Assembly (NCBI GenBank): GCA_018672315.1
Contig: CP076053.1
Coordinates: forward strand, 310,001-374,000
Reading direction: 5' to 3'
Source of the DNA: Nocardioidaceae bacterium
GTDB taxonomy: Bacteria; Actinomycetota; Actinomycetes; Propionibacteriales; Nocardioidaceae
Length of the DNA: 64,000 bases
Shown: piece by piece, positions 1 to 64,000 of the stretch
How the letters are laid out: every line of letters starts with the position of its first letter
Numbering within the stretch: position 1 is the first letter of the stretch
Position numbers and translations under genes: made by a program
Notes under the pieces: generated by a model
Databases searched by the model: none
Told to the model about the DNA's origin: nothing
What the model saw: the letters and a program-made list of their open reading frames with translations, nothing else

Positions 1-20
1 TCGTAGAACATCTGGGCCAC
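1..20 (-). CDS. ilvC: Ketol-acid reductoisomerase, N-terminal fragment (cut by window edge)
   Basis: Only the first six complete codons and part of a seventh are visible, reading V(M)AQMFYD on the minus strand from a GTG at position 20. A GGAG ribosome-binding sequence lies just upstream. The MFYD start is typical of ketol-acid reductoisomerase, which performs the second step of valine, leucine and isoleucine synthesis with NADPH. The position 92 bases downstream of ilvN matches the common ilvB-ilvN-ilvC order. The identification rests on seven residues plus context. Confidence 0.75.
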
Positions 21-112
21 GGGGGCGCTCCTTCGGTGGTGCTGCTCGGTTTGCTGGACAGGGCTGGTGAGGGCCCGTCGGGACTGGTCGGGGCTCGGGG
101 GGATTGTGCCGG

Positions 113-742
113 TCAGCCCGTGATGGCCTGGCGCGGGGTCTCGGGGGTCTCCCCCGGCGGGGGCAGCGTCGGGTCGCCGCTGCGGGGCGGCTGGGGCATC
201 TCGCCGCCGATCGGTAAGGGGACCGCCACGGGGGTCGTGCGCGCGCTGCGCTCGGAGATCGACCGGGTGCCGCGCCCGATGGCGACCATGCCGGACTGAA
301 CCTGCTCACGGATGCCGAAGGGGCTCATCACCGCCATGAAGTCGGCGAGCTTGCCGGCGTTGCCGGTGACCATCACGGTCACGGCGTCCGGGGCGACGTC
401 GACGACCTTGGCGCGGAAGAGCTGCACGGCGTCGAGCACCTGGCTGCGCGTGGCGAGGTCGGCGCGCACCTTGACCATCAGCAGCTCACGGTTCACCGAG
501 CCGCCGGACTCGAGCTCGACGATCTTGATGACCTCGACGAGCTTGTTGAGCTGCTTGGTGACCTGCTCCAGCGGCACCGACTCGACGTCCACCACGATCG
601 TCATGCGGGAGACGTCGGCGTGCTCGGTCGGTCCGACCGCGAGGGAGTCGATGTTGAAGCCGCGCCGGCTGAAGAGCCCGGCCACACGGGCCAGGACGCC
701 GGGCTTGTCCTCGACCAGCACCGAGAGGGTGTGCTTGCTCAT
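113..742 (-). CDS. ilvN: Acetolactate synthase small (regulatory) subunit
   Basis: Regulatory subunit of acetohydroxyacid synthase, which binds valine and activates the IlvB catalytic subunit. The 209-residue protein begins with an ACT domain (about residues 4-75, with the EDKPGVLARVAGLFSRRG signature) followed by the C-terminal small-subunit domain to about residue 163. The normal family end (IREQVQSGMVAIGRG) is followed by some 45 extra Ser/Thr/Pro-rich residues, which is unusual since most family members stop near 165-175. The ATG shares one base with the ilvB stop codon (TGATG), so translation is probably coupled. Confidence 0.95.
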   Translation of the reverse strand: MSKHTLSVLVEDKPGVLARVAGLFSRRGFNIDSLAVGPTEHADVSRMTIVVDVESVPLEQVTKQLNKLVEVIKIVELESGGSVNRELLMVKVRADLATRSQVLDAVQLFRAKVVDVAPDAVTVMVTGNAGKLADFMAVMSPFGIREQVQSGMVAIGRGTRSISERSARTTPVAVPLPIGGEMPQPPRSGDPTLPPPGETPETPRQAITG

Positions 743-2505
743 CAGAGGTCGTCCTCGTCGTAGTCGGGCGCGAGGTCACGCGCGAACTGGATGTCGTCGT
801 TGGACGAGCCGGCGGCGACCATCGGCCACACCATGGCGTCGCGGTGCACCCGGAAGTCCACCACGACCGGCACGTCGTCGATCTCCATGGCCTTCTCGAT
901 CGTCGCGTCGACCTCGTCCGGCGTCTCGCACGACAGGCCCACCGCACCGTACGCGTCGGCCATCTTCACGAAGTCCGGCACCCGCTTGGACTGCAGGTCG
1001 GTGTTGGAGTAGCGCTGGTTGTAGAACAGCGTCTGCCACTGGCGCACCATGCCGAGCGACTCGTTGTTGATGATGGCGACCTTGATCGGGATGCCCTCGA
1101 GCGTGCAGGTGGCGAGCTCCTGGTTGGTCATCTGGAAGCACCCGTCACCGTCGATGGCCCACACGGTCGCGTCGGGGCGGCCCACCTTCGCGCCCATCGC
1201 CGCGGGCACCGAGTAGCCCATGGTGCCGAGACCGCCCGAGTTGAGCCAGGTGCGCGGGTTCTCGTAGGAGATGAACTGCGCCGCCCACATCTGGTGCTGG
1301 CCCACACCGGAGCTGAAGACCGTCTCGGGGCCGGAGATCTCGCCGAGCCGCTCGATGACGTACTGCGGCGAGAGGGACCCGTCGGCAGGGGTGTCGTAGC
1401 CCAGCGGGTACTTGGAGCGGATGCCGGCCAGGAACTCCACCCAGCCCTCGTAGTCGCCGGTGTGACCGGCGTCGGCCTCGGCGCGCAGCGACGCCACCAG
1501 ATCGGCGATCACCTCGCGGCAGTCGCCCACGATCGGCACGTCGGCGACCCGGTTCTTGCCGATCTCGGCGGGGTCGATGTCGGCGTGGATCACCTTCGCG
1601 CCCGGGGCGAAGGAGTCGAGGTTGCCGGTGACGCGGTCGTCGAACCGCGCGCCCAGGCTGATGATCAGGTCGGACTTCTGCAGGCCCGCCACCGCGGCCA
1701 CGGTGCCGTGCATGCCGGGCATGCCCAGGTGGGCGGGGTGGGAGTCGGGGAACGCCCCGCGAGCCATCAGGGTGGTCACCACCGGCATGCCGGTCAGGTC
1801 GGCCAGCTCGCGCAGCTCACGGTGCGCGGCGGCGCGGATGGTGCCGCCGCCGACGTACAGGACGGGCTTGCGGGCCTCCAGGATCAGGCGCGTCGCCTCG
1901 CGCACCTGCTTGGCGTGAGGCTTGGTGACGGGACGGTAGCCCGGCAGGAGGAGCTCCGTGGGCCAGCGGAACGTCGACTCCGCCTGCAGCGCGGACTTCG
2001 CGATGTCCACCAGCACCGGACCGGGACGGCCGGTGGAGGCGATGTAGAAGGCCTCGGCGATGCGCTGCGGGATCTCGGCCGGGTCGGTGACCAGGAAGTT
2101 GTGCTTGGTGATCGGCATGGTGATGCCGCGGATGTCGGCCTCCTGGAAGGCGTCGGTGCCGATCATCGAGGCGCCGACCTGCCCGGTCACCGCCACCATC
2201 GGCACCGAGTCCATGTGCGCGTCGGCCAGCGGCGTGACCAGGTTCGTCGCGCCCGGCCCGGAGGTCGCCATGCAGACGCCGACCTTGCCGGTGGCGGCGG
2301 CGTACCCCTGGGCGGCGTGGCCGGCGCCCTGCTCGTGGCGCACGAGGATGTGCCGCAGGCGCTGGGAGTCGTAGAGCGGGTCGTACGCCGGGAGGATCGC
2401 CCCGCCGGGGATGCCGAAGACGTGCTCGGCGCCGACGGACTCCAGCGACCTGACGAGGCTCTGGGCACCGGTGACGGTCTCGGCGACCTGCTGCTGCTCG
2501 CTCAT
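742..2505 (-). CDS. ilvB: Acetolactate synthase large (catalytic) subunit
   Basis: Thiamine-diphosphate enzyme that condenses two pyruvates, or pyruvate with 2-oxobutyrate, in the first common step of branched-chain amino acid synthesis. The 587-residue product has the usual three domains: N-terminal TPP-binding with the catalytic glutamate in RHEQG (about E58), a central FAD-type domain, and the C-terminal TPP motif GDG (453-455) ending at N461. The start at MSEQQQ (ATG 2505) is preferred over an upstream in-frame TTG because AGGAAG precedes it and because the longer reading would run through the leader terminator. Transcription is probably controlled by attenuation in the leader at 2561-2691. 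Confidence 0.97.
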
Positions 2506-2560
2506 CTGCCTGCTTCCTGGGTGCGGTCTGGTGAGGACTGGTGGGTCTGTTGTGGCCAAC

Positions 2561-2592
2561 AAAAAACCCCTCGGCCCGAGGCAGGCGAGGGG
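2561..2592 (-). terminator. ilvB leader attenuator (intrinsic terminator)
   Basis: On the minus strand CCCCTCG (2592-2586) pairs with CGAGGGG (2573-2567) and is followed immediately by six T residues (2566-2561). This is a classic Rho-independent terminator placed between a tiny Ile/Leu/Val-rich reading frame and ilvB, which is the arrangement of amino-acid attenuation. An inner palindrome, CTCGGGCCGAG, could form an alternative structure. Confidence 0.85.
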
Positions 2593-2614
2593 TGACGCGA
2601 AGGGAACCTTTCGG

Positions 2615-2656
2615 TCAGCCCGCGCGTCCGATGCGTACGACAAGCGTGATAGCCAC
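2615..2656 (-). CDS. ilvB leader peptide (attenuation control)
   Basis: A 13-codon frame starting with GTG at 2656 reads [13 protein letters not shown] and stops at 2615, 22 bases before the attenuator stem. Five of its residues are Ile, Leu or Val, so shortage of charged branched-chain tRNA would stall the ribosome and prevent the terminator forming. A promoter-like pair (2663-2691) would place the transcription start at or next to this GTG, suggesting leaderless translation. In-frame alternatives are GTG 2662 (15 residues) and ATG 2716 (33 residues), the latter only four bases from the preceding gene's stop. Confidence 0.75.
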
Positions 2657-2662
2657 GGTCAC

Positions 2663-2691
2663 ATCATGCCGGTGCGTACGCCGTGACTCAA
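2663..2691 (-). promoter_or_regulatory. Predicted sigma-70-type promoter of the ilvB leader
   Basis: TTGAGT (2691-2686) and CATGAT (2668-2663) are separated by exactly 17 bases on the minus strand. The expected start point, about seven bases after the -10 element, falls on the GTG of the leader peptide. This is a motif match only; no transcript data were available. Confidence 0.6.
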
Positions 2692-2720
2692 CCGGCTGTG
2701 ACACCGGTCTCGTCATGTGG

Positions 2721-3029
2721 TCACTCCGCTCTGTCGCCGAGCTCCTGCTCGTCCGCGATCTCGCTGATGCGACGGGCCAGCGTGGTGTCGCGCTCGGAGA
2801 CGCCGCCGACGTCGTGGCTGGTGAGCCGGATCGTGACCTCGCCGTAGCGCAGGTCGATGTCGGGGTGGTGGTTCATCGCGTCGGCGGCCGCGGCGACCTG
2901 CAGCGCGAAGCGTGCGCCGGCGGAGAAGCCCTCGGGCTCGAAGGCGCCGAGGAGGTGGTCGTCCTTCCAGGTCCAGTCGGCCAGCTCGGCGTCGTCGAAG
3001 GTGCTCTGGGAGATGGTGCCGTCGGCCAT
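2721..3029 (-). CDS. 4a-hydroxytetrahydrobiopterin dehydratase (PCD/DCoH family)
   Basis: Small pterin-4a-carbinolamine dehydratase, which recycles oxidised tetrahydropterin cofactor by dehydration. The 102-residue protein spans the whole single-domain family, with the recognisable core MNHHPDIDLRYGEVTIRLTSHDVGG at about residues 62-86, including the catalytic His-His-Pro stretch. ATG 3029 was chosen because AGGAG lies 8 bases upstream; an upstream in-frame start would add 15 residues not expected for the family. No aromatic amino acid hydroxylase is visible nearby, so the physiological partner is unknown. It ends just before the ilvB leader. Confidence 0.9.
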   Translation of the reverse strand: MADGTISQSTFDDAELADWTWKDDHLLGAFEPEGFSAGARFALQVAAAADAMNHHPDIDLRYGEVTIRLTSHDVGGVSERDTTLARRISEIADEQELGDRAE

Positions 3030-3157
3030 GAGGGACTCCTGTGTCGCGATCTGGTGGCGGGATCCGTACGCCACCCTCCTGCCCGGCCGTGGCCCGATGC
3101 ACTCCCGCGACCGGTGACGTCCGGGTCCGACGGGGATCAGGGCAGGTCAGGGCACGG

Positions 3158-3934
3158 TCAGGGCAGGACGACGACCGTCGTGGTCGCGCGTGCGGTGAAG
3201 TCCCAGACGCGCTGCATCGTGCGACGGTCCAGGCGGATGCAGCCCTCGGAGGCGTCCATGTCGGTGCCGAGCCACCAGTCGGGGTGGATCTGCTTGCCCG
3301 TGGACTGCCAGATCGGGATGCGGTGGAACCCGATGCCGCACGGCGCGAAGCGCACGAAGCCGTAGAGCCACTCGCGGTAGGTGAGGTCCTGGTTGCGCCA
3401 GATGCGCGCGGCGCGGCCGCAGTAGGAGCCCGTACGCCACGTGCCGGGGCTGAGCACGTCGGGGTTGTCCACGACCGGTGCCCGGTGGAAGGCGTTGCCG
3501 TCGCGGCCGACCATCCACAGGAAGTTCTGGGTCTGGCTGACCACGATGCGCCGGCCCTGTCCGGAGCGCGCCGGGACCGGACGGTCCAGGCAGTCCGCGG
3601 CGCCGGGCGCGCGCAGCGCCTGCCGGGTGGCGGGGTTCAGCCGTCCGCTCTGTTTCAGGCCGGAGGCGGACTGGAAGCGGGTGACCGCGGCGCGGGTGCG
3701 CTCGTCGACGGTGCCGTCGGCGCGGCCGGGGGCGCACTGCAGGCTGCGCAGCTGCCGCTCGGCCCGCACGGCGTACGGGGCCTGGCTCGACCCGGTGGTC
3801 GACTCACCCGCGCGGCGCTCGTGCGCAGCCTGCGCGACGGCCGCACCGACGGACGGCGCCGCCGGGGACAGGGACAGCGCCACGACACCCGCCACGAGGG
3901 CGGCGCGGCATCGGACGAGTCGGGGCGTACGCAC
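3158..3934 (-). CDS. Secreted L,D-transpeptidase with peptidoglycan-binding domain
   Basis: Predicted cell-wall enzyme that forms or modifies L,D cross-links in peptidoglycan. After a signal peptide (RAALVAGVVALSLSPAAPSVGAAVAQA) comes a peptidoglycan-binding helical repeat (ADGTVDERTRAAVTRFQSASGL) and then a YkuD-type catalytic domain. The active-site motif reads SEGCIRLD, where the Cys is the nucleophile, with an upstream His in GIGFHRIP. The usual SHGC is SEGC here, a modest variation. GTG 3934 gives VRTPRLVRC and a normal signal peptide; an upstream in-frame start at 3970 would add 12 residues. Confidence 0.85.
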   Translation of the reverse strand: MRTPRLVRCRAALVAGVVALSLSPAAPSVGAAVAQAAHERRAGESTTGSSQAPYAVRAERQLRSLQCAPGRADGTVDERTRAAVTRFQSASGLKQSGRLNPATRQALRAPGAADCLDRPVPARSGQGRRIVVSQTQNFLWMVGRDGNAFHRAPVVDNPDVLSPGTWRTGSYCGRAARIWRNQDLTYREWLYGFVRFAPCGIGFHRIPIWQSTGKQIHPDWWLGTDMDASEGCIRLDRRTMQRVWDFTARATTTVVVLP

Positions 3935-3966
3935 CCCAGCAGTATCCCCCGCCCCGCCCGCGGGAG

Positions 3967-4992
3967 TCACTGGAAGCTGACGAACCGGACGCGCGGACGC
4001 AGTGCACGCACCTGCGCGGCGCTCATGAGGTCGACGTCCTCGTCGTAGAAGAGCTTGAAGCCCATGCGGAACGTGCCCGGCCGGGCGACCGTGCGGTAGG
4101 TGTCGATCTTCTGTCCGGGAGGCCCGAACCCGTCGACGTGCTGGACCATCGCAAGCCGGCGGCGCTTCTCGACCCCCTCGATGCCGGTGACCATGTCGGT
4201 GCGGAACTGGTGCAGCACGAACAGCTTCTGCGGCAGGCGCCGTCGTGTGGTCAGGTCCGCCAGCCAGCGGCTCACGCGGTTGACCTCCGCCGCGTCGACC
4301 TGACCGATCACCTCACCAGGGCGTTCGGTGGGCGCCGTGCGCCACTCCGGGTCGAGCGCGAGCCCGACGTGCGGTTGACGCAGGGCCCACCGCCAGCGCT
4401 TCGCGACAGGCAGGAAGGCGCTGCGTCCCGGCTGCAGGTCCAGCAGCAGGCGGATGCCGAGCTCGCGCGCCGCCTCGACGTAGCGCTCGACCTCCGCCCG
4501 GGGGATGTCGTGGCTGAAGTCGCCGTCGGCGCCGGGGACCGGGTCGGCGACCGTGACGATCAGCTCGAAGACGAGGTCGACGTCGCTGCCGGGCCGGGCG
4601 AAGGGAGCGGCGGCCTCGGCGAGCCGGGCGTACGCGTCCTGCGGCGACGCCTCCCCCAGGACACCCATCGAGGCGGTCTGCGCCGTGCCGTAGTACGCCA
4701 CGAGGAACCGCCGGTCCGCGAAGACCGGGCGCAGGGGTGCGGGGCGTTGCAGCTCCTGCCCGGGCACGATCTCGAGCGGCTCGGAGGTGCCGGACTGCCC
4801 CGTGGTCGAGGTCGCGGTCGGTGGCGCGACGGGCGCCGCGTCGTCTCGGCCAGGCCCCGGCCCGTCGCTGCAGGCGGCCAGCGGCACGAGCAGCGACGCC
4901 GCGGTCGCGGACGCGAGCAACCTGCGTACGCGTCCGAGCACGCGCCCCAGTATCCGCACCCGGGTCAATCGCCGGGCGATACTGAGCCGCAT
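3967..4992 (-). CDS. Uncharacterised lipoprotein
   Basis: No family is recognised with certainty. The N-terminus has a basic stretch, a hydrophobic core and a lipobox (VPLAAC), so export and lipid anchoring are likely. The mature part has an Ala/Pro/Thr linker and then a domain with alternating hydrophobic strands (FLVAYYGTAQ, VDLVFELIVTVAD, GIRLLLDLQPG, VGLALDPEW) that suggests a TIM-barrel-like fold. The longest start, ATG 4992, overlaps the ATG of the divergent gene at 4991; in-frame GTG codons at 4959 and 4941 are plausible alternatives that would leave room for promoters. The 3' end lies just before the transpeptidase gene on the same strand. Confidence 0.7.
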   Translation of the reverse strand: MRLSIARRLTRVRILGRVLGRVRRLLASATAASLLVPLAACSDGPGPGRDDAAPVAPPTATSTTGQSGTSEPLEIVPGQELQRPAPLRPVFADRRFLVAYYGTAQTASMGVLGEASPQDAYARLAEAAAPFARPGSDVDLVFELIVTVADPVPGADGDFSHDIPRAEVERYVEAARELGIRLLLDLQPGRSAFLPVAKRWRWALRQPHVGLALDPEWRTAPTERPGEVIGQVDAAEVNRVSRWLADLTTRRRLPQKLFVLHQFRTDMVTGIEGVEKRRRLAMVQHVDGFGPPGQKIDTYRTVARPGTFRMGFKLFYDEDVDLMSAAQVRALRPRVRFVSFQ

Positions 4993-6571
4993 GTCCGCCT
5001 CCGCGTCACCTCCGCCAGGCATCCGCGACGAGCTGCTCGAGGTGCTTGCCCGACGGGCGCTGACCGAGGACTCGGCGCGTCCCGACGCGGTCGACCGGCT
5101 GCACGCCAAGGGGCTGCGCAGCGCGCGGGAGCAGGTGGCGGCGCTGGTGGACCCGGGCTCCTTCGTCGAGTACGGCCGGTTCGTCACCGCGGCGCAGGAG
5201 ACCCACCGCGGCGAGGACGACCTGCTCGACCGCACCGTCGCCGACGGCATCGTCGGCGGACTGGCGACCGTCGACGGGCGCCAGGTCGGGGTGCTGTCGT
5301 ACGACTACCTCGTGATGGCCGGCACCCAGGGCATGCGCGGCCACGTGAAGACCGACCGGCTGCTCGACGTCATCGAGCGGCTGGAGCTGCCCTGCGTCTT
5401 CTTCGCCGCCGGTGGGGGCGGACGGCCCGGCGACGTCGACATGCCCCTGGTCTCGGCGCTGGACGTGACGACGTTCGCGCGGTGGGCGCGGCTGTCGGGC
5501 CGCGTGCCGCGCGTCGCCGTCGTGGACGGTCCCTGCTTCGCCGGCAACGCGGTGGTCGCGGGGTGCGCCGACCTGGTCGTGGCGACGCCGAACGCGTCCC
5601 TGGGCATGGGCGGGCCCGCGATGATCGCGGGCGGCGGTCTGGGCGAGGTCGCGACCGGGGAGGTGGGGCCCCTGGAGGTGATGACCGCCAACGGCGTCGT
5701 CGACGTGGCGTGCGACCCCGACGACGCCGCGGCCGTCGCCGCCGAGCTGCTGGGCTTGCTCGCGGACCCCGGTGGCGCGTCGTCGGGACCGTGGACGGCC
5801 ACCGACCAGACGGTCCTGCGCGATCTCGTCCCCGAGGGCGAGCGGCTGGCGTACGACCCGCTGCCGATCGTGGAGACGCTGCTCGACGAGGACTCGGTCG
5901 TGGTGCTCCGGCCCGACTTCGCGCCCGAGCTGGTCACGGCGCTGGGTCGGCTGGAGGGTCGCACCGTCGGGGTCCTCGCGACCGACTCCCGCCACACCGC
6001 CGGCGCGATCACCGCCGACGCCGGCGACAAGGGGGCGCGGTTCATGCAGCTGTGCGACGCGTACGGGATCGCGGTGGTCTCGCTCGTCGACACGCCCGGG
6101 ATGATGGTCGGCCCGGACGCCGAGCGCACCGGGCTCGTACGCCACACCTCGCGGTTGCTCGTCGCCGGTGCGCAGCTCACGGTGCCGCTGGTCGGCGTCG
6201 TTCTGCGGCGGGCGTACGGGCTGGGGGCCCAGGCGATGCTCGGCGGCTCGACCCACGAGCCGCTGATGACGCTCGCCTGGCCCGGCGCGCACCTGGGCGC
6301 GATGGGTCTGGAGGGGGCCGTACGCCTCTCCCGTCGCCGTGAGCTCGACGCCCTCGCGCAGGAGCAGGGAGAAAACGCCCGCGAGGCACGCGTCGCGGAG
6401 CTCGTCGCGGAGGCCGAGCACCGCGCGCGGGCGCTCAACGTGGCGCGATACGTCGAGATCGACGACGTCATCGACCCCGCCGAGACCCGTGGCGTCATCG
6501 CCCGACTGCTCGACGCCGCCGCCCGCGACGGCCGTCTGCGGCCCAGCCGCCGCGCGGTGGACACGTGGTGA
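4991..6571 (+). CDS. Biotin-dependent acyl-CoA carboxylase carboxyltransferase subunit
   Basis: The 526-residue product carries the carboxyltransferase halves found in acetyl-, propionyl- and methylcrotonyl-CoA carboxylase beta subunits. The N-terminal half includes LVDPGSFVEYGRF, the central part has the oxyanion region GRVPRVAVVDGPCFAGNAVVAGCADLVVATPNASLGMGGPAMI, and the C-terminal half has DTPGMMVGPDAERTGLVRH and RRAYGLGAQAML. It transfers CO2 from carboxybiotin to an acyl-CoA; the substrate cannot be read from the sequence. No biotin carboxylase or biotin carrier gene is adjacent. A GATACT -10-like box 8 bases upstream of the ATG suggests a leaderless message. The 3' end overlaps the next gene as GTGA. 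Confidence 0.88.
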   Translation: MSASASPPPGIRDELLEVLARRALTEDSARPDAVDRLHAKGLRSAREQVAALVDPGSFVEYGRFVTAAQETHRGEDDLLDRTVADGIVGGLATVDGRQVGVLSYDYLVMAGTQGMRGHVKTDRLLDVIERLELPCVFFAAGGGGRPGDVDMPLVSALDVTTFARWARLSGRVPRVAVVDGPCFAGNAVVAGCADLVVATPNASLGMGGPAMIAGGGLGEVATGEVGPLEVMTANGVVDVACDPDDAAAVAAELLGLLADPGGASSGPWTATDQTVLRDLVPEGERLAYDPLPIVETLLDEDSVVVLRPDFAPELVTALGRLEGRTVGVLATDSRHTAGAITADAGDKGARFMQLCDAYGIAVVSLVDTPGMMVGPDAERTGLVRHTSRLLVAGAQLTVPLVGVVLRRAYGLGAQAMLGGSTHEPLMTLAWPGAHLGAMGLEGAVRLSRRRELDALAQEQGENAREARVAELVAEAEHRARALNVARYVEIDDVIDPAETRGVIARLLDAAARDGRLRPSRRAVDTW

Positions 6572-8808
6572 CGACCGACGCCACGACGGCCGCAACCCGC
6601 CGCGTCCGCACCTTCTGCCGCATCTGCGAGGTGCACTGCGGGCTCGTCGCCGAGGTCGCACCGCCCGAGGCGCCCGGTGGCGCCGAGCATGTCGTCGCGG
6701 TGCACCCCGACCGCGAGCACCCGGTCTCGGAGGGCTACTGCTGCGTGAAGGGCCTCGGCCTGGGTGCGCTGCACCACGACCCGGCACGCCTGGACGTGCC
6801 GCTGAAGCGCGTCGACGGCGAGCTCGTGCCGATCAGCTGGGAGCAGGCCAACGCGGAGATCGGCAGCCGCATCCGCGCGCTCGTCGATGCGCACGGCCCG
6901 CGCTCGATCGCGATGTACCAGGGCAACCCGACGTTCTTCTCCATGTCCGGCACGCTGATGTCGACGGCGTTCCTCGAGGCGCTGGGGTCGCCGAACCTGT
7001 ACGCCTCCCACTCCATCGACGTGAACACCAAGTTCCACGTCTCCACCGCGATGTTCGGCTCCTCCCTGGCGCAGCCGGTGCCGGACCTGACCCGCACCGG
7101 CTTCTTCCTGTGCCTGGGCTCGAACCCGCTGGTGAGCCAGATGTCGGTGATGACGGTGGCCGACGCGGCCGGTGTGCTGGGGTCGGTCGTCGACCGCGGC
7201 GGCCGGGTCGTTGTCGTGGACCCGCGGCGTACGGAGACCGCCAAGCGCGTCGGCGAGCACGTGCCGATCCGCCCGGGCACCGACGCCTACCTGCTGGCGG
7301 CGATCCTGCACACGGTGGTGAGCGATCCCGCCTGCGTCGCCGGGCTCGACCTCGCTCGCGCCCGACGGGTCGCGCGCGGTGTCGACGAGGCCGTCGCCGC
7401 CGTCCGTGACTGGACACCCGAGCGGGCCGCGGCCGTCACCGGGATCGACGCCGACCGCATCCGCGAGCTCGCCCGCGCGTACGCCGCCTCGTCGGTCGCC
7501 GCCGGCGGACCGGGAGCCGCCGCGTACTGCTCGACCGGCGTGAACATGGGTCCCTTCGGCTCGCTGTGCGCCTGGCTCATCCACGTGCTCAACCTGCTGA
7601 CCGGCAACCTCGACGCCGCCGGCGGGCTGCTGGTGCCCCGCGGTGCGTTCGACGCGCTGAAGCTGGCCTCGCTGGCGGGCCTGGGCGGCTTCGACGAGCA
7701 CCGCACCCTGGACGGCCGGTGGCACCGCGTGGCCGGCACCTTCCCGGTCGGCGCGCTCGCCTCACAGATCACCGCCGACCACCCCGAGCGCGTCCGCGCC
7801 CTGGTCGTCACCGCCGGCAACCCCGTGCACTCGGTGCCCGGCGGGGAGCTGACCACGGCACTGCCGCAGCTCGACCTGCTGGTGTGCGTCGACATCTACC
7901 GCAACGAGACGGCCGCGTACGCCGACTACGTGCTGCCCGCGACCGACATGCTGGAGCGGTCGGACTTCCCCGCCTCGCATCAGCCGTTGCAGCTCGTGCC
8001 GCACGCCCAGTGGACCGACCGGGTCGTCGAGCCGCTGGGCGAGCGGCGGACGGAGTGGCGGATCTTCTCCGACCTCGCCCGGGCCAGCGGGGTCGGCGTG
8101 GTCGGCACCACCCCCGTGCACCTGATGGGGCTGCTGGACCGCACGGTCGGACCGGTGCTGCGACGGCTGCACCGCCGTGTGCCCGCGGTGCCCCAGGTGG
8201 GCCCGGAGCTGCTGCTGGCGGCGCTGCTGCGGTGGGGGCGGCGTACGACGCTCGCTCAGCTGCGACGTCGTCCCGAGGGCGTGCTGCTGCCCCCGACCGG
8301 GCCGGGCTCGTTCCTGGGCAGGCGGGTGGCGACGTCCGACGGTCTCGTGGACCTCGCCCCACCCGACCTCCTGGCGGACCTGGACCGGCTCGCGGCGTAC
8401 GAGCCCGCGCTCTCACGCCCCGGCGTGCTCCGCCTCGTGGGACGCCGGGACCGTCGCTCGCACAACTCCTGGATGCACGCCAACCCCCACATCCGGCAGC
8501 CCGACGGCAACCGCGCGCTCATGCACCCCGCGGACGCCTCCTCGCGTGGCATCGACGTCGACGTCGAGGTCGAGGTGCGTGGCGCGGCCGGCTCGGTGCG
8601 GCTCCCGGTGTCGGTGACCGAGGACGTCGCACCCGGCGTCGTGGTGGTCCCCCACGGCTGGGGCCACGCCTCGCACGGTGCCGAGCGGGCCCGGTCCATG
8701 GCGGGGGTCAACGTCAACGAGGCGATCCCCGGCGGCACGCAGCACCTCGAGCCGGTCAGCGGGCAGGCGATCATGCTCGCCCACGAGGTCGACGTGCGCC
8801 CCGCCTGA
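6568..8808 (+). CDS. Molybdopterin-dependent oxidoreductase ([4Fe-4S], bis-MGD type)
   Basis: Member of the DMSO reductase/formate dehydrogenase superfamily. The N-terminus has the iron-sulfur motif CRICEVHC followed later by YCCVKG, then molybdopterin-binding regions (YQGNPTFFSM, FFLCLGSNPLVSQ, VVVVDPRRTETAKR) and a C-terminal dinucleotide-binding domain (RSHNSWMHANPH through VVPHGWGH). There is no Tat signal, so a cytoplasmic location is likely. The substrate cannot be deduced. GTG 6568 overlaps the previous stop as GTGA; GTG 6565 is equally possible and one codon longer. Coupling to a carboxyltransferase is unusual and may mean both act on one acyl or aldehyde pathway. Confidence 0.87.
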   Translation: MTTDATTAATRRVRTFCRICEVHCGLVAEVAPPEAPGGAEHVVAVHPDREHPVSEGYCCVKGLGLGALHHDPARLDVPLKRVDGELVPISWEQANAEIGSRIRALVDAHGPRSIAMYQGNPTFFSMSGTLMSTAFLEALGSPNLYASHSIDVNTKFHVSTAMFGSSLAQPVPDLTRTGFFLCLGSNPLVSQMSVMTVADAAGVLGSVVDRGGRVVVVDPRRTETAKRVGEHVPIRPGTDAYLLAAILHTVVSDPACVAGLDLARARRVARGVDEAVAAVRDWTPERAAAVTGIDADRIRELARAYAASSVAAGGPGAAAYCSTGVNMGPFGSLCAWLIHVLNLLTGNLDAAGGLLVPRGAFDALKLASLAGLGGFDEHRTLDGRWHRVAGTFPVGALASQITADHPERVRALVVTAGNPVHSVPGGELTTALPQLDLLVCVDIYRNETAAYADYVLPATDMLERSDFPASHQPLQLVPHAQWTDRVVEPLGERRTEWRIFSDLARASGVGVVGTTPVHLMGLLDRTVGPVLRRLHRRVPAVPQVGPELLLAALLRWGRRTTLAQLRRRPEGVLLPPTGPGSFLGRRVATSDGLVDLAPPDLLADLDRLAAYEPALSRPGVLRLVGRRDRRSHNSWMHANPHIRQPDGNRALMHPADASSRGIDVDVEVEVRGAAGSVRLPVSVTEDVAPGVVVVPHGWGHASHGAERARSMAGVNVNEAIPGGTQHLEPVSGQAIMLAHEVDVRPA

Positions 8809-8824
8809 CTCACGGTCGGTCCAA

Positions 8825-8867
8825 GATCGGGGAGCGCTGGACACACCAGGCGTGTCTGTTGCTCCCC
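8825..8867. repeat. Palindromic repeat copy A, 43 bp
   Basis: The element begins GATCGGGGAGC and ends GCTCCCC. The outer arms GGGGAGC/GCTCCCC pair over 7 bp and an inner GACAC/GTGTC pairs over 5 bp. Copy B at 9901-9943 matches it at about 37 of 43 positions in the same orientation. The two copies bracket the AbiEi/DUF559 gene. Confidence 0.85.
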
Positions 8868-8942
8868 GTTGGGATCGAGGGTTCTCCACAGGCTGGCTCC
8901 TCGCCACTTGGTGAGGCATCCGCTCGCGACGATGCTCGCCGG

Positions 8943-9896
8943 GTGCTCCCCGATCACACTGCTGCATCACCGCTGGGTGCGCTGCTCCTCGACCAGGACG
9001 GCGTGGTAGCCCGTCCTCAGCTCCTGACGCTCGGTCTCGTGCGCGCGGACATCCAGCGGATGCTCCGAAGGCGGGAGCTCGTGCGCGTGCATCAGTCTGT
9101 GTACGTCGACCACACGGGCCCGCTCACCTGGAATCAGCGCGCCTGGGCTGCGGTCCTCGCGTGCGCCCCAGCTGTGCTCGGGCATGATTCCGGGCTGCGC
9201 GCTCACGAGGGACCGGGCCGCCGCCGGCGCGACGATCTCCCGGTGCACGTGCTCGTGCCGTGGGAACGCAGACCCGGTCCGCTCGACGGCGTCGTCATCC
9301 ACCGCGTCCGTGACTTCGACGTGCGTGCCCGCTGGAACCATGCTCCACCACGGGACACCTACGAGGCTGCCGTGATTGATGTCGCCCTCGCCGCTCGTAC
9401 GCGTATGGACCGGATCGCCGAACTCAGCCGTGCGGTGCAGCAGCGGCGGACGACCGCGCAACGGCTGACAACTGAGATCCGACGCCGTTCACGCGTGCCC
9501 GATCGCACCTGGCTGCTGCACGTGCTCCAGGATGTGGCGGACGGCACGTGCTCGGCTCTCGAGCACGGCTATCTGCATCGCGTCGAGCGCGCCCACGGTC
9601 TGGGGCGTGCCCGTCGGCAGGTGCGGGACCGACTGGCTTCCGGCGCCATCTATCGGGACGTCGAATACGCCTCAGCGGACGGCAGCGCGCTCATGGTCGA
9701 GCTCGACGGGCGACTCCACCACGACTCGGCCGGCCAGCGCGATGCGGACCTGGACCGGGATCTGGAGACAGCCGCGTCCGGCAGCCGCACGGTCAGGCTC
9801 GGGTGGGGGCAAGTCTTCGGCAGCGGATGCCGCACCGCGGCGCTCATCGCTCGACTTCTGCACATCGAGCCTCGTCGCTGCCCCCGCTGCCGGTAA
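8943..9896 (+). CDS. AbiEi-type winged-helix plus DUF559 (nuclease-like) domain protein
   Basis: The N-terminal third (GALLLDQDGVVARPQLLTLG, LVRVHQSVYVDHTGPLT) resembles the winged-helix domain of type IV toxin-antitoxin AbiEi antitoxins. The C-terminus (LMVELDGRLHHDS, then RDADLDRDLETAASGSRTVRLGWGQVF) resembles DUF559, a very-short-patch-repair or PD-(D/E)xK-like fold with VELDG as the probable metal site. Such fusions are common in actinobacteria and their function is not established. The reading frame is open far upstream; GTG 8943 is the first sensible start but lacks a strong ribosome-binding site. No toxin partner is adjacent. The gene sits alone between two palindromes (8825-8867 and 9901-9943), which suggests acquisition or movement as a unit. 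Confidence 0.75.
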   Translation: MLPDHTAASPLGALLLDQDGVVARPQLLTLGLVRADIQRMLRRRELVRVHQSVYVDHTGPLTWNQRAWAAVLACAPAVLGHDSGLRAHEGPGRRRRDDLPVHVLVPWERRPGPLDGVVIHRVRDFDVRARWNHAPPRDTYEAAVIDVALAARTRMDRIAELSRAVQQRRTTAQRLTTEIRRRSRVPDRTWLLHVLQDVADGTCSALEHGYLHRVERAHGLGRARRQVRDRLASGAIYRDVEYASADGSALMVELDGRLHHDSAGQRDADLDRDLETAASGSRTVRLGWGQVFGSGCRTAALIARLLHIEPRRCPRCR

Positions 9897-9900
9897 TGAG

Positions 9901-9943
9901 GATCGGGGAGCTCTGTACACACATGGTGTGTCTGATGCTCCCC
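9901..9943. repeat. Palindromic repeat copy B, 43 bp
   Basis: Second copy of the element at 8825-8867, starting four bases after the stop codon of the AbiEi/DUF559 gene. The arms GGGGAGC/GCTCCCC are unchanged and the inner stem reads ACACAC/GTGTGT. It could serve as a terminator for the gene, but copy A upstream shows it is a repeated unit. Confidence 0.85.
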
Positions 9944-9970
9944 GCTCCCCCTCACATCGGGCTCAACTGC

Positions 9971-10330
9971 TCAGCGGTCGATCTGCTGCAACGCGTAGGA
10001 GTTGCCGTCGGGGTCGGCGAACTGCGCGTAGTGCACTCCCCCGACGTCGACCGGCTCGGTGACCTCCACCCCGCGCGCCACCAGCTCGGCACGCGTCGCG
10101 GCGATGTCGTCGACGACGAGGTGCATGCCGACCACGCGCGGGGCGTCGGGGCTCGTCATCCCGGTGCCGAACGAGATCGAGCAGGCCGACCCGGGCGGAG
10201 TCAGCTGCACGACGCGGACGCCGTCGCCGGGGCTGACGTCGTGGTCGAGCCGGAACCCGACCTGGTCGCGGTAGAACACCAGCGACCGGTCGACGTCGGT
10301 GACCGGCAGCGGGATCAGCTCGAGGCGCAT
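9971..10330 (-). CDS. VOC family (glyoxalase/dioxygenase fold) protein
   Basis: Complete 119-residue vicinal oxygen chelate protein with paired beta-alpha-beta-beta-beta modules: the first begins MRLELIPLPVTDVDRSLVFYRDQVGF and the second includes VVGMHLVVDDIAATRAELVARG and ends with ADPDGNSYALQQ. Proteins of this size include glyoxalase I-like enzymes and bleomycin-type resistance proteins; metal-binding positions such as the His in GMHLVVDD and the C-terminal region are present, but no substrate can be assigned. It is followed on the same strand by no partner and is close to a second, damaged VOC gene. Confidence 0.87.
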   Translation of the reverse strand: MRLELIPLPVTDVDRSLVFYRDQVGFRLDHDVSPGDGVRVVQLTPPGSACSISFGTGMTSPDAPRVVGMHLVVDDIAATRAELVARGVEVTEPVDVGGVHYAQFADPDGNSYALQQIDR

Positions 10331-10363
10331 GCGCGGATCCTGGCACGGGCGCGAGCCACGCCC

Positions 10364-10729
10364 CTAGGGCAGGACGAGCGCCCCCTCGGGCCCCGGGTTG
10401 TGCGCGATCTCCCAGCGGTAGCCGTCGGGGTCGGCGAAGTAGCCGGTGTAGCCGCCCCACTCCCGGTGAGCGGCCCCGGAGACCTCCGCCCCGGCTGCCT
10501 GCGCCTCGGCGAGGACCCGGTCGACGTCCTCGGGGGTGCGTACGTTGTGCGCGAGCGTCACCGGGGCCAGCCCGGAGCCACGGCGCAGCGGCCCGACCTC
10601 GGCCTCGAAGCCGGCCTCGGCCCACAGCGACAGCATCACCAGCTCGCCGACGCGGATCATCAGCACCTCGCCGGGCACGTACGTCGCCGCCTCCCAGCCG
10701 AGGCGGTCGACGTAGAAGGCGCGACTCAG
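10364..10729 (-). pseudogene. VOC family protein lacking a normal start (possibly 5'-truncated)
   Basis: The frame from [15 protein letters not shown] to FADPDGYRWEIAHNPGPEG is an evident VOC protein, but the first beta strand expected before it is missing. No ATG, GTG or TTG lies in frame nearby. The frame runs back into the 3' end of ilvD in another reading frame. The only start-like codon is a CTG at 10729 that overlaps the ilvD stop as CTGA, a geometry like the usual ATGA/GTGA coupling. Either translation begins at this CTG and gives a shortened protein, or the gene lost its 5' end. It stops with TAG at 10364. Confidence 0.6.
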
Positions 10730-12399
10730 CCGCAGATCGCGCCGTGGGCCGCGGACTGCACGACCTTGGCGTACTTGCCCAGCACACCGCGCGTGTACTT
10801 GGGCGGGTGCGGCGCCCAGCCGTCCTGGCGCGCCTCCAGGTCGTCCATCTCGACCTCGAGGGTGCGGCCCGCGACGTCGAGCACGATCGGGTCGCCGTCG
10901 CGTACGAAGGCGATGGGTCCGGCATCCACGGCCTCCGGCGCGATGTGACCGACGCACAGGCCCGTGGTGCCGCCAGAGAAGCGCCCGTCGGTCACGAGCA
11001 GCACGTCCTTGCCGAGACCGGCGCCCTTGATCGCCCCGGTGATGGCGAGCATCTCGCGCATGCCGGGACCGCCCTTGGGCCCCTCGTAGCGGATCACCAC
11101 CACGTCGCCCGCGACGATGCGTCCCTCGGTCAGCGCGTCGAGCGCGGCCCGCTCGCCGTCGAAGACCCGGGCGGTGCCACGGAAGACGTCGGAGTCGAAG
11201 CCGGCGCTCTTGACGACCGCACCCTCGGGGGCCAGAGAGCCCTTCAGGATCGTCAGGCCGCCGGAGGCGTGGATCGGGGCGTCCATCGCGCGGATGATGT
11301 CGCCGTCGACGGCCGGCGGAGTGAGCGCCTCGAGGTTCTCCCCCATCGTCCTGCCGGTGACGGTCAGGCAGTCGCCGTCCATGAGGCCGGCGTCGAGCAG
11401 CGCCTTCATCACCATCGGGATGCCGCCGACCTTGTCGACGTCGTTCATCACGTAGCGACCGAACGGCTTGAGGTCGCCCAGGTGCGGCACCTTGTCGCCG
11501 ATGCGGTTGAAGTCGTCGAGGGTCAGGTCGACCTCGGCCTCGCGGGCGATCGCGAGCAGGTGCAGCACCGCGTTGGTGGAGCCGCCGAGCGCCATCACCA
11601 CGGCGATGGCGTTCTCGAACGCGGGACGGGTCATGACCTGGCGGGCGGTGATGCCCTGCCGCAGCATCTCGACGACCGCCTCACCGGAGCGGTGCGCGAA
11701 ACCGTCGCGGCGGCGGTCGACCGCCGGCGGGGCCGCGGACCCGGGCAGCGACATGCCCAGCGCCTCGCCGACCGAGGCCATCGTGTTGGCCGTGTACATG
11801 CCGCCGCAGGCGCCCTCACCGGGGCAGATCGCCCGCTCGATGCGGTCGACCTCGTCGCGGCTGATCTTGCCGGCCAGGCACGCGCCGACCGCCTCGAAGG
11901 CGTCGATGATCGTCACGTCGCGGCCGTCGACGTTGCCCGGCATGATGGAGCCCGCGTACAGGAAGACCGAGGCCAGGTCGAGCCGTGCCGCGGCCATCAG
12001 CATGCCCGGCAGCGACTTGTCGCAGCCCGCCAGCAGCACCGACCCGTCGAGACGCTCGGCCATCATCACGGTCTCGACGGAGTCGGCGATGACCTCGCGG
12101 GAGACCAGCGAGAAGTGCATGCCCTCGTGCCCCATCGAGATGCCGTCGGAGACCGAGATGGTGCCGAACTCCAGCGGGTAGCCGCCGGCGGCGTGCACAC
12201 CGTTCTTCACGGCCTTCGCGAGACGGTCGAGCGAGAGGTTGCACGGGGTGATCTCGTTCCACGACGAGGCCACGCCGATCTGCGGCTTGGTGAAGTCCTC
12301 GTCGCCCATGCCGACGGCGCGGAGCATGCCGCGCGCGGCCGCCCTCTCGAGTCCGTCGGTGACGTCGCGGGAACGGGGCTTCATGTCGTGCTCGGTCAT
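10726..12399 (-). CDS. ilvD: Dihydroxy-acid dehydratase
   Basis: Iron-sulfur enzyme that converts dihydroxy-acids to 2-keto acids, the third common step of isoleucine and valine synthesis. The 557-residue length matches the family. The three Cys positions expected for a [2Fe-2S] cluster are visible at C53 ([10 protein letters not shown]), C126 (AGCDKSLPG) and C198 ([15 protein letters not shown]). ATG 12399 gives [17 protein letters not shown] -10-like box (12412-12407) ends 7 bases before the ATG, so the message is probably leaderless. The stop overlaps the CTG of the damaged VOC frame. Confidence 0.96.
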
Positions 12400-12434
12400 G
12401 CCGGTCAGCCTAGACGCGTGCCGCGTGGTGCCCC

Positions 12435-13580
12435 TCAGCCGTCCGCGTACGCAGGGGCGAGCGCGAGCTCGTGCTCGCCCCACCGGCCGACGAGCGCCTC
12501 GCGCAGCTCGCCCGCGACGTCGCTCGGCCCGGCGTGCCCGAGGGCGGCCGCCTGACGGAGCCGGTCGAGCAGCAGGGCGCGTCGTCCCGGCGCGGGCTCG
12601 CCACCGGGGCCACCGGCCGGCCCGTCGCCGTCCATCGCGCCGCGCAGGAACCAGCCGGCGCTGGCCAGGCACCAGGCGAGCACCGCCCGGTCGAGCAGGT
12701 CGGCGGCGTCCTCGCGTGCCAGCCACGCCTCGGGGCCGAGCCTCTCGGCGTACGCCCGGTGCGCCTGGTCGACCACGCGCGCGGGCAGGCGCCACGAGCA
12801 CCAGCAGGTGGGCCACGGCACCTGGAGGTAGGCGAGGTCCCAGGCGGGGTGACGGAAGGCGGCGAACTCGAAGTCGAGGAGCACCACCCCGGCCCCGCCG
12901 CCACCGTCGGGGCCCGGCAGCAGCCGGTTGTTGTCGGGGCAGGTGTCACCCGGGCTCAGCACCGAGTCGGCCGGGTCGGTCAGGGGCTCGAGCACCGCGC
13001 GCACCTGCTCGGCCAGCACCTCCGAAGTGGGGAGCCCGAGCTCGACGCTCAGCGACTGCAGCTCGCCGACGGCCTCGACGAGCTGGTCGACCGCCTCCGG
13101 TGGCTCCACCCGCCCGTCGAACGCGCTGCCGCACCCGCCGTGGCGCTCGAGGACCTCGACGAAGTCCTCGCGCCGGCCCCAGGAGTGCTGGTGCAGCCGA
13201 CCGAGCGTGTCGGCCCAGCCGGTGACGGCATCGGTGGCCTCGTGAGCCGCCGCAGCGGAGACGGGTTCGGTGTGGAGCAGGTCGGAGAGCGCGCGTCCGC
13301 CGCCGAGGTCCTCCATCAGCAGCACCGGCGGGTCGGTGGCGACACCGACCAGGCGGGGCGCGAGGTCGGAGCCCGCGACGACGAGACCCGCGGCCTCGCG
13401 GGCGACGGGATTGCCGCTGGACTGCAGGTAGGACTTCAGGATCCAGGTGCGTTCGCCGTCACCGACGCGGCGTACGTCGTTGCGTCCCCCCGCCGACTCG
13501 TCGCGGATCACCTCGACCGTCTCCACCGACGAGCCCGCGAGGGCGGAGGCTTCGCGCAACCACTGCTTGGGACCGGACAT
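12435..13580 (-). CDS. APH-like phosphotransferase family protein
   Basis: Protein-kinase-like fold of the aminoglycoside phosphotransferase/choline kinase group. Visible parts are an N-lobe strand pair ([19 protein letters not shown]), the hinge [13 protein letters not shown], a catalytic loop reading [11 protein letters not shown] and the metal motif [18 protein letters not shown]. In typical members the loop is HGDxxxxN; here His is replaced by Pro while Asp and Asn remain. The substrate is unknown and antibiotic resistance should not be assumed. ATG 13580 (MSGPKQWL) was chosen. The gene diverges from the EamA exporter at 13660. Confidence 0.82.
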
Positions 13581-13659
13581 CGCGGCCACTGTAGGTGCGC
13601 CCGGACCTGGCGGTGCTGCACCGACACCCGCTGTGCTTCGCTTCGGAGGTGATCGTCCG

Positions 13660-14610
13660 ATGATGGCGGCAGACCGGGTCCCCGCGCCGATCCGGCGGGC
13701 CCTGACCTCCCCGGTGCTGCTCGTGCTCGGCGCCGTCGTCAGCGTGCAGGTCGGCGCCGGGGTCGCCAAGAGCGGGTTCGAGGCCGCCGGCGCCACGGGT
13801 CTGGTCTTCCTGCGGCTGGGCATCGCCGCGGTGATCCTGGTGGTGCTGGTCCGACCGCGACTGCGCGGTCACAGCGCCCGGGCCTGGCGCACGGTGGTGG
13901 CGTACGCGACCGCGCTCGCCGTCATGAACTGGGCCTTCTACCAGGCCTTCGCCCGGATCGAGCTCGGCATCGCGGTGACGATCGAGTTCCTGGGGCCGCT
14001 CGCCGTGGCCGTGCTGGGCTCGCGGCGCGTACGCGACGTCGGGTGGGCCCTGCTGGCCGGCCTGGGGGTGGCGGCCCTGGGTCTCGGCCCCACCGAGCTC
14101 GACCCCGCCGGCGTGGGCTTCGCGCTGCTCGCCGCCGCGGCATGGGCGGCGTACATCCTCACCAGCGCCGGCACCGGTCGCCACTGGGAGGGCCTGGACG
14201 GTCTGGCCGTGGCGAGCACCCTGGCGGCGCTGATGGTCGTCCCTCCGCTGCTCCTGCCCGCCGGCTCGGCCGGGCTCCCCGCCGGGTCGACGTTCCTCGA
14301 CCTCTTCACCCCCACCGTGCTCCTCGCCGGCGCGGGCGCGGCCCTGCTCAGCTCGGTCATCCCGTACGCGCTCGAGCTGCGTGCGCTGCGGTCGTTGCCG
14401 CCGCGCACCTTCGGGGTGCTCCTCAGCCTCGAGCCCGCGGTCGCAGCGGCGGTCGGGGTCGTCCTGCTCTCGGAGCGTCTGGAACTGCTCGGCTGGGTCG
14501 CGATCGCCGCCGTGGTCGCCGCGTCGATCGGCGCCACCCGCTCGCGCGCCGAGACGCGTCGTCCCAGAGACCAGGCCGCGGCGGACGACGCGCACGCCCG
14601 TCTCGCATGA
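13660..14610 (+). CDS. EamA/DMT superfamily exporter (RhtA-like)
   Basis: Integral membrane protein with about ten hydrophobic segments in two EamA halves (for example VLLVLGAVVSVQVGAGVAKSG and VLLAGAGAALLSSVIPYALELRAL). The second half, with SSVIPYALELRALRSLPPRTFGVLLSLEPAVAA, closely recalls the RhtA threonine/homoserine exporter group. GGAGGTGAT lies ten bases before ATG 13660 (MMAADR); ATG 13663 is an alternative. Export of amino acids or small metabolites is likely but the substrate is not determined. It stands alone, divergent from the APH-like gene. Confidence 0.88.
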   Translation: MMAADRVPAPIRRALTSPVLLVLGAVVSVQVGAGVAKSGFEAAGATGLVFLRLGIAAVILVVLVRPRLRGHSARAWRTVVAYATALAVMNWAFYQAFARIELGIAVTIEFLGPLAVAVLGSRRVRDVGWALLAGLGVAALGLGPTELDPAGVGFALLAAAAWAAYILTSAGTGRHWEGLDGLAVASTLAALMVVPPLLLPAGSAGLPAGSTFLDLFTPTVLLAGAGAALLSSVIPYALELRALRSLPPRTFGVLLSLEPAVAAAVGVVLLSERLELLGWVAIAAVVAASIGATRSRAETRRPRDQAAADDAHARLA

Positions 14611-14793
14611 CGAGACGCCATGTTTGCGTCCCGACCGCCAGAACCCGCTTCCCACGCGGGCGTCGCACAGTTCACACGGAAGCAACGTCCCGGTGACCTG
14701 CAGGGCGGTCTGGAGGCACTAGCGTTCTCTGCAACAGTTCGATAAACATGGGGCCGAGGCACACATACCTCTCCCTGGCACGAAAGAGGACCA

Positions 14794-15141
14794 ATGACAG
14801 CCACTCGGGCCTTCGACGCGGGCGACCCCCGCGTGTCGCCTGCACTGTCCTCCCACCTGGAGCAGCACGTCGCACGGCAGCAGCAGAGCAGCCGGCTCGT
14901 CCGCGGATCGCTCGGGGAGCAGGGCGGCCTCGCCGCCGCGCTGTGGGGCGTACGCCGCCTCTCCGACGTCGTCCTCGACTGGCCGACGCGGTCCCACCGC
15001 CGCTCGCTGCGCAACGCGATGCTGGCCTCCACGGTGCTCGTCGAGCGTCGCATCGAGCGTGACGACGTCGAGTCCTTCCTCCACGACCTCGAGCAGCGCC
15101 GCTCCGAGGCCGGGACCCCGGGCGCCTCGCAGCACCCCTGA
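14794..15141 (+). CDS. Hypothetical protein, 115 residues
   Basis: Not recognised. The product is soluble, mostly helical and rich in Arg, Ser and Leu, with segments such as SSHLEQHVARQQQSSRLVRG and RIERDDVESFLHDLEQRRSE. No signal peptide or membrane segment is visible. AGAGGA lies 4 bases before the ATG, which supports translation, and the codon use matches the neighbours. It is followed 48 bases later by an alpha/beta hydrolase on the same strand, so co-transcription is possible. Confidence 0.6.
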   Translation: MTATRAFDAGDPRVSPALSSHLEQHVARQQQSSRLVRGSLGEQGGLAAALWGVRRLSDVVLDWPTRSHRRSLRNAMLASTVLVERRIERDDVESFLHDLEQRRSEAGTPGASQHP

Positions 15142-15189
15142 TCGCGCGTCCGCGCGACGCCGCGGCGGCTGACCGGGCAGACTGGTCCG

Positions 15190-16107
15190 GTGAGTTCGTA
15201 CACCCCTCGCGACCGCACGCTCCCCGGTGAGCAGCTGCGGTTCTTCGACGTCACCGCAGCCGACGGCACCCGCCTCCGGGCATGGACCAACGACGCCGAG
15301 GGGCCCACGGTCGTGCTGTGCAACGGCTTGGGCACGAACGCCTACTGCTGGCCGGCCCTGCTGCGACCGGACTGCGGCGTGCGGGTCGTCTCGTGGAACC
15401 ACCGCGGGGTGGGCGGGTCCGAACGCCCCTCCGACCCCGACGCCGTCGACATCGAGGACTTCGCCCGCGACGCCGTCGCGGTCATGGACCACCTCGGCAT
15501 CGCCTCGGCGCCGATGATGGGCTGGTCGATGGGGGTCAACACCATCTTCGAGGCGGCCGTCAGCCATCCCGACCGCGTCGACGGGCTGTTCGCGGTCGGC
15601 GGGGTGCCCGGCGACACCTTCGCGAGCATGCTCGCGCCCCTGGGGGTCCCACGTGCGGCGCGCAAGCACATGACCGTCAACGCGGCGCGCCTCATGAAGC
15701 AGCTCGGCGGGCCGCTGACGACGCTCGCCCGCACCTTCCCGTTCAACCACCACATGACGGCCGCCCTCCAGCACTCCGGCTTCATGTTGCCGACGGGTGA
15801 GACACCGCTGGTGCAGCGCGCGGTGCGGGAGTTCCTCACCACGCCCATCGACTGGTACATGCACCTGGCGCTGCACTCCTCGCTCCACCTGCGGGTGTCG
15901 CTGAGCGAGATCGACGTGCCGACCAGCTTCGTCGCCGGCACCTACGACGTGCTGGCCTCGGCCGCCGACATGAGGACGGCCGCCGCGCGCACCGACGGTG
16001 ACTACCTCGAGCTGGCCGCCAGCCACTTCCTGCCCCTGGAGCACCCCGACACCGTCCACGCCGCCCTCCTCGAGCTCGTACGCCAGTCGCGGCGGCAGGC
16101 TGCCTGA
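15190..16107 (+). CDS. Alpha/beta hydrolase
   Basis: Single-domain alpha/beta hydrolase of 305 residues. The nucleophile elbow is GWSMG (Ser about residue 115), the oxyanion turn is NGLGTNAYCW, the acid is probably Asp in GTYDVLAS and the base His in ASHFLPLEHP. A helical cap lies between residues 140 and 230. No signal peptide is present, so it is cytoplasmic. The family includes esterases, epoxide hydrolases and haloalkane dehalogenases, and the substrate cannot be read from sequence. GTG 15190 begins VSSYTPRDR. Confidence 0.85.
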   Translation: MSSYTPRDRTLPGEQLRFFDVTAADGTRLRAWTNDAEGPTVVLCNGLGTNAYCWPALLRPDCGVRVVSWNHRGVGGSERPSDPDAVDIEDFARDAVAVMDHLGIASAPMMGWSMGVNTIFEAAVSHPDRVDGLFAVGGVPGDTFASMLAPLGVPRAARKHMTVNAARLMKQLGGPLTTLARTFPFNHHMTAALQHSGFMLPTGETPLVQRAVREFLTTPIDWYMHLALHSSLHLRVSLSEIDVPTSFVAGTYDVLASAADMRTAAARTDGDYLELAASHFLPLEHPDTVHAALLELVRQSRRQAA

Positions 16108-16152
16108 GCTCTGGCCGCCGCCGCGCGACCGGGTGCCTGCCACGATCGAGGC

Positions 16153-17406
16153 ATGCGTACGCCACGCCCCGGCCACCCCCGCACGTCGTCCGCCCTCCGA
16201 CGACGGAGGGTCTACGCCGCGCTCGCCGTCGCGACGATGACCTCGACGTCTCTCGCCGCCTGCGGCGGCGACGACGACGCCGGTGCCGACCCGCCACCGG
16301 CCTCCGGTGGCCCGACGACCTCGCAGGCACCGGCGCCGTCCAGCGAGGCTCCGTCGGAGTCCCGGGGTTCTGCGACCGACGGGGCCACGGATCCGACCGG
16401 GCCGACGGAGCCGACGGTGGTGGCGACAGCGGCGGCGCAGCTGCAGGCGCCGTGGGGACTGGACTTCCTGCCCGACGGGTCCGCGCTGGTCACCGAGCGT
16501 GACACCACGAGGGTGCTGCACCTCGTGCCGCAGCCGGGTCAGCAGCGGTACGACGTGCGCGAGGTCGCGACGGTCGACCAGGCCGCGCCCGAGGGCGAGT
16601 CGGGGCTGCTCGGCATCGCCGTCTCGCCCTCCTTCGAGCAGGACCAGCGGGTCTTCCTCTACGTCTCCACGGCCGAGGACAACCGGGTGCTGCGCACCAC
16701 CTTCGACGGCTCCTCGCTCGGTGAGCTCGAGCCGATCCTCACCGGCATCCCCAACGGCTTCATCCACGACGGAGGCCGGTTGGCCTTCGGACCCGACGGC
16801 TTCCTGTACGTCTCCACCGGCGAGATCGGGCAGCCCGACCTCGCGCAGGACCGCGGGTCGCTCGGCGGCAAGATCCTCCGGCTGACCGTCGACGGCGACC
16901 CGGCCCCCGGCAACCCCCGACCCGACTCGCCGATCTGGACCCTCGGTCACCGCAACGTCCAGGGCCTCGCCTTCGACGACCGTGACCGGTTGTGGGCCTC
17001 GGAGTTCGGCCAGGACGCCTGGGACGAGCTGAACCGGGTGGAGAAGGGCTCGAACTACGGCTGGCCGGCCGTGGAGGGCCGCGGCGGCGAGGACGCCCCC
17101 GAGGAGTTCCGTGACCCCGCGAGGCAGTGGGCGACCTCGGAGGCCTCCCCGTCCGGTCTGGCGTACGCAGACGGCTCGCTGTGGATGGCCGCCCTGCGTG
17201 GCAACCGGCTCTGGCAGGTGCCCGTGACGCAGGGCGGCACCGGGGAGCCCGTGCCCCACCTGGTCGGGGACTTCGGACGTCTCCGCACCGTCGCCGTGGC
17301 CCCGGACGGGCGCCTGTGGGTGACCACCTCCAACCGCGACGGCCGGGGCACGCCCGCCGACGCCGACGACCGCATCCTGGTCGTCGACACCGGCGAGGAC
17401 TCCTGA
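16153..17406 (+). CDS. PQQ-type sugar (glucose/sorbosone) dehydrogenase lipoprotein
   Basis: Exported lipoprotein: the lipobox is SLAACGG at about residues 35-41, after a Arg-rich n-region. A Ser/Pro/Thr linker follows, then a six-bladed propeller of the glucose/sorbosone dehydrogenase family. Recognisable motifs are APWGLDFLPDGSALVTER, GLLGIAVSPSF, HDGGRLAFGPDGFLYVSTGE, GGKILRLTVDG, GHRNVQGLAFD and the terminal propeller strand DGRLWVTTSNRDGRG. These proteins oxidise aldoses with pyrroloquinoline quinone and calcium at the cell surface; no PQQ synthesis genes are in the window. Direct use as a sugar dehydrogenase is likely but unproven. Confidence 0.88.
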   Translation: MRTPRPGHPRTSSALRRRRVYAALAVATMTSTSLAACGGDDDAGADPPPASGGPTTSQAPAPSSEAPSESRGSATDGATDPTGPTEPTVVATAAAQLQAPWGLDFLPDGSALVTERDTTRVLHLVPQPGQQRYDVREVATVDQAAPEGESGLLGIAVSPSFEQDQRVFLYVSTAEDNRVLRTTFDGSSLGELEPILTGIPNGFIHDGGRLAFGPDGFLYVSTGEIGQPDLAQDRGSLGGKILRLTVDGDPAPGNPRPDSPIWTLGHRNVQGLAFDDRDRLWASEFGQDAWDELNRVEKGSNYGWPAVEGRGGEDAPEEFRDPARQWATSEASPSGLAYADGSLWMAALRGNRLWQVPVTQGGTGEPVPHLVGDFGRLRTVAVAPDGRLWVTTSNRDGRGTPADADDRILVVDTGEDS

Positions 17407-17407
17407 C

Positions 17408-18232
17408 TCAGTCGACGACCACGCGCCGGTGGGCTCGGCGAAGGGTGGCCAGCACCGCGGGGCCGAGCGCGACGATCGCGATCGAGTTGGTCAGGGCACG
17501 GCCGGTGTCCCAGGACCCGGTCGAGGTCAGCAGGGTGTAGACGCCGAACCGCTCGAGGTTCTCCAGCAGCGGGGCGCCCGGTGCGAACGACAGCGAGCCG
17601 GTGTGGCCGGGCACCTCGATCCCGAGCACGAAGGGCCAGGTCGAGAGGTTCATCAGGAGCCCGAAGGCGTACGCGGCGACGATGCCGTAGACGACCAGCA
17701 TCGCGATCTCACGCCGTCCGCGGACCCGGCGTGGCAGGAGCCCGGCGCCGAGCCCCACCCACGCCGAGGCCAGCATCTGGAACGGCAGCCACGGGCCGAC
17801 CCCGGCGGTCACCAGCGCGGAGGCGAACAGCGACGTGCAGCCCAGCAGGAAGCCGAATCCCGGTCCGAAGACCCGCCCGGCCAGGATCAGCAGGAAGAAC
17901 ACGAGCTCCACGCCGGCCACGCCGGCACTCACGCCGCGCAGCACGGCGTTGATGGCCGTGAGCAGTCCGAGCACCGCGAGCACACGCGCGTCGACGCCGC
18001 CCTCGGACATCTCAGCGAGCACGACCACCAGCACGATCGGCAGCAGCAGCACGAAGACGAAGGGCGGGTCGACGCGCTCCCCCGGCACGGTCTGCAGCAG
18101 CAGCGGCCAGGTGAAGAACGCGAGCCCCAGCAACGTCGCCAGCGTCAGCGTCACGGCCGAGCGCAGCCCGACGCGTACGGCCGACCGGTCACCGGCGGGG
18201 CGCTGTGCCGGCGGGGCGTGGGTCCGGCTCAT
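17408..18232 (-). CDS. ECF transporter S component (predicted cobalamin, CbrT-like)
   Basis: Integral membrane substrate-binding subunit of an energy-coupling-factor importer. About six hydrophobic segments are visible, from SAVTLTLATLLGLAFFTWPLLL to RALTNSIAIVALGPAVLATL. The last gene of the B12-riboswitch operon, it overlaps the ATPase gene as ATGA at 18229-18232, which makes it part of the same complex. ATG 18232 (MSRTHAPP) was chosen over an upstream start. Substrate specificity is inferred from the riboswitch and neighbours, not from a binding motif. Confidence 0.85.
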   Translation of the reverse strand: MSRTHAPPAQRPAGDRSAVRVGLRSAVTLTLATLLGLAFFTWPLLLQTVPGERVDPPFVFVLLLPIVLVVVLAEMSEGGVDARVLAVLGLLTAINAVLRGVSAGVAGVELVFFLLILAGRVFGPGFGFLLGCTSLFASALVTAGVGPWLPFQMLASAWVGLGAGLLPRRVRGRREIAMLVVYGIVAAYAFGLLMNLSTWPFVLGIEVPGHTGSLSFAPGAPLLENLERFGVYTLLTSTGSWDTGRALTNSIAIVALGPAVLATLRRAHRRVVVD

Positions 18233-19848
18233 GGCGCCACCCCGGCGAGGGATGCCCGGACCTGGGCGGGGGTGAGCCACGGCGGCCCGAGCACCTTGGT
18301 CACCTGCGGTGAGAAGGCGGGGGTCTCGGTCACGACCTGCACGGTGGGGCCGGCCGAGATGACCGACCCCTCGGCCAGCACCACCACCCTGTCGGCGACC
18401 TGGGCGACGAACTCGACGTCGTGGGTGCTGACGAGCACGGCCATCCCCTCGGCCGCGAGTTCCGCGAGAACGACGGCGAGCCGCTCCTTGGCGGCGTAGT
18501 CGAGCCCGCGCGTGGGCTCGTCCAGCAGCAGCGTCCTCGGACGGTCCGCCAGCACGAGGGCGAGCACCAGCGCCAGCTGCTGGCCCTCGGAGAGGTCACG
18601 GGGGTGACGTTCGGCGGGGATGCCCGGCACGAGCCGGTGCAGCAGGCGCGCCGTGGTGCCCGGCGTGAGGCCGAGCACGGTGTCGGCGCTCGCGCACTCG
18701 GCCCCGACGGTCTCGAGGTAGAGCAGGTCCGACGCCGTCTGCGGCACGAGGCCGACCAGCTCACGGCGTCGACCTGGCTTGACCGTCGCGGTGTCGATGC
18801 CGTCAACCGTGGCGCGCCCCCCGTGACGGGGTCCGCTGCCCTGCAGCGACCACAAGAGGGTCGACTTGCCGGCGCCGTTGCGTCCCATCAGGGCAGTGAC
18901 CTCGCCGCCGGAGAGCCGGAGGGACACCCGCTCCAGCGCGGTGATGTCGCCGTGACGTACGTCGAGCCGCTCGACCACCGCGACCGGTGCCTCCCCTGCC
19001 CGGGGACCGAGGTCCGCCGATAGGGCGGCGGGCTGCAACGAGCGCAGGTCGCGGGCAGCGCGCCGCGCCTCACGCACGCTCAGGGGCAGCGGGTCCCACC
19101 CGGCCGCCCGCCCCAGGTGCACCAGGGGCGGTGCCGAACCGGCGGCGACGACCTCGGGACGCGACAGGATCTCGCGCGGGTCGCCCACCAGCAGGCGACC
19201 GTCGGCGATCCAGGCGAGCCGGTCGGCGAAGGGCAGCACGCGCTCGAGGCGGTGCTCGGCGAGCACCACCGAGACGCCCACGTCGTCGACCAGCCGGGCC
19301 AGGGTCGCGAGCACCTCCTCGGCCGCCGTCGGGTCCAGGGCGGAGGTCGGCTCGTCGAGCACCAGCACGCGCGGGTGCACCGTCAGCACCGACCCGATGG
19401 CGACCCGTTGCTGCTGACCTCCCGAGAGCGAGACCAGGTCGCGCCCGCGCAGGTCGGCGAGGCCGAGCAGGTCCAGCGTCTCCTCCACCCGCCGTCGCAT
19501 GGTGGCGGGCGCGAGGCCCAGCTGCTCCATGCCGTACGCGAGCTCCTCCTCGACCGTGTCGGTGACGAACCCGGCGACGGGGTCCTGGCCGACGTACCCG
19601 ACGAGGTGGGCGAGCTCGCGTGGCGGGCGGCCGGTGACGTCGCGCCCCTCGACGCTGACGCGGCCGGTGAGACGTCCGCCCGTCAGGTGCGGCACGAGGC
19701 CGTTCAGCACCCGCAGCAGCGTGGACTTGCCCGACCCGGTGGGTCCGGCGACCGCCAGCAGCTCGGCGTCGTGCAGTTCCAGGTCGACGCCGGAGAGCAC
19801 GGGGGCTGCGTCGGGGTAGCCGAAGGCGACGTCGTCGAGGCGGATCAT
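18229..19848 (-). CDS. ECF transporter ATPase, two fused ABC domains (EcfA-EcfA')
   Basis: A 539-residue protein with two complete ABC ATPase domains in tandem. Domain 1 has Walker A GPTGSGKST, signature LSGGQQQRVAIGS and Walker B VLVLDEPTSALDP. Domain 2 has Walker A GRNGAGKST, signature LSEGQQLALVLA and Walker B TLLLDEPTRGLD. ECF transporters normally use two separate ATPases; here they are fused. The pair energises uptake together with EcfT and the S component. The ATG overlaps the EcfT stop as ATGA, and the 3' end overlaps the S component likewise. Confidence 0.93.
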   Translation of the reverse strand: MIRLDDVAFGYPDAAPVLSGVDLELHDAELLAVAGPTGSGKSTLLRVLNGLVPHLTGGRLTGRVSVEGRDVTGRPPRELAHLVGYVGQDPVAGFVTDTVEEELAYGMEQLGLAPATMRRRVEETLDLLGLADLRGRDLVSLSGGQQQRVAIGSVLTVHPRVLVLDEPTSALDPTAAEEVLATLARLVDDVGVSVVLAEHRLERVLPFADRLAWIADGRLLVGDPREILSRPEVVAAGSAPPLVHLGRAAGWDPLPLSVREARRAARDLRSLQPAALSADLGPRAGEAPVAVVERLDVRHGDITALERVSLRLSGGEVTALMGRNGAGKSTLLWSLQGSGPRHGGRATVDGIDTATVKPGRRRELVGLVPQTASDLLYLETVGAECASADTVLGLTPGTTARLLHRLVPGIPAERHPRDLSEGQQLALVLALVLADRPRTLLLDEPTRGLDYAAKERLAVVLAELAAEGMAVLVSTHDVEFVAQVADRVVVLAEGSVISAGPTVQVVTETPAFSPQVTKVLGPPWLTPAQVRASLAGVAP

Positions 19849-21023
19849 CGCAGCACCTCCACCGGGGTGTCGGCGGACGCCGTGGCACGTGGCGCTGCCG
19901 GGGGACGGGCAGCGCGGTGCGGCCGCTGCGCGGACGCGGGGGCCGGCGCGAGCGCGGCGGGAGCCGCGGCGAGCAGCACCGCGGCCAGCAGGGTCACGGT
20001 CAGCGTCGGGGCCGCGGTGACGTCGGGGCGTACGACGAGCTCGGCGGTCTGCAGGGACACCGCGACCGCGACGAGGACCAGCAGCCCGCACCCCGTGACG
20101 GCTGTCTCGGCCAGGCGCCAGGGATCGGGCCGGTAGCGCGTCCGTCGCACGGCGCGACCCGACTCGACCACCCCGAGGCCACCGGTGGCCGCGCCGGCGA
20201 GCAGCGTCGACCACGCGAGCCAGGAGGGCGCGGTGCGGTCGAGGAACGCATACGTGGCCACGCCCAGCAGCATCAGGGCGGCGACCAGCCACCAGGTGGA
20301 CCGACGCGGCCCGCGGCCGTGCACGGCGTCGCTGCGTCCGTACCCGCGCGAGTCCATGCTCGCCGCCAGCAGCAGCGACCGGTCCAGCGCGTCCTCCAGC
20401 ACCGGGACGACGGTGCGGCGCAGGCCGATGCCGCGACCCCGGGGCGCACCTCGCAGCTGCTGGGCACGCCGTACCCGCGCGAGGCTCGACGCCAGCTGCG
20501 GCAGCACGCTGATGGCGACGACGAGCGCGGTGCCGACCTCGTACAGCGCCGCCGGGAGCGAGCGCAGCAGCCGCTTGGGGTTGGCGAGGGCGTTGGCCGC
20601 CCCGACGCAGATCACCAGGGTGGCCAGACGCAGACCGTCGTACGCCGCACCCAGCACCGACTCGGCCGTGACGTCGCCGAGCAGCGTGATCCCGGCGACC
20701 CAGTCGGGCAGCGGCACCTCTGGGAGGGAGAACCAGACGGTCGAGCCGGCGTACGCCCCTCCCCCGAGCAGGATCCGGAAGGCCACCCGGATCACGACGA
20801 TGACCACCCCGAGGAGGAGGTAGAGACGGAAGGCGCGCGACCACGGGTGGTCACCGCGCCGTGCCGCGACGACCAGCGACGCTGCGGCGACGATGCCCAG
20901 CAGGAGCACGGGGTTGGTCGTCGACGAGGCAGCGGCTGCCAGCCCGAGCGCCCACGCCCACCACGCGACCGGGTGCAGGTCGCGAGGCAGGGCGGACGCC
21001 CGGGCGGGCAGGATCGAGCTCAC
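19845..21023 (-). CDS. ECF transporter T (transmembrane) component
   Basis: Membrane scaffold subunit EcfT. The N-terminal part has several hydrophobic helices (for example VAWWAWALGLAAAASSTT, AFRLYLLLGVVIVVIRVAFRIL). The coupling region that contacts the ATPases shows the family-type motifs SMDSRGYGRSD and an upstream RRAQQLRGAPRGRG, matching the two Ala-Arg-Gly-like motifs of EcfT proteins. Extra helices lie in the C-terminal 150 residues and the tail is Ala/Pro-rich. GTG 21023 begins one base after the previous stop. Confidence 0.9.
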   Translation of the reverse strand: MSSILPARASALPRDLHPVAWWAWALGLAAAASSTTNPVLLLGIVAAASLVVAARRGDHPWSRAFRLYLLLGVVIVVIRVAFRILLGGGAYAGSTVWFSLPEVPLPDWVAGITLLGDVTAESVLGAAYDGLRLATLVICVGAANALANPKRLLRSLPAALYEVGTALVVAISVLPQLASSLARVRRAQQLRGAPRGRGIGLRRTVVPVLEDALDRSLLLAASMDSRGYGRSDAVHGRGPRRSTWWLVAALMLLGVATYAFLDRTAPSWLAWSTLLAGAATGGLGVVESGRAVRRTRYRPDPWRLAETAVTGCGLLVLVAVAVSLQTAELVVRPDVTAAPTLTVTLLAAVLLAAAPAALAPAPASAQRPHRAARPPAAPRATASADTPVEVLR

Positions 21024-21024
21024 C

Positions 21025-22050
21025 TCAGGTGCCCGCCCGGGAGCGTCGCACCAGCGCGACCGCCGCGGCGGCACCGGCGAGCATCAGCACGACCAGCGCG
21101 AGCACGTAGCCGGGGACGCCCCCGTCGCCGTCCGCGCTGGCCTCCTGGGTCGACACCCGCGGGTCGCCCGGGTCGGCGTCATCGGACGGCAATGGGGGCT
21201 CGATCGCCTCCGAGGCGTCTGTCGTTGCGCTCGGGCTCTCGGTCGGGCTCTCGTCAGGGCTCTCGCTCGGGCCCCGGTCCGGGGTCCCATTGCGATCACC
21301 GTCGGGCGCGCTGCCGCGGCGACGCTGGTCCTCTCCGTCCCCGGTGCCACCGGTCGCCCCGGTCGTCCCCGTCGCGGCGCCCCCGCTGGACCTGCCGGAG
21401 TTCGCTCCGCCCGTGCCCCCGCCGGGGTTCGGGGTCGGAGCTGTCGTCGGGCTCTTCGTGGGTGCCTTCGTGGGCGCCTTGGTCGGACTCTTGGTGGGTG
21501 CCTTGGTCGGACTCTTGGTGGGGGCCTTCGTGGGAGCCCGGGTCGGGCTCGGGCTGGACGTTGCTCCGCCCGAGGATCGGGTCGGCGCGGCCAGGGACGG
21601 CGGCGTACGCGCACCGCCCTGCTGCCAGGAGAAGGCGAGCGACCCGCCGGAGGGCACGTCGAGACTCGCGACGCCCTCGTTGGCGTACGTCCACTGTCCC
21701 GAGGTGCCGTCGGTCCACCACAGCGACCAGAAGGCGTCCGCGGGGGGCGTCCGCGCGCACGAGGTCGACGCAGGCTCACCCGAGACGCGACAGACGAAGC
21801 CGGGCTGCGTCTGCACGTAGGTCAGCGGGTAGCCGGCGCCCGGGAAGACCTCGGAGGCAGGGCGGCCGCCGCCGTCCCCGTCGCAGCCGGAGGTGACGCC
21901 TCCACCGAGCTGGTTGAAGTCGACGACGACGCTGACACCGGGCCCGCTGCACGTGGCCGCGGCTGCGACCGGGGCGAGCGCGACGGCGCCGGCCGTCGGC
22001 GCCACCACGAGGGCGACGCCGACGACCAGGCGGACGAGCTGAGCGATCAC
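21025..22050 (-). CDS. Secreted, membrane-anchored DUF4430-like (transcobalamin beta-domain-like) protein
   Basis: A signal peptide (VRLVVGVALVVAPTAGAVALAPVAAA) is followed by a domain with paired Cys residues and the pattern AFWSLWWTDG, WTYANEGVASLDVPSGGSLAFSW. This is the hallmark of DUF4430, the fold of the C-terminal domain of transcobalamin and intrinsic factor. A long Thr/Lys/Pro and Ser/Gly/Asp-rich linker follows, then a C-terminal membrane anchor (GYVLALVVLMLAGAAAAVALVRRSR). The product is therefore displayed at the cell surface. It resembles the actinobacterial SCO2322 group. GTG 22050 overlaps the upstream stop as GTGA. Confidence 0.82.
   Translation of the reverse strand: MIAQLVRLVVGVALVVAPTAGAVALAPVAAAATCSGPGVSVVVDFNQLGGGVTSGCDGDGGGRPASEVFPGAGYPLTYVQTQPGFVCRVSGEPASTSCARTPPADAFWSLWWTDGTSGQWTYANEGVASLDVPSGGSLAFSWQQGGARTPPSLAAPTRSSGGATSSPSPTRAPTKAPTKSPTKAPTKSPTKAPTKAPTKSPTTAPTPNPGGGTGGANSGRSSGGAATGTTGATGGTGDGEDQRRRGSAPDGDRNGTPDRGPSESPDESPTESPSATTDASEAIEPPLPSDDADPGDPRVSTQEASADGDGGVPGYVLALVVLMLAGAAAAVALVRRSRAGT
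21440..21545 (-). repeat. Tandem Ala-Pro-Thr-Lys / Ser-Pro-Thr-Lys coding repeat
   Basis: Near-perfect tandem units of 12 bases encode APTK and SPTK repeats in the linker of the surface DUF4430-like protein, with longer 24-base units repeated. Such stretches act as extended wall-spanning stalks and are prone to slippage, so copy number may vary between strains. Confidence 0.85.
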
Positions 22051-23615
22051 GAACGCGCCCGCAGCACGCGGACGGTGTCGCTGCCCTTGCGGATCCGGCC
22101 GAACTCACCGCGCACGACGTACGTGCGCGTGCCGGCCGGTCGCGCCACGTCGACGCCGCGGAACACGACACGACCGGCGTCGTTGGCGGACGCGGTGCGT
22201 CGGTCGCCGCGCGAGACGACCAGCGACGCCTGCTCGCCGGGCGCGAGGCCCGTGGCGACGACGCGCATCTTCGCGCCCTTGCGGCGGCGGTCGGGCGTCG
22301 TCACGTCGAGACGCGTACGCCCGAGCACGTCCATCGAGACCTCGGAGGTACGTCCGTAGGTGTCCTCGACGGTGTAGGTGCGGGTGGCCGTGCCCGGTCC
22401 GGTGGTGACGCGCAGCGTGCTGGTGCCGTCGATGCCGGCGACCTCGTCGATGCCGAAGCCGTTGTTGCTCACGCACACGGTGTCGCGGGAGGCGAGACCG
22501 CTGACGAGCACGGGCTGCAGGGTCTGGGCGCGCACGTAGCGGCTCGGGCCGGTGGCGGTCAGGTCGGAGGTGGGGTCGGAGGCCGCGCCGAGCGAGAGTC
22601 CGGCCTGCGCGGTCGCCCGCAGGAACTGGTCGACAGAGGACTCGGAGATGCCCTCGAGCTTCTGGGTGTCGAAGCCGGCGCGGTCGAAGGCGACGGCACC
22701 CTCGTCCGGGTCCGTGCACACGCCGGGTGCGCGCACCTGCAGGCCGCGGACGTAGTCGGCGGCCCGGGTCGCGGCTGCCTCGCGACCCTCGAGCGCGAGG
22801 GCGTAGCCGGCCAGTCCGGTGGAGTTGGTGTTCTCGGCGCCGAGCTCGGCGTACGACCCGTCGGCGGACTGCTCCTCGGTCAGCCATCCCGCGGCAGCGG
22901 CCCGAGCCTCGGCCGCGATGTCGGCGCCGGCGAGGAGCTGCACCGCGAGGGCGGTGCTGTCGACGTTGGCCAGGTCGTCGTCGGTGCAGGTGGCACCCGC
23001 GTCACCGCCGCCGAGACCCGCGCGGAAGCCCCCGCCCGGGCACTGCTGGTCGAGCAGCAGGGACAGCGCTCGCTCCGCCTCCGGCGATCCGGCCGCGGCC
23101 AGCGCGGCGGCGGCGAACGACTGACCGATCACCGCGGCGAAGTCCCCGAACTCCGACTGGTCGCCGATGCGTCCGGTCTCGTCGTCGGTGAGGACCTCCA
23201 GGTCGGTGATCAGGTCGCGGCCGCTGACGTCGGTCGGGTCGCCGCCGGCCAGCTGCACGAAGCGCGCGGCCTTGGCCACCGACGAGGCGTACACCTCGCC
23301 GTCGCCGCCGGCCTCGCCGCCGCCGACGTAGTTCTCGATCTGGGGTACGACGGCGTCGAAGACGCGCTGGGCGACCTGGTCCTCGCCCGCGGCGAGGGCC
23401 AGCAGCCCGACGTCGATGCTCAGGCCGACGTCGGTGAAGTCGAACTGCTGGTTGACGACGAGTCCGTCGACGAGCTGGGAGTCCGCCCAGGCGATGGCGG
23501 CGTCGGTCTCTCCGGCGGCCGAGGCCGGAGCGGCGAGGAGCGAGCCGCCGAGGGCGGCGGCGGCGAGGCCGACGAATGCCGTGCGCGCGGCACGGCGGGA
23601 GGTGCGGGGGGTCAT
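22047..23615 (-). CDS. Secreted alpha-toroid protein (prenyltransferase/terpenoid-cyclase-like, transcobalamin alpha-domain-like)
   Basis: First gene after the cobalamin riboswitch. A signal peptide (TAFVGLAAAALGGSLLAAPASAA) leads into a repeat-rich helical domain to about residue 380. Features are repeated small-residue helix pairs and motifs such as GGGFRAGLGGGDAG, VDSTALAVQLL and TEEQSADGSYAELGAENTNSTGLAGYALAL, as in prenyltransferase/squalene-cyclase toroids. Intrinsic factor and transcobalamin have this same alpha/alpha toroid for binding cobalamin. The C-terminal part looks Ig-like (TATRTYTVEDTYGRTSEVSMDVLG; RTYVVRGEFGRIRKGSD). It has no membrane anchor. ATG 23615 was chosen for the signal peptide. 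Enzyme activity is not expected. Confidence 0.82.
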   Translation of the reverse strand: MTPRTSRRAARTAFVGLAAAALGGSLLAAPASAAGETDAAIAWADSQLVDGLVVNQQFDFTDVGLSIDVGLLALAAGEDQVAQRVFDAVVPQIENYVGGGEAGGDGEVYASSVAKAARFVQLAGGDPTDVSGRDLITDLEVLTDDETGRIGDQSEFGDFAAVIGQSFAAAALAAAGSPEAERALSLLLDQQCPGGGFRAGLGGGDAGATCTDDDLANVDSTALAVQLLAGADIAAEARAAAAGWLTEEQSADGSYAELGAENTNSTGLAGYALALEGREAAATRAADYVRGLQVRAPGVCTDPDEGAVAFDRAGFDTQKLEGISESSVDQFLRATAQAGLSLGAASDPTSDLTATGPSRYVRAQTLQPVLVSGLASRDTVCVSNNGFGIDEVAGIDGTSTLRVTTGPGTATRTYTVEDTYGRTSEVSMDVLGRTRLDVTTPDRRRKGAKMRVVATGLAPGEQASLVVSRGDRRTASANDAGRVVFRGVDVARPAGTRTYVVRGEFGRIRKGSDTVRVLRARS

Positions 23616-23715
23616 GGGTTCCTTCCGGCTGCATGCAGCAGGAGGAGACCCCGGGAGGGCTGCTCCCCGGCTCCGCCCGCTGCGTACCTCGACAGCGTGT
23701 GTGCGGATCCGATCC

Positions 23716-23850
23716 CGGGCAGGTGCTCCGGCTCGTCGGGGCTCTCGCCCCGACCTACGGTTGCGGGTCAGCGCCGGACTCTGACCGGCTTCCCCCACCT
23801 GGGTCGGTGTGGTGCTCGTCCCCGGCGGGGACGCGAGCGCAGCGTAACCC
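23716..23850 (-). promoter_or_regulatory. Cobalamin (B12) riboswitch
   Basis: The minus-strand leader contains the B12-box form AGCCGGAGCACCTGCC (about 23733-23718). It also has the upstream conserved core that reads GAAGCCGGTCAGAGTCCGG (about 23795-23777), then CGCTGACCCGCAACCG. Together these are the diagnostic elements of the adenosylcobalamin riboswitch. It lies about 100 bases upstream of the alpha-toroid gene, so high B12 should switch the five-gene operon off. The 5' boundary is approximate. Confidence 0.93.
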
Positions 23851-23867
23851 CAGCCGTCGGCGCGGGC

Positions 23868-24797
23868 CTAGTCCGCGGCGCTGAGGGATGACCAGGTGAA
23901 CGTCACACCCGTGAGGTCCTCGCTTTTCTCCCAGAGGGCGCGCGCGAGCTCCCGGTCGTGCACGAGAGGGGCGGTCGAGACCGGCCCCGCCGGCCCGCGG
24001 GTCTCGAAGAGCCGCTGCGGACCGGCGTACGAACCCGGCTCGCCCTCGACGGCGGCGTACAGCGTCGGCTCCGCACCGCGCGACGCCGACTGGGTGAGCA
24101 CACCGAGCACCAGCGGGGCGAGCTGTTTGACGCCCGGGATGCGCCCGAGGCCCTGGCCGTCGGTGACCAGCCCCGTGTTCGAGACGCCCGGGTGGGCCGC
24201 GGTGGAGGTGAGCCGCACGCCTGCCTCGGTGGCCCGGCGCTGCAGCTCGGTGGCGAACAGCAGGTTCGCGAGCTTGGAGTTGGAGTAGGCGTGCTGCGGG
24301 TTGTAGCCGTCCTTGGGGTTGCCCTGGAGCAGCCGTCCGCTGCCACCCTTGTGGGCCAGCGAGCTCACCGTCACGACCCGGGCGTCGCCGGCGGAGAGCA
24401 GGTGCGGGAGCAGCCGCCCCGTGAGGGCGAAGTGGCCGAGGTGGTTGACGCCGAACTGCAGCTCGTGGCCGTCCTCGGTCGTGGTGTGCCGCGGTGGCGT
24501 CATCACCCCGGCGTTGTTGACGAGCAGGTCGATCGGCCCCTCGGTGGCCCGGGTGAATCGCTTCACCGAGTCCAGCGAGGCGAGGTCGAGCTCGCGGACC
24601 ACCGGCGCCACGTCGGAAAGGTCGCGCAGGTGAGCCGCGGCCTGCTCGCCGGCGGCGACGTCCCGGCACGCCAGCACCACGCGTGCGCCGTGACGGGCCA
24701 GCTGGCGAGCGGTGTGGAAGCCGATGCCGGAGTTCGCACCGGTGACGACCGCGGTGCGGCCGGAGAGGTCGGGCAGGTCGTCGGGTCCCCAGGTCAT
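23868..24797 (-). CDS. Short-chain dehydrogenase/reductase (SDR family)
   Basis: Extended SDR of 309 residues with the NAD(P) motif TGANSGIG, the NNAG stretch (LLVNNAGVM), catalytic Ser in TVSSLAHKG and the active-site YxxxK as YSNSK. The layout resembles retinol dehydrogenase/WW-domain-oxidoreductase-like SDRs. It probably oxidises or reduces a small lipophilic alcohol or ketone; the substrate is not known. ATG 24797 (MTWGPDDLP) was chosen. Its 3' end lies just before the riboswitch region of the B12 operon on the same strand, so that operon has its own control. Confidence 0.9.
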
Positions 24798-24845
24798 GAG
24801 GGGTTGATCCCCTCCCCCCGCCGGGGGCACACCTGGGGGTGGTCC

Positions 24846-25025
24846 TCAGTAGGAGTCGGTCTCCGTCATGTCGTTGCGGGCCCGCAGGGCGCGGATGCCG
24901 AGCCGCACGGTCACCATGAACGCGAGCACGGGCAGCACGAACCAGGCCAGTCCTCCGAGGACCGCGCCGAGGTCGAACCCCTGGTCACGTTCGGCGACGG
25001 CCAGGAACAGCTGCTGAGTCGTCAT
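24846..25025 (-). CDS. Small single-span membrane protein, 59 residues
   Basis: Starts MTTQQLFLAVAERD and has one clear hydrophobic segment, GGLAWFVLPVLAFMVTVRLG, followed by positively charged residues (RALRARND). The topology is probably N-out, C-in. No family is recognised. It lies between a four-helix membrane protein and an SDR gene on the same strand and might be translated with either. Confidence 0.65.
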   Translation of the reverse strand: MTTQQLFLAVAERDQGFDLGAVLGGLAWFVLPVLAFMVTVRLGIRALRARNDMTETDSY

Positions 25026-25074
25026 GACCGAAGCGTCCCCGCTCCGACCCAGGTCAGTCCTCGCGCCGCCGGGG

Positions 25075-25460
25075 TCAGCCGGGCGGACGCTGCTCCCGGT
25101 AGCGGGCCATGCGCACCTGGCTGCCGATGACGAGCAGCCCGGCACCGAGACCGGCCAGGGCGCCGACGAGGGTGACGGTGAAGGTCGCGTCCTGGTCGGC
25201 GCTGACCTGCGTACGCGTCAGCAGTCCGATGAGCAACGCCGCCAGCGCTCCGACCCACGTGCCCGTCAGGGCGGCGGACCTCAGCACCGAGGCACGCGCG
25301 AGCAGCCCGATGACCAGCAGGGTGATCACGAGGACCCCGAGGACGAGCCACGGGAACGATCCGGTGGCCCCTCGCCACAGCTGCAGGGAGCCGAAGATCG
25401 CGGCGAACCCCAGGAGCGTCGCGAGGGTGCCAGGGATGCTGGTCCCCACGGGTCCCGCCA

Positions 25461-25461
<1 letters not shown>
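25075..25461 (-). CDS. Hypothetical four-helix membrane protein
   Basis: A 128-residue protein with four hydrophobic segments: GTLATLLGFAAIFGSLQLW, WLVLGVLVITLLVIGLLA, GTWVGALAALLIGLL and TVTLVGALAGLGAGLLVIGSQV. No family is recognised. ATG 25461 shares a base with the parE stop codon (TGATG), indicating translational coupling to topoisomerase IV subunit B, although a functional link is not obvious. Confidence 0.7.
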
Positions 25462-27515
<2,054 letters not shown>

Positions 27516-27802
27516 CGGAGATCTCCTGGTCGGGTACGCGAGCGGGACCAGTCAGAATCTACCGGCGCACCGCCCCGCTCCCGCGCATCACCACCTCCGC
27601 GACACGCGTACGCGGCTTCCTCAGGTCGTCGACGCCGGGGCCGATGATGTGGGTGGGATCACCCGCAGGGCGTCTCCTGCTCGCTCCGGAGCCGGGAAGG
27701 TTATGGAGCACAGGATCGTTGTGTGGAGCAGAACCGGAGGGGAAGGCTTCGCTGGCCGATGTAAGTTGGCCCTTCGGACCGACGTGAGGAAAGAGGCGAA
27801 TC

Positions 27803-28003
27803 GTGACTACTGCAGTCGCTCCCAGCAGCCCACAGCTGACTGCGCTCGACCGGTGCGACCGGTGCGGCGCCCAGGCCTACCTGCGCGTCGAGCTCTCCGG
27901 TGGTGAGCTGCTCTTCTGCGCTCACCACGCCCGTGAGCACGACGACAAGATCCAGGAAGTTGCCGTGTCAGTCCACGACGAGACCCACAAGCTCGACGGC
28001 TGA
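27803..28003 (+). CDS. Small zinc-ribbon-like conserved actinobacterial protein (DUF7455-like)
   Basis: A 66-residue protein with a probable zinc site: CDRCGAQAY near residues 18-21 and CAHHAREH near residue 39. It is predicted to be cytosolic. Proteins of this type occur between parE and hrdB in other actinobacteria and may be associated with the transcription or topoisomerase locus; the function is unknown. GAAAGAGG precedes the GTG at 27803. A strong hairpin follows the gene. Confidence 0.8.
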   Translation: MTTAVAPSSPQLTALDRCDRCGAQAYLRVELSGGELLFCAHHAREHDDKIQEVAVSVHDETHKLDG

Positions 28004-28023
28004 GAAGCCAGACCGACGACGCT

Positions 28024-28058
28024 CGACGAGGCCCCGGGGACTCCCCGGGGCCTCGTCG
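28024..28058. terminator. Long GC-rich terminator hairpin
   Basis: A 16-bp perfect stem, CGACGAGGCCCCGGGG pairing with CCCCGGGGCCTCGTCG, closes a 3-base ACT loop. It has no T run, but it lies 21 bases after the DUF7455-like gene and is likely the transcription end for that gene. Confidence 0.7.
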
Positions 28059-28133
28059 CGTCCGGACCCCCGTGAGACGGTCGTCACGAGCCGGGCCCTG
28101 CGGGGGTGAGCCCCTGCGCTGAGGAGGAGACCC

Positions 28134-28622
28134 GTGAGCGGGCTGGAATGGCTGGTGGCCGTGGCGATGCTGGTCGCCGTCGTCGGTGCGGTGGTGCCGC
28201 TGCTGCCGGGTCCGGTGCTCGCCGTCGCCGCTGTCGCCGCCTGGTCCGTCCTCGAGCCCACGACCCTCGGGTGGGCCGTGCTCGGGGTGAGCGCGGCGAT
28301 CGTGGTGGTCGGCTTCGTCCTGTCCTACCTGGTGCCGGGCCGGCGCCTGTCCCAGGCGGGCGTCCCGAACTCCTCGCTGCTGGCCGGAGCCGCGGCCGGC
28401 CTGGTGGGCTTCTTCGTGGTGCCGGTGCTCGGCCTGCCGATCGGCTTCGTCGCGGGGCTCTACCTCGCCGAGACCCGGCGCCTCGGGTCCGGTGAGTCGC
28501 GGCGGTCCACCGTGCTGGCCCTCAAGGCCGTCGCCCTCAACATCGCCATCGACCTGGCGACGGCCCTCTCCGTCGCTGTCGTGTGGCTGGTGGCCGCCCT
28601 CCACACCCCGGTCGGGCCCTGA
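28134..28622 (+). CDS. DUF456 family membrane protein
   Basis: A 162-residue integral membrane protein with about four to five hydrophobic segments (for example EWLVAVAMLVAVVGAVVPLLPG, LLAGAAAGLVGFFVVPVLGLPIGFVAG). The helix-glycine pattern and length match the DUF456 family. The function is unknown. GTG 28134 is preceded by GGAGGAGAC. The stop shares a base with the ATG of the EamA gene that follows, so the two are translationally coupled. Confidence 0.8.
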   Translation: MSGLEWLVAVAMLVAVVGAVVPLLPGPVLAVAAVAAWSVLEPTTLGWAVLGVSAAIVVVGFVLSYLVPGRRLSQAGVPNSSLLAGAAAGLVGFFVVPVLGLPIGFVAGLYLAETRRLGSGESRRSTVLALKAVALNIAIDLATALSVAVVWLVAALHTPVGP

Positions 28623-29500
28623 TGGGGGCCGCGATCGGCTTCGCGCTGGTCTCCGCAGTCGTCTACGGGCTCTCGGACTTCGCCGGCGGGGTCACCTCCC
28701 GGCGCACGTCGGCCTGGGGTGTCGCCGTCGCCGGAGCCGTCACGGCCTTCGTCGTCGTCGCCGCGGTGGTGCTCCTCGACCCGGCGCTGCCCGGTGTGGC
28801 CGACGCGTCCTGGGCGGTGCTGGCCGGGGTGGGGTCGGGTCTCGGCGGCGGATTCCTCTACCGGGGCTTCGCCGCCGGGCAGATGGCGGTCGTGGCGCCG
28901 GTGTCGGCGGTCGGCGCCGCGGTGCTGCCGGCGGTGGTCGGCTTCGCCCTCGGGGAGCGGCTGGGGTTGCTGCCGACGATCGGGGTGGTGCTCGCCCTGC
29001 CCGGCATCCTGCTGGTCTCGCGCGAGCCCGGGTCGGCGGCCGCGCGCCGCGAGGCCCGGCGTACGAGATCGGCGGCGGCGCCCCGATGGGCCGACGGTCT
29101 CCTCGACGGGCTCCTGGGCGGCGCCGGGTTCGGGCTGCTGTTCATCGCGCTCGGCCAGGTCACCGACGCCGCCGGGTTCGCACCCCTGGCCATCGCCCAG
29201 CTCGTCGGCGTCCTCACGCTCGTCGCGGTGGCCGGCGTCGTCGGTGGAGGCTGGCGCCCCGACCGTACGGCCTGGGTCGGCGGGGCCGTCGCGGGCACGG
29301 CGGCGGCAGGCGCCAACCTCGCGTACCAGGTCTCGGTGCAGCAGGGCTTCCTCACGGTGTCCGCCGTGCTCACCGCCCTCTACCCGGCCGTCACCGTGCT
29401 GCTGGCCGCGGCGGTGCTGCGCGAACGCATCGCCGCGTCCCAGGGCGCCGGACTCGGGGTGTGCGGGATCGCGGTGCTGCTCGTCGCGTCCGGCGGCTGA
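28622..29500 (+). CDS. EamA/DMT superfamily transporter
   Basis: A 292-residue membrane protein with two EamA domains and about ten hydrophobic segments, beginning MGAAIGFALVSAVVYGLSDFAGGVTSRR and ending with AASQGAGLGVCGIAVLLVASGG. Motifs such as SVQQGFLTVSAVLTALYPAVTVLLA are typical of drug/metabolite exporters of this group. The substrate is unknown. The ATG overlaps the DUF456 stop (TGATG). Confidence 0.87.
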   Translation: MGAAIGFALVSAVVYGLSDFAGGVTSRRTSAWGVAVAGAVTAFVVVAAVVLLDPALPGVADASWAVLAGVGSGLGGGFLYRGFAAGQMAVVAPVSAVGAAVLPAVVGFALGERLGLLPTIGVVLALPGILLVSREPGSAAARREARRTRSAAAPRWADGLLDGLLGGAGFGLLFIALGQVTDAAGFAPLAIAQLVGVLTLVAVAGVVGGGWRPDRTAWVGGAVAGTAAAGANLAYQVSVQQGFLTVSAVLTALYPAVTVLLAAAVLRERIAASQGAGLGVCGIAVLLVASGG

Positions 29501-29522
29501 GTCGCCGCCGGACGCGCATCCG

Positions 29523-30115
29523 TCAGCGGAAGCTCGCGTCGACCCACGGGGTGAAGGCACGGCGCTGGCGGAACCAGTCACGCCCCGCGGTGGATCCGTC
29601 GTCCTTCGACGCCATCACGCGCACGGCCACGCGGACCGATTCGGGGTCGCCGATCGCTCGCCGCGGCACCGTCGTCCTGCTCGAGTCCCAGCGACCCTCG
29701 ACGCCGAAGTCCGCCTCGGTGACCAGACGCGGTCGTCCAGGCTGTCGATCTTCACCGCGCGCCAGGGACGCCGGTCCTGTGTCGGGAGCATGGAGGCGCC
29801 GTATCCGGCCGTGCCGAGCGCACCGTTCATGACGTACTCAGGCCCTCGTCGGGTGCGGTCGGTGTCGAGGTAGACGCTGATGGTGCCGTTGAGGGTGTTG
29901 GGGATGCGGCGGTGCTTCGTCGACACGGTGATGTCGAAGGGATCGTGCGTCACGTCCACGGCGTACAGGTTCGAGCCGCTGGCGAGATCCCGGCGCGCGT
30001 CGTTGCCGGAGAACTCCTCGGCCGACGCGGCGGAGCCGCCCGTGGCGACCAGTCCCGTCGCGAGCACGGCGCCCGACGCGAGCAGCGCTGAGCCTCGACG
30101 GGCACGGCGTCCCAC
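29523..30115 (-). pseudogene. Frameshifted secreted hypothetical protein gene
   Basis: The first part, from GTG 30115, has a signal peptide (GSALLASGAVLATGLVATGGSAASA) and reads normally to about RAVKIDSLDDRV. The continuation LVTEADFGVEGRWDSSRTTVPRRA through RQRRAFTPWVDASFR lies in a different frame, ending at a stop at 29523-29525. A change of one base (about 29720-29738) would join them into one protein of roughly 196 residues. The protein resembles short secreted beta-rich actinobacterial proteins of unknown function. It may be a pseudogene, a sequencing error or a shifted translation. Confidence 0.7.
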
Positions 30116-30146
30116 GGTCGGGCGAGCACGGGGACACAGCCCGCGG

Positions 30147-31115
30147 TCAGGCGGGGGCGATGAGGGTGAGGGCGAAGTCCTCGGACTCGTCGGTCCACCA
30201 CTGCTCGATGCGCAGGTCCGCGGCGGCGAGCTCGGCGGCGAGGCGCTCGCGCCGGAACTTCGCCGAGATCTCCGTACGGATCTCCTCGCCCGCGGCCAGG
30301 GTGACGTCCAGGTCGAGCGCCTCGATGCGCACGGTCTGGTCGCGCAGGCTGCGCAGGCGCATCTCGATCCACTCGTTGTCGGCGTCCCAGACGGCGACGT
30401 GCTCGAAGGCGTCGACGTCGAAGTCGGCCTTCTGCTCGCGGTTCAGCACGTGCAGCACGTTGGTGTTGAAGGCGGCTGTCACCCCGCGCGCGTCGTCGTA
30501 GGCGGCCACCAGGCGGTCGGAGTCCTTCACGAGGTCGATGCCGAGCAGCAGGTGGTCGCCGGCGGCGAGGGAGCCCCGGACGTCGCGGAAGAACCGCGTC
30601 CGTGCGGTCGGGTCGAAGTTGCCGAGCGTGGAACCCAGGAACGCCACGAGCCGCGGCCCGGCACCGGGGAGGTCGTGCAGGTGGTGGTCGAAGTCGCCGA
30701 CGACCGGCGAGACGACCAGGCCCGGGAACTCCTCGTCGACCTGGGCGGCCGCGACGCCCAGGATGACCGGGTCGACGTCGAAGGGGACGAACTGCTCCAA
30801 CGTGCCCGCTCCGCGCAGCGCCCCGAGGAGCAGCCGCGTCTTCTCCGAGGTGCCGGAGCCGAGCTCGACGAGCGTACGAGCCCCGGTCGCCGCGGCGATC
30901 TCGGCGACGGTCGCGACGAGGATCGCGCGTTCGGTGCGGGTCGGGTAGTACTCCTCGAGCCGCGTGATCTCGTCGAAGAGCCGGGAGCCCTCGGCGTCGT
31001 AGAAGTACTTCGGCGGCAGGGTGTAGGGCCGCTCCCCCAGTCCGGCGCGCACGTCGTCGGCCATCTGGTCGACGAGCGTGGCGGGGTCGAGGCGTACGTC
31101 GAGGTCGGTGCTCAT
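30147..31115 (-). CDS. egtD: L-histidine N-alpha-methyltransferase
   Basis: S-adenosylmethionine-dependent enzyme that trimethylates histidine to hercynine, the first step of ergothioneine synthesis. The 322-residue protein contains the characteristic YFYDAEGSRLFDEITRLEEYYPTRTE segment, the SAM-binding LVELGSGTSEKTRLLL and LGSTLGNF, and the substrate-side stretch FNTNVLHVLNRE. The ATG overlaps the egtC stop as ATGA. This completes egtA-egtB-egtC-egtD in order. An egtE (PLP-dependent lyase) is not present next to it. Confidence 0.95.
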   Translation of the reverse strand: MSTDLDVRLDPATLVDQMADDVRAGLGERPYTLPPKYFYDAEGSRLFDEITRLEEYYPTRTERAILVATVAEIAAATGARTLVELGSGTSEKTRLLLGALRGAGTLEQFVPFDVDPVILGVAAAQVDEEFPGLVVSPVVGDFDHHLHDLPGAGPRLVAFLGSTLGNFDPTARTRFFRDVRGSLAAGDHLLLGIDLVKDSDRLVAAYDDARGVTAAFNTNVLHVLNREQKADFDVDAFEHVAVWDADNEWIEMRLRSLRDQTVRIEALDLDVTLAAGEEIRTEISAKFRRERLAAELAAADLRIEQWWTDESEDFALTLIAPA

Positions 31116-31858
31116 GGGTCCTCCGGGGACGGCGTGAGGGGACGGGTCGTGACGCGTACGCCGCCGTCGGCGTGCGCGTCACGGACGGCTTCGAGCAGGT
31201 GGTGCGTGGAGAGGTCGACCCAGCGCGGGTCGTCGTCGTAGGCCTCGCTGGCCACGGCAAGGCCGTGCTCGGTGTGCAGGTAGGACATCCGGTCGACCCA
31301 GCTCACGGCGGTGAGCCGGTCGCGCTCCAGCACCAACAGGTTCAGCGAGGCGGTGGGGTCGCGGCCGGCGACGTCCGCGACCACGTCCGCCAGCTGCTCG
31401 CCGGCGTCGAGGCATCCGAAGACGTACGCCGCGAGCACCGCCGAGTCGCACGTCGACTCGGCGGCGTGGGTGGGAGGGAGCACCGTGCGGTCGAGCCGGC
31501 CGTTGTGCGAGAGCAGCCGTCGTCCGTCGGTGAAAGGCGCCGCGGCGCTCTCCTCCATCGGCATCCCCACGCTGGCCGAGCGCACCGCCGCGACGACCGA
31601 GCCGCTGCGCAGCTGCGGCGCGACCGAGGCGAAGGACGCCTCGCCCCACAGCGGTCGCGCCGAGCGCCAGCGCACAGGCTCGCCGTGACCACCTGGGCGG
31701 TCCTCGGCGTGGAAGCCGACGCCCCACCCGTCGGCGTTGACGACGCCGCGCAGCTGCCGCTGCGGTGCGTACGACTGCTGCAGCAGGCCGGCAGGCTGCT
31801 CGAGGACCAGGTCGGCGAGGGTGCGCGGCGCGCCGAGCCACGCCAGGTGCCTACACAC
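31112..31858 (-). CDS. egtC: Gamma-glutamyl hercynylcysteine sulfoxide amidohydrolase
   Basis: Class II glutamine-amidotransferase-type Ntn hydrolase that removes glutamate from the EgtB product. GTG 31858 is followed immediately by Cys2, which becomes the N-terminal nucleophile (VCRHLAWLG). Other family stretches are [21 protein letters not shown] and [15 protein letters not shown]. The start codon overlaps the last eight bases of egtB, and the stop overlaps egtD. Length of 248 residues matches the family. Confidence 0.93.
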
Positions 31859-33182
31859 CGGCGGCCCCGGCTCCGGACCCGTCGACGTCCCAGGCCAGCC
31901 GCAGGCCCGAGAAGATCTGACGGCGGATCGGGTGGTCCCAGTTGCGGAAGCTGGGGCGCACGGCACCCTGCCCCACGGCCCAGGACCCCCCGCGCAGCAC
32001 CTTGTAGTCCCCGCCGAAGAACGGGGCCGAGTAGTCCGCGTACAGCATCGGCCGGAAGCCCGGCCAGGAGTGGAAGTCCGAGGAGGTCCACTCCCAGACG
32101 TCCCCCATCATCTGCTCCACCCCGTACGCCGACGCGCCGGCCGGATAGGCGCCGACCGGGGCCGGCCGCAGGGCCGCGCCGTCGAGGTTCACCAGGGCCC
32201 GGGTCGGCTCGCTGTCGCCCCAGGGCCAGCGCCGACGACGGCCGGCGACCGGGTCCCAGGCGCAGGCCTTCTCCCACTCGACCTCGGTGGGGAGGCGGGC
32301 ACCGGCCCACGCGGCGTACGCCTCGGCCTCGAAGAAGCTGATGTGCTGCACGGGCTCGGCGGGCGGCACGTCCTCGACGATGCCGAACCGTCGGCGCGAG
32401 CCGTCGGCGTGCCAGTACATCGGCGCTCGGAGGTCCGTGCGGGTGCGGTGCTCCCACCCGCGGGCGGACCACCAGCGTGGCTCGGCGTACCCGCCCGCGT
32501 CGATGAAGCGCTGCCAGTCGGCGTTGCTGACCGGGTGCCGGGCGATGCGGAACGCGTCGACGTGGACCCGGTGGGCCGGCTGCTCGTTGTCGAGGGCGCC
32601 GGGCTCGGCGGCCGCGTCGACACCGAGCTCGAACTCACCGGCCGGCACGAGTGCCGCGTCGCGGGCCGGGTCTTCCGCTAGCGGCCGTCCGGCGGGCAAC
32701 GGCGCACCGTGGCCGAGGAGGGGTCCGCCCCGGCGGATCTGGTGCGTCGCGGTCATGGTCTCCACGTGCTGCAGCTCGTGCTGCTCGACCATGCGCACGT
32801 GGAAGGCCCGCTCCACCGCGAGCGGGTCCTCGGGGTCGGACCCGGCGAGGCCGTCGATGGTGTCGAGCACGCGTCCGCGGACGTCGCCGAGGTAGCTGCG
32901 TGCCTCTGCCGGGGTCAGCAGCGGCAGCCGTCCACGGCCCGCCCGTGGGTGCTCGAACGCGTCGTAGAGCTGTTCCACCCGCGCCGACAGCACTCCCTGG
33001 CGCCGGGAGTCACCCCCGCGCAGCAGCCACAGGTCCTCCTGCTGCCCGATGTGCGCGAGGTCCCAGACCAGCGGACTCATCAGGTCGTGGTGCTGCGTGG
33101 TGAGCTCGGCCTCCTCGACCGCGGTCACCGCGTCGGTACGGGCGCGGGCGCGTTCCATCGCCGCCGCGAGCTGCTCACGCAT
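31851..33182 (-). CDS. egtB: Hercynine oxygenase (ergothioneine sulfoxide synthase)
   Basis: Non-haem iron enzyme that joins gamma-glutamylcysteine to hercynine using oxygen. The N-terminal DinB-like domain supplies His44 ([10 protein letters not shown]), and the HELQHVE motif supplies His135 and His139 as the iron ligands. The C-terminal half is the formylglycine-generating-enzyme-like sulfatase-modifying fold ([29 protein letters not shown]). ATG 33182 lies 8 bases inside the egtA 3' end. The 443-residue length is as expected. Confidence 0.95.
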
Positions 33183-34485
33183 CCGGGGTCTCCTGTTCCT
33201 CGTCGGTGCTCGGCTCGGCCCGCGGTTGCCCTGAGGGCGCCGGGTGCGCCGCTTCGAGAACGGCCGCCTCGGCCCCGACCGCGTCGATCCGCGCGCGCAC
33301 CTCGTCGCCGGGCGTGAGGCCGCGGGCCGTGAGGTCCGCGAGCCGACCGATGCTGTCGCCGACCTCGGCCCCCTCACCGTGGTGCCGGGCAGCGAGGGCG
33401 AGCACCGCCGCGGAGGCCGTCCGCAGCGCCTCGTGGCGCACGCCCGCGCGTGCGGCGGTGGCCACGTCGGGGAGCCCGGCGCACAGCCCGGGCAGCTCCG
33501 AGAGCGCCTGCTCGTGCTGCACCAGGGCGGTGACCGCCACCAGCGCGGGCCAGTAACGACCGTCCACCGCGTCGAGGCACCGCACCTCCAGGAAGCCTCG
33601 CGGCCTCACCGGCGGGAAGAGCGTCGTGAGGTGGTAGGTCAGGTCGGCCGGGGTGGCGGCCCGTCCCAGCAGGTCGGGGCGGGCGAGCCAGTCGGCGAAG
33701 CTCGTCCCGCGCCGCACCGGCTCCGCGCCCCCGCCGTGGTCGGGGACGAGCATCACCGGGGCGGCCAGGGCGTAGGAGGCCCACTGCTCCCCGGGGTCTC
33801 CCTCGGCGGGCACCGCCCCGGACCTGCTGCTCTCGAGCCCCTCCCAGGTCTGCTGACGCATCGAGGCCCAGCCGGAGCGGTGGCCGTCCAGCTGCGGGGA
33901 GCAGGCCGAGAGGGCGGTGAGCACGGGGGCCATCGCCGAGAGCGCCCGCCACCGGCGTACGCCGACCTCCCCGTCGCCGACGTCCAGGTTGACCTGCAGG
34001 GACGCGGTCGAGGTCATCATGCGTCGTCCGGCCTCGGCGCAGCCCCGCGCCGCGAAGTGCGCGGCCATCGCCGCGTAGCGCGGGCCGGGGTTGACCCGGC
34101 AGGGTTCGCGCACCGGGTCCGCGCCCCACGGCAGCAGCCCCAGGCGGTCCTGGCGACAGTGTCGACGCAAGGCGCGGACGTCGCTGTGGAGCATCGCCAC
34201 GGCGGTCGCCACGTCGGGCGCCGGCGGGGCGGAGAGCTCGAGCTGCCCGCCGGGCTCGACCGTGAGACGGCTGCCGCCCGGCAGGACCGGCGCCGGCACC
34301 AGGAGCGCGGCGACGCGCTCCCAGCCGGGGCGGTGGGCCACGTCGTCGAGGTCGATCAGGTGGAACTCGAGCTCGAGCCCCACGCGCGTGGTGTCGCAGG
34401 CCGTGAACGTCGCGCGGGAGACCTGCTCACGCGCGGACTCCACGGTCAGTGGTCGTTCGGGCGCGGTCGCTGGTGCTGGCGCCAT
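33175..34485 (-). CDS. egtA: Glutamate-cysteine ligase (ergothioneine type)
   Basis: ATP-dependent ligase making gamma-glutamylcysteine for EgtB. Recognisable features are the [14 protein letters not shown] strand, [17 protein letters not shown] (glutamate and ATP-metal binding), and [13 protein letters not shown], as in the GCS2/plant-type ligases. ATG 34485 has GGAGGGG upstream; the open frame extends further but without a better start. It heads the egtA-egtB-egtC-egtD operon. A second GCS2 family enzyme is at 54220-55686. Confidence 0.92.
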
Positions 34486-34697
34486 GCTTCCCCTCCAGGT
34501 CCGGACCGGCCTCCGAGGAGACCGCGGGTCGGTGCGGGGACGGTCATCGGCGACCGCCGCTGTTCCCTTCCTATCGCAGCGCCGGTGACCAGCCAAGGCG
34601 CGGATGAAACGGGACATCAGTCGGTCTCTCCCCTCCGACCCGGTGTCTGGTCCTAGACTGGTCTCGTCGCCCCGCGACCTGAGTGGACGGAGGCCCG

Positions 34698-35909
34698 GTG
34701 GGCACGCAGCAACCGGGCATCCTCGACGATGCGCAGCGTCTCGCCGCCGTCGAGCAGGCTCGGGCGATCGGGGACAGCACGGCGCAACGGCTCGACGCCC
34801 TCGTCCGCCTGGCGCGCACGCTGCTCGACGTGCCGGTCGCCGCCGTCAACCTGGTCGGGCGCGAGGACGTACGCCCCCTCGCCGTGGACGGCGAGGACCC
34901 CTGGCGCGTCGCCCGGGACGAGGGTCCGTGCTCCCTGGTCGTGCGGGACGGTCGGGAGATCGTCGTCGACGACGCGAAGCAGGACCCTCGTCTGCGCGAC
35001 CTCGCCCCGGTCGCCGGCGACCCGCACCTGCGCTTCTACGCCGCGCGCCCGATCCGACCCTCCGGTCACACGATCGGCACGCTGTGTCTCTGGGGCCGCG
35101 AGCCGCGCACGCTGTCCACGGGCGACCGCAGGATGTTCGAGGACCTGACGTCCTGGATCGAGACCCAGCTCGAGGTGGAGAGCGGGGTCGAGGAGGCGCG
35201 CGAGGTGCAGGCCAAGCTGCTCCCGAGCCGTCCCCCGGCGATCGAGGGCCTGTCCGTCGCCGGCCGGTGTCTTCCGACGCGTGCCATCGGCGGCGACCTG
35301 TACGACTGGCGCCTCGTGCAGCGCGAGCAGGAGGAGCTGCTGCAGGTCGGCGTCGTCGACGTCATGGGCAAGGGCCTCTCGGCCGCTGTCACGGCTGCCG
35401 GGCTCCGCGCGGTGCTTCGCGGCACCGCCCGGTTCAGCACGCTCGACGACATGCTCGTACGCCTCTCGGAGTCGTTGCTCACCGAGGCCGAGGACCTGGA
35501 CGACGGGCTGGACCCGATCCTCGCGACCTTGTTCTCCGCCCGGCTGCACCCCGACGGCAGGGTCTGGTGGGTCGACGCCGGACACGGCCTGGCCTGCATC
35601 CTGTCGCGCTCGGGATCGGTGCGGATCCTCTCCAGCGGCGAGCCGGCGCTGGGTGTCGACCAGGACGTCGCGTGGACGGTGCACGAGGACCGGCTCGGGG
35701 CCGACGACGTGCTCCTGATCGTCAGCGACGGGGTCGTGGGACCCTTCAGCGACCTCCAGGCCCAGTCGCCACAGCTCGCGAGCCTGTGGCGGGACGTCGA
35801 CGGACCCGCAGCGCTGGTCGACCGCGTGGTCGACCTCGGTCTCCTCTCCTCGGGCGGCAGCCACGTCGACGACATCACGGTGCTCGCCGTGGCACGTCGA
35901 GCCCCCTGA
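34698..35909 (+). CDS. GAF plus SpoIIE-type (PP2C) serine phosphatase
   Basis: 403 residues with an N-terminal GAF sensor (VPVAAVNLVGREDVRPLA, CSLVVRDGREIVVDDAKQD, GHTIGTLCLWG) and a C-terminal SpoIIE phosphatase (RCLPTRAIGGDLYDW, VGVVDVMGKGLSAAVTAAGL, WWVDAGHGLACIL, LIVSDGVV, HVDDITVLAV). The metal-binding Asp residues of PP2C phosphatases are in place. Such proteins dephosphorylate STAS anti-anti-sigma factors in response to a GAF-bound signal; the STAS and kinase partners lie 3.4 kb downstream. GTG 34698 has GGAGG five bases upstream. A TAGACT -10-like box is at 34654. Confidence 0.9.
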   Translation: MGTQQPGILDDAQRLAAVEQARAIGDSTAQRLDALVRLARTLLDVPVAAVNLVGREDVRPLAVDGEDPWRVARDEGPCSLVVRDGREIVVDDAKQDPRLRDLAPVAGDPHLRFYAARPIRPSGHTIGTLCLWGREPRTLSTGDRRMFEDLTSWIETQLEVESGVEEAREVQAKLLPSRPPAIEGLSVAGRCLPTRAIGGDLYDWRLVQREQEELLQVGVVDVMGKGLSAAVTAAGLRAVLRGTARFSTLDDMLVRLSESLLTEAEDLDDGLDPILATLFSARLHPDGRVWWVDAGHGLACILSRSGSVRILSSGEPALGVDQDVAWTVHEDRLGADDVLLIVSDGVVGPFSDLQAQSPQLASLWRDVDGPAALVDRVVDLGLLSSGGSHVDDITVLAVARRAP

Positions 35910-36082
35910 GGGCGACGGCCGAGGGGTCCCGAAGCGGACCGGTCGTACGTCCCGGGTCCGGACGTACCGGCACGTTCGCGACATCTCGGCCGGACGTGCG
36001 CGGGTGATTGCGGCGAATCGCAGCGCCTGCGCCCCGCTCTCTCCTAACCTCGGAGGGAACACCTGCTTCCCCGAGGAGGGTC

Positions 36083-37249
36083 GTGACCAGCACCGTGCCG
36101 ACGTCGACCGTGGAGGACGAGCTGGCGCCGTACGGCGGTGTCGGGCAGCGTCGCTTCGAGCGTGTCGTGGCGCTCGCCAAGGAGCTCTTCGACGTGCCTG
36201 CGGCGGCGGTGAACATCGTCGGCACCGAGATGCTGGTGCCCCTGGCCGTGGCGGGCACGGAGCTGGACCCGTTCCCCCGCGAGGTCTCCTTCTGCTCCCG
36301 CGCCGTGGACGGCGAGGGACAGCTGCTGGTCGCCGACGCGGCGCAGGACCGTCGGTTCGCCGACAACCCGCTGGTGACCGAGGACCCGCACCTGCGCTTC
36401 TATGCCGGCCAGCCGCTGACCAGCGGCGGGGAGCGGGTCGGCACCCTGTGCCTCTTCGGTTCCGAGCCGCGCGAGCTCGACGCCCGCGAGAGCCGCATGC
36501 TCCGCGACCTGGGCTCCTGGGTCGAGAACGAGCTCGCCGTCGACCACAGTGCTCGGGAGGCCGAAGGAGCGCAGCGCCGCCTGCTCCCCTCCCGCCCGGT
36601 CGACATGCCCGGCTTCGGGGTGGGAGGTCGCTGCGCGCCGGCCCGGGGCGTCGGGGGCGACGTGTACGACTGGATCGCGCTCGACGACGGCTGCCAGGTG
36701 GTGCTCTGCGACGTCATGGGCAAGGGGGTCCCGGCGGCGATGACCGCGGCCGGCGTCCGCGCGGTGCTGCGGGGCGCCTCGCCCTTCAACTCGCTCGAGA
36801 ACACGATGCTGCGGGTCGACAAGGCCGTCGCCGACGACCTGGGGTCGGCCGGCAGCTTCGTCACGTTGTTCCTCGCCCGCGTCGGCGCCGAGGGCCAGGT
36901 GGGCTGGATCGACGCGGGCCACGGTCTCGCGGCGATCGTGGGTCCCGACGGTCGGGCCCGTCGCCTCAGCTCGACCGGCCTCCCGGTCGGAGTGCTCCCC
37001 GACGACAGCTGGGAGTGCCACACGGAGCACCTCGCCCCGGGCGAGGCCCTGGTGGTCGTCAGCGACGGTGTGGTGGACAACTACACCGATCTCGAGCACG
37101 CCGAGCGCATGCTCGTCCCCCTGATCACCGCCCACACCGAGGCTCAGCAGATCGCGGACACGATCGTCGACCACGCCCTCGTCCTGGCACCGCCCCGCGG
37201 CTCCCGTGACGACATCACCGCGCTGGTGATCCGTCGTGACGATGCCTGA
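36083..37249 (+). CDS. GAF plus SpoIIE-type (PP2C) serine phosphatase, second paralogue
   Basis: A 388-residue paralogue of the preceding gene with the same order: GAF (VPAAAVNIVGTEMLVPLA, CSRAVDGEGQLLVADAAQD, RVGTLCLFG) then SpoIIE phosphatase (RCAPARGVGGDVYDW, VVLCDVMGKGVPAAMTAAGV, GWIDAGHGLAAIV, LVVVSDGVV, SRDDITALVI). GTG 36083 is preceded by GAGGAGGG. The two probably arose by tandem duplication and may sense different ligands. The gene's last eight bases overlap the glycosyltransferase ATG, indicating coupling. Confidence 0.9.
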   Translation: MTSTVPTSTVEDELAPYGGVGQRRFERVVALAKELFDVPAAAVNIVGTEMLVPLAVAGTELDPFPREVSFCSRAVDGEGQLLVADAAQDRRFADNPLVTEDPHLRFYAGQPLTSGGERVGTLCLFGSEPRELDARESRMLRDLGSWVENELAVDHSAREAEGAQRRLLPSRPVDMPGFGVGGRCAPARGVGGDVYDWIALDDGCQVVLCDVMGKGVPAAMTAAGVRAVLRGASPFNSLENTMLRVDKAVADDLGSAGSFVTLFLARVGAEGQVGWIDAGHGLAAIVGPDGRARRLSSTGLPVGVLPDDSWECHTEHLAPGEALVVVSDGVVDNYTDLEHAERMLVPLITAHTEAQQIADTIVDHALVLAPPRGSRDDITALVIRRDDA

Positions 37250-39353
37250 GGCCGCCGGGGCGGGGGCCGTGGGCGCCACGGGCGCCACGGGCGTCACGCC
37301 GCCCGCGCTGGTGACCTGGAGCCCACGCCGGTTGCTCGCGGTGCGTCTGCTCGTGCTGGCCGTTCTCACGAGCGGCACGGCGTACGTCGTGTGGCGCTGG
37401 CTCTTCTCCGTGGCCTGGGTGAACTGGTGGATCGCGGTCCCCCTGATCCTGGCCGAGACCTACTCCCTGGTCGACGCCTACCTCTTCGGCACCTGCGTGT
37501 GGCGCGCACGCTCCCGCGAGGAGCCGCCGGCGGCCGACCCCGACGCGACGGTCGACGTGTTCGTGTGCACCTACAACGAGCCCATCGATCTCGTGATGAC
37601 CACGGCGCGGGCCGCCCTCGAGGTGCGTCACCCGCACCGCACCTGGATCCTCGACGACGGCGACCGGCTCGAGCTGCGGGCGGTGGCAGAGGCGGCCGGC
37701 ATCGGTTACCTGACCCGCTCGGCCGACTGGCGCGACCGTCCACGACACGCCAAGGCCGGCAACCTCAACAACGCCCTGATGGCCACCGACGCCGAGTTCT
37801 TCATGGTGCTCGACGCCGACCAGGTCCCCGATCCGGCGATCCTCGAACGCACCCTGGGTTACTTCCGTGACCCGGCCGTGGCGCTCGTGCAGACGCCGCA
37901 GTGGTTCCACAACGTCCCGGACTCCGACCCCCTGGGCAGCCAGGCGCCGCTGTTCTACGGCCCCATCCAGCAGGGCAAGGACGGCTGGAACGCGGCGTTC
38001 TTCTGCGGCTCCAACGCCGTCATCAGGCGCGAGGCGCTGATGCAGCTGGGTCTCGTCGGCTACGTCCGCGGCGTCGAGCACGGCGTACGCGAGGCGCTGC
38101 GCGCCTCCCGCCGGATCCTCAGCGCGGCGACCCGGCGCGCCAGACGCGAGGAGCCCGCGGTGGTGCCTCTGCTGGAACAGGTGCGCCACGCCGTCACGCA
38201 GGCGCGCGCGGACCTCGACGCGGGAGCACCGCTCGCCGAGGTCACCTACGCCTTCCAGCGCACCGTCGATGCCGTGTCCCGCAGCATGGTGGAGGCGGAC
38301 GTCGCCGCGATCGAGGCGGACCTCGCCGCCCTCGCGGACCTGACTGACCGCAGCGGCACCGATGCCGACGGCTCCGAGGCACCGCCGGAGCTGGGCTTCG
38401 ATCCGGCTGCCCTGGCCCTGTTGGCCTCCCGCGACTGGTCGCCGTTGGGGGCCATCGCCTCGGTCAAGGCGCTCGTCGACGCCGTGGACGTCGACCTCGG
38501 CTTCGAGGCCCAACCCCTGATGCCCCTGGCGACCGTCTCGGTGACCGAGGACATGGCCACCTGCATGCGACTGCACGGTCAGGGCTGGCGCACGGTCTAC
38601 CACCACGAGGTGCTCGCGCAGGGCCTCGCCCCCGAGGACCTCCGCAGCATGCTGCAGCAGAGGCTGCGCTGGGCCCAGGGGACGGTGCAGGTCATGCTGC
38701 GCGAGAACCCCCTGGTGCAGCGTGGTCTCACGGTGGTGCAGCGGCTCATGTACTTCGCGACCATGTGGAGCTACCTCGCAGGCTTCGCCGCGGTCGTCTA
38801 CCTCGTCGCACCCGTGCTCTACCTCTGCTTCGGCGTGCTGCCGGTGCAGGCGTACGGCGGGGACTTCCTCGCCTTCTTCCTGCCCTACATCCTGCTGAAC
38901 CAGCTGATGTTCCTCGTCGTGGGTCGCGGGATCCCGACGTGGCGGGGTCAGCAGTACAGCCTGGCCCTCTTCCCGTTGTGGATCAGGGCGTGCGCCACCG
39001 CCGCGGCGAACGTCTGGTTCGGCAAGCCGCTCGGGTTCGTGGTCACCCCGAAGACCAGCCCGCAGGGCGCGCAGCCCTTCCCGTGGCGGTTGATCTGGCC
39101 GCAGCTGCTGACGATGGCTGTGCTGGTGGTGGCCGTGCTGGTGGGATGCGTACGCCTGGTCGCCGGGGGTCCCAACGGCGTCGTGGGAACCGGCGTGAAC
39201 TCTCTGTGGGTCGTCTACGACCTGCTGATGCTCAGTGTCATCATCGAGGCGGCTCGCTACCGCGGGCCGCAGCAGGAGCCCCCGGCGCAGCCGGCGAGCA
39301 CCTCGACCGGACTCGGCGCGGCCGAGCAGATGGAGGAGGCCGTCCATGGCTGA
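37242..39353 (+). CDS. Membrane glycosyltransferase family 2 (cellulose synthase-like)
   Basis: Processive polysaccharide-synthase-like enzyme. The N-terminus has two membrane helices, then the GT2 core: D141 (ILDDGDRLEL), DAD 193-195 (MVLDADQVPD), TED 437-439 and QxxRW (LQQRLRWAQG) near 474-479, as in BcsA-type enzymes. Several C-terminal helices follow. Between FCGSNAVIRREAL and the TED motif there is an extra region of about 155 residues (275-430), mostly charged and helical, which is atypical. There is no obvious PilZ domain. ATG 37242 overlaps the previous gene by 8 bases; GTG 37236 is an alternative. The polymer is unknown. Confidence 0.88.
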   Translation: MPEAAGAGAVGATGATGVTPPALVTWSPRRLLAVRLLVLAVLTSGTAYVVWRWLFSVAWVNWWIAVPLILAETYSLVDAYLFGTCVWRARSREEPPAADPDATVDVFVCTYNEPIDLVMTTARAALEVRHPHRTWILDDGDRLELRAVAEAAGIGYLTRSADWRDRPRHAKAGNLNNALMATDAEFFMVLDADQVPDPAILERTLGYFRDPAVALVQTPQWFHNVPDSDPLGSQAPLFYGPIQQGKDGWNAAFFCGSNAVIRREALMQLGLVGYVRGVEHGVREALRASRRILSAATRRARREEPAVVPLLEQVRHAVTQARADLDAGAPLAEVTYAFQRTVDAVSRSMVEADVAAIEADLAALADLTDRSGTDADGSEAPPELGFDPAALALLASRDWSPLGAIASVKALVDAVDVDLGFEAQPLMPLATVSVTEDMATCMRLHGQGWRTVYHHEVLAQGLAPEDLRSMLQQRLRWAQGTVQVMLRENPLVQRGLTVVQRLMYFATMWSYLAGFAAVVYLVAPVLYLCFGVLPVQAYGGDFLAFFLPYILLNQLMFLVVGRGIPTWRGQQYSLALFPLWIRACATAAANVWFGKPLGFVVTPKTSPQGAQPFPWRLIWPQLLTMAVLVVAVLVGCVRLVAGGPNGVVGTGVNSLWVVYDLLMLSVIIEAARYRGPQQEPPAQPASTSTGLGAAEQMEEAVHG

Positions 39354-39681
39354 CTGGGATCTCGACGTCGCGGCCACCCACGTGGTGCTGACCGCCCCCG
39401 AGCGGTTGACGATGACCTCGGCCGGGCGGCTGAAGTCGTCCGTCGACGACATCGTGCGGCAGCATCCCCCGCGTGTTGTCGTCGACCTCAGCACCACCGA
39501 CTTCGTGGACTCCTCGGGCCTCGGCGCGCTGGTGGGTGGCTTGAAGTCGGCGCGTCAGGCGGGCGGCGACCTGCGGCTCGCCGGCGCCGGGGAGCAGGTC
39601 CGCAGCGTACTGCGCCTGACGAACCTGGATCGGGTGCTGCGCTCCCACGACGACGTCGCGGGAGCCGTCGGTGACTGGTGA
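39346..39681 (+). CDS. STAS domain anti-anti-sigma factor
   Basis: A 111-residue single STAS domain with the conserved phosphorylation segment VVVDLSTTDFVDSSGLGALVGGL, whose Ser is the switch residue of SpoIIAA/RsbV proteins. Unphosphorylated protein would bind the partner kinase (39671-40120) and release whatever that holds. ATG 39346 lies at the very end of the glycosyltransferase gene and overlaps it by 8 bases. The gene overlaps the kinase gene in turn. Confidence 0.9.
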   Translation: MADWDLDVAATHVVLTAPERLTMTSAGRLKSSVDDIVRQHPPRVVVDLSTTDFVDSSGLGALVGGLKSARQAGGDLRLAGAGEQVRSVLRLTNLDRVLRSHDDVAGAVGDW

Positions 39682-40120
39682 GGGCCGCGCGCTGCCGGCG
39701 TCGTACGTGGCCACCGGCCTCGCGGTGCCCGAGCAGCTCGACGAGCTGCACGAGTTGCTCCGCTCGGCGGTGGCCGAGCACGCGGAGGTACCCGCCGAAG
39801 CCCTCATGATGTTCGAGACCGCGGTGATGGAGATCGCCGGCAACGTCGTCGAGCACGGCCGGCCGCACGGACAGGTGCTGTGGCGCTTCGACCTCACGGT
39901 CTCCGCGCACAGCCTGACCGCGCTGCTCAGCGACTCCGGCGAGGAGTACGAGCGGCCGCCCAGCGCCGGGATGCCCGACGAGTGGGCGGAGGCGGGGCGA
40001 GGACTGCCCATGGCCGAGGCCACGCTGCACGAGCTGACCTTCGAGCGCCGCGGCGAGGTGAACCAGTGGCGGATGGTCCGGCACTACGCCGCAGGGGCTC
40101 CGGAGCCGGCGGCCCCGTAG
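39671..40120 (+). CDS. HATPase-type anti-sigma factor/serine kinase (RsbW-like)
   Basis: A 149-residue GHKL ATPase fold protein. Motif N is MMFETAVMEIAGNVVEHG, and the G-like segments are LSDSGEEYE and EAGRGLPMAEAT. This is the SpoIIAB/RsbW/BldG-partner type, which phosphorylates the STAS protein and binds a sigma factor or other target. GTG 39671 overlaps the STAS gene. No sigma gene adjoins it, so its output could be the glycosyltransferase or a distant sigma factor. Its 3' end overlaps the convergent GH26-like gene by 37 bases. Confidence 0.88.
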   Translation: MTGEGRALPASYVATGLAVPEQLDELHELLRSAVAEHAEVPAEALMMFETAVMEIAGNVVEHGRPHGQVLWRFDLTVSAHSLTALLSDSGEEYERPPSAGMPDEWAEAGRGLPMAEATLHELTFERRGEVNQWRMVRHYAAGAPEPAAP

Positions 40121-41187
40121 TCACGCAACCCCTGCCGGAACGCTGCCGCACTCGCCGGCGAGCTGTCGATGCGCCAGTCGGCCTCCTTGCGGAAGTCGAA
40201 CCACGTGAGCCCTCGGATGCGGGGGTCCTCCGCCGCGGTGGCGAACATGCAACGGACCCACCGGGCCTTGTCACCGCCGCGCTCGGGACACCCGACCTCT
40301 CCGATGTAGGCGGGGCGGTCGCTCAGGTCGGCCAGCTGGTCCAGCCCCTCCCCCATGACGTCGGCGAAGCTCGTCCAGCTGGTGCCGGGACGGAACCCCG
40401 CCCAGTTGTAGCCGTCCAGCGCCACCCGGTCGACCCAGCGGTCCCCGGGGAACAGGGAGTCGAGCGGGACCGAGCCGGGGAACGGCACGTTGGGCGACCA
40501 GGACCAGATCACGTTGTGGGCCCCGACGTCGCGGAAGGTCTCGACCACATGTCTCCAGGCGGCGACGTGGTCGGCAGCACGGACGCCGCGACGTCCCGCA
40601 CCCCAGGGGTACCAGTCGCCGTTCATGGCGTGCATGAAGCGGATGACCACCGGCTTCCCGTACGCCTCCGCCTGCCGCGCCCAGCGCCGCAGGTACCGGT
40701 CGTTGTCCCCCGCGGCGATGCCGGCGAGGTCGTACCGCGGCTGCTGCCGGCCGCCTGCGGGGTCCCAGGGCTCCCAGCTGATCTCGGGGAGGGCTCCGCG
40801 GCGGGCCACGCGTCGCGCGAGCTGCGTCGGGAAGTCCTCGAAAGCCGCCCAGGAGGCGTACCACATCACCCGGTCGGGTGCGCGTCCCGTGAGGCGTACG
40901 ACCCGGTCGAGACGATCGAGCTCACCGGGCACCCGAGGAATCGTGACACCCCAGGACTGTGTGCGCATCGCGAGCAGCTCGGCGGGCGGGCGCGGCGGAG
41001 GGCCGTCCGTCGCTCCGGCGCGATCGGAGCGTTCGGAGCCGTCGGCGGCGGCCCGACTGCTGGCGGGCTCGCCGACCAGCGCGTCCGGCCCTCGGAGCGC
41101 CACCGCCGTCACCGAGCTCGCCAGGACGACGGCGACCAGCACGATCAGAGGTGTCGTGATGTAGGACGGAGGACGCGAGGAGCTCAC
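40084..41187 (-). CDS. GH26-like (beta-mannanase fold) membrane-anchored protein
   Basis: A 367-residue protein with an N-terminal membrane helix or uncleaved signal (TTPLIVLVAVVLASSVTAVAL), a Ser/Ala/Pro linker and a TIM-barrel domain like glycoside hydrolase family 26. The region IRFMHAMNGDWYPWG matches the GH26 motif but Ala187 replaces the usual acid/base glutamate (HEMNG). The nucleophile candidate E297 is retained (PAYIGEVGCPE). The protein may be an inactive carbohydrate binder or use another acid. It faces the polysaccharide synthase cassette and probably acts on the same polymer outside the cell. Confidence 0.82.
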   Translation of the reverse strand: MSSSRPPSYITTPLIVLVAVVLASSVTAVALRGPDALVGEPASSRAAADGSERSDRAGATDGPPPRPPAELLAMRTQSWGVTIPRVPGELDRLDRVVRLTGRAPDRVMWYASWAAFEDFPTQLARRVARRGALPEISWEPWDPAGGRQQPRYDLAGIAAGDNDRYLRRWARQAEAYGKPVVIRFMHAMNGDWYPWGAGRRGVRAADHVAAWRHVVETFRDVGAHNVIWSWSPNVPFPGSVPLDSLFPGDRWVDRVALDGYNWAGFRPGTSWTSFADVMGEGLDQLADLSDRPAYIGEVGCPERGGDKARWVRCMFATAAEDPRIRGLTWFDFRKEADWRIDSSPASAAAFRQGLRDYGAAGSGAPAA

Positions 41188-41231
41188 CGGAGAAGGTTAT
41201 GTGCGCGAGGGGGCGCACCGGGCGCGAACGC

Positions 41232-41266
41232 ACGAGCCGCCCACCGGGCACCGGCGGGCGGCTCGT
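41232..41266. terminator. Terminator hairpin upstream of the element's left end
   Basis: ACGAGCCGCCC (41232-41242) pairs with GGGCGGCTCGT (41256-41266) and the inner CCGG/CCGG adds further pairing. It lies 25 bases left of the left attachment repeat. Before the insertion it would have stood just after the hrdB stop codon, so it is probably the ancestral hrdB terminator. Confidence 0.65.
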
Positions 41267-41290
41267 CTGCGAACCGTGGGCTGCCGTGGA

Positions 41291-41311
41291 CTCAGTCCAG
41301 GTAGTCGCGCA
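41291..41311. repeat. Left attachment site (attL), 21-bp direct repeat
   Basis: The sequence CTCAGTCCAGGTAGTCGCGC plus A is identical to 51276-51296. Flanking bases differ on both sides, so the repeat is exactly 21 bp. It marks the left junction of the element. Confidence 0.93.
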
Positions 41312-41405
41312 CTAAGGACGCATGAACGCTGTGCGGTTCAGCGGGATGAGCGTGCAGGTCAGGAGCGGTGTGCGGTGCAATATCTTGGACTAGAAAGGTC
41401 CCCGC

Positions 41406-41882
41406 ATGACCACCTTGCACAACCATCCCGAACGCACCCGTGAGGCGATCTGCCCGCCGTTCTGTGCTGGCCACGACAGCCGGATGTACCAGTCCTGGGA
41501 GCCGGCGGTGCCGTCGCAGAACTACCCGGCCAGCCGACCCCACCACGCCCTTACCGAAGCACACGGGGGCGTCTCGGTCAGCGTCGGTGCGACCGAGCTG
41601 CCGGACGGCCTGCTGCCCGCGCGGGTGCAGGTCTACGTCGACGACTCGGCGGCCGAGGACATGCACCCGGCGGACGCGCACGCGCTCGGTCTGGCGATCG
41701 TCCGTGCGGGTGAGGCTGCCCGGCGCTGGAATGAGCGCCAGGCGTCATCGGTCACGGAAGGCAGCAGCATGCGCTTCGTGCGCCCGTCGTGGGTGACCGA
41801 TGAGCAGTGGGCCGCGATCGACGCGGCCATGTGCGCGCACTTCGCCGGCGCCGTCCAGCGGATGACCGAGGGCGACCAGTGA
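41406..41882 (+). CDS. DUF6907-like protein of the element, first copy
   Basis: A 158-residue soluble protein starting MTTLHNHPERTREA. It has a Cys-containing start (CPPFCAGHDSRM) and a second half with MHPADAHALGLAIVRAGEAARRW, a pattern found in actinobacterial mobile-element proteins annotated as DUF6907. The function is unknown. It is preceded by a motif near 41380 that recurs at the other end of the element. The next gene overlaps its stop as GTGA. Confidence 0.65.
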   Translation: MTTLHNHPERTREAICPPFCAGHDSRMYQSWEPAVPSQNYPASRPHHALTEAHGGVSVSVGATELPDGLLPARVQVYVDDSAAEDMHPADAHALGLAIVRAGEAARRWNERQASSVTEGSSMRFVRPSWVTDEQWAAIDAAMCAHFAGAVQRMTEGDQ

Positions 41883-42283
41883 GCGCCGCGGGTGACGCCT
41901 TGAATACGTTCATCGAGGACCGGGATCGGCTTCCCACGTCCTGCCCGAGCTGGTGCGCGGGTCAGCACGTGCAGGCGCTCGAGGAGGGCTGCCCGGTGGA
42001 AGACGCCTCGGTCCACACTGGCCCTGACTTCCCGGGACGCCTGCCTCGCGCGGTGAATGCTCACAGCGACGAGACGATCCGTGAGGGTGGGCAGTCGTAC
42101 GAGGTCGGCCTCACTGCGACTCCGACAAACCCGCACTGGTTTGGCCCGCCGATCGTCAAGCTTAGGTCGACTGGCACCAGGGACTGCCCCGGCTTCGTCG
42201 AGTTGCCGATGCTTCCCAGTGAGGCGCGGTCGCTTGCGGCACATCTGCTGCGGCTCGCCGAGCTCGCCGAGAGCGAGCGTTGA
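41879..42283 (+). CDS. DUF6907-like protein of the element, second copy
   Basis: A 134-residue protein starting VSAAGDALNTFIEDRDRL, with GTG 41879 overlapping the preceding stop. It contains CPSWCAGQHVQALEEGCPVED and a C-terminal SEARSLAAHLLRLAELAES helix, so it seems to be a paralogue of the previous gene. No enzymatic motif is seen. A strong terminator follows. Confidence 0.65.
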   Translation: MSAAGDALNTFIEDRDRLPTSCPSWCAGQHVQALEEGCPVEDASVHTGPDFPGRLPRAVNAHSDETIREGGQSYEVGLTATPTNPHWFGPPIVKLRSTGTRDCPGFVELPMLPSEARSLAAHLLRLAELAESER

Positions 42284-42304
42284 CCTGACCGACGGGCGTA
42301 CGAC

Positions 42305-42339
42305 GAACCGCCCCCCGATCCGTAGTCGGGGGGCGGTTC
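42305..42339. terminator. Terminator after the DUF6907-like pair
   Basis: GAACCGCCCCCCGA (42305-42318) pairs perfectly with TCGGGGGGCGGTTC (42326-42339) around a 7-base loop. It has a short T-containing tail (TGTGTCT) on the plus strand. Confidence 0.8.
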
Positions 42340-42358
42340 TGTGTCTAAGGTGCCGCAC

Positions 42359-42832
42359 ATGGAACTTCACAACTCGGACCTTCGAGACCTAGCCAAGTGG
42401 ATCAACCGCATCGGTGTCGATGCGCCAGGAGTCATCCCAAGGACGGTGCTCGCCCCCCTGGTCAGCATTCCGAGCGAGATTAAGCACCTGGCCGTCCTCA
42501 AATGCGAGCGCAGCAGCGGCTCGACATCGTGGTCAATCGTCGTCGCGTCGGACGATCACGTGGCGCACCTAGAGGGGACTACCAAGGACGGGTCCAACGA
42601 CAGTTCCGGCTTGACCGTACGCATCTGGGGACGGTCTCGCATTGCGCGCGTCTCGATGAACAACATCTACGCGCACGGGTCTGACCTCGACGGCGAGCGC
42701 CTGTGGGCGACGTGGACAGTGCACTTCACGGACGGCGAAACCCTTGCTCTGTCCTCAGAGGGTCACCCTTCGGCTACCGCCGTCGAGGCTGTGGAGAGCA
42801 TGGCCCTTCTGCTCATCGGACGGCAGTCTTGA
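42359..42832 (+). CDS. Unrecognised protein of the element (ORFan-like)
   Basis: 157 residues from ATG 42359 (MELHNSDLRDLAKW); an upstream GTG at 42341 would add six residues and would lie in the terminator tail. The protein looks soluble and beta-rich (KHLAVLKCERSSGSTSWSIVV, LWATWTVHFTDGETLALSSEG). No family is recognised. Base composition is visibly less GC-rich than its neighbours, which suggests a separate origin. It converges with the Ntn peptidase gene. Confidence 0.55.
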   Translation: MELHNSDLRDLAKWINRIGVDAPGVIPRTVLAPLVSIPSEIKHLAVLKCERSSGSTSWSIVVASDDHVAHLEGTTKDGSNDSSGLTVRIWGRSRIARVSMNNIYAHGSDLDGERLWATWTVHFTDGETLALSSEGHPSATAVEAVESMALLLIGRQS

Positions 42833-42834
42833 CC

Positions 42835-43716
42835 CTAGACTCGTTCGACCGCATGACACTCCCCTAGCGACTGTCCCGAGCCGCATAGGCACGGCTGGCC
42901 GGGGTCGACGCAGCATCCGAGCGCCGGTCGACCTGAGTCGCACCTGCACGGCCCGTGCAGGTTGTCGGGGTGCAGGCTGCGCGCGATCAGCTTGCGAAAG
43001 TCGGTGCCGCCCGGCTGGTCGCTGAAAGTGTGGACCGTGCGCGTGGCGATCCGACCGGGGCTGATCTTGGTCAGCAGGATGCGTCCGCCGATCGGGGCGT
43101 GCAGCAGCGGGTCGGTGGCGCGGTCGTGCCGGACGGCGAGGGCGAGGTCGGCCCACTCCTGCGGGGTGACCGTCGAGGGCATCGGCGGCTGCCGGCGCCA
43201 AACCCTGAGCCCGTCGTCCAGCGCCTGCCGGACGTCGGGGGCTGAGTACGCCTCGCCCGTGGAGAGCCACTGGTCCTCGATGGCGCTCGGTGCGTGGCGG
43301 ATCGGTGAGGGCGTGCAAAAGTGATCTTCGGTGCGGACGACCTCGGTGAAGTCGCTGGTGTCGTCGGCGTAGGCGGTCACGTAGCGCCCCGTGTCGTCGT
43401 CGGGGCCTGTGATGAACACGCCGCAGGAGTTGTCCCCTGACTCGCTCGGTGCCGCCCGCGCGGCGGCGAGGAAGGCGAAGGCGCAGAACTCGTCGAACCG
43501 CTCGTGCTCGCCGGTCGCGGCAGCTACGTGCATCCATCCAAGCACCTCGGCACCTCTGCGGACGTTGCCGTTGATCGAGACCGCGATCCCGCGGGCGGGG
43601 AACAGGTGCACCTTGTCGACGTTGGTCGAGACCTGCGTCATGTTGCGTGCGACCGCGAGGGTGTCAGAGCAGACGAGGGCGTGGTCTCCTTGGTGGGAGA
43701 CGGCGATCATGGTCAT
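42835..43716 (-). CDS. Predicted proteasome-like Ntn threonine peptidase with C-terminal SEC-C motifs
   Basis: The start MTMIAVSHQGDHALVCSDTLAV would leave Thr2 at the N-terminus after Met removal. Counting from it, Asp18 (CSDTL) and Lys35 (VDKVH) fall near the D17 and K33 positions of proteasome/HslV subunits, and SINGNVRRG matches the following glycine turn. The C-terminus has two cysteine motifs, CRCDSGRPALGCC and CLCGSGQSLGECH, the second a good SEC-C zinc site. The ATG (43716) overlaps the tape measure stop as ATGA. The family resemblance is by motif and spacing only. Confidence 0.65.
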   Translation of the reverse strand: MTMIAVSHQGDHALVCSDTLAVARNMTQVSTNVDKVHLFPARGIAVSINGNVRRGAEVLGWMHVAAATGEHERFDEFCAFAFLAAARAAPSESGDNSCGVFITGPDDDTGRYVTAYADDTSDFTEVVRTEDHFCTPSPIRHAPSAIEDQWLSTGEAYSAPDVRQALDDGLRVWRRQPPMPSTVTPQEWADLALAVRHDRATDPLLHAPIGGRILLTKISPGRIATRTVHTFSDQPGGTDFRKLIARSLHPDNLHGPCRCDSGRPALGCCVDPGQPCLCGSGQSLGECHAVERV

Positions 43717-45953
43717 GCGCGCAGTCCTTCCGGTAGATCGGTGGATACTGGCGGTAGCCCGAGGCGGGGCGATGCCAGGTCCAGCATGTCCTTGGTCAGG
43801 CTGCGGGTCTTGTTCTTCGCCTGCGCGTCGTCGAGGTCGGCCTTGGTCTCCACGTCGTCTGGGATCGCGAGCAGCCGCTCGGCGAGGTTCCCCGCCTTCT
43901 CTCGCGTGACGCCCATCTGCACGGCGGTCTTGGTGAACGCGGCTCGAGCACGCTCCTGTGCGGCGTCGGTGGCGCCGGCTGCCTCGGTCTGCCGGTTCCA
44001 TGCCGCTGCGAGCTGTGACAGCGCCTCGCGGTTGTTACGACCGGCGGCGGTGTTGGCGTCGACCCCGGCGGTGTTCTTCTGGGCCTGACGGGTCGCGTCC
44101 GCGAGCGCCTGCTTGTAGGCGGTGCGAGCGTCGAACGCGGCCAGTGCGGCGTTCGCGGTCTCCATCAGCGCAGCAGCCTCGCGACGGTTCGCAGCAGCAG
44201 CCTCTCGAGCTGCGTTGGCCTGATCTCGGGCGGCTTCTGAGAGCGCACGCTGACCCTCGACGGCCGGGAGGCTGCTCTCGCGCACGCCGTTGATCTGCCG
44301 TGCGTACAACTCCATCTCAGCGGCGGCTTCCTCGACGTCGGAGTCGCCGAGGATGCCCTCGACGAGGTTCTTGACCTCGCGGAAGTTGTCGACGCTGAAC
44401 TGGTCGAGGAACCACTTGAAGGGGTTGGACTCGACCGAGAGCTCCATGTCCTTGGACCAGTCACCGAAGCCCTCACGGGTGGCCCGCAGGATCTCCTGCT
44501 GATCCTTCAGCGCCATGCTCGCGTCCCGCGCAGCCTCGCCCAGACGGTCCAGGGACTCCCACATGTCGTCGTTGGAGTCCACGACGTCCATGCCGAAGCC
44601 GACCGCGGCACCGGCGGCCGCACCCCAGGGTCCGGCGAGGGTGCCGGCCAGACCGAGCATCGTGGTGTTGGTCAGCCCGGCCTGGTCGTCGAGATCGGAG
44701 AGCATCAGCGCCAGACCGCCGACCGCGGCGCCACCGAACGCGAGGCGCCCGAAAGACCGGCGCAGACGCTCGTTCGTGGTCGTGACGGTGCCGGCCTTCT
44801 GCCCCCAGGAGTCCAGGCCGGACCCGAACGCGGTGAGCGCGGCGGCGTCGGCCTTGAGACCCGTCAGGGCGCCCTTGGGGCGCTTGCTGAGCCCACCGAG
44901 CAGCCCGGCGAGGGCGGTGCCGTTCGCGGCGTTGTAGAGGGCCACGGCACGACTGACGGCAGAGAGACCCGCAGCGGCACCGATCAGGACGGGGCCGGCA
45001 TCCGAGCGCGCCACGGAGGCGAACGCATCGGCCAGACCCTCGATCACCGGCAGCACCGCAGCGCCGACCGGTGCGGCCGCCTCGGTGAAGGCGACGAACG
45101 CGTCGACAATCGCGCCGAGGGTGTCCATCACGTCCGGGCCGGTGCGCTGGATGTAGGACACGAACTCGGCGAAGTCCTCGGACTCCGAGAGCCCCGACGC
45201 CCACCGCTCGAAAGACTCTGACATCGAGACCATGCCGGCGGAGAAGTCGTCGGCCAGCGGGTCGAAGGCCATCATCATCTCGGCCAGACCGGTGCCGAAG
45301 TTGCCGAACGTGGCACCCATCGCCTCCAGCGTCGGACGGGCCTCGCGCTCGATGTAGTCGAAGAACTCCAGCCACGACCCCTCGGTGAACGCCTCACCGG
45401 TGTCTGCTGCGAGGTCGCCCAGCGTCCCGGCGATCGTGGCGACGATCCGCTCGAACTGCGGCAGCAGGGTCAGCATGTCGACGATGCCATCGCGCATGCC
45501 GGGGAACATGTTGTCCTGAGCGGTCAGGCGCAGCGTCGACAGCTCCTCCCCCGCGTTGGACAGGAACCGCACGAACGACGCGCCCTCGGCGGAGAAGCCC
45601 TGCAACTCCTCGCGCATCTTCTCGAGGTTCGCCTGCGTCGGTGCGAGCTTGTAGTCGTTCACGGCGCCGAGCGCGTCACCCATACCGGTGAAGGCCAGCG
45701 CCAGGGTGCCCACCGCACCCGCGGCAGCCCCGGTGCCGGCGGCGAGACCGGCCATGATCGGGACGGCCTGGGCGCCGAGCGGGACCAGCGCCGGACCGAG
45801 GGCTAGCGAGGTCTGCAAGACGTTGCTCAGGCGGGTGTCGGCGGAGTCCAGTTCCTTCACGAACGCCTTGGTGGAGGCAGAGGCGGTGAGCATGCCCCGC
45901 TGAAATGCCGAGACGTCGGCGCGGAGCTTGACGGAGACAGCGCGATCAACCAT
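43713..45953 (-). CDS. Phage tail tape measure protein
   Basis: A 746-residue protein starting MVDRAVSVKLRADVSAFQRGM, the typical beginning of tape measure proteins of actinobacteriophages. It has long Ala-rich helices, central hydrophobic segments (LVPLGAQAVPIMAGLAAGTGAAAGAVGTLALAF and GLAGTLAGPWGAAAGAAVGFGMDV), and C-terminal coiled Ala/Glu/Arg stretches. It would set tail length and act in DNA delivery. It is the only recognisable virion gene in the element. The ATG overlaps the small gene upstream by 8 bases, and the stop overlaps the Ntn peptidase gene. Confidence 0.85.
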   Translation of the reverse strand: MVDRAVSVKLRADVSAFQRGMLTASASTKAFVKELDSADTRLSNVLQTSLALGPALVPLGAQAVPIMAGLAAGTGAAAGAVGTLALAFTGMGDALGAVNDYKLAPTQANLEKMREELQGFSAEGASFVRFLSNAGEELSTLRLTAQDNMFPGMRDGIVDMLTLLPQFERIVATIAGTLGDLAADTGEAFTEGSWLEFFDYIEREARPTLEAMGATFGNFGTGLAEMMMAFDPLADDFSAGMVSMSESFERWASGLSESEDFAEFVSYIQRTGPDVMDTLGAIVDAFVAFTEAAAPVGAAVLPVIEGLADAFASVARSDAGPVLIGAAAGLSAVSRAVALYNAANGTALAGLLGGLSKRPKGALTGLKADAAALTAFGSGLDSWGQKAGTVTTTNERLRRSFGRLAFGGAAVGGLALMLSDLDDQAGLTNTTMLGLAGTLAGPWGAAAGAAVGFGMDVVDSNDDMWESLDRLGEAARDASMALKDQQEILRATREGFGDWSKDMELSVESNPFKWFLDQFSVDNFREVKNLVEGILGDSDVEEAAAEMELYARQINGVRESSLPAVEGQRALSEAARDQANAAREAAAANRREAAALMETANAALAAFDARTAYKQALADATRQAQKNTAGVDANTAAGRNNREALSQLAAAWNRQTEAAGATDAAQERARAAFTKTAVQMGVTREKAGNLAERLLAIPDDVETKADLDDAQAKNKTRSLTKDMLDLASPRLGLPPVSTDLPEGLRA

Positions 45954-46185
45954 TGATCAGACCTCCCTCGATCTCGACCATCGCGGCGAGGTTGTCCAGC
46001 GCCTGCCAGACGCTCAGGACGTCCAGCGCCTCGGCGTGCGCCGGGTCTGCCGGGTCGGCGTGCTGCTCGGTGTAGGCGACGGTCGTCAGTAGTCCCACGC
46101 GGAAGCCGCGCAGCGACTTCGTCGAGGCCAGTGCTGCGACCAGCTGGTCGGTTGCCGCTGTCACGGCGGGTGATGTGGTGGTCAT
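45946..46185 (-). CDS. Small protein upstream of the tape measure gene
   Basis: 79 residues from ATG 46185 (MTTTSPAVTAATDQLVAALA), with AAAGGAT upstream. The protein is helical, and in phage genomes the position directly before a tape measure gene is usually a tail assembly chaperone, but there is no sequence evidence for that here and no frameshift product is evident. It overlaps the tape measure start by 8 bases. The 200 bases upstream (46186-46385) hold no convincing gene. Confidence 0.65.
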   Translation of the reverse strand: MTTTSPAVTAATDQLVAALASTKSLRGFRVGLLTTVAYTEQHADPADPAHAEALDVLSVWQALDNLAAMVEIEGGLING

Positions 46186-46385
46186 TCCGGTGATCCTTTG
46201 TCTAGTAAGTCGGTGGGAAAACGAGCAGATCGGCGCACGCATGGTGGCGACTGCTATTCCGTCGGTTTTGGTGGTGTGCGGGGTCGGGGGTCGCCCCCCA
46301 GGCCCACCGACCCCGGCGCGAGGCCACGCGGATGCCACGCCGTGGCGACACAGGGCACCCGACACGCGCCGAGATCGGTGGGAGT

Positions 46386-46568
46386 TCATCGGGGAGGCGG
46401 CCGGGTCTCGTAGTCCTCCGCCTGACGCGCCGGCAGGGTGCCGATGCCATCGCGCGGGATGGACGCCGCGATCTCTCTCAGGCTCGGCTCGCGGTGCTCG
46501 GTCGGATCGGTGCCGCCTCGCAAGTCGATGCGCCAGCGTTCGCCGTCGTAGACGTGGGACTCAGGCAT
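46386..46568 (-). CDS. Small protein of the element, 60 residues
   Basis: Starts MPESHVYDGERWRIDLRGG at ATG 46568, which overlaps the last eight bases of the upstream gene. The protein is charged and soluble, with EPSLREIAASIPRDGIGTLP and ending RPPPR. No family is recognised. Coupling to its neighbour supports it being real. Confidence 0.6.
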   Translation of the reverse strand: MPESHVYDGERWRIDLRGGTDPTEHREPSLREIAASIPRDGIGTLPARQAEDYETRPPPR

Positions 46569-47400
46569 CGGTCGCCACCGCCTCGCGCCGCATGATCTCG
46601 GCAGCGTCGGCGTCGAGTGCGGATCGCCGGCTGTCGATGGTGCCCCAGTCGTGACGGCCTCCGACTCGGCGTACACCCTGTGCTGCTTCGGCCTGCCGTG
46701 CTGCTTCCTCCTGCGCCTCGCGGTACTGCTCCTGCGCCTGAGCCTCGGTGACCAGACGCGGTGCGGCACCCGCACGCAGAGACTGGATGAGCGTGGGCTG
46801 CCGCAGCTCGGGTGCGCCGTAGTAGAGGAAGTCATCACCCGCCCGGCCGTCCAGCACCTCGGCCAGTCGCAGTGCCTTGACGATCCGCAGCAGCGCCTCC
46901 CACCTCTCGTGGCACTGCACGACCGCGACCCATGCGGTGGCGGTGTCCTCGCCGGCGCTGATCGCGGCGTCGCCGTTGTCGATGTGACCGAGCGTGGCGT
47001 CGGCTTCACGCAGCCGCTCGATGATCCGCTCACCCTCGGGTGCCAGGACTCGGGTCACTAGCCCGTCACGCTCACGGGCCAGGGTCCGACCAGCCAGGGC
47101 GCCGGCACGGCGGGAGGCGTCGGCCAGGGCGCGTGAGGTCAGCCCACTGTGATCGGCGGCGTTGCGGGCCTTGACCAGCGCCTCGCGGGCCTTGGCCTCG
47201 GTGAGCTCGCCGCGTGCCAGCTTGGTGACGATGCCATCCCGTGCGCCCTCGAAGGTCTGGTCGATCGTCTGCGAGGCGACCTTAAGCGCGTCGGCACGGT
47301 CCAGGTAGGTCTCGACGGTGGCGTCGAGGTGCTGCGTCAGGTTGAGCGCCTCGAGCTGCGTCCACAGCCCTCGGGTCTCGCGGGTGTCCAGGTGCGTCAT
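46561..47400 (-). CDS. Unrecognised coiled protein of the element
   Basis: 279 residues from ATG 47400 (MTHLDTRETRGLWTQLEAL). The sequence is mainly helical with heptad-like stretches (EAQAQEQYREAQEEAARQAEAAQ, REALVKARNAADHSGL). There are no clear catalytic or membrane motifs. The ATG overlaps the whiB stop as ATGA. It could be a virion-related structural protein, but this is not established. Confidence 0.6.
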   Translation of the reverse strand: MTHLDTRETRGLWTQLEALNLTQHLDATVETYLDRADALKVASQTIDQTFEGARDGIVTKLARGELTEAKAREALVKARNAADHSGLTSRALADASRRAGALAGRTLARERDGLVTRVLAPEGERIIERLREADATLGHIDNGDAAISAGEDTATAWVAVVQCHERWEALLRIVKALRLAEVLDGRAGDDFLYYGAPELRQPTLIQSLRAGAAPRLVTEAQAQEQYREAQEEAARQAEAAQGVRRVGGRHDWGTIDSRRSALDADAAEIMRREAVATDA

Positions 47401-47717
47401 GCGGGTGTCCTCTCGGTGGTGGTCGTGCTCGTGGTGGCCTTTCGGCCGGACGGGTAGGTGGTGCGGTCGGTGCCGCCCCACACGCCCCATGTCTCGCCCT
47501 GCGCGTCAGCGAACCGAGCGCAGGCGTCGAGTGCGGGACAGGTGCGCCGGCAGACCTCGGCGGCGTGCTCCCGGTCGCCGCGGTCCTCGCCGATGAACGC
47601 CTCGGGATCAGCCGCGCACGGCGTCATCACTCCCTCGTCGTCCAGGACGATCAGTCGTGCAGTGAGGTCGTGCCAGGCGGTGAGCGCGCCGGGTGCGATC
47701 TGTCCTGCGGTGCTCAT
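47397..47717 (-). CDS. WhiB-family iron-sulfur transcriptional regulator
   Basis: 106 residues from ATG 47717 (MSTAGQIAPGALTAW). Four Cys residues follow the WhiB pattern: PCAADPEAFIGED, then CRRTCPALDAC and the WGVWGGTDRTTY stretch that resembles the GVWGG turn. Basic residues follow at the C-terminus. WhiB proteins bind a [4Fe-4S] cluster and regulate transcription with sigma factors. It is common on actinobacterial phages and mobile elements and may act here on host or element promoters. Confidence 0.9.
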   Translation of the reverse strand: MSTAGQIAPGALTAWHDLTARLIVLDDEGVMTPCAADPEAFIGEDRGDREHAAEVCRRTCPALDACARFADAQGETWGVWGGTDRTTYPSGRKATTSTTTTERTPA

Positions 47718-49021
47718 GCGACCGCCTCGCAGGAAGGGTGCGTGGTGGCGCCGTCGCCGAGGTCGCGCATCGGCTCGTGACAGCCGGCGCACCTAGCCGG
47801 TTCGGCCGTAGTTGCCGGTTTCGCCGGTTCACCTGGGAGGGCGAGACCGAACCGACGCAGCGGTGTCGCCAGGGTCGCGGCGGTGTACCCGCGCTCTCGG
47901 CCACCGGGGCGTGAGGTGAGCACCCGGTAGTTGCTCAGCATCCGTCCCATCCGCTGCGGCGTGAGTCGCTTGCCGTAGGTGGAGAAATCGCCCCACATGT
48001 CGGGATGCTCGGCGACGAGAGCGTCGATCAGCTCTTCCGCGGTGACGAACGTCTGCCCTGGCGGCCAGACCTCGGCGACGTGTTGCAGCAGTACGACGTG
48101 CGGCTTCTGGCTCACTGCACCCTCCTCGCGGGCGATCTCCTGCTCCTCGACGTCCTCGACGGACAGCCGTTCGACCAGCGCCGGCCAGCGACCGCCGGCG
48201 GCGACGGCGACGCGCATCAGCGGCGCCCAGCGCTCGCGGGCTCGGCCTCGGACCTTCTCGGGAAGGGTCGGCCGCGTCGTACGCACCTCGTCGCGGACGG
48301 TGTCGGCCCACGCGGCAAGCTGCTTGCCGATCCCGCGGGCCTCGTCCTCAATCCACTCCCAGTCCGACTCCTCGATCTGGTTCTCGTTGTCGGGCATCAG
48401 CAGCACCCGCAGCGAGCGAGAACGGGTGTCCTCGGGCAGGTTCGGCTGGTTGCCGGCCATAGCGACCGGGGAGAACGTCGACATCTCCGCGACGCGCCAG
48501 CCACCCTCCTTGGACGGCACCGACACCGGCCTGGTGGCGCCGCGCTTGTAGCCGGAGTTCAGGACGGCGATCAGGTCGCCGATGCCCTCCTTGTCAGGCG
48601 AGAGCGACCGGTCGGCCTCGTCGATGAGGATCGTCCGCAGTCCGGCGTCGAGCAGACGCACGATCATCGCGGGCGAGGAGACCGTGGCCATCTGCACCGG
48701 ATTGAGGCACAGACGCTCGAGGTGCTCAAGCGTTGTCGTCTTCCCACTCCCCGGCACGGGAGAGTCGATCAGCAGCCGCGGCGTCGAGTACGTCTCGACG
48801 GCGAGGTGCGTGTGCGCGGCCCACAGGGTCAGCAGATCCAGGTCGGAGTCCTGCACGGTCGAGACGAAGCGGCCGAACCACGCGCGGGTGTTGTTCAGTG
48901 CCCGTCCTGCGGCCCCCGCCCCTCTCTGGGGAACCGGCGAAACCGGTTGAACCGGCTGAACCGGCTGTGCTTGGAGCTCGGCCAGCTCGTCGAGGTAGTC
49001 CAGGGTGACGTCTTCGCTCAT
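47714..49021 (-). CDS. DUF3631 (helicase-like) P-loop ATPase of the element
   Basis: 435 residues from ATG 49021 (MSEDVTLDYLDELAEL). A P-loop motif (DSPVPGSGKTTTLEHLERL) and a Walker B-like LIDEAD (RTILIDEADRSLSPD) precede ARE-type residues (AMAGNQPNLPEDTRSRSLRVLL). This is the DUF3631 type linked to primase/helicase modules of actinobacterial elements. The C-terminus has a Cys-rich site (CAGCHEPMRDLGDG...C). It probably serves in element replication with the CHC2 protein encoded next to it. The ATG overlaps the CHC2 gene's stop. Confidence 0.85.
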   Translation of the reverse strand: MSEDVTLDYLDELAELQAQPVQPVQPVSPVPQRGAGAAGRALNNTRAWFGRFVSTVQDSDLDLLTLWAAHTHLAVETYSTPRLLIDSPVPGSGKTTTLEHLERLCLNPVQMATVSSPAMIVRLLDAGLRTILIDEADRSLSPDKEGIGDLIAVLNSGYKRGATRPVSVPSKEGGWRVAEMSTFSPVAMAGNQPNLPEDTRSRSLRVLLMPDNENQIEESDWEWIEDEARGIGKQLAAWADTVRDEVRTTRPTLPEKVRGRARERWAPLMRVAVAAGGRWPALVERLSVEDVEEQEIAREEGAVSQKPHVVLLQHVAEVWPPGQTFVTAEELIDALVAEHPDMWGDFSTYGKRLTPQRMGRMLSNYRVLTSRPGGRERGYTAATLATPLRRFGLALPGEPAKPATTAEPARCAGCHEPMRDLGDGATTHPSCEAVA

Positions 49022-49410
49022 GCCGCGTCCCCCGATCCGCCGGCGTTGCGCTCCTTGGCCTGCTCGGTCAGCATCCGAGCGAGCAGGTGATCCAGGCTCG
49101 GCCCGTCGTGCAGTCCGGCGTCCTTCAGCGCCTGCTCCCACGGCGTCCGCGTCGGAGGCGGCGCGTACGTCCGGTCCGTGCGCGGCTCGTCGAACAGGTC
49201 GCGGACGACGAGACCGAGGGCGTCCAGCACCTCGACGTCCTCGCAACCGGCGAAGCAGTAGACACTCACCCGGCCGTCCCCTCGACGAACCGACAGCGTC
49301 AGGCCGCGGGAGTTGTGGACTGGGCACTGTGCGCGGGCGCCCCCCTTGGTCAGCTTCACGTCGACACCGGCGGCCCGGAGCGAGGCGACGATGGTCTCGA
49401 AAGCGGTCAT
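49018..49410 (-). CDS. CHC2 zinc-finger (primase-like) protein of the element
   Basis: A 130-residue protein with an N-terminal zinc site of the primase CHC2 type: CPVHNSRGLTLSVRRGDGRVSVYCFAGC. No TOPRIM catalytic domain is visible, so on its own it is not a complete primase. It is followed directly by the DUF3631 ATPase, and the two genes overlap. Together they are the likely DNA replication functions. Confidence 0.78.
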   Translation of the reverse strand: MTAFETIVASLRAAGVDVKLTKGGARAQCPVHNSRGLTLSVRRGDGRVSVYCFAGCEDVEVLDALGLVVRDLFDEPRTDRTYAPPPTRTPWEQALKDAGLHDGPSLDHLLARMLTEQAKERNAGGSGDAA

Positions 49411-49745
49411 CGGCCCACCTCCATGCCGGTGATGACCCCGACCGGGACCAGCTTCACCAGAGAGACGTGCGCGACCTGTCCGCGTTCGCGGGCTCGAGCC
49501 ACACAGTTCTGCGCGGCGCCCGTCGAGCGGTACAGGTAGGTCCGTCGCAGGTCACGCTCAGAGTCGACGACGACCTGCACGACGATGCGGCCGGCGAGAT
49601 CGAGGCACCACGCGTCGAGGTCGGCGACGGAGAGGCCGATCGGGGTAGAATCGACAGCAGAGACCCGGCCGCCCGCCTGAATCTCTTTGTCGCCCTCGTC
49701 GTGCAGCCGACGGGGGCGGCGTTCGTTGGTGGGGGGTGCGCTCAT
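49407..49745 (-). CDS. Hypothetical protein of the element
   Basis: 112 residues from ATG 49745, starting MSAPPTNERRPRRLHDEGD. The N-terminus is basic, and the second half has beta-like segments (RIVVQVVVDSERDLRRTYLY, HVSLVKLVPVGVITGM). No family is recognised. It overlaps both flanking genes, as ATGA, so it belongs to the same transcript. Confidence 0.6.
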   Translation of the reverse strand: MSAPPTNERRPRRLHDEGDKEIQAGGRVSAVDSTPIGLSVADLDAWCLDLAGRIVVQVVVDSERDLRRTYLYRSTGAAQNCVARARERGQVAHVSLVKLVPVGVITGMEVGR

Positions 49746-49990
49746 GCGGCATCACCGCCGGCGGTCGTCAGGCGACGGGCGCGTCGGGCCTGCGCGGACT
49801 TGAGCGCCAGCCGGGCGTAGTACGCCTTGCGAAGGTGAGCGGCGCGAACGGGATCGCCGCCGGCTTCGTCGAGGAACTTCTGGTCGAGCGCGGCCCGGGC
49901 AGGTGCGGTGCGCGCGGCACGGTCAGGGGTCGCCGCCCACGATGCGTGGGCGCCGATGCGACCGAGGATGGACAGCTCGCTGTCGGACAT
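49742..49990 (-). CDS. Hypothetical protein of the element (first gene of the leftward operon)
   Basis: 82 residues from ATG 49990 (MSDSELSILGRIGAHASWAA). The protein is Ala/Arg-rich and helical, with RTAPARAALDQKF and ARLALKSAQARRAR, which could bind DNA, but no family is recognised. Upstream is a 237-base intergenic region with inverted and direct repeats, so it heads the operon that continues to the tape measure region. Confidence 0.6.
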   Translation of the reverse strand: MSDSELSILGRIGAHASWAATPDRAARTAPARAALDQKFLDEAGGDPVRAAHLRKAYYARLALKSAQARRARRLTTAGGDAA

Positions 49991-50014
49991 CTTCGTCTCC
50001 GATGAAACACGAAC

Positions 50015-50129
50015 GCCGAGCAGACGACAGACCTGTCTTAGGTCTCCCGTTGCTCGGCGCGGCCCACCTGGGGACTTCTTGCCCGTTCGCCGGCTCTACT
50101 CGTCTGCGGACCTTCCGACCCACCTGGGG
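50015..50129. promoter_or_regulatory. Intergenic region with inverted and direct repeats
   Basis: Between the integrase (ends 50228) and the first leftward gene. GCCGAGCA (50015-50022) pairs with TGCTCGGC (50051-50058), and within it AGACCT pairs with AGGTCT around 5 bases (50029-50045). CCCACCTGGGG occurs twice, at 50063-50073 and 50119-50129, 56 bases apart. These are candidate operator or replication-origin repeats for the element; no specific protein is assigned. Confidence 0.5.
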
Positions 50130-50227
50130 CGCGCAGACTTTCAGCCGACTAGCGACTCGATGTTCTGATGTGACACACACGCTACCAAACGCTGTGCCGG
50201 TACGACGCTCACCACGGCGTGTCGCGC

Positions 50228-51169
50228 CTAGAGGTCGCCCAGGTTCAGACGCCGGGCCTCCTCGGCCGCACGGGCGGATGCCTGGGCCTTGGTGTAGCGC
50301 ATCAGCATGTCGGGCCGGGTCCATCCGGCGACGGCCATCAGACCGGTCTCCGATCCGCCCTTCTCGAGCCAGCGGTGCGCCGCGGTGTGTCGCAGGCGGT
50401 GCGGGTGGAAGCCGGCGACCCCGGCCGCGTCGGCGCGGTCGCGGAAGGACTTGTGCAGGGCGTCGTAGGAGAACCGCTTGCCGCGGTCCCCCAGCCACAG
50501 GACGTCGGAATCAGCGAGCCGGTGCGTACGACGCGCGCGCAGGTAGCGGTCGATCGCAGCGACGATCTCGGGGCCGACCGGGACGACGCGCCCCTTGCCT
50601 CCCTTGCCGCGCTCGACGGTGATCAGCCCGTCGGCGAGGTTCAGCGCCGGCACGGTGAGCGCCACGGCCTCCCCGGCGCGCATGCCGGTCTCGAACATCA
50701 GCCGTAGCAGTGCCTCGTCGCGACGGTGACGCAACGCGACGTTGGCAGACGTGCCGCGCTCGACGGTGCAGGTCTTGAGCAGCCGGCGCATCTCGTCCTC
50801 ACTCAGCGGCTCGACCACCTGCTCGTCCAACTTGGGTGACTTCACGCCGAGGAACGGGTCGACGGCGATCTCGTCCTCGTCGGTCAGCCACGCCGAGAAC
50901 CGTCGGGCGGCCAGTTGCCGGGCGCGCGCGGTCGCCGCTGCCGCGCCCTCATCCAGCAGGTGCGCGGTCCAGAGGTTCAGGCTCGACTTCGCCAGCGGCG
51001 GCACGGCGTTGCTCTCGCACCACGCCAGGTACATCCGCAAGCCGTCGCCGTAGGTCTTGAGCGTCTGCGGACTCTTCCGCTCAGCGCGCAGGGCCAGTTG
51101 CCAGGACTCCCCCAGGCCGCGCAGCTCGTCCACGGAGAGCGCGGCTGGAGGGGTCGACACGCGACTCAC
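50228..51169 (-). CDS. Tyrosine recombinase (integrase) of the element
   Basis: 313 residues with an N-terminal SAM-like core-binding domain (KSPQTLKTYGDGLRMYLAWC) and a C-terminal catalytic domain. The catalytic set is visible: R164 (TGMRAGEA), the K-containing beta hairpin (GKGGKGRVV), HxxR at H257-R260 (HPHRLRHTAAH) and nucleophile Y292 (MLMRYTKAQ). It would insert the element into the hrdB 3' end using the 21-bp repeat. GTG 51169 is assumed; GTG 51160 is an alternative. The gene ends 1.05 kb from the right junction. Confidence 0.93.
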   Translation of the reverse strand: MSRVSTPPAALSVDELRGLGESWQLALRAERKSPQTLKTYGDGLRMYLAWCESNAVPPLAKSSLNLWTAHLLDEGAAAATARARQLAARRFSAWLTDEDEIAVDPFLGVKSPKLDEQVVEPLSEDEMRRLLKTCTVERGTSANVALRHRRDEALLRLMFETGMRAGEAVALTVPALNLADGLITVERGKGGKGRVVPVGPEIVAAIDRYLRARRTHRLADSDVLWLGDRGKRFSYDALHKSFRDRADAAGVAGFHPHRLRHTAAHRWLEKGGSETGLMAVAGWTRPDMLMRYTKAQASARAAEEARRLNLGDL

Positions 51170-51276
51170 CCTAGCCGATATCTGGACTAAGAGCGCTGTA
51201 CGGGTGTAGCGTGCGTGTCGCCAGGCACCGGAAACCGGGTCTGGCCTGCAGTTTCACCCGCTAGGCGCTACTAGCC

Positions 51277-52776
<1,500 letters not shown>

Positions 52777-52906
52777 GCAGGACCTCTCGTGGTGATCGCA
52801 GTCGGGCGCGACAAACCCGGGACTCGTCAACAGCCGCAGCGGCAATCTTGCCACGGGGCTGGGCGCGGGCTCCTCGCGGGGCGTTCAGCAACCCCTCAGG
52901 CTCGTC

Positions 52907-53614
52907 TCATGCGCCACAGAAGGGCCTGTCGGCGGTCTGGACGAGGAACGCGGCGTCGAAGGTGTCACCGGTGTCGGAGCGCATCTCGACACCGGCGACG
53001 CGAACCCGCGGCGCCTCCCCGCGGTTCTCGTCCAGGGGCGCCACCTGTCGGACGTCCTCGTAGCTCGAGGGGTCGAAGACGCGACCGTCCTTGATCGCCG
53101 AGCCGTCACGCAGCAGGTCGAAGTAGAAGCGCGACCCGTCGGCGAGGAAGAGCTCGAACGAGCTCGAGCCGGTCCGGCAGACCGCCCTGATCGCGAGACG
53201 GGTGTCGTCGACGAAGAACTCCCCCGGACGCAGTGCCGCCAGACGCGTCTCGGTGGCTGCCTCGTCGTCGGTCTGCTGCTCGTCGGCCGCGGGGACCCCC
53301 GTGGGCGACGCGGACGCGCTCGCGGTGGCGGACGGCGTCGGCTCGAGCGACGGAGAATCCGTCGCGGTCGCCGTCGCGGTCGGCGTCGGGCTGGCACTGG
53401 GGCTCGCGGTGGGGCTTTCCGTCGGGCCGGCGCCGGCGCTCGCGGTCGCGCCGGCGCTGGGTGTCGGACCGGCGGTGGGGGTCGGGCCGGCGGTGGTGCC
53501 GGCACTCGCGGAGTCCTCGCTGACCTCCTCGGCGAGGCTGCAGCCCGTGCCGGCGAGGAGGAGACCGGCGCAGGTCAGCGACACCGGCGCGCGGCGGGTC
53601 GGCGTACGGGTCAC
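52907..53614 (-). CDS. Secreted lipoprotein with Ser/Thr/Pro-rich linker
   Basis: 235 residues from GTG 53614 (VTRTPTRRAPVSL). The signal peptide ends at the lipobox LLAGTGC. A long linker of about 85 residues rich in Ser, Pro, Thr and Ala follows, then a compact domain of about 110 residues (LRPGEFFVDDTRLAIRAVCRTGSSSF, RFYFDLLRDG, VRVAGVEMRSDTG). Two Cys lie in the domain (AVCRTG, PFCGA), probably a disulfide. No family is recognised. GGAGGA precedes the start. Confidence 0.75.
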   Translation of the reverse strand: MTRTPTRRAPVSLTCAGLLLAGTGCSLAEEVSEDSASAGTTAGPTPTAGPTPSAGATASAGAGPTESPTASPSASPTPTATATATDSPSLEPTPSATASASASPTGVPAADEQQTDDEAATETRLAALRPGEFFVDDTRLAIRAVCRTGSSSFELFLADGSRFYFDLLRDGSAIKDGRVFDPSSYEDVRQVAPLDENRGEAPRVRVAGVEMRSDTGDTFDAAFLVQTADRPFCGA

Positions 53615-53746
53615 GGGTGGTCCTCCTGGTCGTCCCCGCCGCGGGCCGGCAGGTGCTGTCTGGAGTCGGGCATACCCGCGTCCGGCCGCGCGGACGCTTG
53701 TGGATGACGGACCGCGGGACCCCGGTGACCGGGGGATCATCGGACG

Positions 53747-54184
53747 GTGTCCTCCATCTGTCAGCCCACCCGTGCGACGGTCCGCGGCCTGCGGCGTGAG
53801 GCGTACCGCATGCTGCGCGACGATGCGCGCCGCTCGGAGTTCCCCTGCCACCTGCGCGTGGGGCGGCTCGACACCTGGCCGGCGCAGGTGCACGCCTGCG
53901 AGGTCCCCCGGGTGCCCTCGCGGGACCTGGCCGTCGACGTCGCCGATGCCCTGCTGCTCGACCGGCGTACGCCCTGCTCGCCCCACGTGTGGCTGACCCG
54001 TCCCGGCAGCGCCGACACCGACCATCTCGACGCGGACTGGCTGGCGACGTTGCGCGGCACCGCCCGCGCCCACGACCTCCCGGCACCCGACCTCTTCGTG
54101 GTCACCCGCACCGGGTGGCAGCACGTCGGCGGCGCCGCGGGTCAGCGGTGGAACCGCCTGCGGCTCGTCCTGCCGCCGGAGTAG
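53747..54184 (+). CDS. Hypothetical soluble protein
   Basis: 145 residues from GTG 53747 (VSSICQPTRATVRGLRREAYRML). Segments include AVDVADALLLDRRTPCSPHVWLTRPG and LFVVTRTGWQHVGGAAGQRW. No signal, membrane segment or known motif is seen. An ATG at 53810 is an alternative start. The gene lies in isolation, divergent from the lipoprotein. Confidence 0.6.
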   Translation: MSSICQPTRATVRGLRREAYRMLRDDARRSEFPCHLRVGRLDTWPAQVHACEVPRVPSRDLAVDVADALLLDRRTPCSPHVWLTRPGSADTDHLDADWLATLRGTARAHDLPAPDLFVVTRTGWQHVGGAAGQRWNRLRLVLPPE

Positions 54185-54219
54185 CCGCGTCCGGGCCCTG
54201 TCGGTCCCGTCGAGCCCGG

Positions 54220-55686
54220 TCAGGCCCAAGTGTGGACGGGCTCGTTCGAGTGCATCGCGGCGCGGTAGTCCTCGAGCACACCTCGCAGGGCGTCGGCGCG
54301 CCCGACCCCGCGCCGCTCCGCGGCCGCGACCTCGGCGACGAACCAAGACGCACCGTTGGTGCGCGTCGTGCAGCGGCCCTCGATGACACCGAGGTAGCGC
54401 TCGGCCACCTCCCGGTCGACCCCCCAGGCGCGCAGGCCGTCGTGGGCGATGGGCAGCAGTCGCCGCAGCACCAGGTCCGTGGCAGGCAGGTCTCCGACAC
54501 CGGGCCAGTAGAGCTCGGCCTCGATGCCGCGCCGGGCCCCGGCGTTGAAGGACTCCTCCGCTGCAGCGAACGGCATGCGCGACCACGGCGGCCGCGGCAG
54601 GTCCACGAGGCCGCGGGTGAGTCCGAAGAAGAAGGCGACGTTGGCCGTGGTGTCGATGACCGTGGGACCGGCGGGCAGGACCCGGTTCTCCACCCGCAGG
54701 TGTGCCTCACCGTCGGAGACGTCGTAGACCGGCCGGTTCCAGCGCCACACGGTCGAGGAGTGCATGAGCAGCTCCCCGAGCCCGGGCACGCCGCCCTCGG
54801 CCAGGACCTGGTGGGGGTCCTCCTCCTCCACGACGGGCAGCAGGCCCGCGAAGTAGCGGACGTTCTCGTCGAAGAGATCCATCACCCCCTCGCACCAGCC
54901 CTCGCCGAACCACACCCTCGGGCGCACGCCCTGCACCCGCAGCTCCTCGGACCGTGTGTCGGTCGCCTGCTGGAACAGCGGGATGCGTGACTCGGCCCAG
55001 AGCTGACGACCGAGCAGGAACGGCGAGTTCGCGCCCACGGCCAGCTGTGCGCCGGAGATCGTCTGGGCGGCGTTCCAGTAGTCCCCGAACTGCGCCGGTG
55101 AGACCTGCACGTGGGCCTGCACCGAGGTGCAGGCCGCCTCCGGCATGATCGTCTCCGACGTCACCCGGAGCGTCTCCGCGCCAGTGATGTCGAGGATCAC
55201 GTCCTCGCCGCGCTCGGCGAGCACGGCGTCGTTCAGCATGCGGTAGCGCGGGTTCGCGGAGATCGTGGTGCCCGCGACGTGCTCCTCGCCCAGCGTCGGG
55301 AGGATGCCGATGGTCACCAGGTGCACGTCGAGCTCGGCGGCGTGGGCCTCGGCGCGGTTGAGGCTGGCGCGCATCCCGTCCTCGTACGCCCGCAGCCCAC
55401 CGCCCTCGATCGGGCGGGGCGGCACGTTGATCTCGAGGTTCCACTGGCCGAGCTCGGTCACGAAGTCCGGGTCCTCGAGGCGGTGCAGGACCTCCTCGTT
55501 GCGCAGCGCCGGCACCCCGGTGGGGTCGACGAGGTTCAGCTCCATCTCCAGGCCCGTGCACGGGTCCACGGCGAATCGGTCCTCGGCCACCATCAGGCGC
55601 AGTGCGGCCAGACAGGCACGCACCTTGGCGCGGTGCCTCGCACGATCGGCGCGCGTGAAGTGCTGCTGCTCGACGTCCGCGCCCAT
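54220..55686 (-). CDS. Glutamate-cysteine ligase family 2 (GCS2) enzyme
   Basis: 488-residue member of the GCS2 family, with GLEMELNLVD, TELGQWNLEINVPPRPIEGGG and VGANSPFLLGRQLW, motifs of the ATP-grasp-like glutamate-cysteine ligases. Actinobacterial members are often annotated as glutamate-cysteine ligase or carboxylate-amine ligase. It is distinct from EgtA at 33175. Roles in gamma-glutamyl or other amide bond formation are possible; the substrate is not established. ATG 55686 was taken (MGADVEQQHF). Confidence 0.85.
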   Translation of the reverse strand: MGADVEQQHFTRADRARHRAKVRACLAALRLMVAEDRFAVDPCTGLEMELNLVDPTGVPALRNEEVLHRLEDPDFVTELGQWNLEINVPPRPIEGGGLRAYEDGMRASLNRAEAHAAELDVHLVTIGILPTLGEEHVAGTTISANPRYRMLNDAVLAERGEDVILDITGAETLRVTSETIMPEAACTSVQAHVQVSPAQFGDYWNAAQTISGAQLAVGANSPFLLGRQLWAESRIPLFQQATDTRSEELRVQGVRPRVWFGEGWCEGVMDLFDENVRYFAGLLPVVEEEDPHQVLAEGGVPGLGELLMHSSTVWRWNRPVYDVSDGEAHLRVENRVLPAGPTVIDTTANVAFFFGLTRGLVDLPRPPWSRMPFAAAEESFNAGARRGIEAELYWPGVGDLPATDLVLRRLLPIAHDGLRAWGVDREVAERYLGVIEGRCTTRTNGASWFVAEVAAAERRGVGRADALRGVLEDYRAAMHSNEPVHTWA

Positions 55687-55731
55687 GGCCGCAGCGTAGG
55701 CGCCTGCTGCACGCTCGTGGCGTATCGCCGC

Positions 55732-56754
55732 TCAGCCGTGCACCTCCAACAGCTGCTCGCCCGACCACGGCTGCCACGAGGACGGGGGCACGGCCCGGTC
55801 GAGCGCCTCGGCGACGAGGTCGGCCAGCGAGTTGTCCGGGTCGCTGTGCTGCGACTTCTCCACCGCGGTCCAGGCCAGGGCGCCGTCGCCGTTGAGCCAG
55901 GCGAAGAGCGCGACCAGCGCGGCGGGCGACGCCGACCACTCGAAGGGGGTGCGCCGCAGCACCTGCAGCCACACCTCGAGGTGTCGGGGTGCGTCGGCGC
56001 GCGGGACTCCGCCCCAGACGATGTCGCGCAGGTTCGGCATCTCCACGAGCAGCAGCACCCGCGCGACCTCGTCGGCCGGACCCGGCTCGCCGTCGTCGAC
56101 CCAGCGCTCGACGGTGCGTCGCAGCCAGGACGCGACCAGCCGGCGCGCCGGGCCCCGGGCCGGTTCCGATGTCGACGGCTGCGAGTCGAGCGCACGCTGG
56201 ACGGCCTCCACCGCGTCGGCGTCGTACGCGTCGAGCAGCTCGGCCAGGGCCTCGCGCGAGGCGCGGACGACGCTGCCCCGCAGCACCGCGTCCGCGGTGA
56301 AGGGGTGGGAGCGCAGGTCGTACGCCGTGCCCTCGCCGGCCTCACCCACCTCCCCGGCCTCACCGTGGGGGACGACGGACCACCACCGCCGGCCATCTGC
56401 CCTGATCACGTCGACGACGACGAGACCGAGGTCGTCGACGAGGGCCGGGAGGAGCGCCTCGGTCACGGCCTGCACCGCCTGGGGGTCCTCGCTGTAGGCC
56501 AGCACCATCGCGGCGCGACAGGTGTTGGCGTGCAGGGCGTCGGTGAGCACGGCGACCACGTCGTCCCGGCCCGCCTGGTCGAGCGGGAGGTCGACACGGG
56601 CGTGGAAGCCCTCACCCCCGAAGGTCAGCAGGACCACCGAGTCCTCCGGGTGGAAGCCCAGCACCACGGGTGCCAGCGCGAGCGCGTCCGTCGGGTTGCG
56701 CACCGTCATGCGTACGGGGGTCGAGGCGGACAGGGACATGTCGTCTGTGGTCAT
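55732..56754 (-). CDS. DUF4192 domain protein
   Basis: 340 residues from ATG 56754 (MTTDDMSLSASTPV). The N-terminal two-thirds (LGFHPEDSVVLLTFGGEGFHARVDLP, ARGPARRLVASWLRRTVERWVDD, ALFAWLNGDGALAWTAVEKSQ) is typical of DUF4192, an actinobacterial family of unknown function. No signal peptide or membrane helix is visible. It is divergent from the DNA polymerase IV gene. Confidence 0.85.
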   Translation of the reverse strand: MTTDDMSLSASTPVRMTVRNPTDALALAPVVLGFHPEDSVVLLTFGGEGFHARVDLPLDQAGRDDVVAVLTDALHANTCRAAMVLAYSEDPQAVQAVTEALLPALVDDLGLVVVDVIRADGRRWWSVVPHGEAGEVGEAGEGTAYDLRSHPFTADAVLRGSVVRASREALAELLDAYDADAVEAVQRALDSQPSTSEPARGPARRLVASWLRRTVERWVDDGEPGPADEVARVLLLVEMPNLRDIVWGGVPRADAPRHLEVWLQVLRRTPFEWSASPAALVALFAWLNGDGALAWTAVEKSQHSDPDNSLADLVAEALDRAVPPSSWQPWSGEQLLEVHG

Positions 56755-56884
56755 GCCGAGGACTCTCGGACGGGCAAACCCCCGACGCACCCGTCCGCCC
56801 GGGCAGCGGTGGAGAACCCCCGCCGCGTGGCTCCCGGGAGGACAACCGGCCCGGCACTCCCCGCCCTCGTGCCACGATGCCGAC

Positions 56885-58252
56885 GTGCGCCCGGTGCCCT
56901 CGGTCCTGCACGTGGACCTCGATGCGTTCTTCGCCGCGGTGGAGCAGCGCGACAAGCCCTCGTTGCGCGGCAAACCGGTCGTGGTCGGCGGCACGGGCGG
57001 TCGCGGCGTCGTGGCGACGGCGTCGTACGAGGCCCGGGTCTTCGGGGTCCGGTCCGCGATGAGCACCCGGGAGGCACGGTCACGGTGCCCGCACGCGGCC
57101 TACCTGCGGGGCCGCTTCGAGGTCTACCGGGAGGCCTCCGCGCAGGTGATGGGCGTCCTGCGCGCGATGTCGCCCCTGGTCGAGCCGCTCAGTCTCGACG
57201 AGGCCTTCGTCGACCTCGCCGCGGCCGGGGTTGACGTCACGCGCGCCTCGGCGTTGGTGGAGGTCGGGGAGCGGCTGCGTGCCGATGTCGCCGAGGTGAC
57301 CGGGGGTCTCACCTGCTCGGTCGGGATCGCCTCCTCGAAGCTGGTCGCCAAGATCGCGAGCGAGCTCGACAAGCCCGACGGGCTGGCCGTGGTGCCGGCT
57401 GGGACGGAGATCGACCTGTTGCGACCGATGCCCGCGACGGCGCTGCCGGGCGTCGGACCGGCGACGGCCGACCGGCTCCGCCGCGCCGGCGTCGTCACGA
57501 TCGGGGACCTCGCGGCGACCGCCGAGGACGACCTCGTGGCCCTGCTGGGACAGGCCGCCGGGCACAACCTCGCGCGCCTGGCGCTGGCCCGCGACGACCG
57601 CGAGGTGGTCAGCGACCGGGAGGCCAAGTCGGTCAGCAACGAGGACACCTACGAGACCGACATCGCCGATCCCAGGGTGCTGGCCGGGCTCGTCGACCAG
57701 CACGCCCGCCGGGTCGCGGCGAGGCTGCGCGCCAAGCGCATCTCCGGCCGGACGGTCACCACCAAGGTCAAGCTGCACGACTTCTCGGTGCACAGCCGCT
57801 CCCAGACCCTCGCGACGCCCACGGACGACCCCGACGTCATCAGCCGCCACGCCCGGGCCCTGCTCGGGGAGGTCGAGACCGCGTCCGGCGTACGGCTGCT
57901 CGGGGTCGGCATCTCCGGTCTCGCCGACTGGATCCAGGACGAGCTGTTCGCCACCGGGCCCGAGCCGGACCCCGTCCCGGCCGAGGTGGCGGCCGACGAG
58001 ACACGAGCGCCCGCGGGCGCCCCCGCCGGAACGGCGGAGGAGTCCGTGAAGCCGACGGAGGAACCGGCGTACGCGCCCGGGACCGACGTCGTGCACGACG
58101 AGCACGGCCCCGGCTGGGTGTGGGGGTCAGGGCTCGGACGGGTGACGGTGCGCTTCGAGACCGCGCTGACGGGGCCCGGTCCCGTCCGGACCTTCGCCCT
58201 GGACGACCCGGCTCTCGCACCGCTGACCCGCTCGGCGCCGACCACGACGTGA
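56885..58252 (+). CDS. dinB: DNA polymerase IV (Y-family)
   Basis: Error-prone translesion polymerase. Catalytic motifs are HVDLDAFFAAVEQRDKP (metal Asp), SLDEAFVDL (Asp-Glu) and the YEARVFGVRSAMST finger. The helix-hairpin-helix region LPGVGPATADRLRRAG and the little finger domain follow. An extra C-terminal segment of about 90 residues (TDVVHDEHGPGWVWGSGLGRVTVRFE) resembles the short tails seen in some actinobacterial DinB proteins. No beta-clamp motif is asserted. GTG 56885 was chosen as the start. Confidence 0.92.
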   Translation: MRPVPSVLHVDLDAFFAAVEQRDKPSLRGKPVVVGGTGGRGVVATASYEARVFGVRSAMSTREARSRCPHAAYLRGRFEVYREASAQVMGVLRAMSPLVEPLSLDEAFVDLAAAGVDVTRASALVEVGERLRADVAEVTGGLTCSVGIASSKLVAKIASELDKPDGLAVVPAGTEIDLLRPMPATALPGVGPATADRLRRAGVVTIGDLAATAEDDLVALLGQAAGHNLARLALARDDREVVSDREAKSVSNEDTYETDIADPRVLAGLVDQHARRVAARLRAKRISGRTVTTKVKLHDFSVHSRSQTLATPTDDPDVISRHARALLGEVETASGVRLLGVGISGLADWIQDELFATGPEPDPVPAEVAADETRAPAGAPAGTAEESVKPTEEPAYAPGTDVVHDEHGPGWVWGSGLGRVTVRFETALTGPGPVRTFALDDPALAPLTRSAPTTT

Positions 58253-58464
58253 GGCGGTGTGTGGACACGCCCGGGTGAGCCGTCGACCCTCTCGATGAGA
58301 ACTCCCTGAGAGTTCCCGGAACCCGAAACGATCCAGCATGCCCGACCGTTCAAGCGGGCAAGGACGAGGCGGGAATCCAGTGGTTTCCCGAAGCGTTGTG
58401 CACAGCAGGAGCGCGTGCCGGTCGAACACTCCCCCGGGCGTCGCTCCACCGAGAAGGGAGCATC

Positions 58465-59460
58465 GTGGCCACCAGCACTGCCACCAGCACCGCCACCCAG
58501 AGCGCCTCCAAGACCGCGGGCGCCAGCACACAGCGCGAGATCGAGGGTCGCGACAGCGTCGGGCTGTACCTCGACGAGATCGCCCGCACCCCCCTGCTCG
58601 ACGCCATCACCGAGGTCGAGCTCGCGAAGACCATCGAGGCGGGCCTGCTCGCCGCGAAGCTGCTCGAGGCCGGCCGCGTCGGCCGCGCGAAGGGCGGCGC
58701 ACCGAAGCGCGCCACCCGCGAGGAGCTCGAGTGGGTCGCCGCCGAGGGGGAGCGCGCCATGCAGCGCTTCATCGAGGCCAACCTGCGGTTGGTCGTGTCG
58801 ATCGCCCGCAAGTACGGCCGCTCGGCCATGCCGATGCTCGACCTGGTGCAGGAGGGCAACACCGGCCTGATCCGCGCGGTCGAGAAGTTCGACTACAACA
58901 AGGGCTACAAGTTCTCGACGTACGCCACGTGGTGGGTGCGTCAGGCCATCACCCGCGGCATCGCGCAGCAGGCACGCGTGGTGCGGCTCCCCGTCCACGT
59001 CGTCGAGGAGCTCAACCAGGTCAACGCCGTGCGCCGCACCCTGGAGCGTCAGCTCGGGCACGTGCCGGACCCCGAGGAGATCTCGGCCGAGCTCGGCATG
59101 GACATCGACCGGGTCCTCGACCTGCTCGCCTGGGGCCGTGACCACGTCAGCCTGGACACGCCCGTCGACGAGGACGGTGACACCTCCCTGGGTGACCTGA
59201 TCGCCCAGGACGCCTCGCCCGGGCCGGACCTCGCGGTGCTCGACACCGAGTCCCGCGACCGGCTCAACGCGCTGGTGGACCAGCTCGACGAGCGGTCGGC
59301 CGACATCATCCGGTCCCGCTACGGCCTCGGTGACGGTCGCCAGCACAAGCTGGCGGACATCGGCGCCAAGCACGGCATCTCCGCCGAGCGCGTACGCCAG
59401 CTCGAGCGTGAGGCCCTGGCCCGTCTGCGCGGGTTCGCCGACCCCGACCTGGCGGCCTGA
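58465..59460 (+). CDS. Principal-like sigma factor (SigB/HrdA-type group 2)
   Basis: 331 residues from GTG 58465 ([13 protein letters not shown]), with AAGGGAG upstream. It has sigma-70 regions 1.2 to 4.2: [48 protein letters not shown] and [21 protein letters not shown]. It lacks the long N-terminal region of the HrdB protein, so it is probably an alternative, stress or growth-phase sigma factor. An inverted repeat (58299-58315) lies 150 bases upstream. Its regulon is unknown. Confidence 0.9.
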
Positions 59461-59485
59461 GCAGCCCGGTCCCCGGGTGCCGGTC

Positions 59486-60085
59486 TCAGTGCCGGCCCTG
59501 CAGCTCCGCGACGACCTCCGTCACCCGGTGACGGAGGTCGTCGTACGTCCCGGAGTTGTCGATGACGTGCGTCGCCGCGGCGAGACGCTCCTCGCGGGAG
59601 GCCTGGGCGGCGATGCGCGACCGGGCCTCGTCCTCGGTCCACCCGCGGTTCTCGACCATGCGCCGCACCTGGGTGGCCTCGTCGACGTCCACGACGAGCA
59701 CGGCGTCGAAGTCTCCCGCCTGGCCCGTCTCCACCAGCAGCGGGATGTCGTGCACGACCAGTGCGCCGGGGTCGCTGTCGGTGCGCATGCGCGCCTTCTC
59801 GGCGCCCAGGGCCCGGACGCGAGGATGGATGATCGCCTCCAGCCGTCGCCGGGCGTCCTCGTCGCCGAAGACGATCCGCCCGACCGCCGGACGGTCCATC
59901 GCGCCGTCCGCGTCGAGCACCTGCTCCCCGAACTCCTCGACCACGGCCGCGAGCCCGGCGGTACCGGGCGCCACGGCCTCACGGGCGAGCTGGTCGGCGT
60001 CGATGACGTACGCCCCGTGCTCGGCCAGCATGGCCGAGACGGTGCTCTTGCCCGAGGCGATGCCGCCCGTGAGTCCGATGCGCAT
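59486..60085 (-). CDS. coaE: Dephospho-CoA kinase
   Basis: Last enzyme of coenzyme A synthesis, adding the 3'-phosphate. The 199-residue protein has the P-loop GLTGGIASGKSTVSAML, the HPRVRALGAE lid region and the ADQLAREAVAPGT substrate stretch. Length and motifs match the family. In many actinobacteria coaE lies close to rpsA, whose 3' end is at 63304. ATG 60085 was chosen. Confidence 0.95.
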   Translation of the reverse strand: MRIGLTGGIASGKSTVSAMLAEHGAYVIDADQLAREAVAPGTAGLAAVVEEFGEQVLDADGAMDRPAVGRIVFGDEDARRRLEAIIHPRVRALGAEKARMRTDSDPGALVVHDIPLLVETGQAGDFDAVLVVDVDEATQVRRMVENRGWTEDEARSRIAAQASREERLAAATHVIDNSGTYDDLRHRVTEVVAELQGRH

Positions 60086-60233
60086 GGTCCGACCCTAGGA
60101 CTGCACGCCGGGGACGGCCGGCCCCGGCCCTGGCGGCACAGGTGCTCCGAACCCCCTCACGGGTGAGGCGCATCACCCTCGCCGCGGTGGGTAGGAGGCG
60201 CGGAACCACGTGCGGAGACCCGTCGGAGGACCC

Positions 60234-61850
60234 ATGAGCGAGACGACCACGGCCCGCACGCCCGCCGGGGAGCACGGTGACGGAGACGGCGGGCAGGACA
60301 CCTCCGGTGAGGACCGCCGCTCCCCCGTGCTGACCGCCGGCCTCCTGGGTCTGGGCGTGCTCCTCGGAGGCGCGACGTACGCCGCGCTGCTCGGGGCCGA
60401 CCTCAGCCCCGGCGCCCGCGTCACCGCCGCCCTCGGCGTGCTGATGGCGGTGTGGTGGATGACCGAGGCGATCCCGCTGGCCGCGACCGCCCTGCTCCCG
60501 CTGGTGGTCGTGCCGGCCTTGACGCAGCAGACCATCGACGACTCCGCCGCGCCGTACGCCGACCCGATCGTCTTCCTCTTCCTCGGCGGGTTCCTCATCG
60601 CCATCGCCATGCAGAAGTGGGACCTCCACCGGCGGATCGCGCTGCTCACCCTGCGGCGGGTCGGCACCGCCCCGCGCCGGATCGTGCTCGGCATGATGAT
60701 CGCGACCGCGTTCCTGTCGATGTGGGTCTCCAACACCGCGACCACCCTGATGATGCTGCCCATCGCCCTGTCGGTCCTGACGCTGGTGATCGACAACTCC
60801 GCCGCGGAGGAGGACGGTGACGCCGGGTCGCGCATCAAGGACGGCGAGGCCGTGCGCGAGGTCGTCTCCGACCCCGACGTCCGCGTCTTCGGCGTGGCGC
60901 TCGTGCTGTCGGTGGCGTGGGCCGCGTCCATCGGCGGTCTCGGCACCCTGCTGGGGTCCCCGCCCAACGCGATCGTCGCGGGCTACCTGGCCAGCGAGCT
61001 CGACAAGCCGGTCGGCTTCGCGCAGTGGATGCTGCTCGGCGTCCCGCTCGTCGTGGTCTTCCTCCTGCTGGCGTGGCTGCTGATCACGCGGGTCCTGTAC
61101 CGCTTCGGGCTGGACTCCCTGCCCGGCGGGGCGGAGCTGATCGACCGACAGCTCACCGAGCTGGGTCCGATGAGCCGCGGGGAGAAGAGCGTGCTCGCCG
61201 TCTTCGCAGGCGCCGCGTTCTTCTGGATCGTGCCCGGGCTGCTCTCCAACGTCGACAGTCTCGCCGAGGCCGCGCCCGTGCTCGGTCAGGTCGACGACAC
61301 GGTCGTCGCCATCGCCGCCGGTGTCGCCCTGTTCCTGATCCCCGGCGACAGCGAGGGCCGCCGGCTGCTCGCCTGGTCCGACGCGGAGCGCGGCCTGCCC
61401 TGGGGTGTGCTGCTGCTCTTCGGCGGTGGCCTCAGCCTCGCCGCCGCTGTGGCCGCGACGGGGCTCGACGAGTGGTTCGGGCAGCAGGTGCAGGGGCTCG
61501 AGGCGCTGCCGGTCGTCCTCATCCTGGCCGCAGTGGTGGTCATCGTGCTGCTGCTGACCGAGATGACGTCGAACACCGCCACCGCCGCCACGTTCGTGCC
61601 GGTGCTCGGCGGTGTGGCCGTCGGCATCGGGGTCGACCCGACGACGCTGCTGATCCCGGCCGCGCTCGCCGCCACCTGCGCCTTCATGCTTCCGGTCGGC
61701 ACGCCGCCGAACGCCATCGTCTTCGGCTCGGGGGCGGTCACGATCCGCGAGATGGCTCGCGGCGGCGCCGTGCTGAACGTCGTCGGCGTCCTGCTCATCA
61801 CACTCGCCACCGTCACGATCGGCCCGTTCGCGCTGGGGCTGGTCATCTAG
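60234..61850 (+). CDS. SLC13/DASS family transporter (dicarboxylate or anion:sodium symporter)
   Basis: 538 residues from ATG 60234 (MSETTTARTP) with GGAGGACC upstream. About 11-13 membrane segments are visible, and both substrate/sodium-binding loops are present: SNTATTLMMLPIALSV near residue 165 and SNTATAATFVPVLGGVAVG near 450, with TPPNAIVFGSGA. This is the divalent anion:sodium symporter (CitT/SLC13) fold; likely substrates are succinate, malate, citrate or sulfate-like anions. A hydrophilic loop of about 30 residues (SAAEEDGDAGSRIKDGE) lies between helices. Confidence 0.88.
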   Translation: MSETTTARTPAGEHGDGDGGQDTSGEDRRSPVLTAGLLGLGVLLGGATYAALLGADLSPGARVTAALGVLMAVWWMTEAIPLAATALLPLVVVPALTQQTIDDSAAPYADPIVFLFLGGFLIAIAMQKWDLHRRIALLTLRRVGTAPRRIVLGMMIATAFLSMWVSNTATTLMMLPIALSVLTLVIDNSAAEEDGDAGSRIKDGEAVREVVSDPDVRVFGVALVLSVAWAASIGGLGTLLGSPPNAIVAGYLASELDKPVGFAQWMLLGVPLVVVFLLLAWLLITRVLYRFGLDSLPGGAELIDRQLTELGPMSRGEKSVLAVFAGAAFFWIVPGLLSNVDSLAEAAPVLGQVDDTVVAIAAGVALFLIPGDSEGRRLLAWSDAERGLPWGVLLLFGGGLSLAAAVAATGLDEWFGQQVQGLEALPVVLILAAVVVIVLLLTEMTSNTATAATFVPVLGGVAVGIGVDPTTLLIPAALAATCAFMLPVGTPPNAIVFGSGAVTIREMARGGAVLNVVGVLLITLATVTIGPFALGLVI

Positions 61851-61859
61851 CGTGCGGGC

Positions 61860-63215
61860 GTGACCCCCACGCATGCTGCCGCGCTCGTCGCCGCCCTCGA
61901 GCCGGGTGACCGGGTCGCGCTGCTGCTGCCGGGTGACCTGCCCGCCGCATCGGGTCCCGCGCAGGGCCCGAGCTGCGGCGCGGCGTACGTCGACCTCGTG
62001 CTGGCGCTGCAGTGCGCGGCACTCGTCCCGGTGCCGCTGGACCCGGTCATGCCCGAGGCGGAGCGGCGCGTACGTCTCGAGGTCACCCGTCCCGTGCTCA
62101 CGCTCGACGACCCGGCGGTCGTGCCGGCCGTGCTGGCCGCCGCGCGGGCGCGAGCGGTCGCGCCGGTCCCCCTGAACCGTCCGATGCACTGCACGTCGGG
62201 CACCACCGGCGTGCCGAAGGGCGTCTGGTCCGGCCTGCTCGAGGAGGAGGCGGCCCGGGCCCTGGTCGCCGAGGAGCGCGAGACCTGGGGCTTCTCGGCC
62301 GACGACGTCAACCTCGTCGTGTCCCCGCTCCACCACTCCGCACCGCTGCGCTTCGCCGTCGGCACCGCCCTGGCGGGCGGCCGCGTGGTGGTGGCGCCGA
62401 AGCCGCGCGGCGGCTTCGACCCTGCTGCCGTCACCGCCACGATCGAGAGCGACCGTCCCTCGACGGTCTTCTGCGTGCCCACGCACCTGCAGCGCCTCTT
62501 CGAGCACTGGGACGCGCTCCCCGACGGGCCGCCGGACCTGTCGGGCTTCCGCCTGCTCGCCCACGCAGGGGCGCCCTGCCCGCCCGACGTCAAGCGCCGG
62601 CTGATCGCGACCTTCCCCGCGGGCTCGACCTGGGAGTTCTACGGCTCCACCGAGGGACAGTTCACGGCCTGCCGCTCCGAGGACTGGCTCGAGCGACCCG
62701 GCACCGTGGGGCGCGCCCGGCCCGGCCGTACGCTCAGCGTCGACGAGGACGCCGTGGTCTGGTGCGCGGTGCCCGAGCACGCCCGCTTCAGCTACCTCGG
62801 GGACCCCGAGAAGACGGCCGCGGCATGGAAGGACACTCCCGAGGGGCCCGCCTTCACCGTCGGCGACCTCGGCCGGCTCGAGGACGGCTGGCTGTTCCTC
62901 GACGCTCGCCGCGAGGACCTGGTCATCTCCGGGGGCGTCAACGTCTACCCCGCCGAGGTCGAGGCGGCGCTGCGAGAGCACGACGGCGTCAGCGACGTGG
63001 CCGTCTTCGGACGGGACGACGCGCGCTGGGGGCAGCGGGTGTGCGCGGCGTACGTCGGCGACGCCGACGCCGGCGACCTCACGGCGTACGCGCGGACGCG
63101 TCTGGCCGCCGCGCAGCGGCCGAAGGAGTGGCACCGGGTCGCGGAGCTCCCGCGTACGCCGACAGGCAAGGTGCAGCGAGCACAGCTGCCGACGCACCTG
63201 GCACTCCCGGACTGA
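61860..63215 (+). CDS. Acyl-CoA synthetase-like AMP-forming ligase (ANL family)
   Basis: 451 residues from GTG 61860. The adenylation signature is CTSGTTGVPKGVWSG; other motifs are STWEFYGSTEG, VGDLGRLEDGWLFLDARREDLVISGGVNVYPAEVE and the catalytic lysine region RTPTGKVQRAQL. The protein is shorter than typical acyl-CoA ligases (about 500-550), chiefly through a reduced N-terminal domain. The substrate acid is unknown. It starts 9 bases after the SLC13 transporter gene, which may mean it activates an imported acid. Confidence 0.87.
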   Translation: MTPTHAAALVAALEPGDRVALLLPGDLPAASGPAQGPSCGAAYVDLVLALQCAALVPVPLDPVMPEAERRVRLEVTRPVLTLDDPAVVPAVLAAARARAVAPVPLNRPMHCTSGTTGVPKGVWSGLLEEEAARALVAEERETWGFSADDVNLVVSPLHHSAPLRFAVGTALAGGRVVVAPKPRGGFDPAAVTATIESDRPSTVFCVPTHLQRLFEHWDALPDGPPDLSGFRLLAHAGAPCPPDVKRRLIATFPAGSTWEFYGSTEGQFTACRSEDWLERPGTVGRARPGRTLSVDEDAVVWCAVPEHARFSYLGDPEKTAAAWKDTPEGPAFTVGDLGRLEDGWLFLDARREDLVISGGVNVYPAEVEAALREHDGVSDVAVFGRDDARWGQRVCAAYVGDADAGDLTAYARTRLAAAQRPKEWHRVAELPRTPTGKVQRAQLPTHLALPD

Positions 63216-63239
63216 GTCGCACCGCCTGGCCCGGACGCG

Positions 63240-63275
63240 CCGCGGGGCGGCACCCGGGTGGGTGCCGCCCCGCGG
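63240..63275. terminator. Bidirectional terminator hairpin between ligase and rpsA
   Basis: A 16-bp perfect stem (CCGCGGGGCGGCACCC, 63240-63255, with GGGTGCCGCCCCGCGG, 63260-63275) closes a 4-base loop. It stands between the convergent 3' ends of the ligase and rpsA genes and would serve both. Confidence 0.8.
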
Positions 63276-63303
63276 ACGGTGGTGCTCAGGTGCTGCTGGT
63301 GGC

Positions 63304-64000
63304 TCAGGAACCGCCGCCGGTGAGCTTCTCGCGCAGCGCCTGCAGCGCCTCGTCGGTCGCCAGCGAACCCTCGCTGGAGGACGACGAGCCGGAGCTGGAG
63401 GCCTGGCGCGAGCCCGACTCGGGCTCGCTCGTGCTGCCGCTGTCGCCGCCCGAGCTGTAGGACGTCGCCTCGCCGGCCTCGATCTCGGCCTTCGCGGCGT
63501 CCTTCTGCTGCTGGACGTGCTGCTCCCAGCGGGCGTGCGCCGTGGCGTACTCCGCCTCCCAGGTCGCGCGCTGCTCCTCGAAGCCCTCGCGCCACTCGCC
63601 CGTCTCGGGGTCGAAGCCCTCGGGGTAGACGTAGTTGCCCTGCTCGTCGTAGGTGGCGGTCATGCCGTAGAGCGTCGGGTCGAACTCGTCGACGTCGGTG
63701 GCGACGGCGGTCTCGTTGGCCTGCTTCAGCGACAGCGAGATGCGGCGACGCTCGAGGTCGATGTCGATGATCTTGACCATCACCGAGTCGTTGACCTGCA
63801 CGACCTGCTCGGGGATCTCCACGTGGCGCTCGGCCAGCTCGGAGATGTGCACCAGGCCCTCGATGCCCTCCTCGACGCGGACGAACGAACCGAAGGGCAC
63901 CAGCTTGGTGACCTTGCCGGGAACGATCTGGCCGATCTGGTGGGTGCGGGCGAAGTGCTGCCACGGGTCTTCCTGCGTGGCCTTGAGCGACAGCGACACG
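63304..64000 (-). CDS. rpsA: 30S ribosomal protein S1, C-terminal part (cut by window edge)
   Basis: The visible part starts inside an S1 repeat (RVSLSLKATQEDPW) and includes a complete S1 (OB-fold) repeat: IGQIVPGKVTKLVPFGSFVRVEEGIEGLVHISELAERH with VKIIDIDLERRRISLSLKQAN. Then comes an Asp/Glu/Tyr-rich segment (DPTLYGMTATYDEQGNYVYPEGFDPETGEW) typical of actinobacterial S1, and a Ser/Gly-rich tail. S1 binds mRNA and helps initiate translation. The 5' part lies beyond position 64000. Confidence 0.93.
   Translation of the reverse strand, partial: VSLSLKATQEDPWQHFARTHQIGQIVPGKVTKLVPFGSFVRVEEGIEGLVHISELAERHVEIPEQVVQVNDSVMVKIIDIDLERRRISLSLKQANETAVATDVDEFDPTLYGMTATYDEQGNYVYPEGFDPETGEWREGFEEQRATWEAEYATAHARWEQHVQQQKDAAKAEIEAGEATSYSSGGDSGSTSEPESGSRQASSSGSSSSSEGSLATDEALQALREKLTGGGS

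Follow-up and report, generated by a model that had tools for sequence, protein, structure and literature searches.

Organization of the locus

The window, i.e. the 64,000-nucleotide stretch of contig CP076053.1 from a Nocardioidaceae bacterium that was analysed, contains an integrative element of about 10 kb (10.0 kb), which lies at the 3' end of a sigma-70 gene and is flanked by an exact 21-bp direct repeat. The GC content around the element is about 0.67-0.70, compared with mostly 0.72-0.75 in the flanking DNA. The features that were assigned, with the basis for each, are as follows.

41291-41311, no strand: distal att copy, CTCAGTCCAGGTAGTCGCGCA (exact 21-bp direct repeat)
42835-43716, minus strand: 293-residue protein, in which residues 1 to about 250 form a proteasome-like Ntn hydrolase domain, followed by two SEC-C motifs (sequence, predicted fold, homologue alignment)
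42853-42891, minus strand: second SEC-C type motif, CLC-x8-CH, residues 276-288 (Pfam SEC-C E 0.0016, below the cut-off; cysteines invariant)
42910-42948, minus strand: first SEC-C type motif, CRC-x8-CC, residues 257-269 (sequence; cysteines invariant)
43612-43614, minus strand: Lys35 codon, proteasome Lys33 position (invariant in 6/6)
43663-43665, minus strand: Asp18 codon, proteasome Asp17 position (invariant in 6/6)
43711-43713, minus strand: Thr2 codon, predicted nucleophile, Thr1 once Met is removed (sequence; invariant in 6/6; homologue model versus Anbu)
43713-45953, minus strand: tape measure protein (TMP) gene, 746 residues, its stop overlapping the start of the Ntn hydrolase ORF (PHROG; identity to a prophage TMP)
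45946-46185, minus strand: small ORF directly upstream of the TMP gene (no match)
46561-47400, minus strand: 279-residue protein (weak match to a PHROG of unknown function only)
47397-47717, minus strand: WhiB-type protein (Pfam Whib E 2e-10)
47714-48856, minus strand: DUF3631 protein, probable replication helicase/primase part (DUF3631 E 4.9e-20)
49018-49410, minus strand: protein with a DNA-primase-like N-terminal zinc domain (PHROG DNA primase E 2.1e-10)
50228-51133, minus strand: tyrosine integrase (Pfam Phage_integrase E 9.9e-31)
51276-51296, no strand: proximal att copy, where the sigma-70 gene (51277-52776, minus strand) has its 3' end (exact 21-bp direct repeat)

The plus-strand reading across 42835-43716 is full of stops, and the coding frame of the hydrolase runs on the minus strand from 43716 to 42835. 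Its start codon was originally described as overlapping the tape measure stop, and this is correct: the two genes share ATGA, with the ATG at 43716-43714 overlapping the TGA of the 746-residue ORF. Small plus-strand ORFs, possibly cargo, are present between the distal att copy and the hydrolase gene (41406-42832).

No head genes were recognized among the ORFs of the element by Pfam or PHROG, and the whole host genome gave no match to the PF04860 portal, PF03354 or PF03237 terminase, or PF05065 capsid families. As no head genes were found, assignment as an ordinary prophage was rejected. A tail assembly chaperone was likewise not recognized by PHROG or Pfam among the ORFs of the element, which include small unmatched ones. 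Nor was a small terminase detected in it, so that its own mobility is less certain.

The predicted Ntn hydrolase family and its sequence motifs

Five homologues were found, with 26-31% identity to the window protein; the six proteins are 26-42% identical among themselves and range in length from 293 to 347 residues. When the window protein alone was used as the query, no homologue was returned from phages, viral contigs, GTDB contigs or 98 related genomes; the five emerged from larger searches, covering whole genomes or using profiles. A phylum-wide six-frame search identified the protein of genome G566, a full-length relative (36%, E 1.2e-14), profile searches matched proteins of G739 (2.6e-31), G213 (2.4e-35) and G239 (2.1e-28), and the fifth, from Blastococcus sp. 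MG754426, came from GTDB contigs. The G213 protein is 100% identical to one in Nocardioides psychrotolerans CGMCC 1.11156, and identical copies of the G739 and N. psychrotolerans proteins are found in IMG/VR, on viral contigs 19.3 and 16.5 kb long, respectively. Searches of phage records with three other family members gave SEC-C or marginal matches only, and no homologue was found in plasmids.

The initial annotation placed Thr2 (following Met removal), Asp18 and Lys35 at the T1/D17/K33 spacing of proteasome and HslV subunits, with a glycine turn where expected. The three residues are present as claimed and all five homologues keep them; the glycine is also there, as Gly50 in the window protein, the column of the oxyanion-hole glycine (Gly47) being Gly in five of the six proteins and Ala in that of G739. 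The alignment contains 30 invariant columns, including Thr2, Asp18, Lys35 and the six shared SEC-C cysteines. Within the N domain, 21 of 211 ungapped columns are invariant, and the chance that three preset columns all are is 0.0009.

Two C-terminal cysteine motifs had been noted, of which one was assigned to the SEC-C type; both motifs are indeed present, but both are of that type, the pattern CxC-x8-C[HC] occurring twice. The window protein scores 18.7 bits against SEC-C (PF02810), compared with a cut-off of 20.4, which is exceeded by homologues (47.7 bits in one, 27.1 in another). The fused SEC-C form, for which a search was originally suggested, is present in the five homologues, with the shared cysteines of both motifs. 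None of five members matched Pfam Proteasome (PF00227), even at E 10, and an HslV-family PHROG was matched only at E 0.47. We infer that the PADLOC and NCBIfam matches arise from the SEC-C part.

Predicted fold

AlphaFold gave a weak model for the window protein (pLDDT 44, pTM 0.42) and a better one for the Blastococcus homologue (pLDDT 67, pTM 0.64, with parts of the core above 90); the alignments underlying the models were shallow, comprising 3 and 4 sequences. Both models show the alpha-beta-beta-alpha Ntn fold, and the 50 PDB matches listed by Foldseek for each are all proteasome structures, with a probability of 1.00. Structural comparison, proposed at the outset for HslV and Anbu, gave proteasome and Anbu subunits as the best matches: by VIA, the window model scored Z 13.8 (rmsd 3.6, 171 aligned) over residues 1-230, and for the Blastococcus model Anbu tied for best (Z 15.2, rmsd 3.3, 184 residues). 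Residues 2-244 of the latter align to residues 1-216 of Anbu, with residue 2, the predicted nucleophile, falling on Anbu residue 1. Nothing significant was matched in a library of viral structure predictions.

Judging from these models, the product of the ORF almost certainly has a proteasome-like fold. Neither of the two outcomes named beforehand as refuting the assignment, a model devoid of the Ntn sandwich or homologues that have lost Thr, Asp and Lys, was observed. By sequence together with predicted fold it is a predicted T1-type Ntn hydrolase, albeit one that by score lies outside Pfam Proteasome. The N-terminal domain of 4/5 members also matches PHROG 13702 (best 5e-10), labelled 'terminase large subunit'; a role as a packaging ATPase was rejected because an Ntn fold is predicted and the phrog_13702 profile is just 218 positions long. 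The label of phrog_13702 appears mistaken, and the phage proteins grouped in it may consist of an Ntn domain on its own.

The tape measure partner

The 746-residue protein matches three PHROG tape measure families (best 7.6e-10). Aligned over 769 columns, it shows 40% identity to the TMP of the conventional prophage tail cluster at locus L032; it lacks the last ~130 residues of that relative. The proposed coupling of the hydrolase gene to a tape measure gene is real, the former lying directly 3' of the latter in 6/6 elements; four junctions overlap as ATGA or GTGA, the G739 frames overlap by 7 nt, and those of G566 are separated by 5 nt. The setting is an integrative element without recognizable head genes, most likely a phage satellite, rather than a complete prophage tail cluster.

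The TMPs are of two core types, without detectable full-length similarity between them. One comprises the window and G239 TMPs, which resemble the L032 prophage TMP; the second, with PhageMin_Tail, comprises the other four. The pairing of TMP and hydrolase is thus not one inherited block. Furthermore, the hydrolase tree joins G239 with N. psychrotolerans (97/95), across the divide between core types, implying that parts have been exchanged and weakening the case for strict recognition of the TMP core by the enzyme. The G239 and N. psychrotolerans TMPs do have a common C-terminal module (37% over 173 columns). On sequence grounds, the target of the enzyme would be either the C-terminal end of the TMP or something outside the TMP core.

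The TMPs are mosaics (window 43713-45953; L102 7455-10004; L033 9015-11357), that of N. psychrotolerans combining a PhageMin_Tail core with a C-terminal module as in the window and G239. The idea that all the satellite TMPs have lost the usual C terminus (motif NGE[YF]V) was dropped, since that motif is also missing from most of the conventional TMP loci fetched, and the end of the Blastococcus TMP is unlike that of the others.

Related elements

Three of the elements, i.e. those of the window, G566 and G239, have an integrase and flanking repeats at the 3' end of a conserved gene. The G566 element (14.1 kb) is flanked by a 60-bp repeat (92%) of a DUF72 gene end, and that of G239 (13.9 kb) lies at the 3' end of an RNase P RNA gene (L033 4435-4473 and 18311-18349). 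Small terminases were recognized as Terminase_4 in G566 and Blastococcus and by PHROG in G739, with a weak candidate in N. psychrotolerans and none recognized in the G239 element; a small terminase is not found in every satellite. The six host genomes yielded no TerL_ATPase (PF03354) match, and the six elements no match to HK97-type capsid (PF05065). Among the host genomes, an HK97-type capsid gene is present only in G239, about 2.7 Mb from the element in linear coordinates.

The elements are very probably of satellite type, and the TMP and Ntn hydrolase genes constitute a cassette of putative actinobacterial phage satellites, their lifestyle being deduced from gene content.

WhiB-type proteins are encoded in three elements (window 47397-47717; L072 14180-14644; L094 8459-8899). 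Contig C32 of G213 (N. psychrotolerans), at about 22.7-37.7 kb, has a weak terminase-like match together with a long TMP frame, which make it a candidate resident helper prophage.

Possible roles of the TMP-hydrolase pair

The reading that we prefer, to which we assign a probability of about 0.45, is that the Ntn hydrolase with its SEC-C pair is encoded by the gene that follows TMP in a two-gene tail cassette and is a TMP-cutting enzyme acting in a satellite. A helper phage would supply the heads and most tail proteins, with the satellite making its own TMP and, via the overlapping reading frame, the Ntn enzyme; removal of Met would expose Thr1, the SEC-C fingers would dock a partner, and the enzyme would cut a TMP, either trimming that of the satellite or clearing that of the helper. 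The outcome would be tails built on the satellite TMP. The parts of this proposal differ in strength. Some function tied to tail assembly is probable, by analogy with satellites that manipulate the tails of their helpers. That the substrate is a TMP is suggested by the gene pairing, at slightly less than even odds, and that it is specifically the helper TMP which is cleared seems rather unlikely.

It may instead be that the enzyme is a helper-interference or defence protease with a target other than a TMP, e.g. a tail chaperone, a capsid protein or a host factor, in which case adjacency to the TMP gene would reflect timed co-expression. The association of one hydrolase family with two TMP core types, including the pairing of G239 with N. 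psychrotolerans despite their differing cores, is consistent with this, as is the carriage of tail-assembly inhibitors by satellites and prophages (Tai, PMC11364771; Rta, PMC12987554). Against it, the gene stands directly after the TMP gene in all six elements, and the C-terminal module that the G239 and N. psychrotolerans TMPs have in common would also fit a target at the TMP end; overall, this alternative is fairly unlikely.

A structural tail or virion protein that cuts little or nothing in vivo and uses its proteasome-like fold and zinc motifs for assembly, whether as a chaperone, at the tail tip or as an ejected protein, would suit the gene position, because in siphophages tail-tip genes normally lie after the TMP gene, and also the SEC-C motifs, which are commonly protein-binding zinc modules. 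The conservation data argue otherwise: none of the catalytic residues Thr, Asp and Lys varies among proteins of 26-42% identity in which about nine N-domain columns in ten do, a pattern that points to retained chemistry. A structural role is distinctly unlikely. A Thr/Asp/Lys site also fits other Ntn chemistry, including ligation. Connectase, which is homologous to the proteasome, acts as a ligase (PMC8665760), and an enzyme of that kind could join a TMP or other tail protein to a partner. Nothing specific ties the Ntn-SEC-C family to connectase, however, and the secondary structure prediction shows no sign of the two-helix insertion that follows strand 3 in connectase, so that a ligase or transpeptidase is very unlikely. 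Finally, it is highly improbable that the TMP and hydrolase genes are functionless leftovers of a decayed prophage, as the absence of head and small terminase genes and the shortened TMP of the window element might suggest, since in six distantly related elements both ORFs of the pair remain intact, active site included.

Comparison with known systems

The TMP-cutting reading has its closest precedent in the PLE satellites of Vibrio cholerae, which, as described in 2026, build chimeric tails on helper components using their own TMP (PMC12987554). Loss of the PLE TMP gene sharply cuts transfer, and the manipulation of phage tail assembly has been called enigmatic (PMC12987554). The similarity lies in the satellite-encoded TMP; chimeric tails and a tail-reprogramming peptidase may, by analogy, be proposed for the actinobacterial elements. 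By contrast, in PLE the partner of the TMP is a tail assembly chaperone rather than an Ntn hydrolase, the helper is contractile-tailed, and the phylum is different.

Capsid-forming PICIs and the Streptomyces Mulch/Flayer satellites are likewise integrative or satellite elements reliant on helper tails (PMC10690885), but they encode capsid and packaging genes, of which the elements described here have none recognizable except small terminases. Satellite TMP genes as such have been noted before, among them predicted tmp genes in some cf-PICIs. In conventional actinobacterial prophages, as at L032, a TMP similar to that of the window is followed by ordinary distal tail genes, with no Ntn gene there. 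What is new is the recurrent TMP-Ntn-SEC-C cassette in actinobacterial elements. The broader proposal, that these are a new actinobacterial satellite family with a dedicated proteasome-like protease and their own TMP, taking over helper tail assembly by destruction of the helper TMP or maturation of their own, is somewhat doubtful.

With respect to the enzyme, the family resembles the T1 peptidases Anbu, HslV and proteasome beta subunits in its predicted alpha-beta-beta-alpha fold, in the Thr (after Met)-Asp17-Lys33 arrangement and in having no long propeptide. It differs from them in lacking Pfam Proteasome similarity, in its two added SEC-C motifs and in its TMP linkage in satellite-like elements. 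Divergent prokaryotic proteasome homologues, termed PPH, RPC, AAH and DAH, were described by Fuchs et al. in 2021, with PPH and AAH occurring in phages, RPC and DAH having extra C-terminal domains, and RPC being reported from proteobacteria (PMC8665760). PPH is ~140 residues long, and SEC-C is not mentioned in the text of that paper (PMC8665760). The window family resembles these in being a divergent set of prokaryotic proteasome-like proteins, but at 293-347 residues its members do not fit PPH. A literature search found no paper joining SEC-C, proteasome and phage.

The family is a divergent branch newly added to the proteasome superfamily, distinguished by SEC-C motifs and missed by standard profiles. 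An enzyme gene coupled to a satellite-like TMP gene is a concrete, testable candidate factor for tail reprogramming in a phylum other than that of PLE, and the TMP-Ntn pairing in six distantly related elements may help to explain how the tail of another virus is rebuilt. If the proposed role is correct, proteolysis would be the means by which satellites with a TMP of their own prevail over that of the helper. The host of the window element also has its own PrcB/PrcA-type 20S proteasome genes (L073 1491-3344; G000 C1 about 3362490-3364343), the PrcB-like product of which matches Pfam Proteasome at 1.5e-36.
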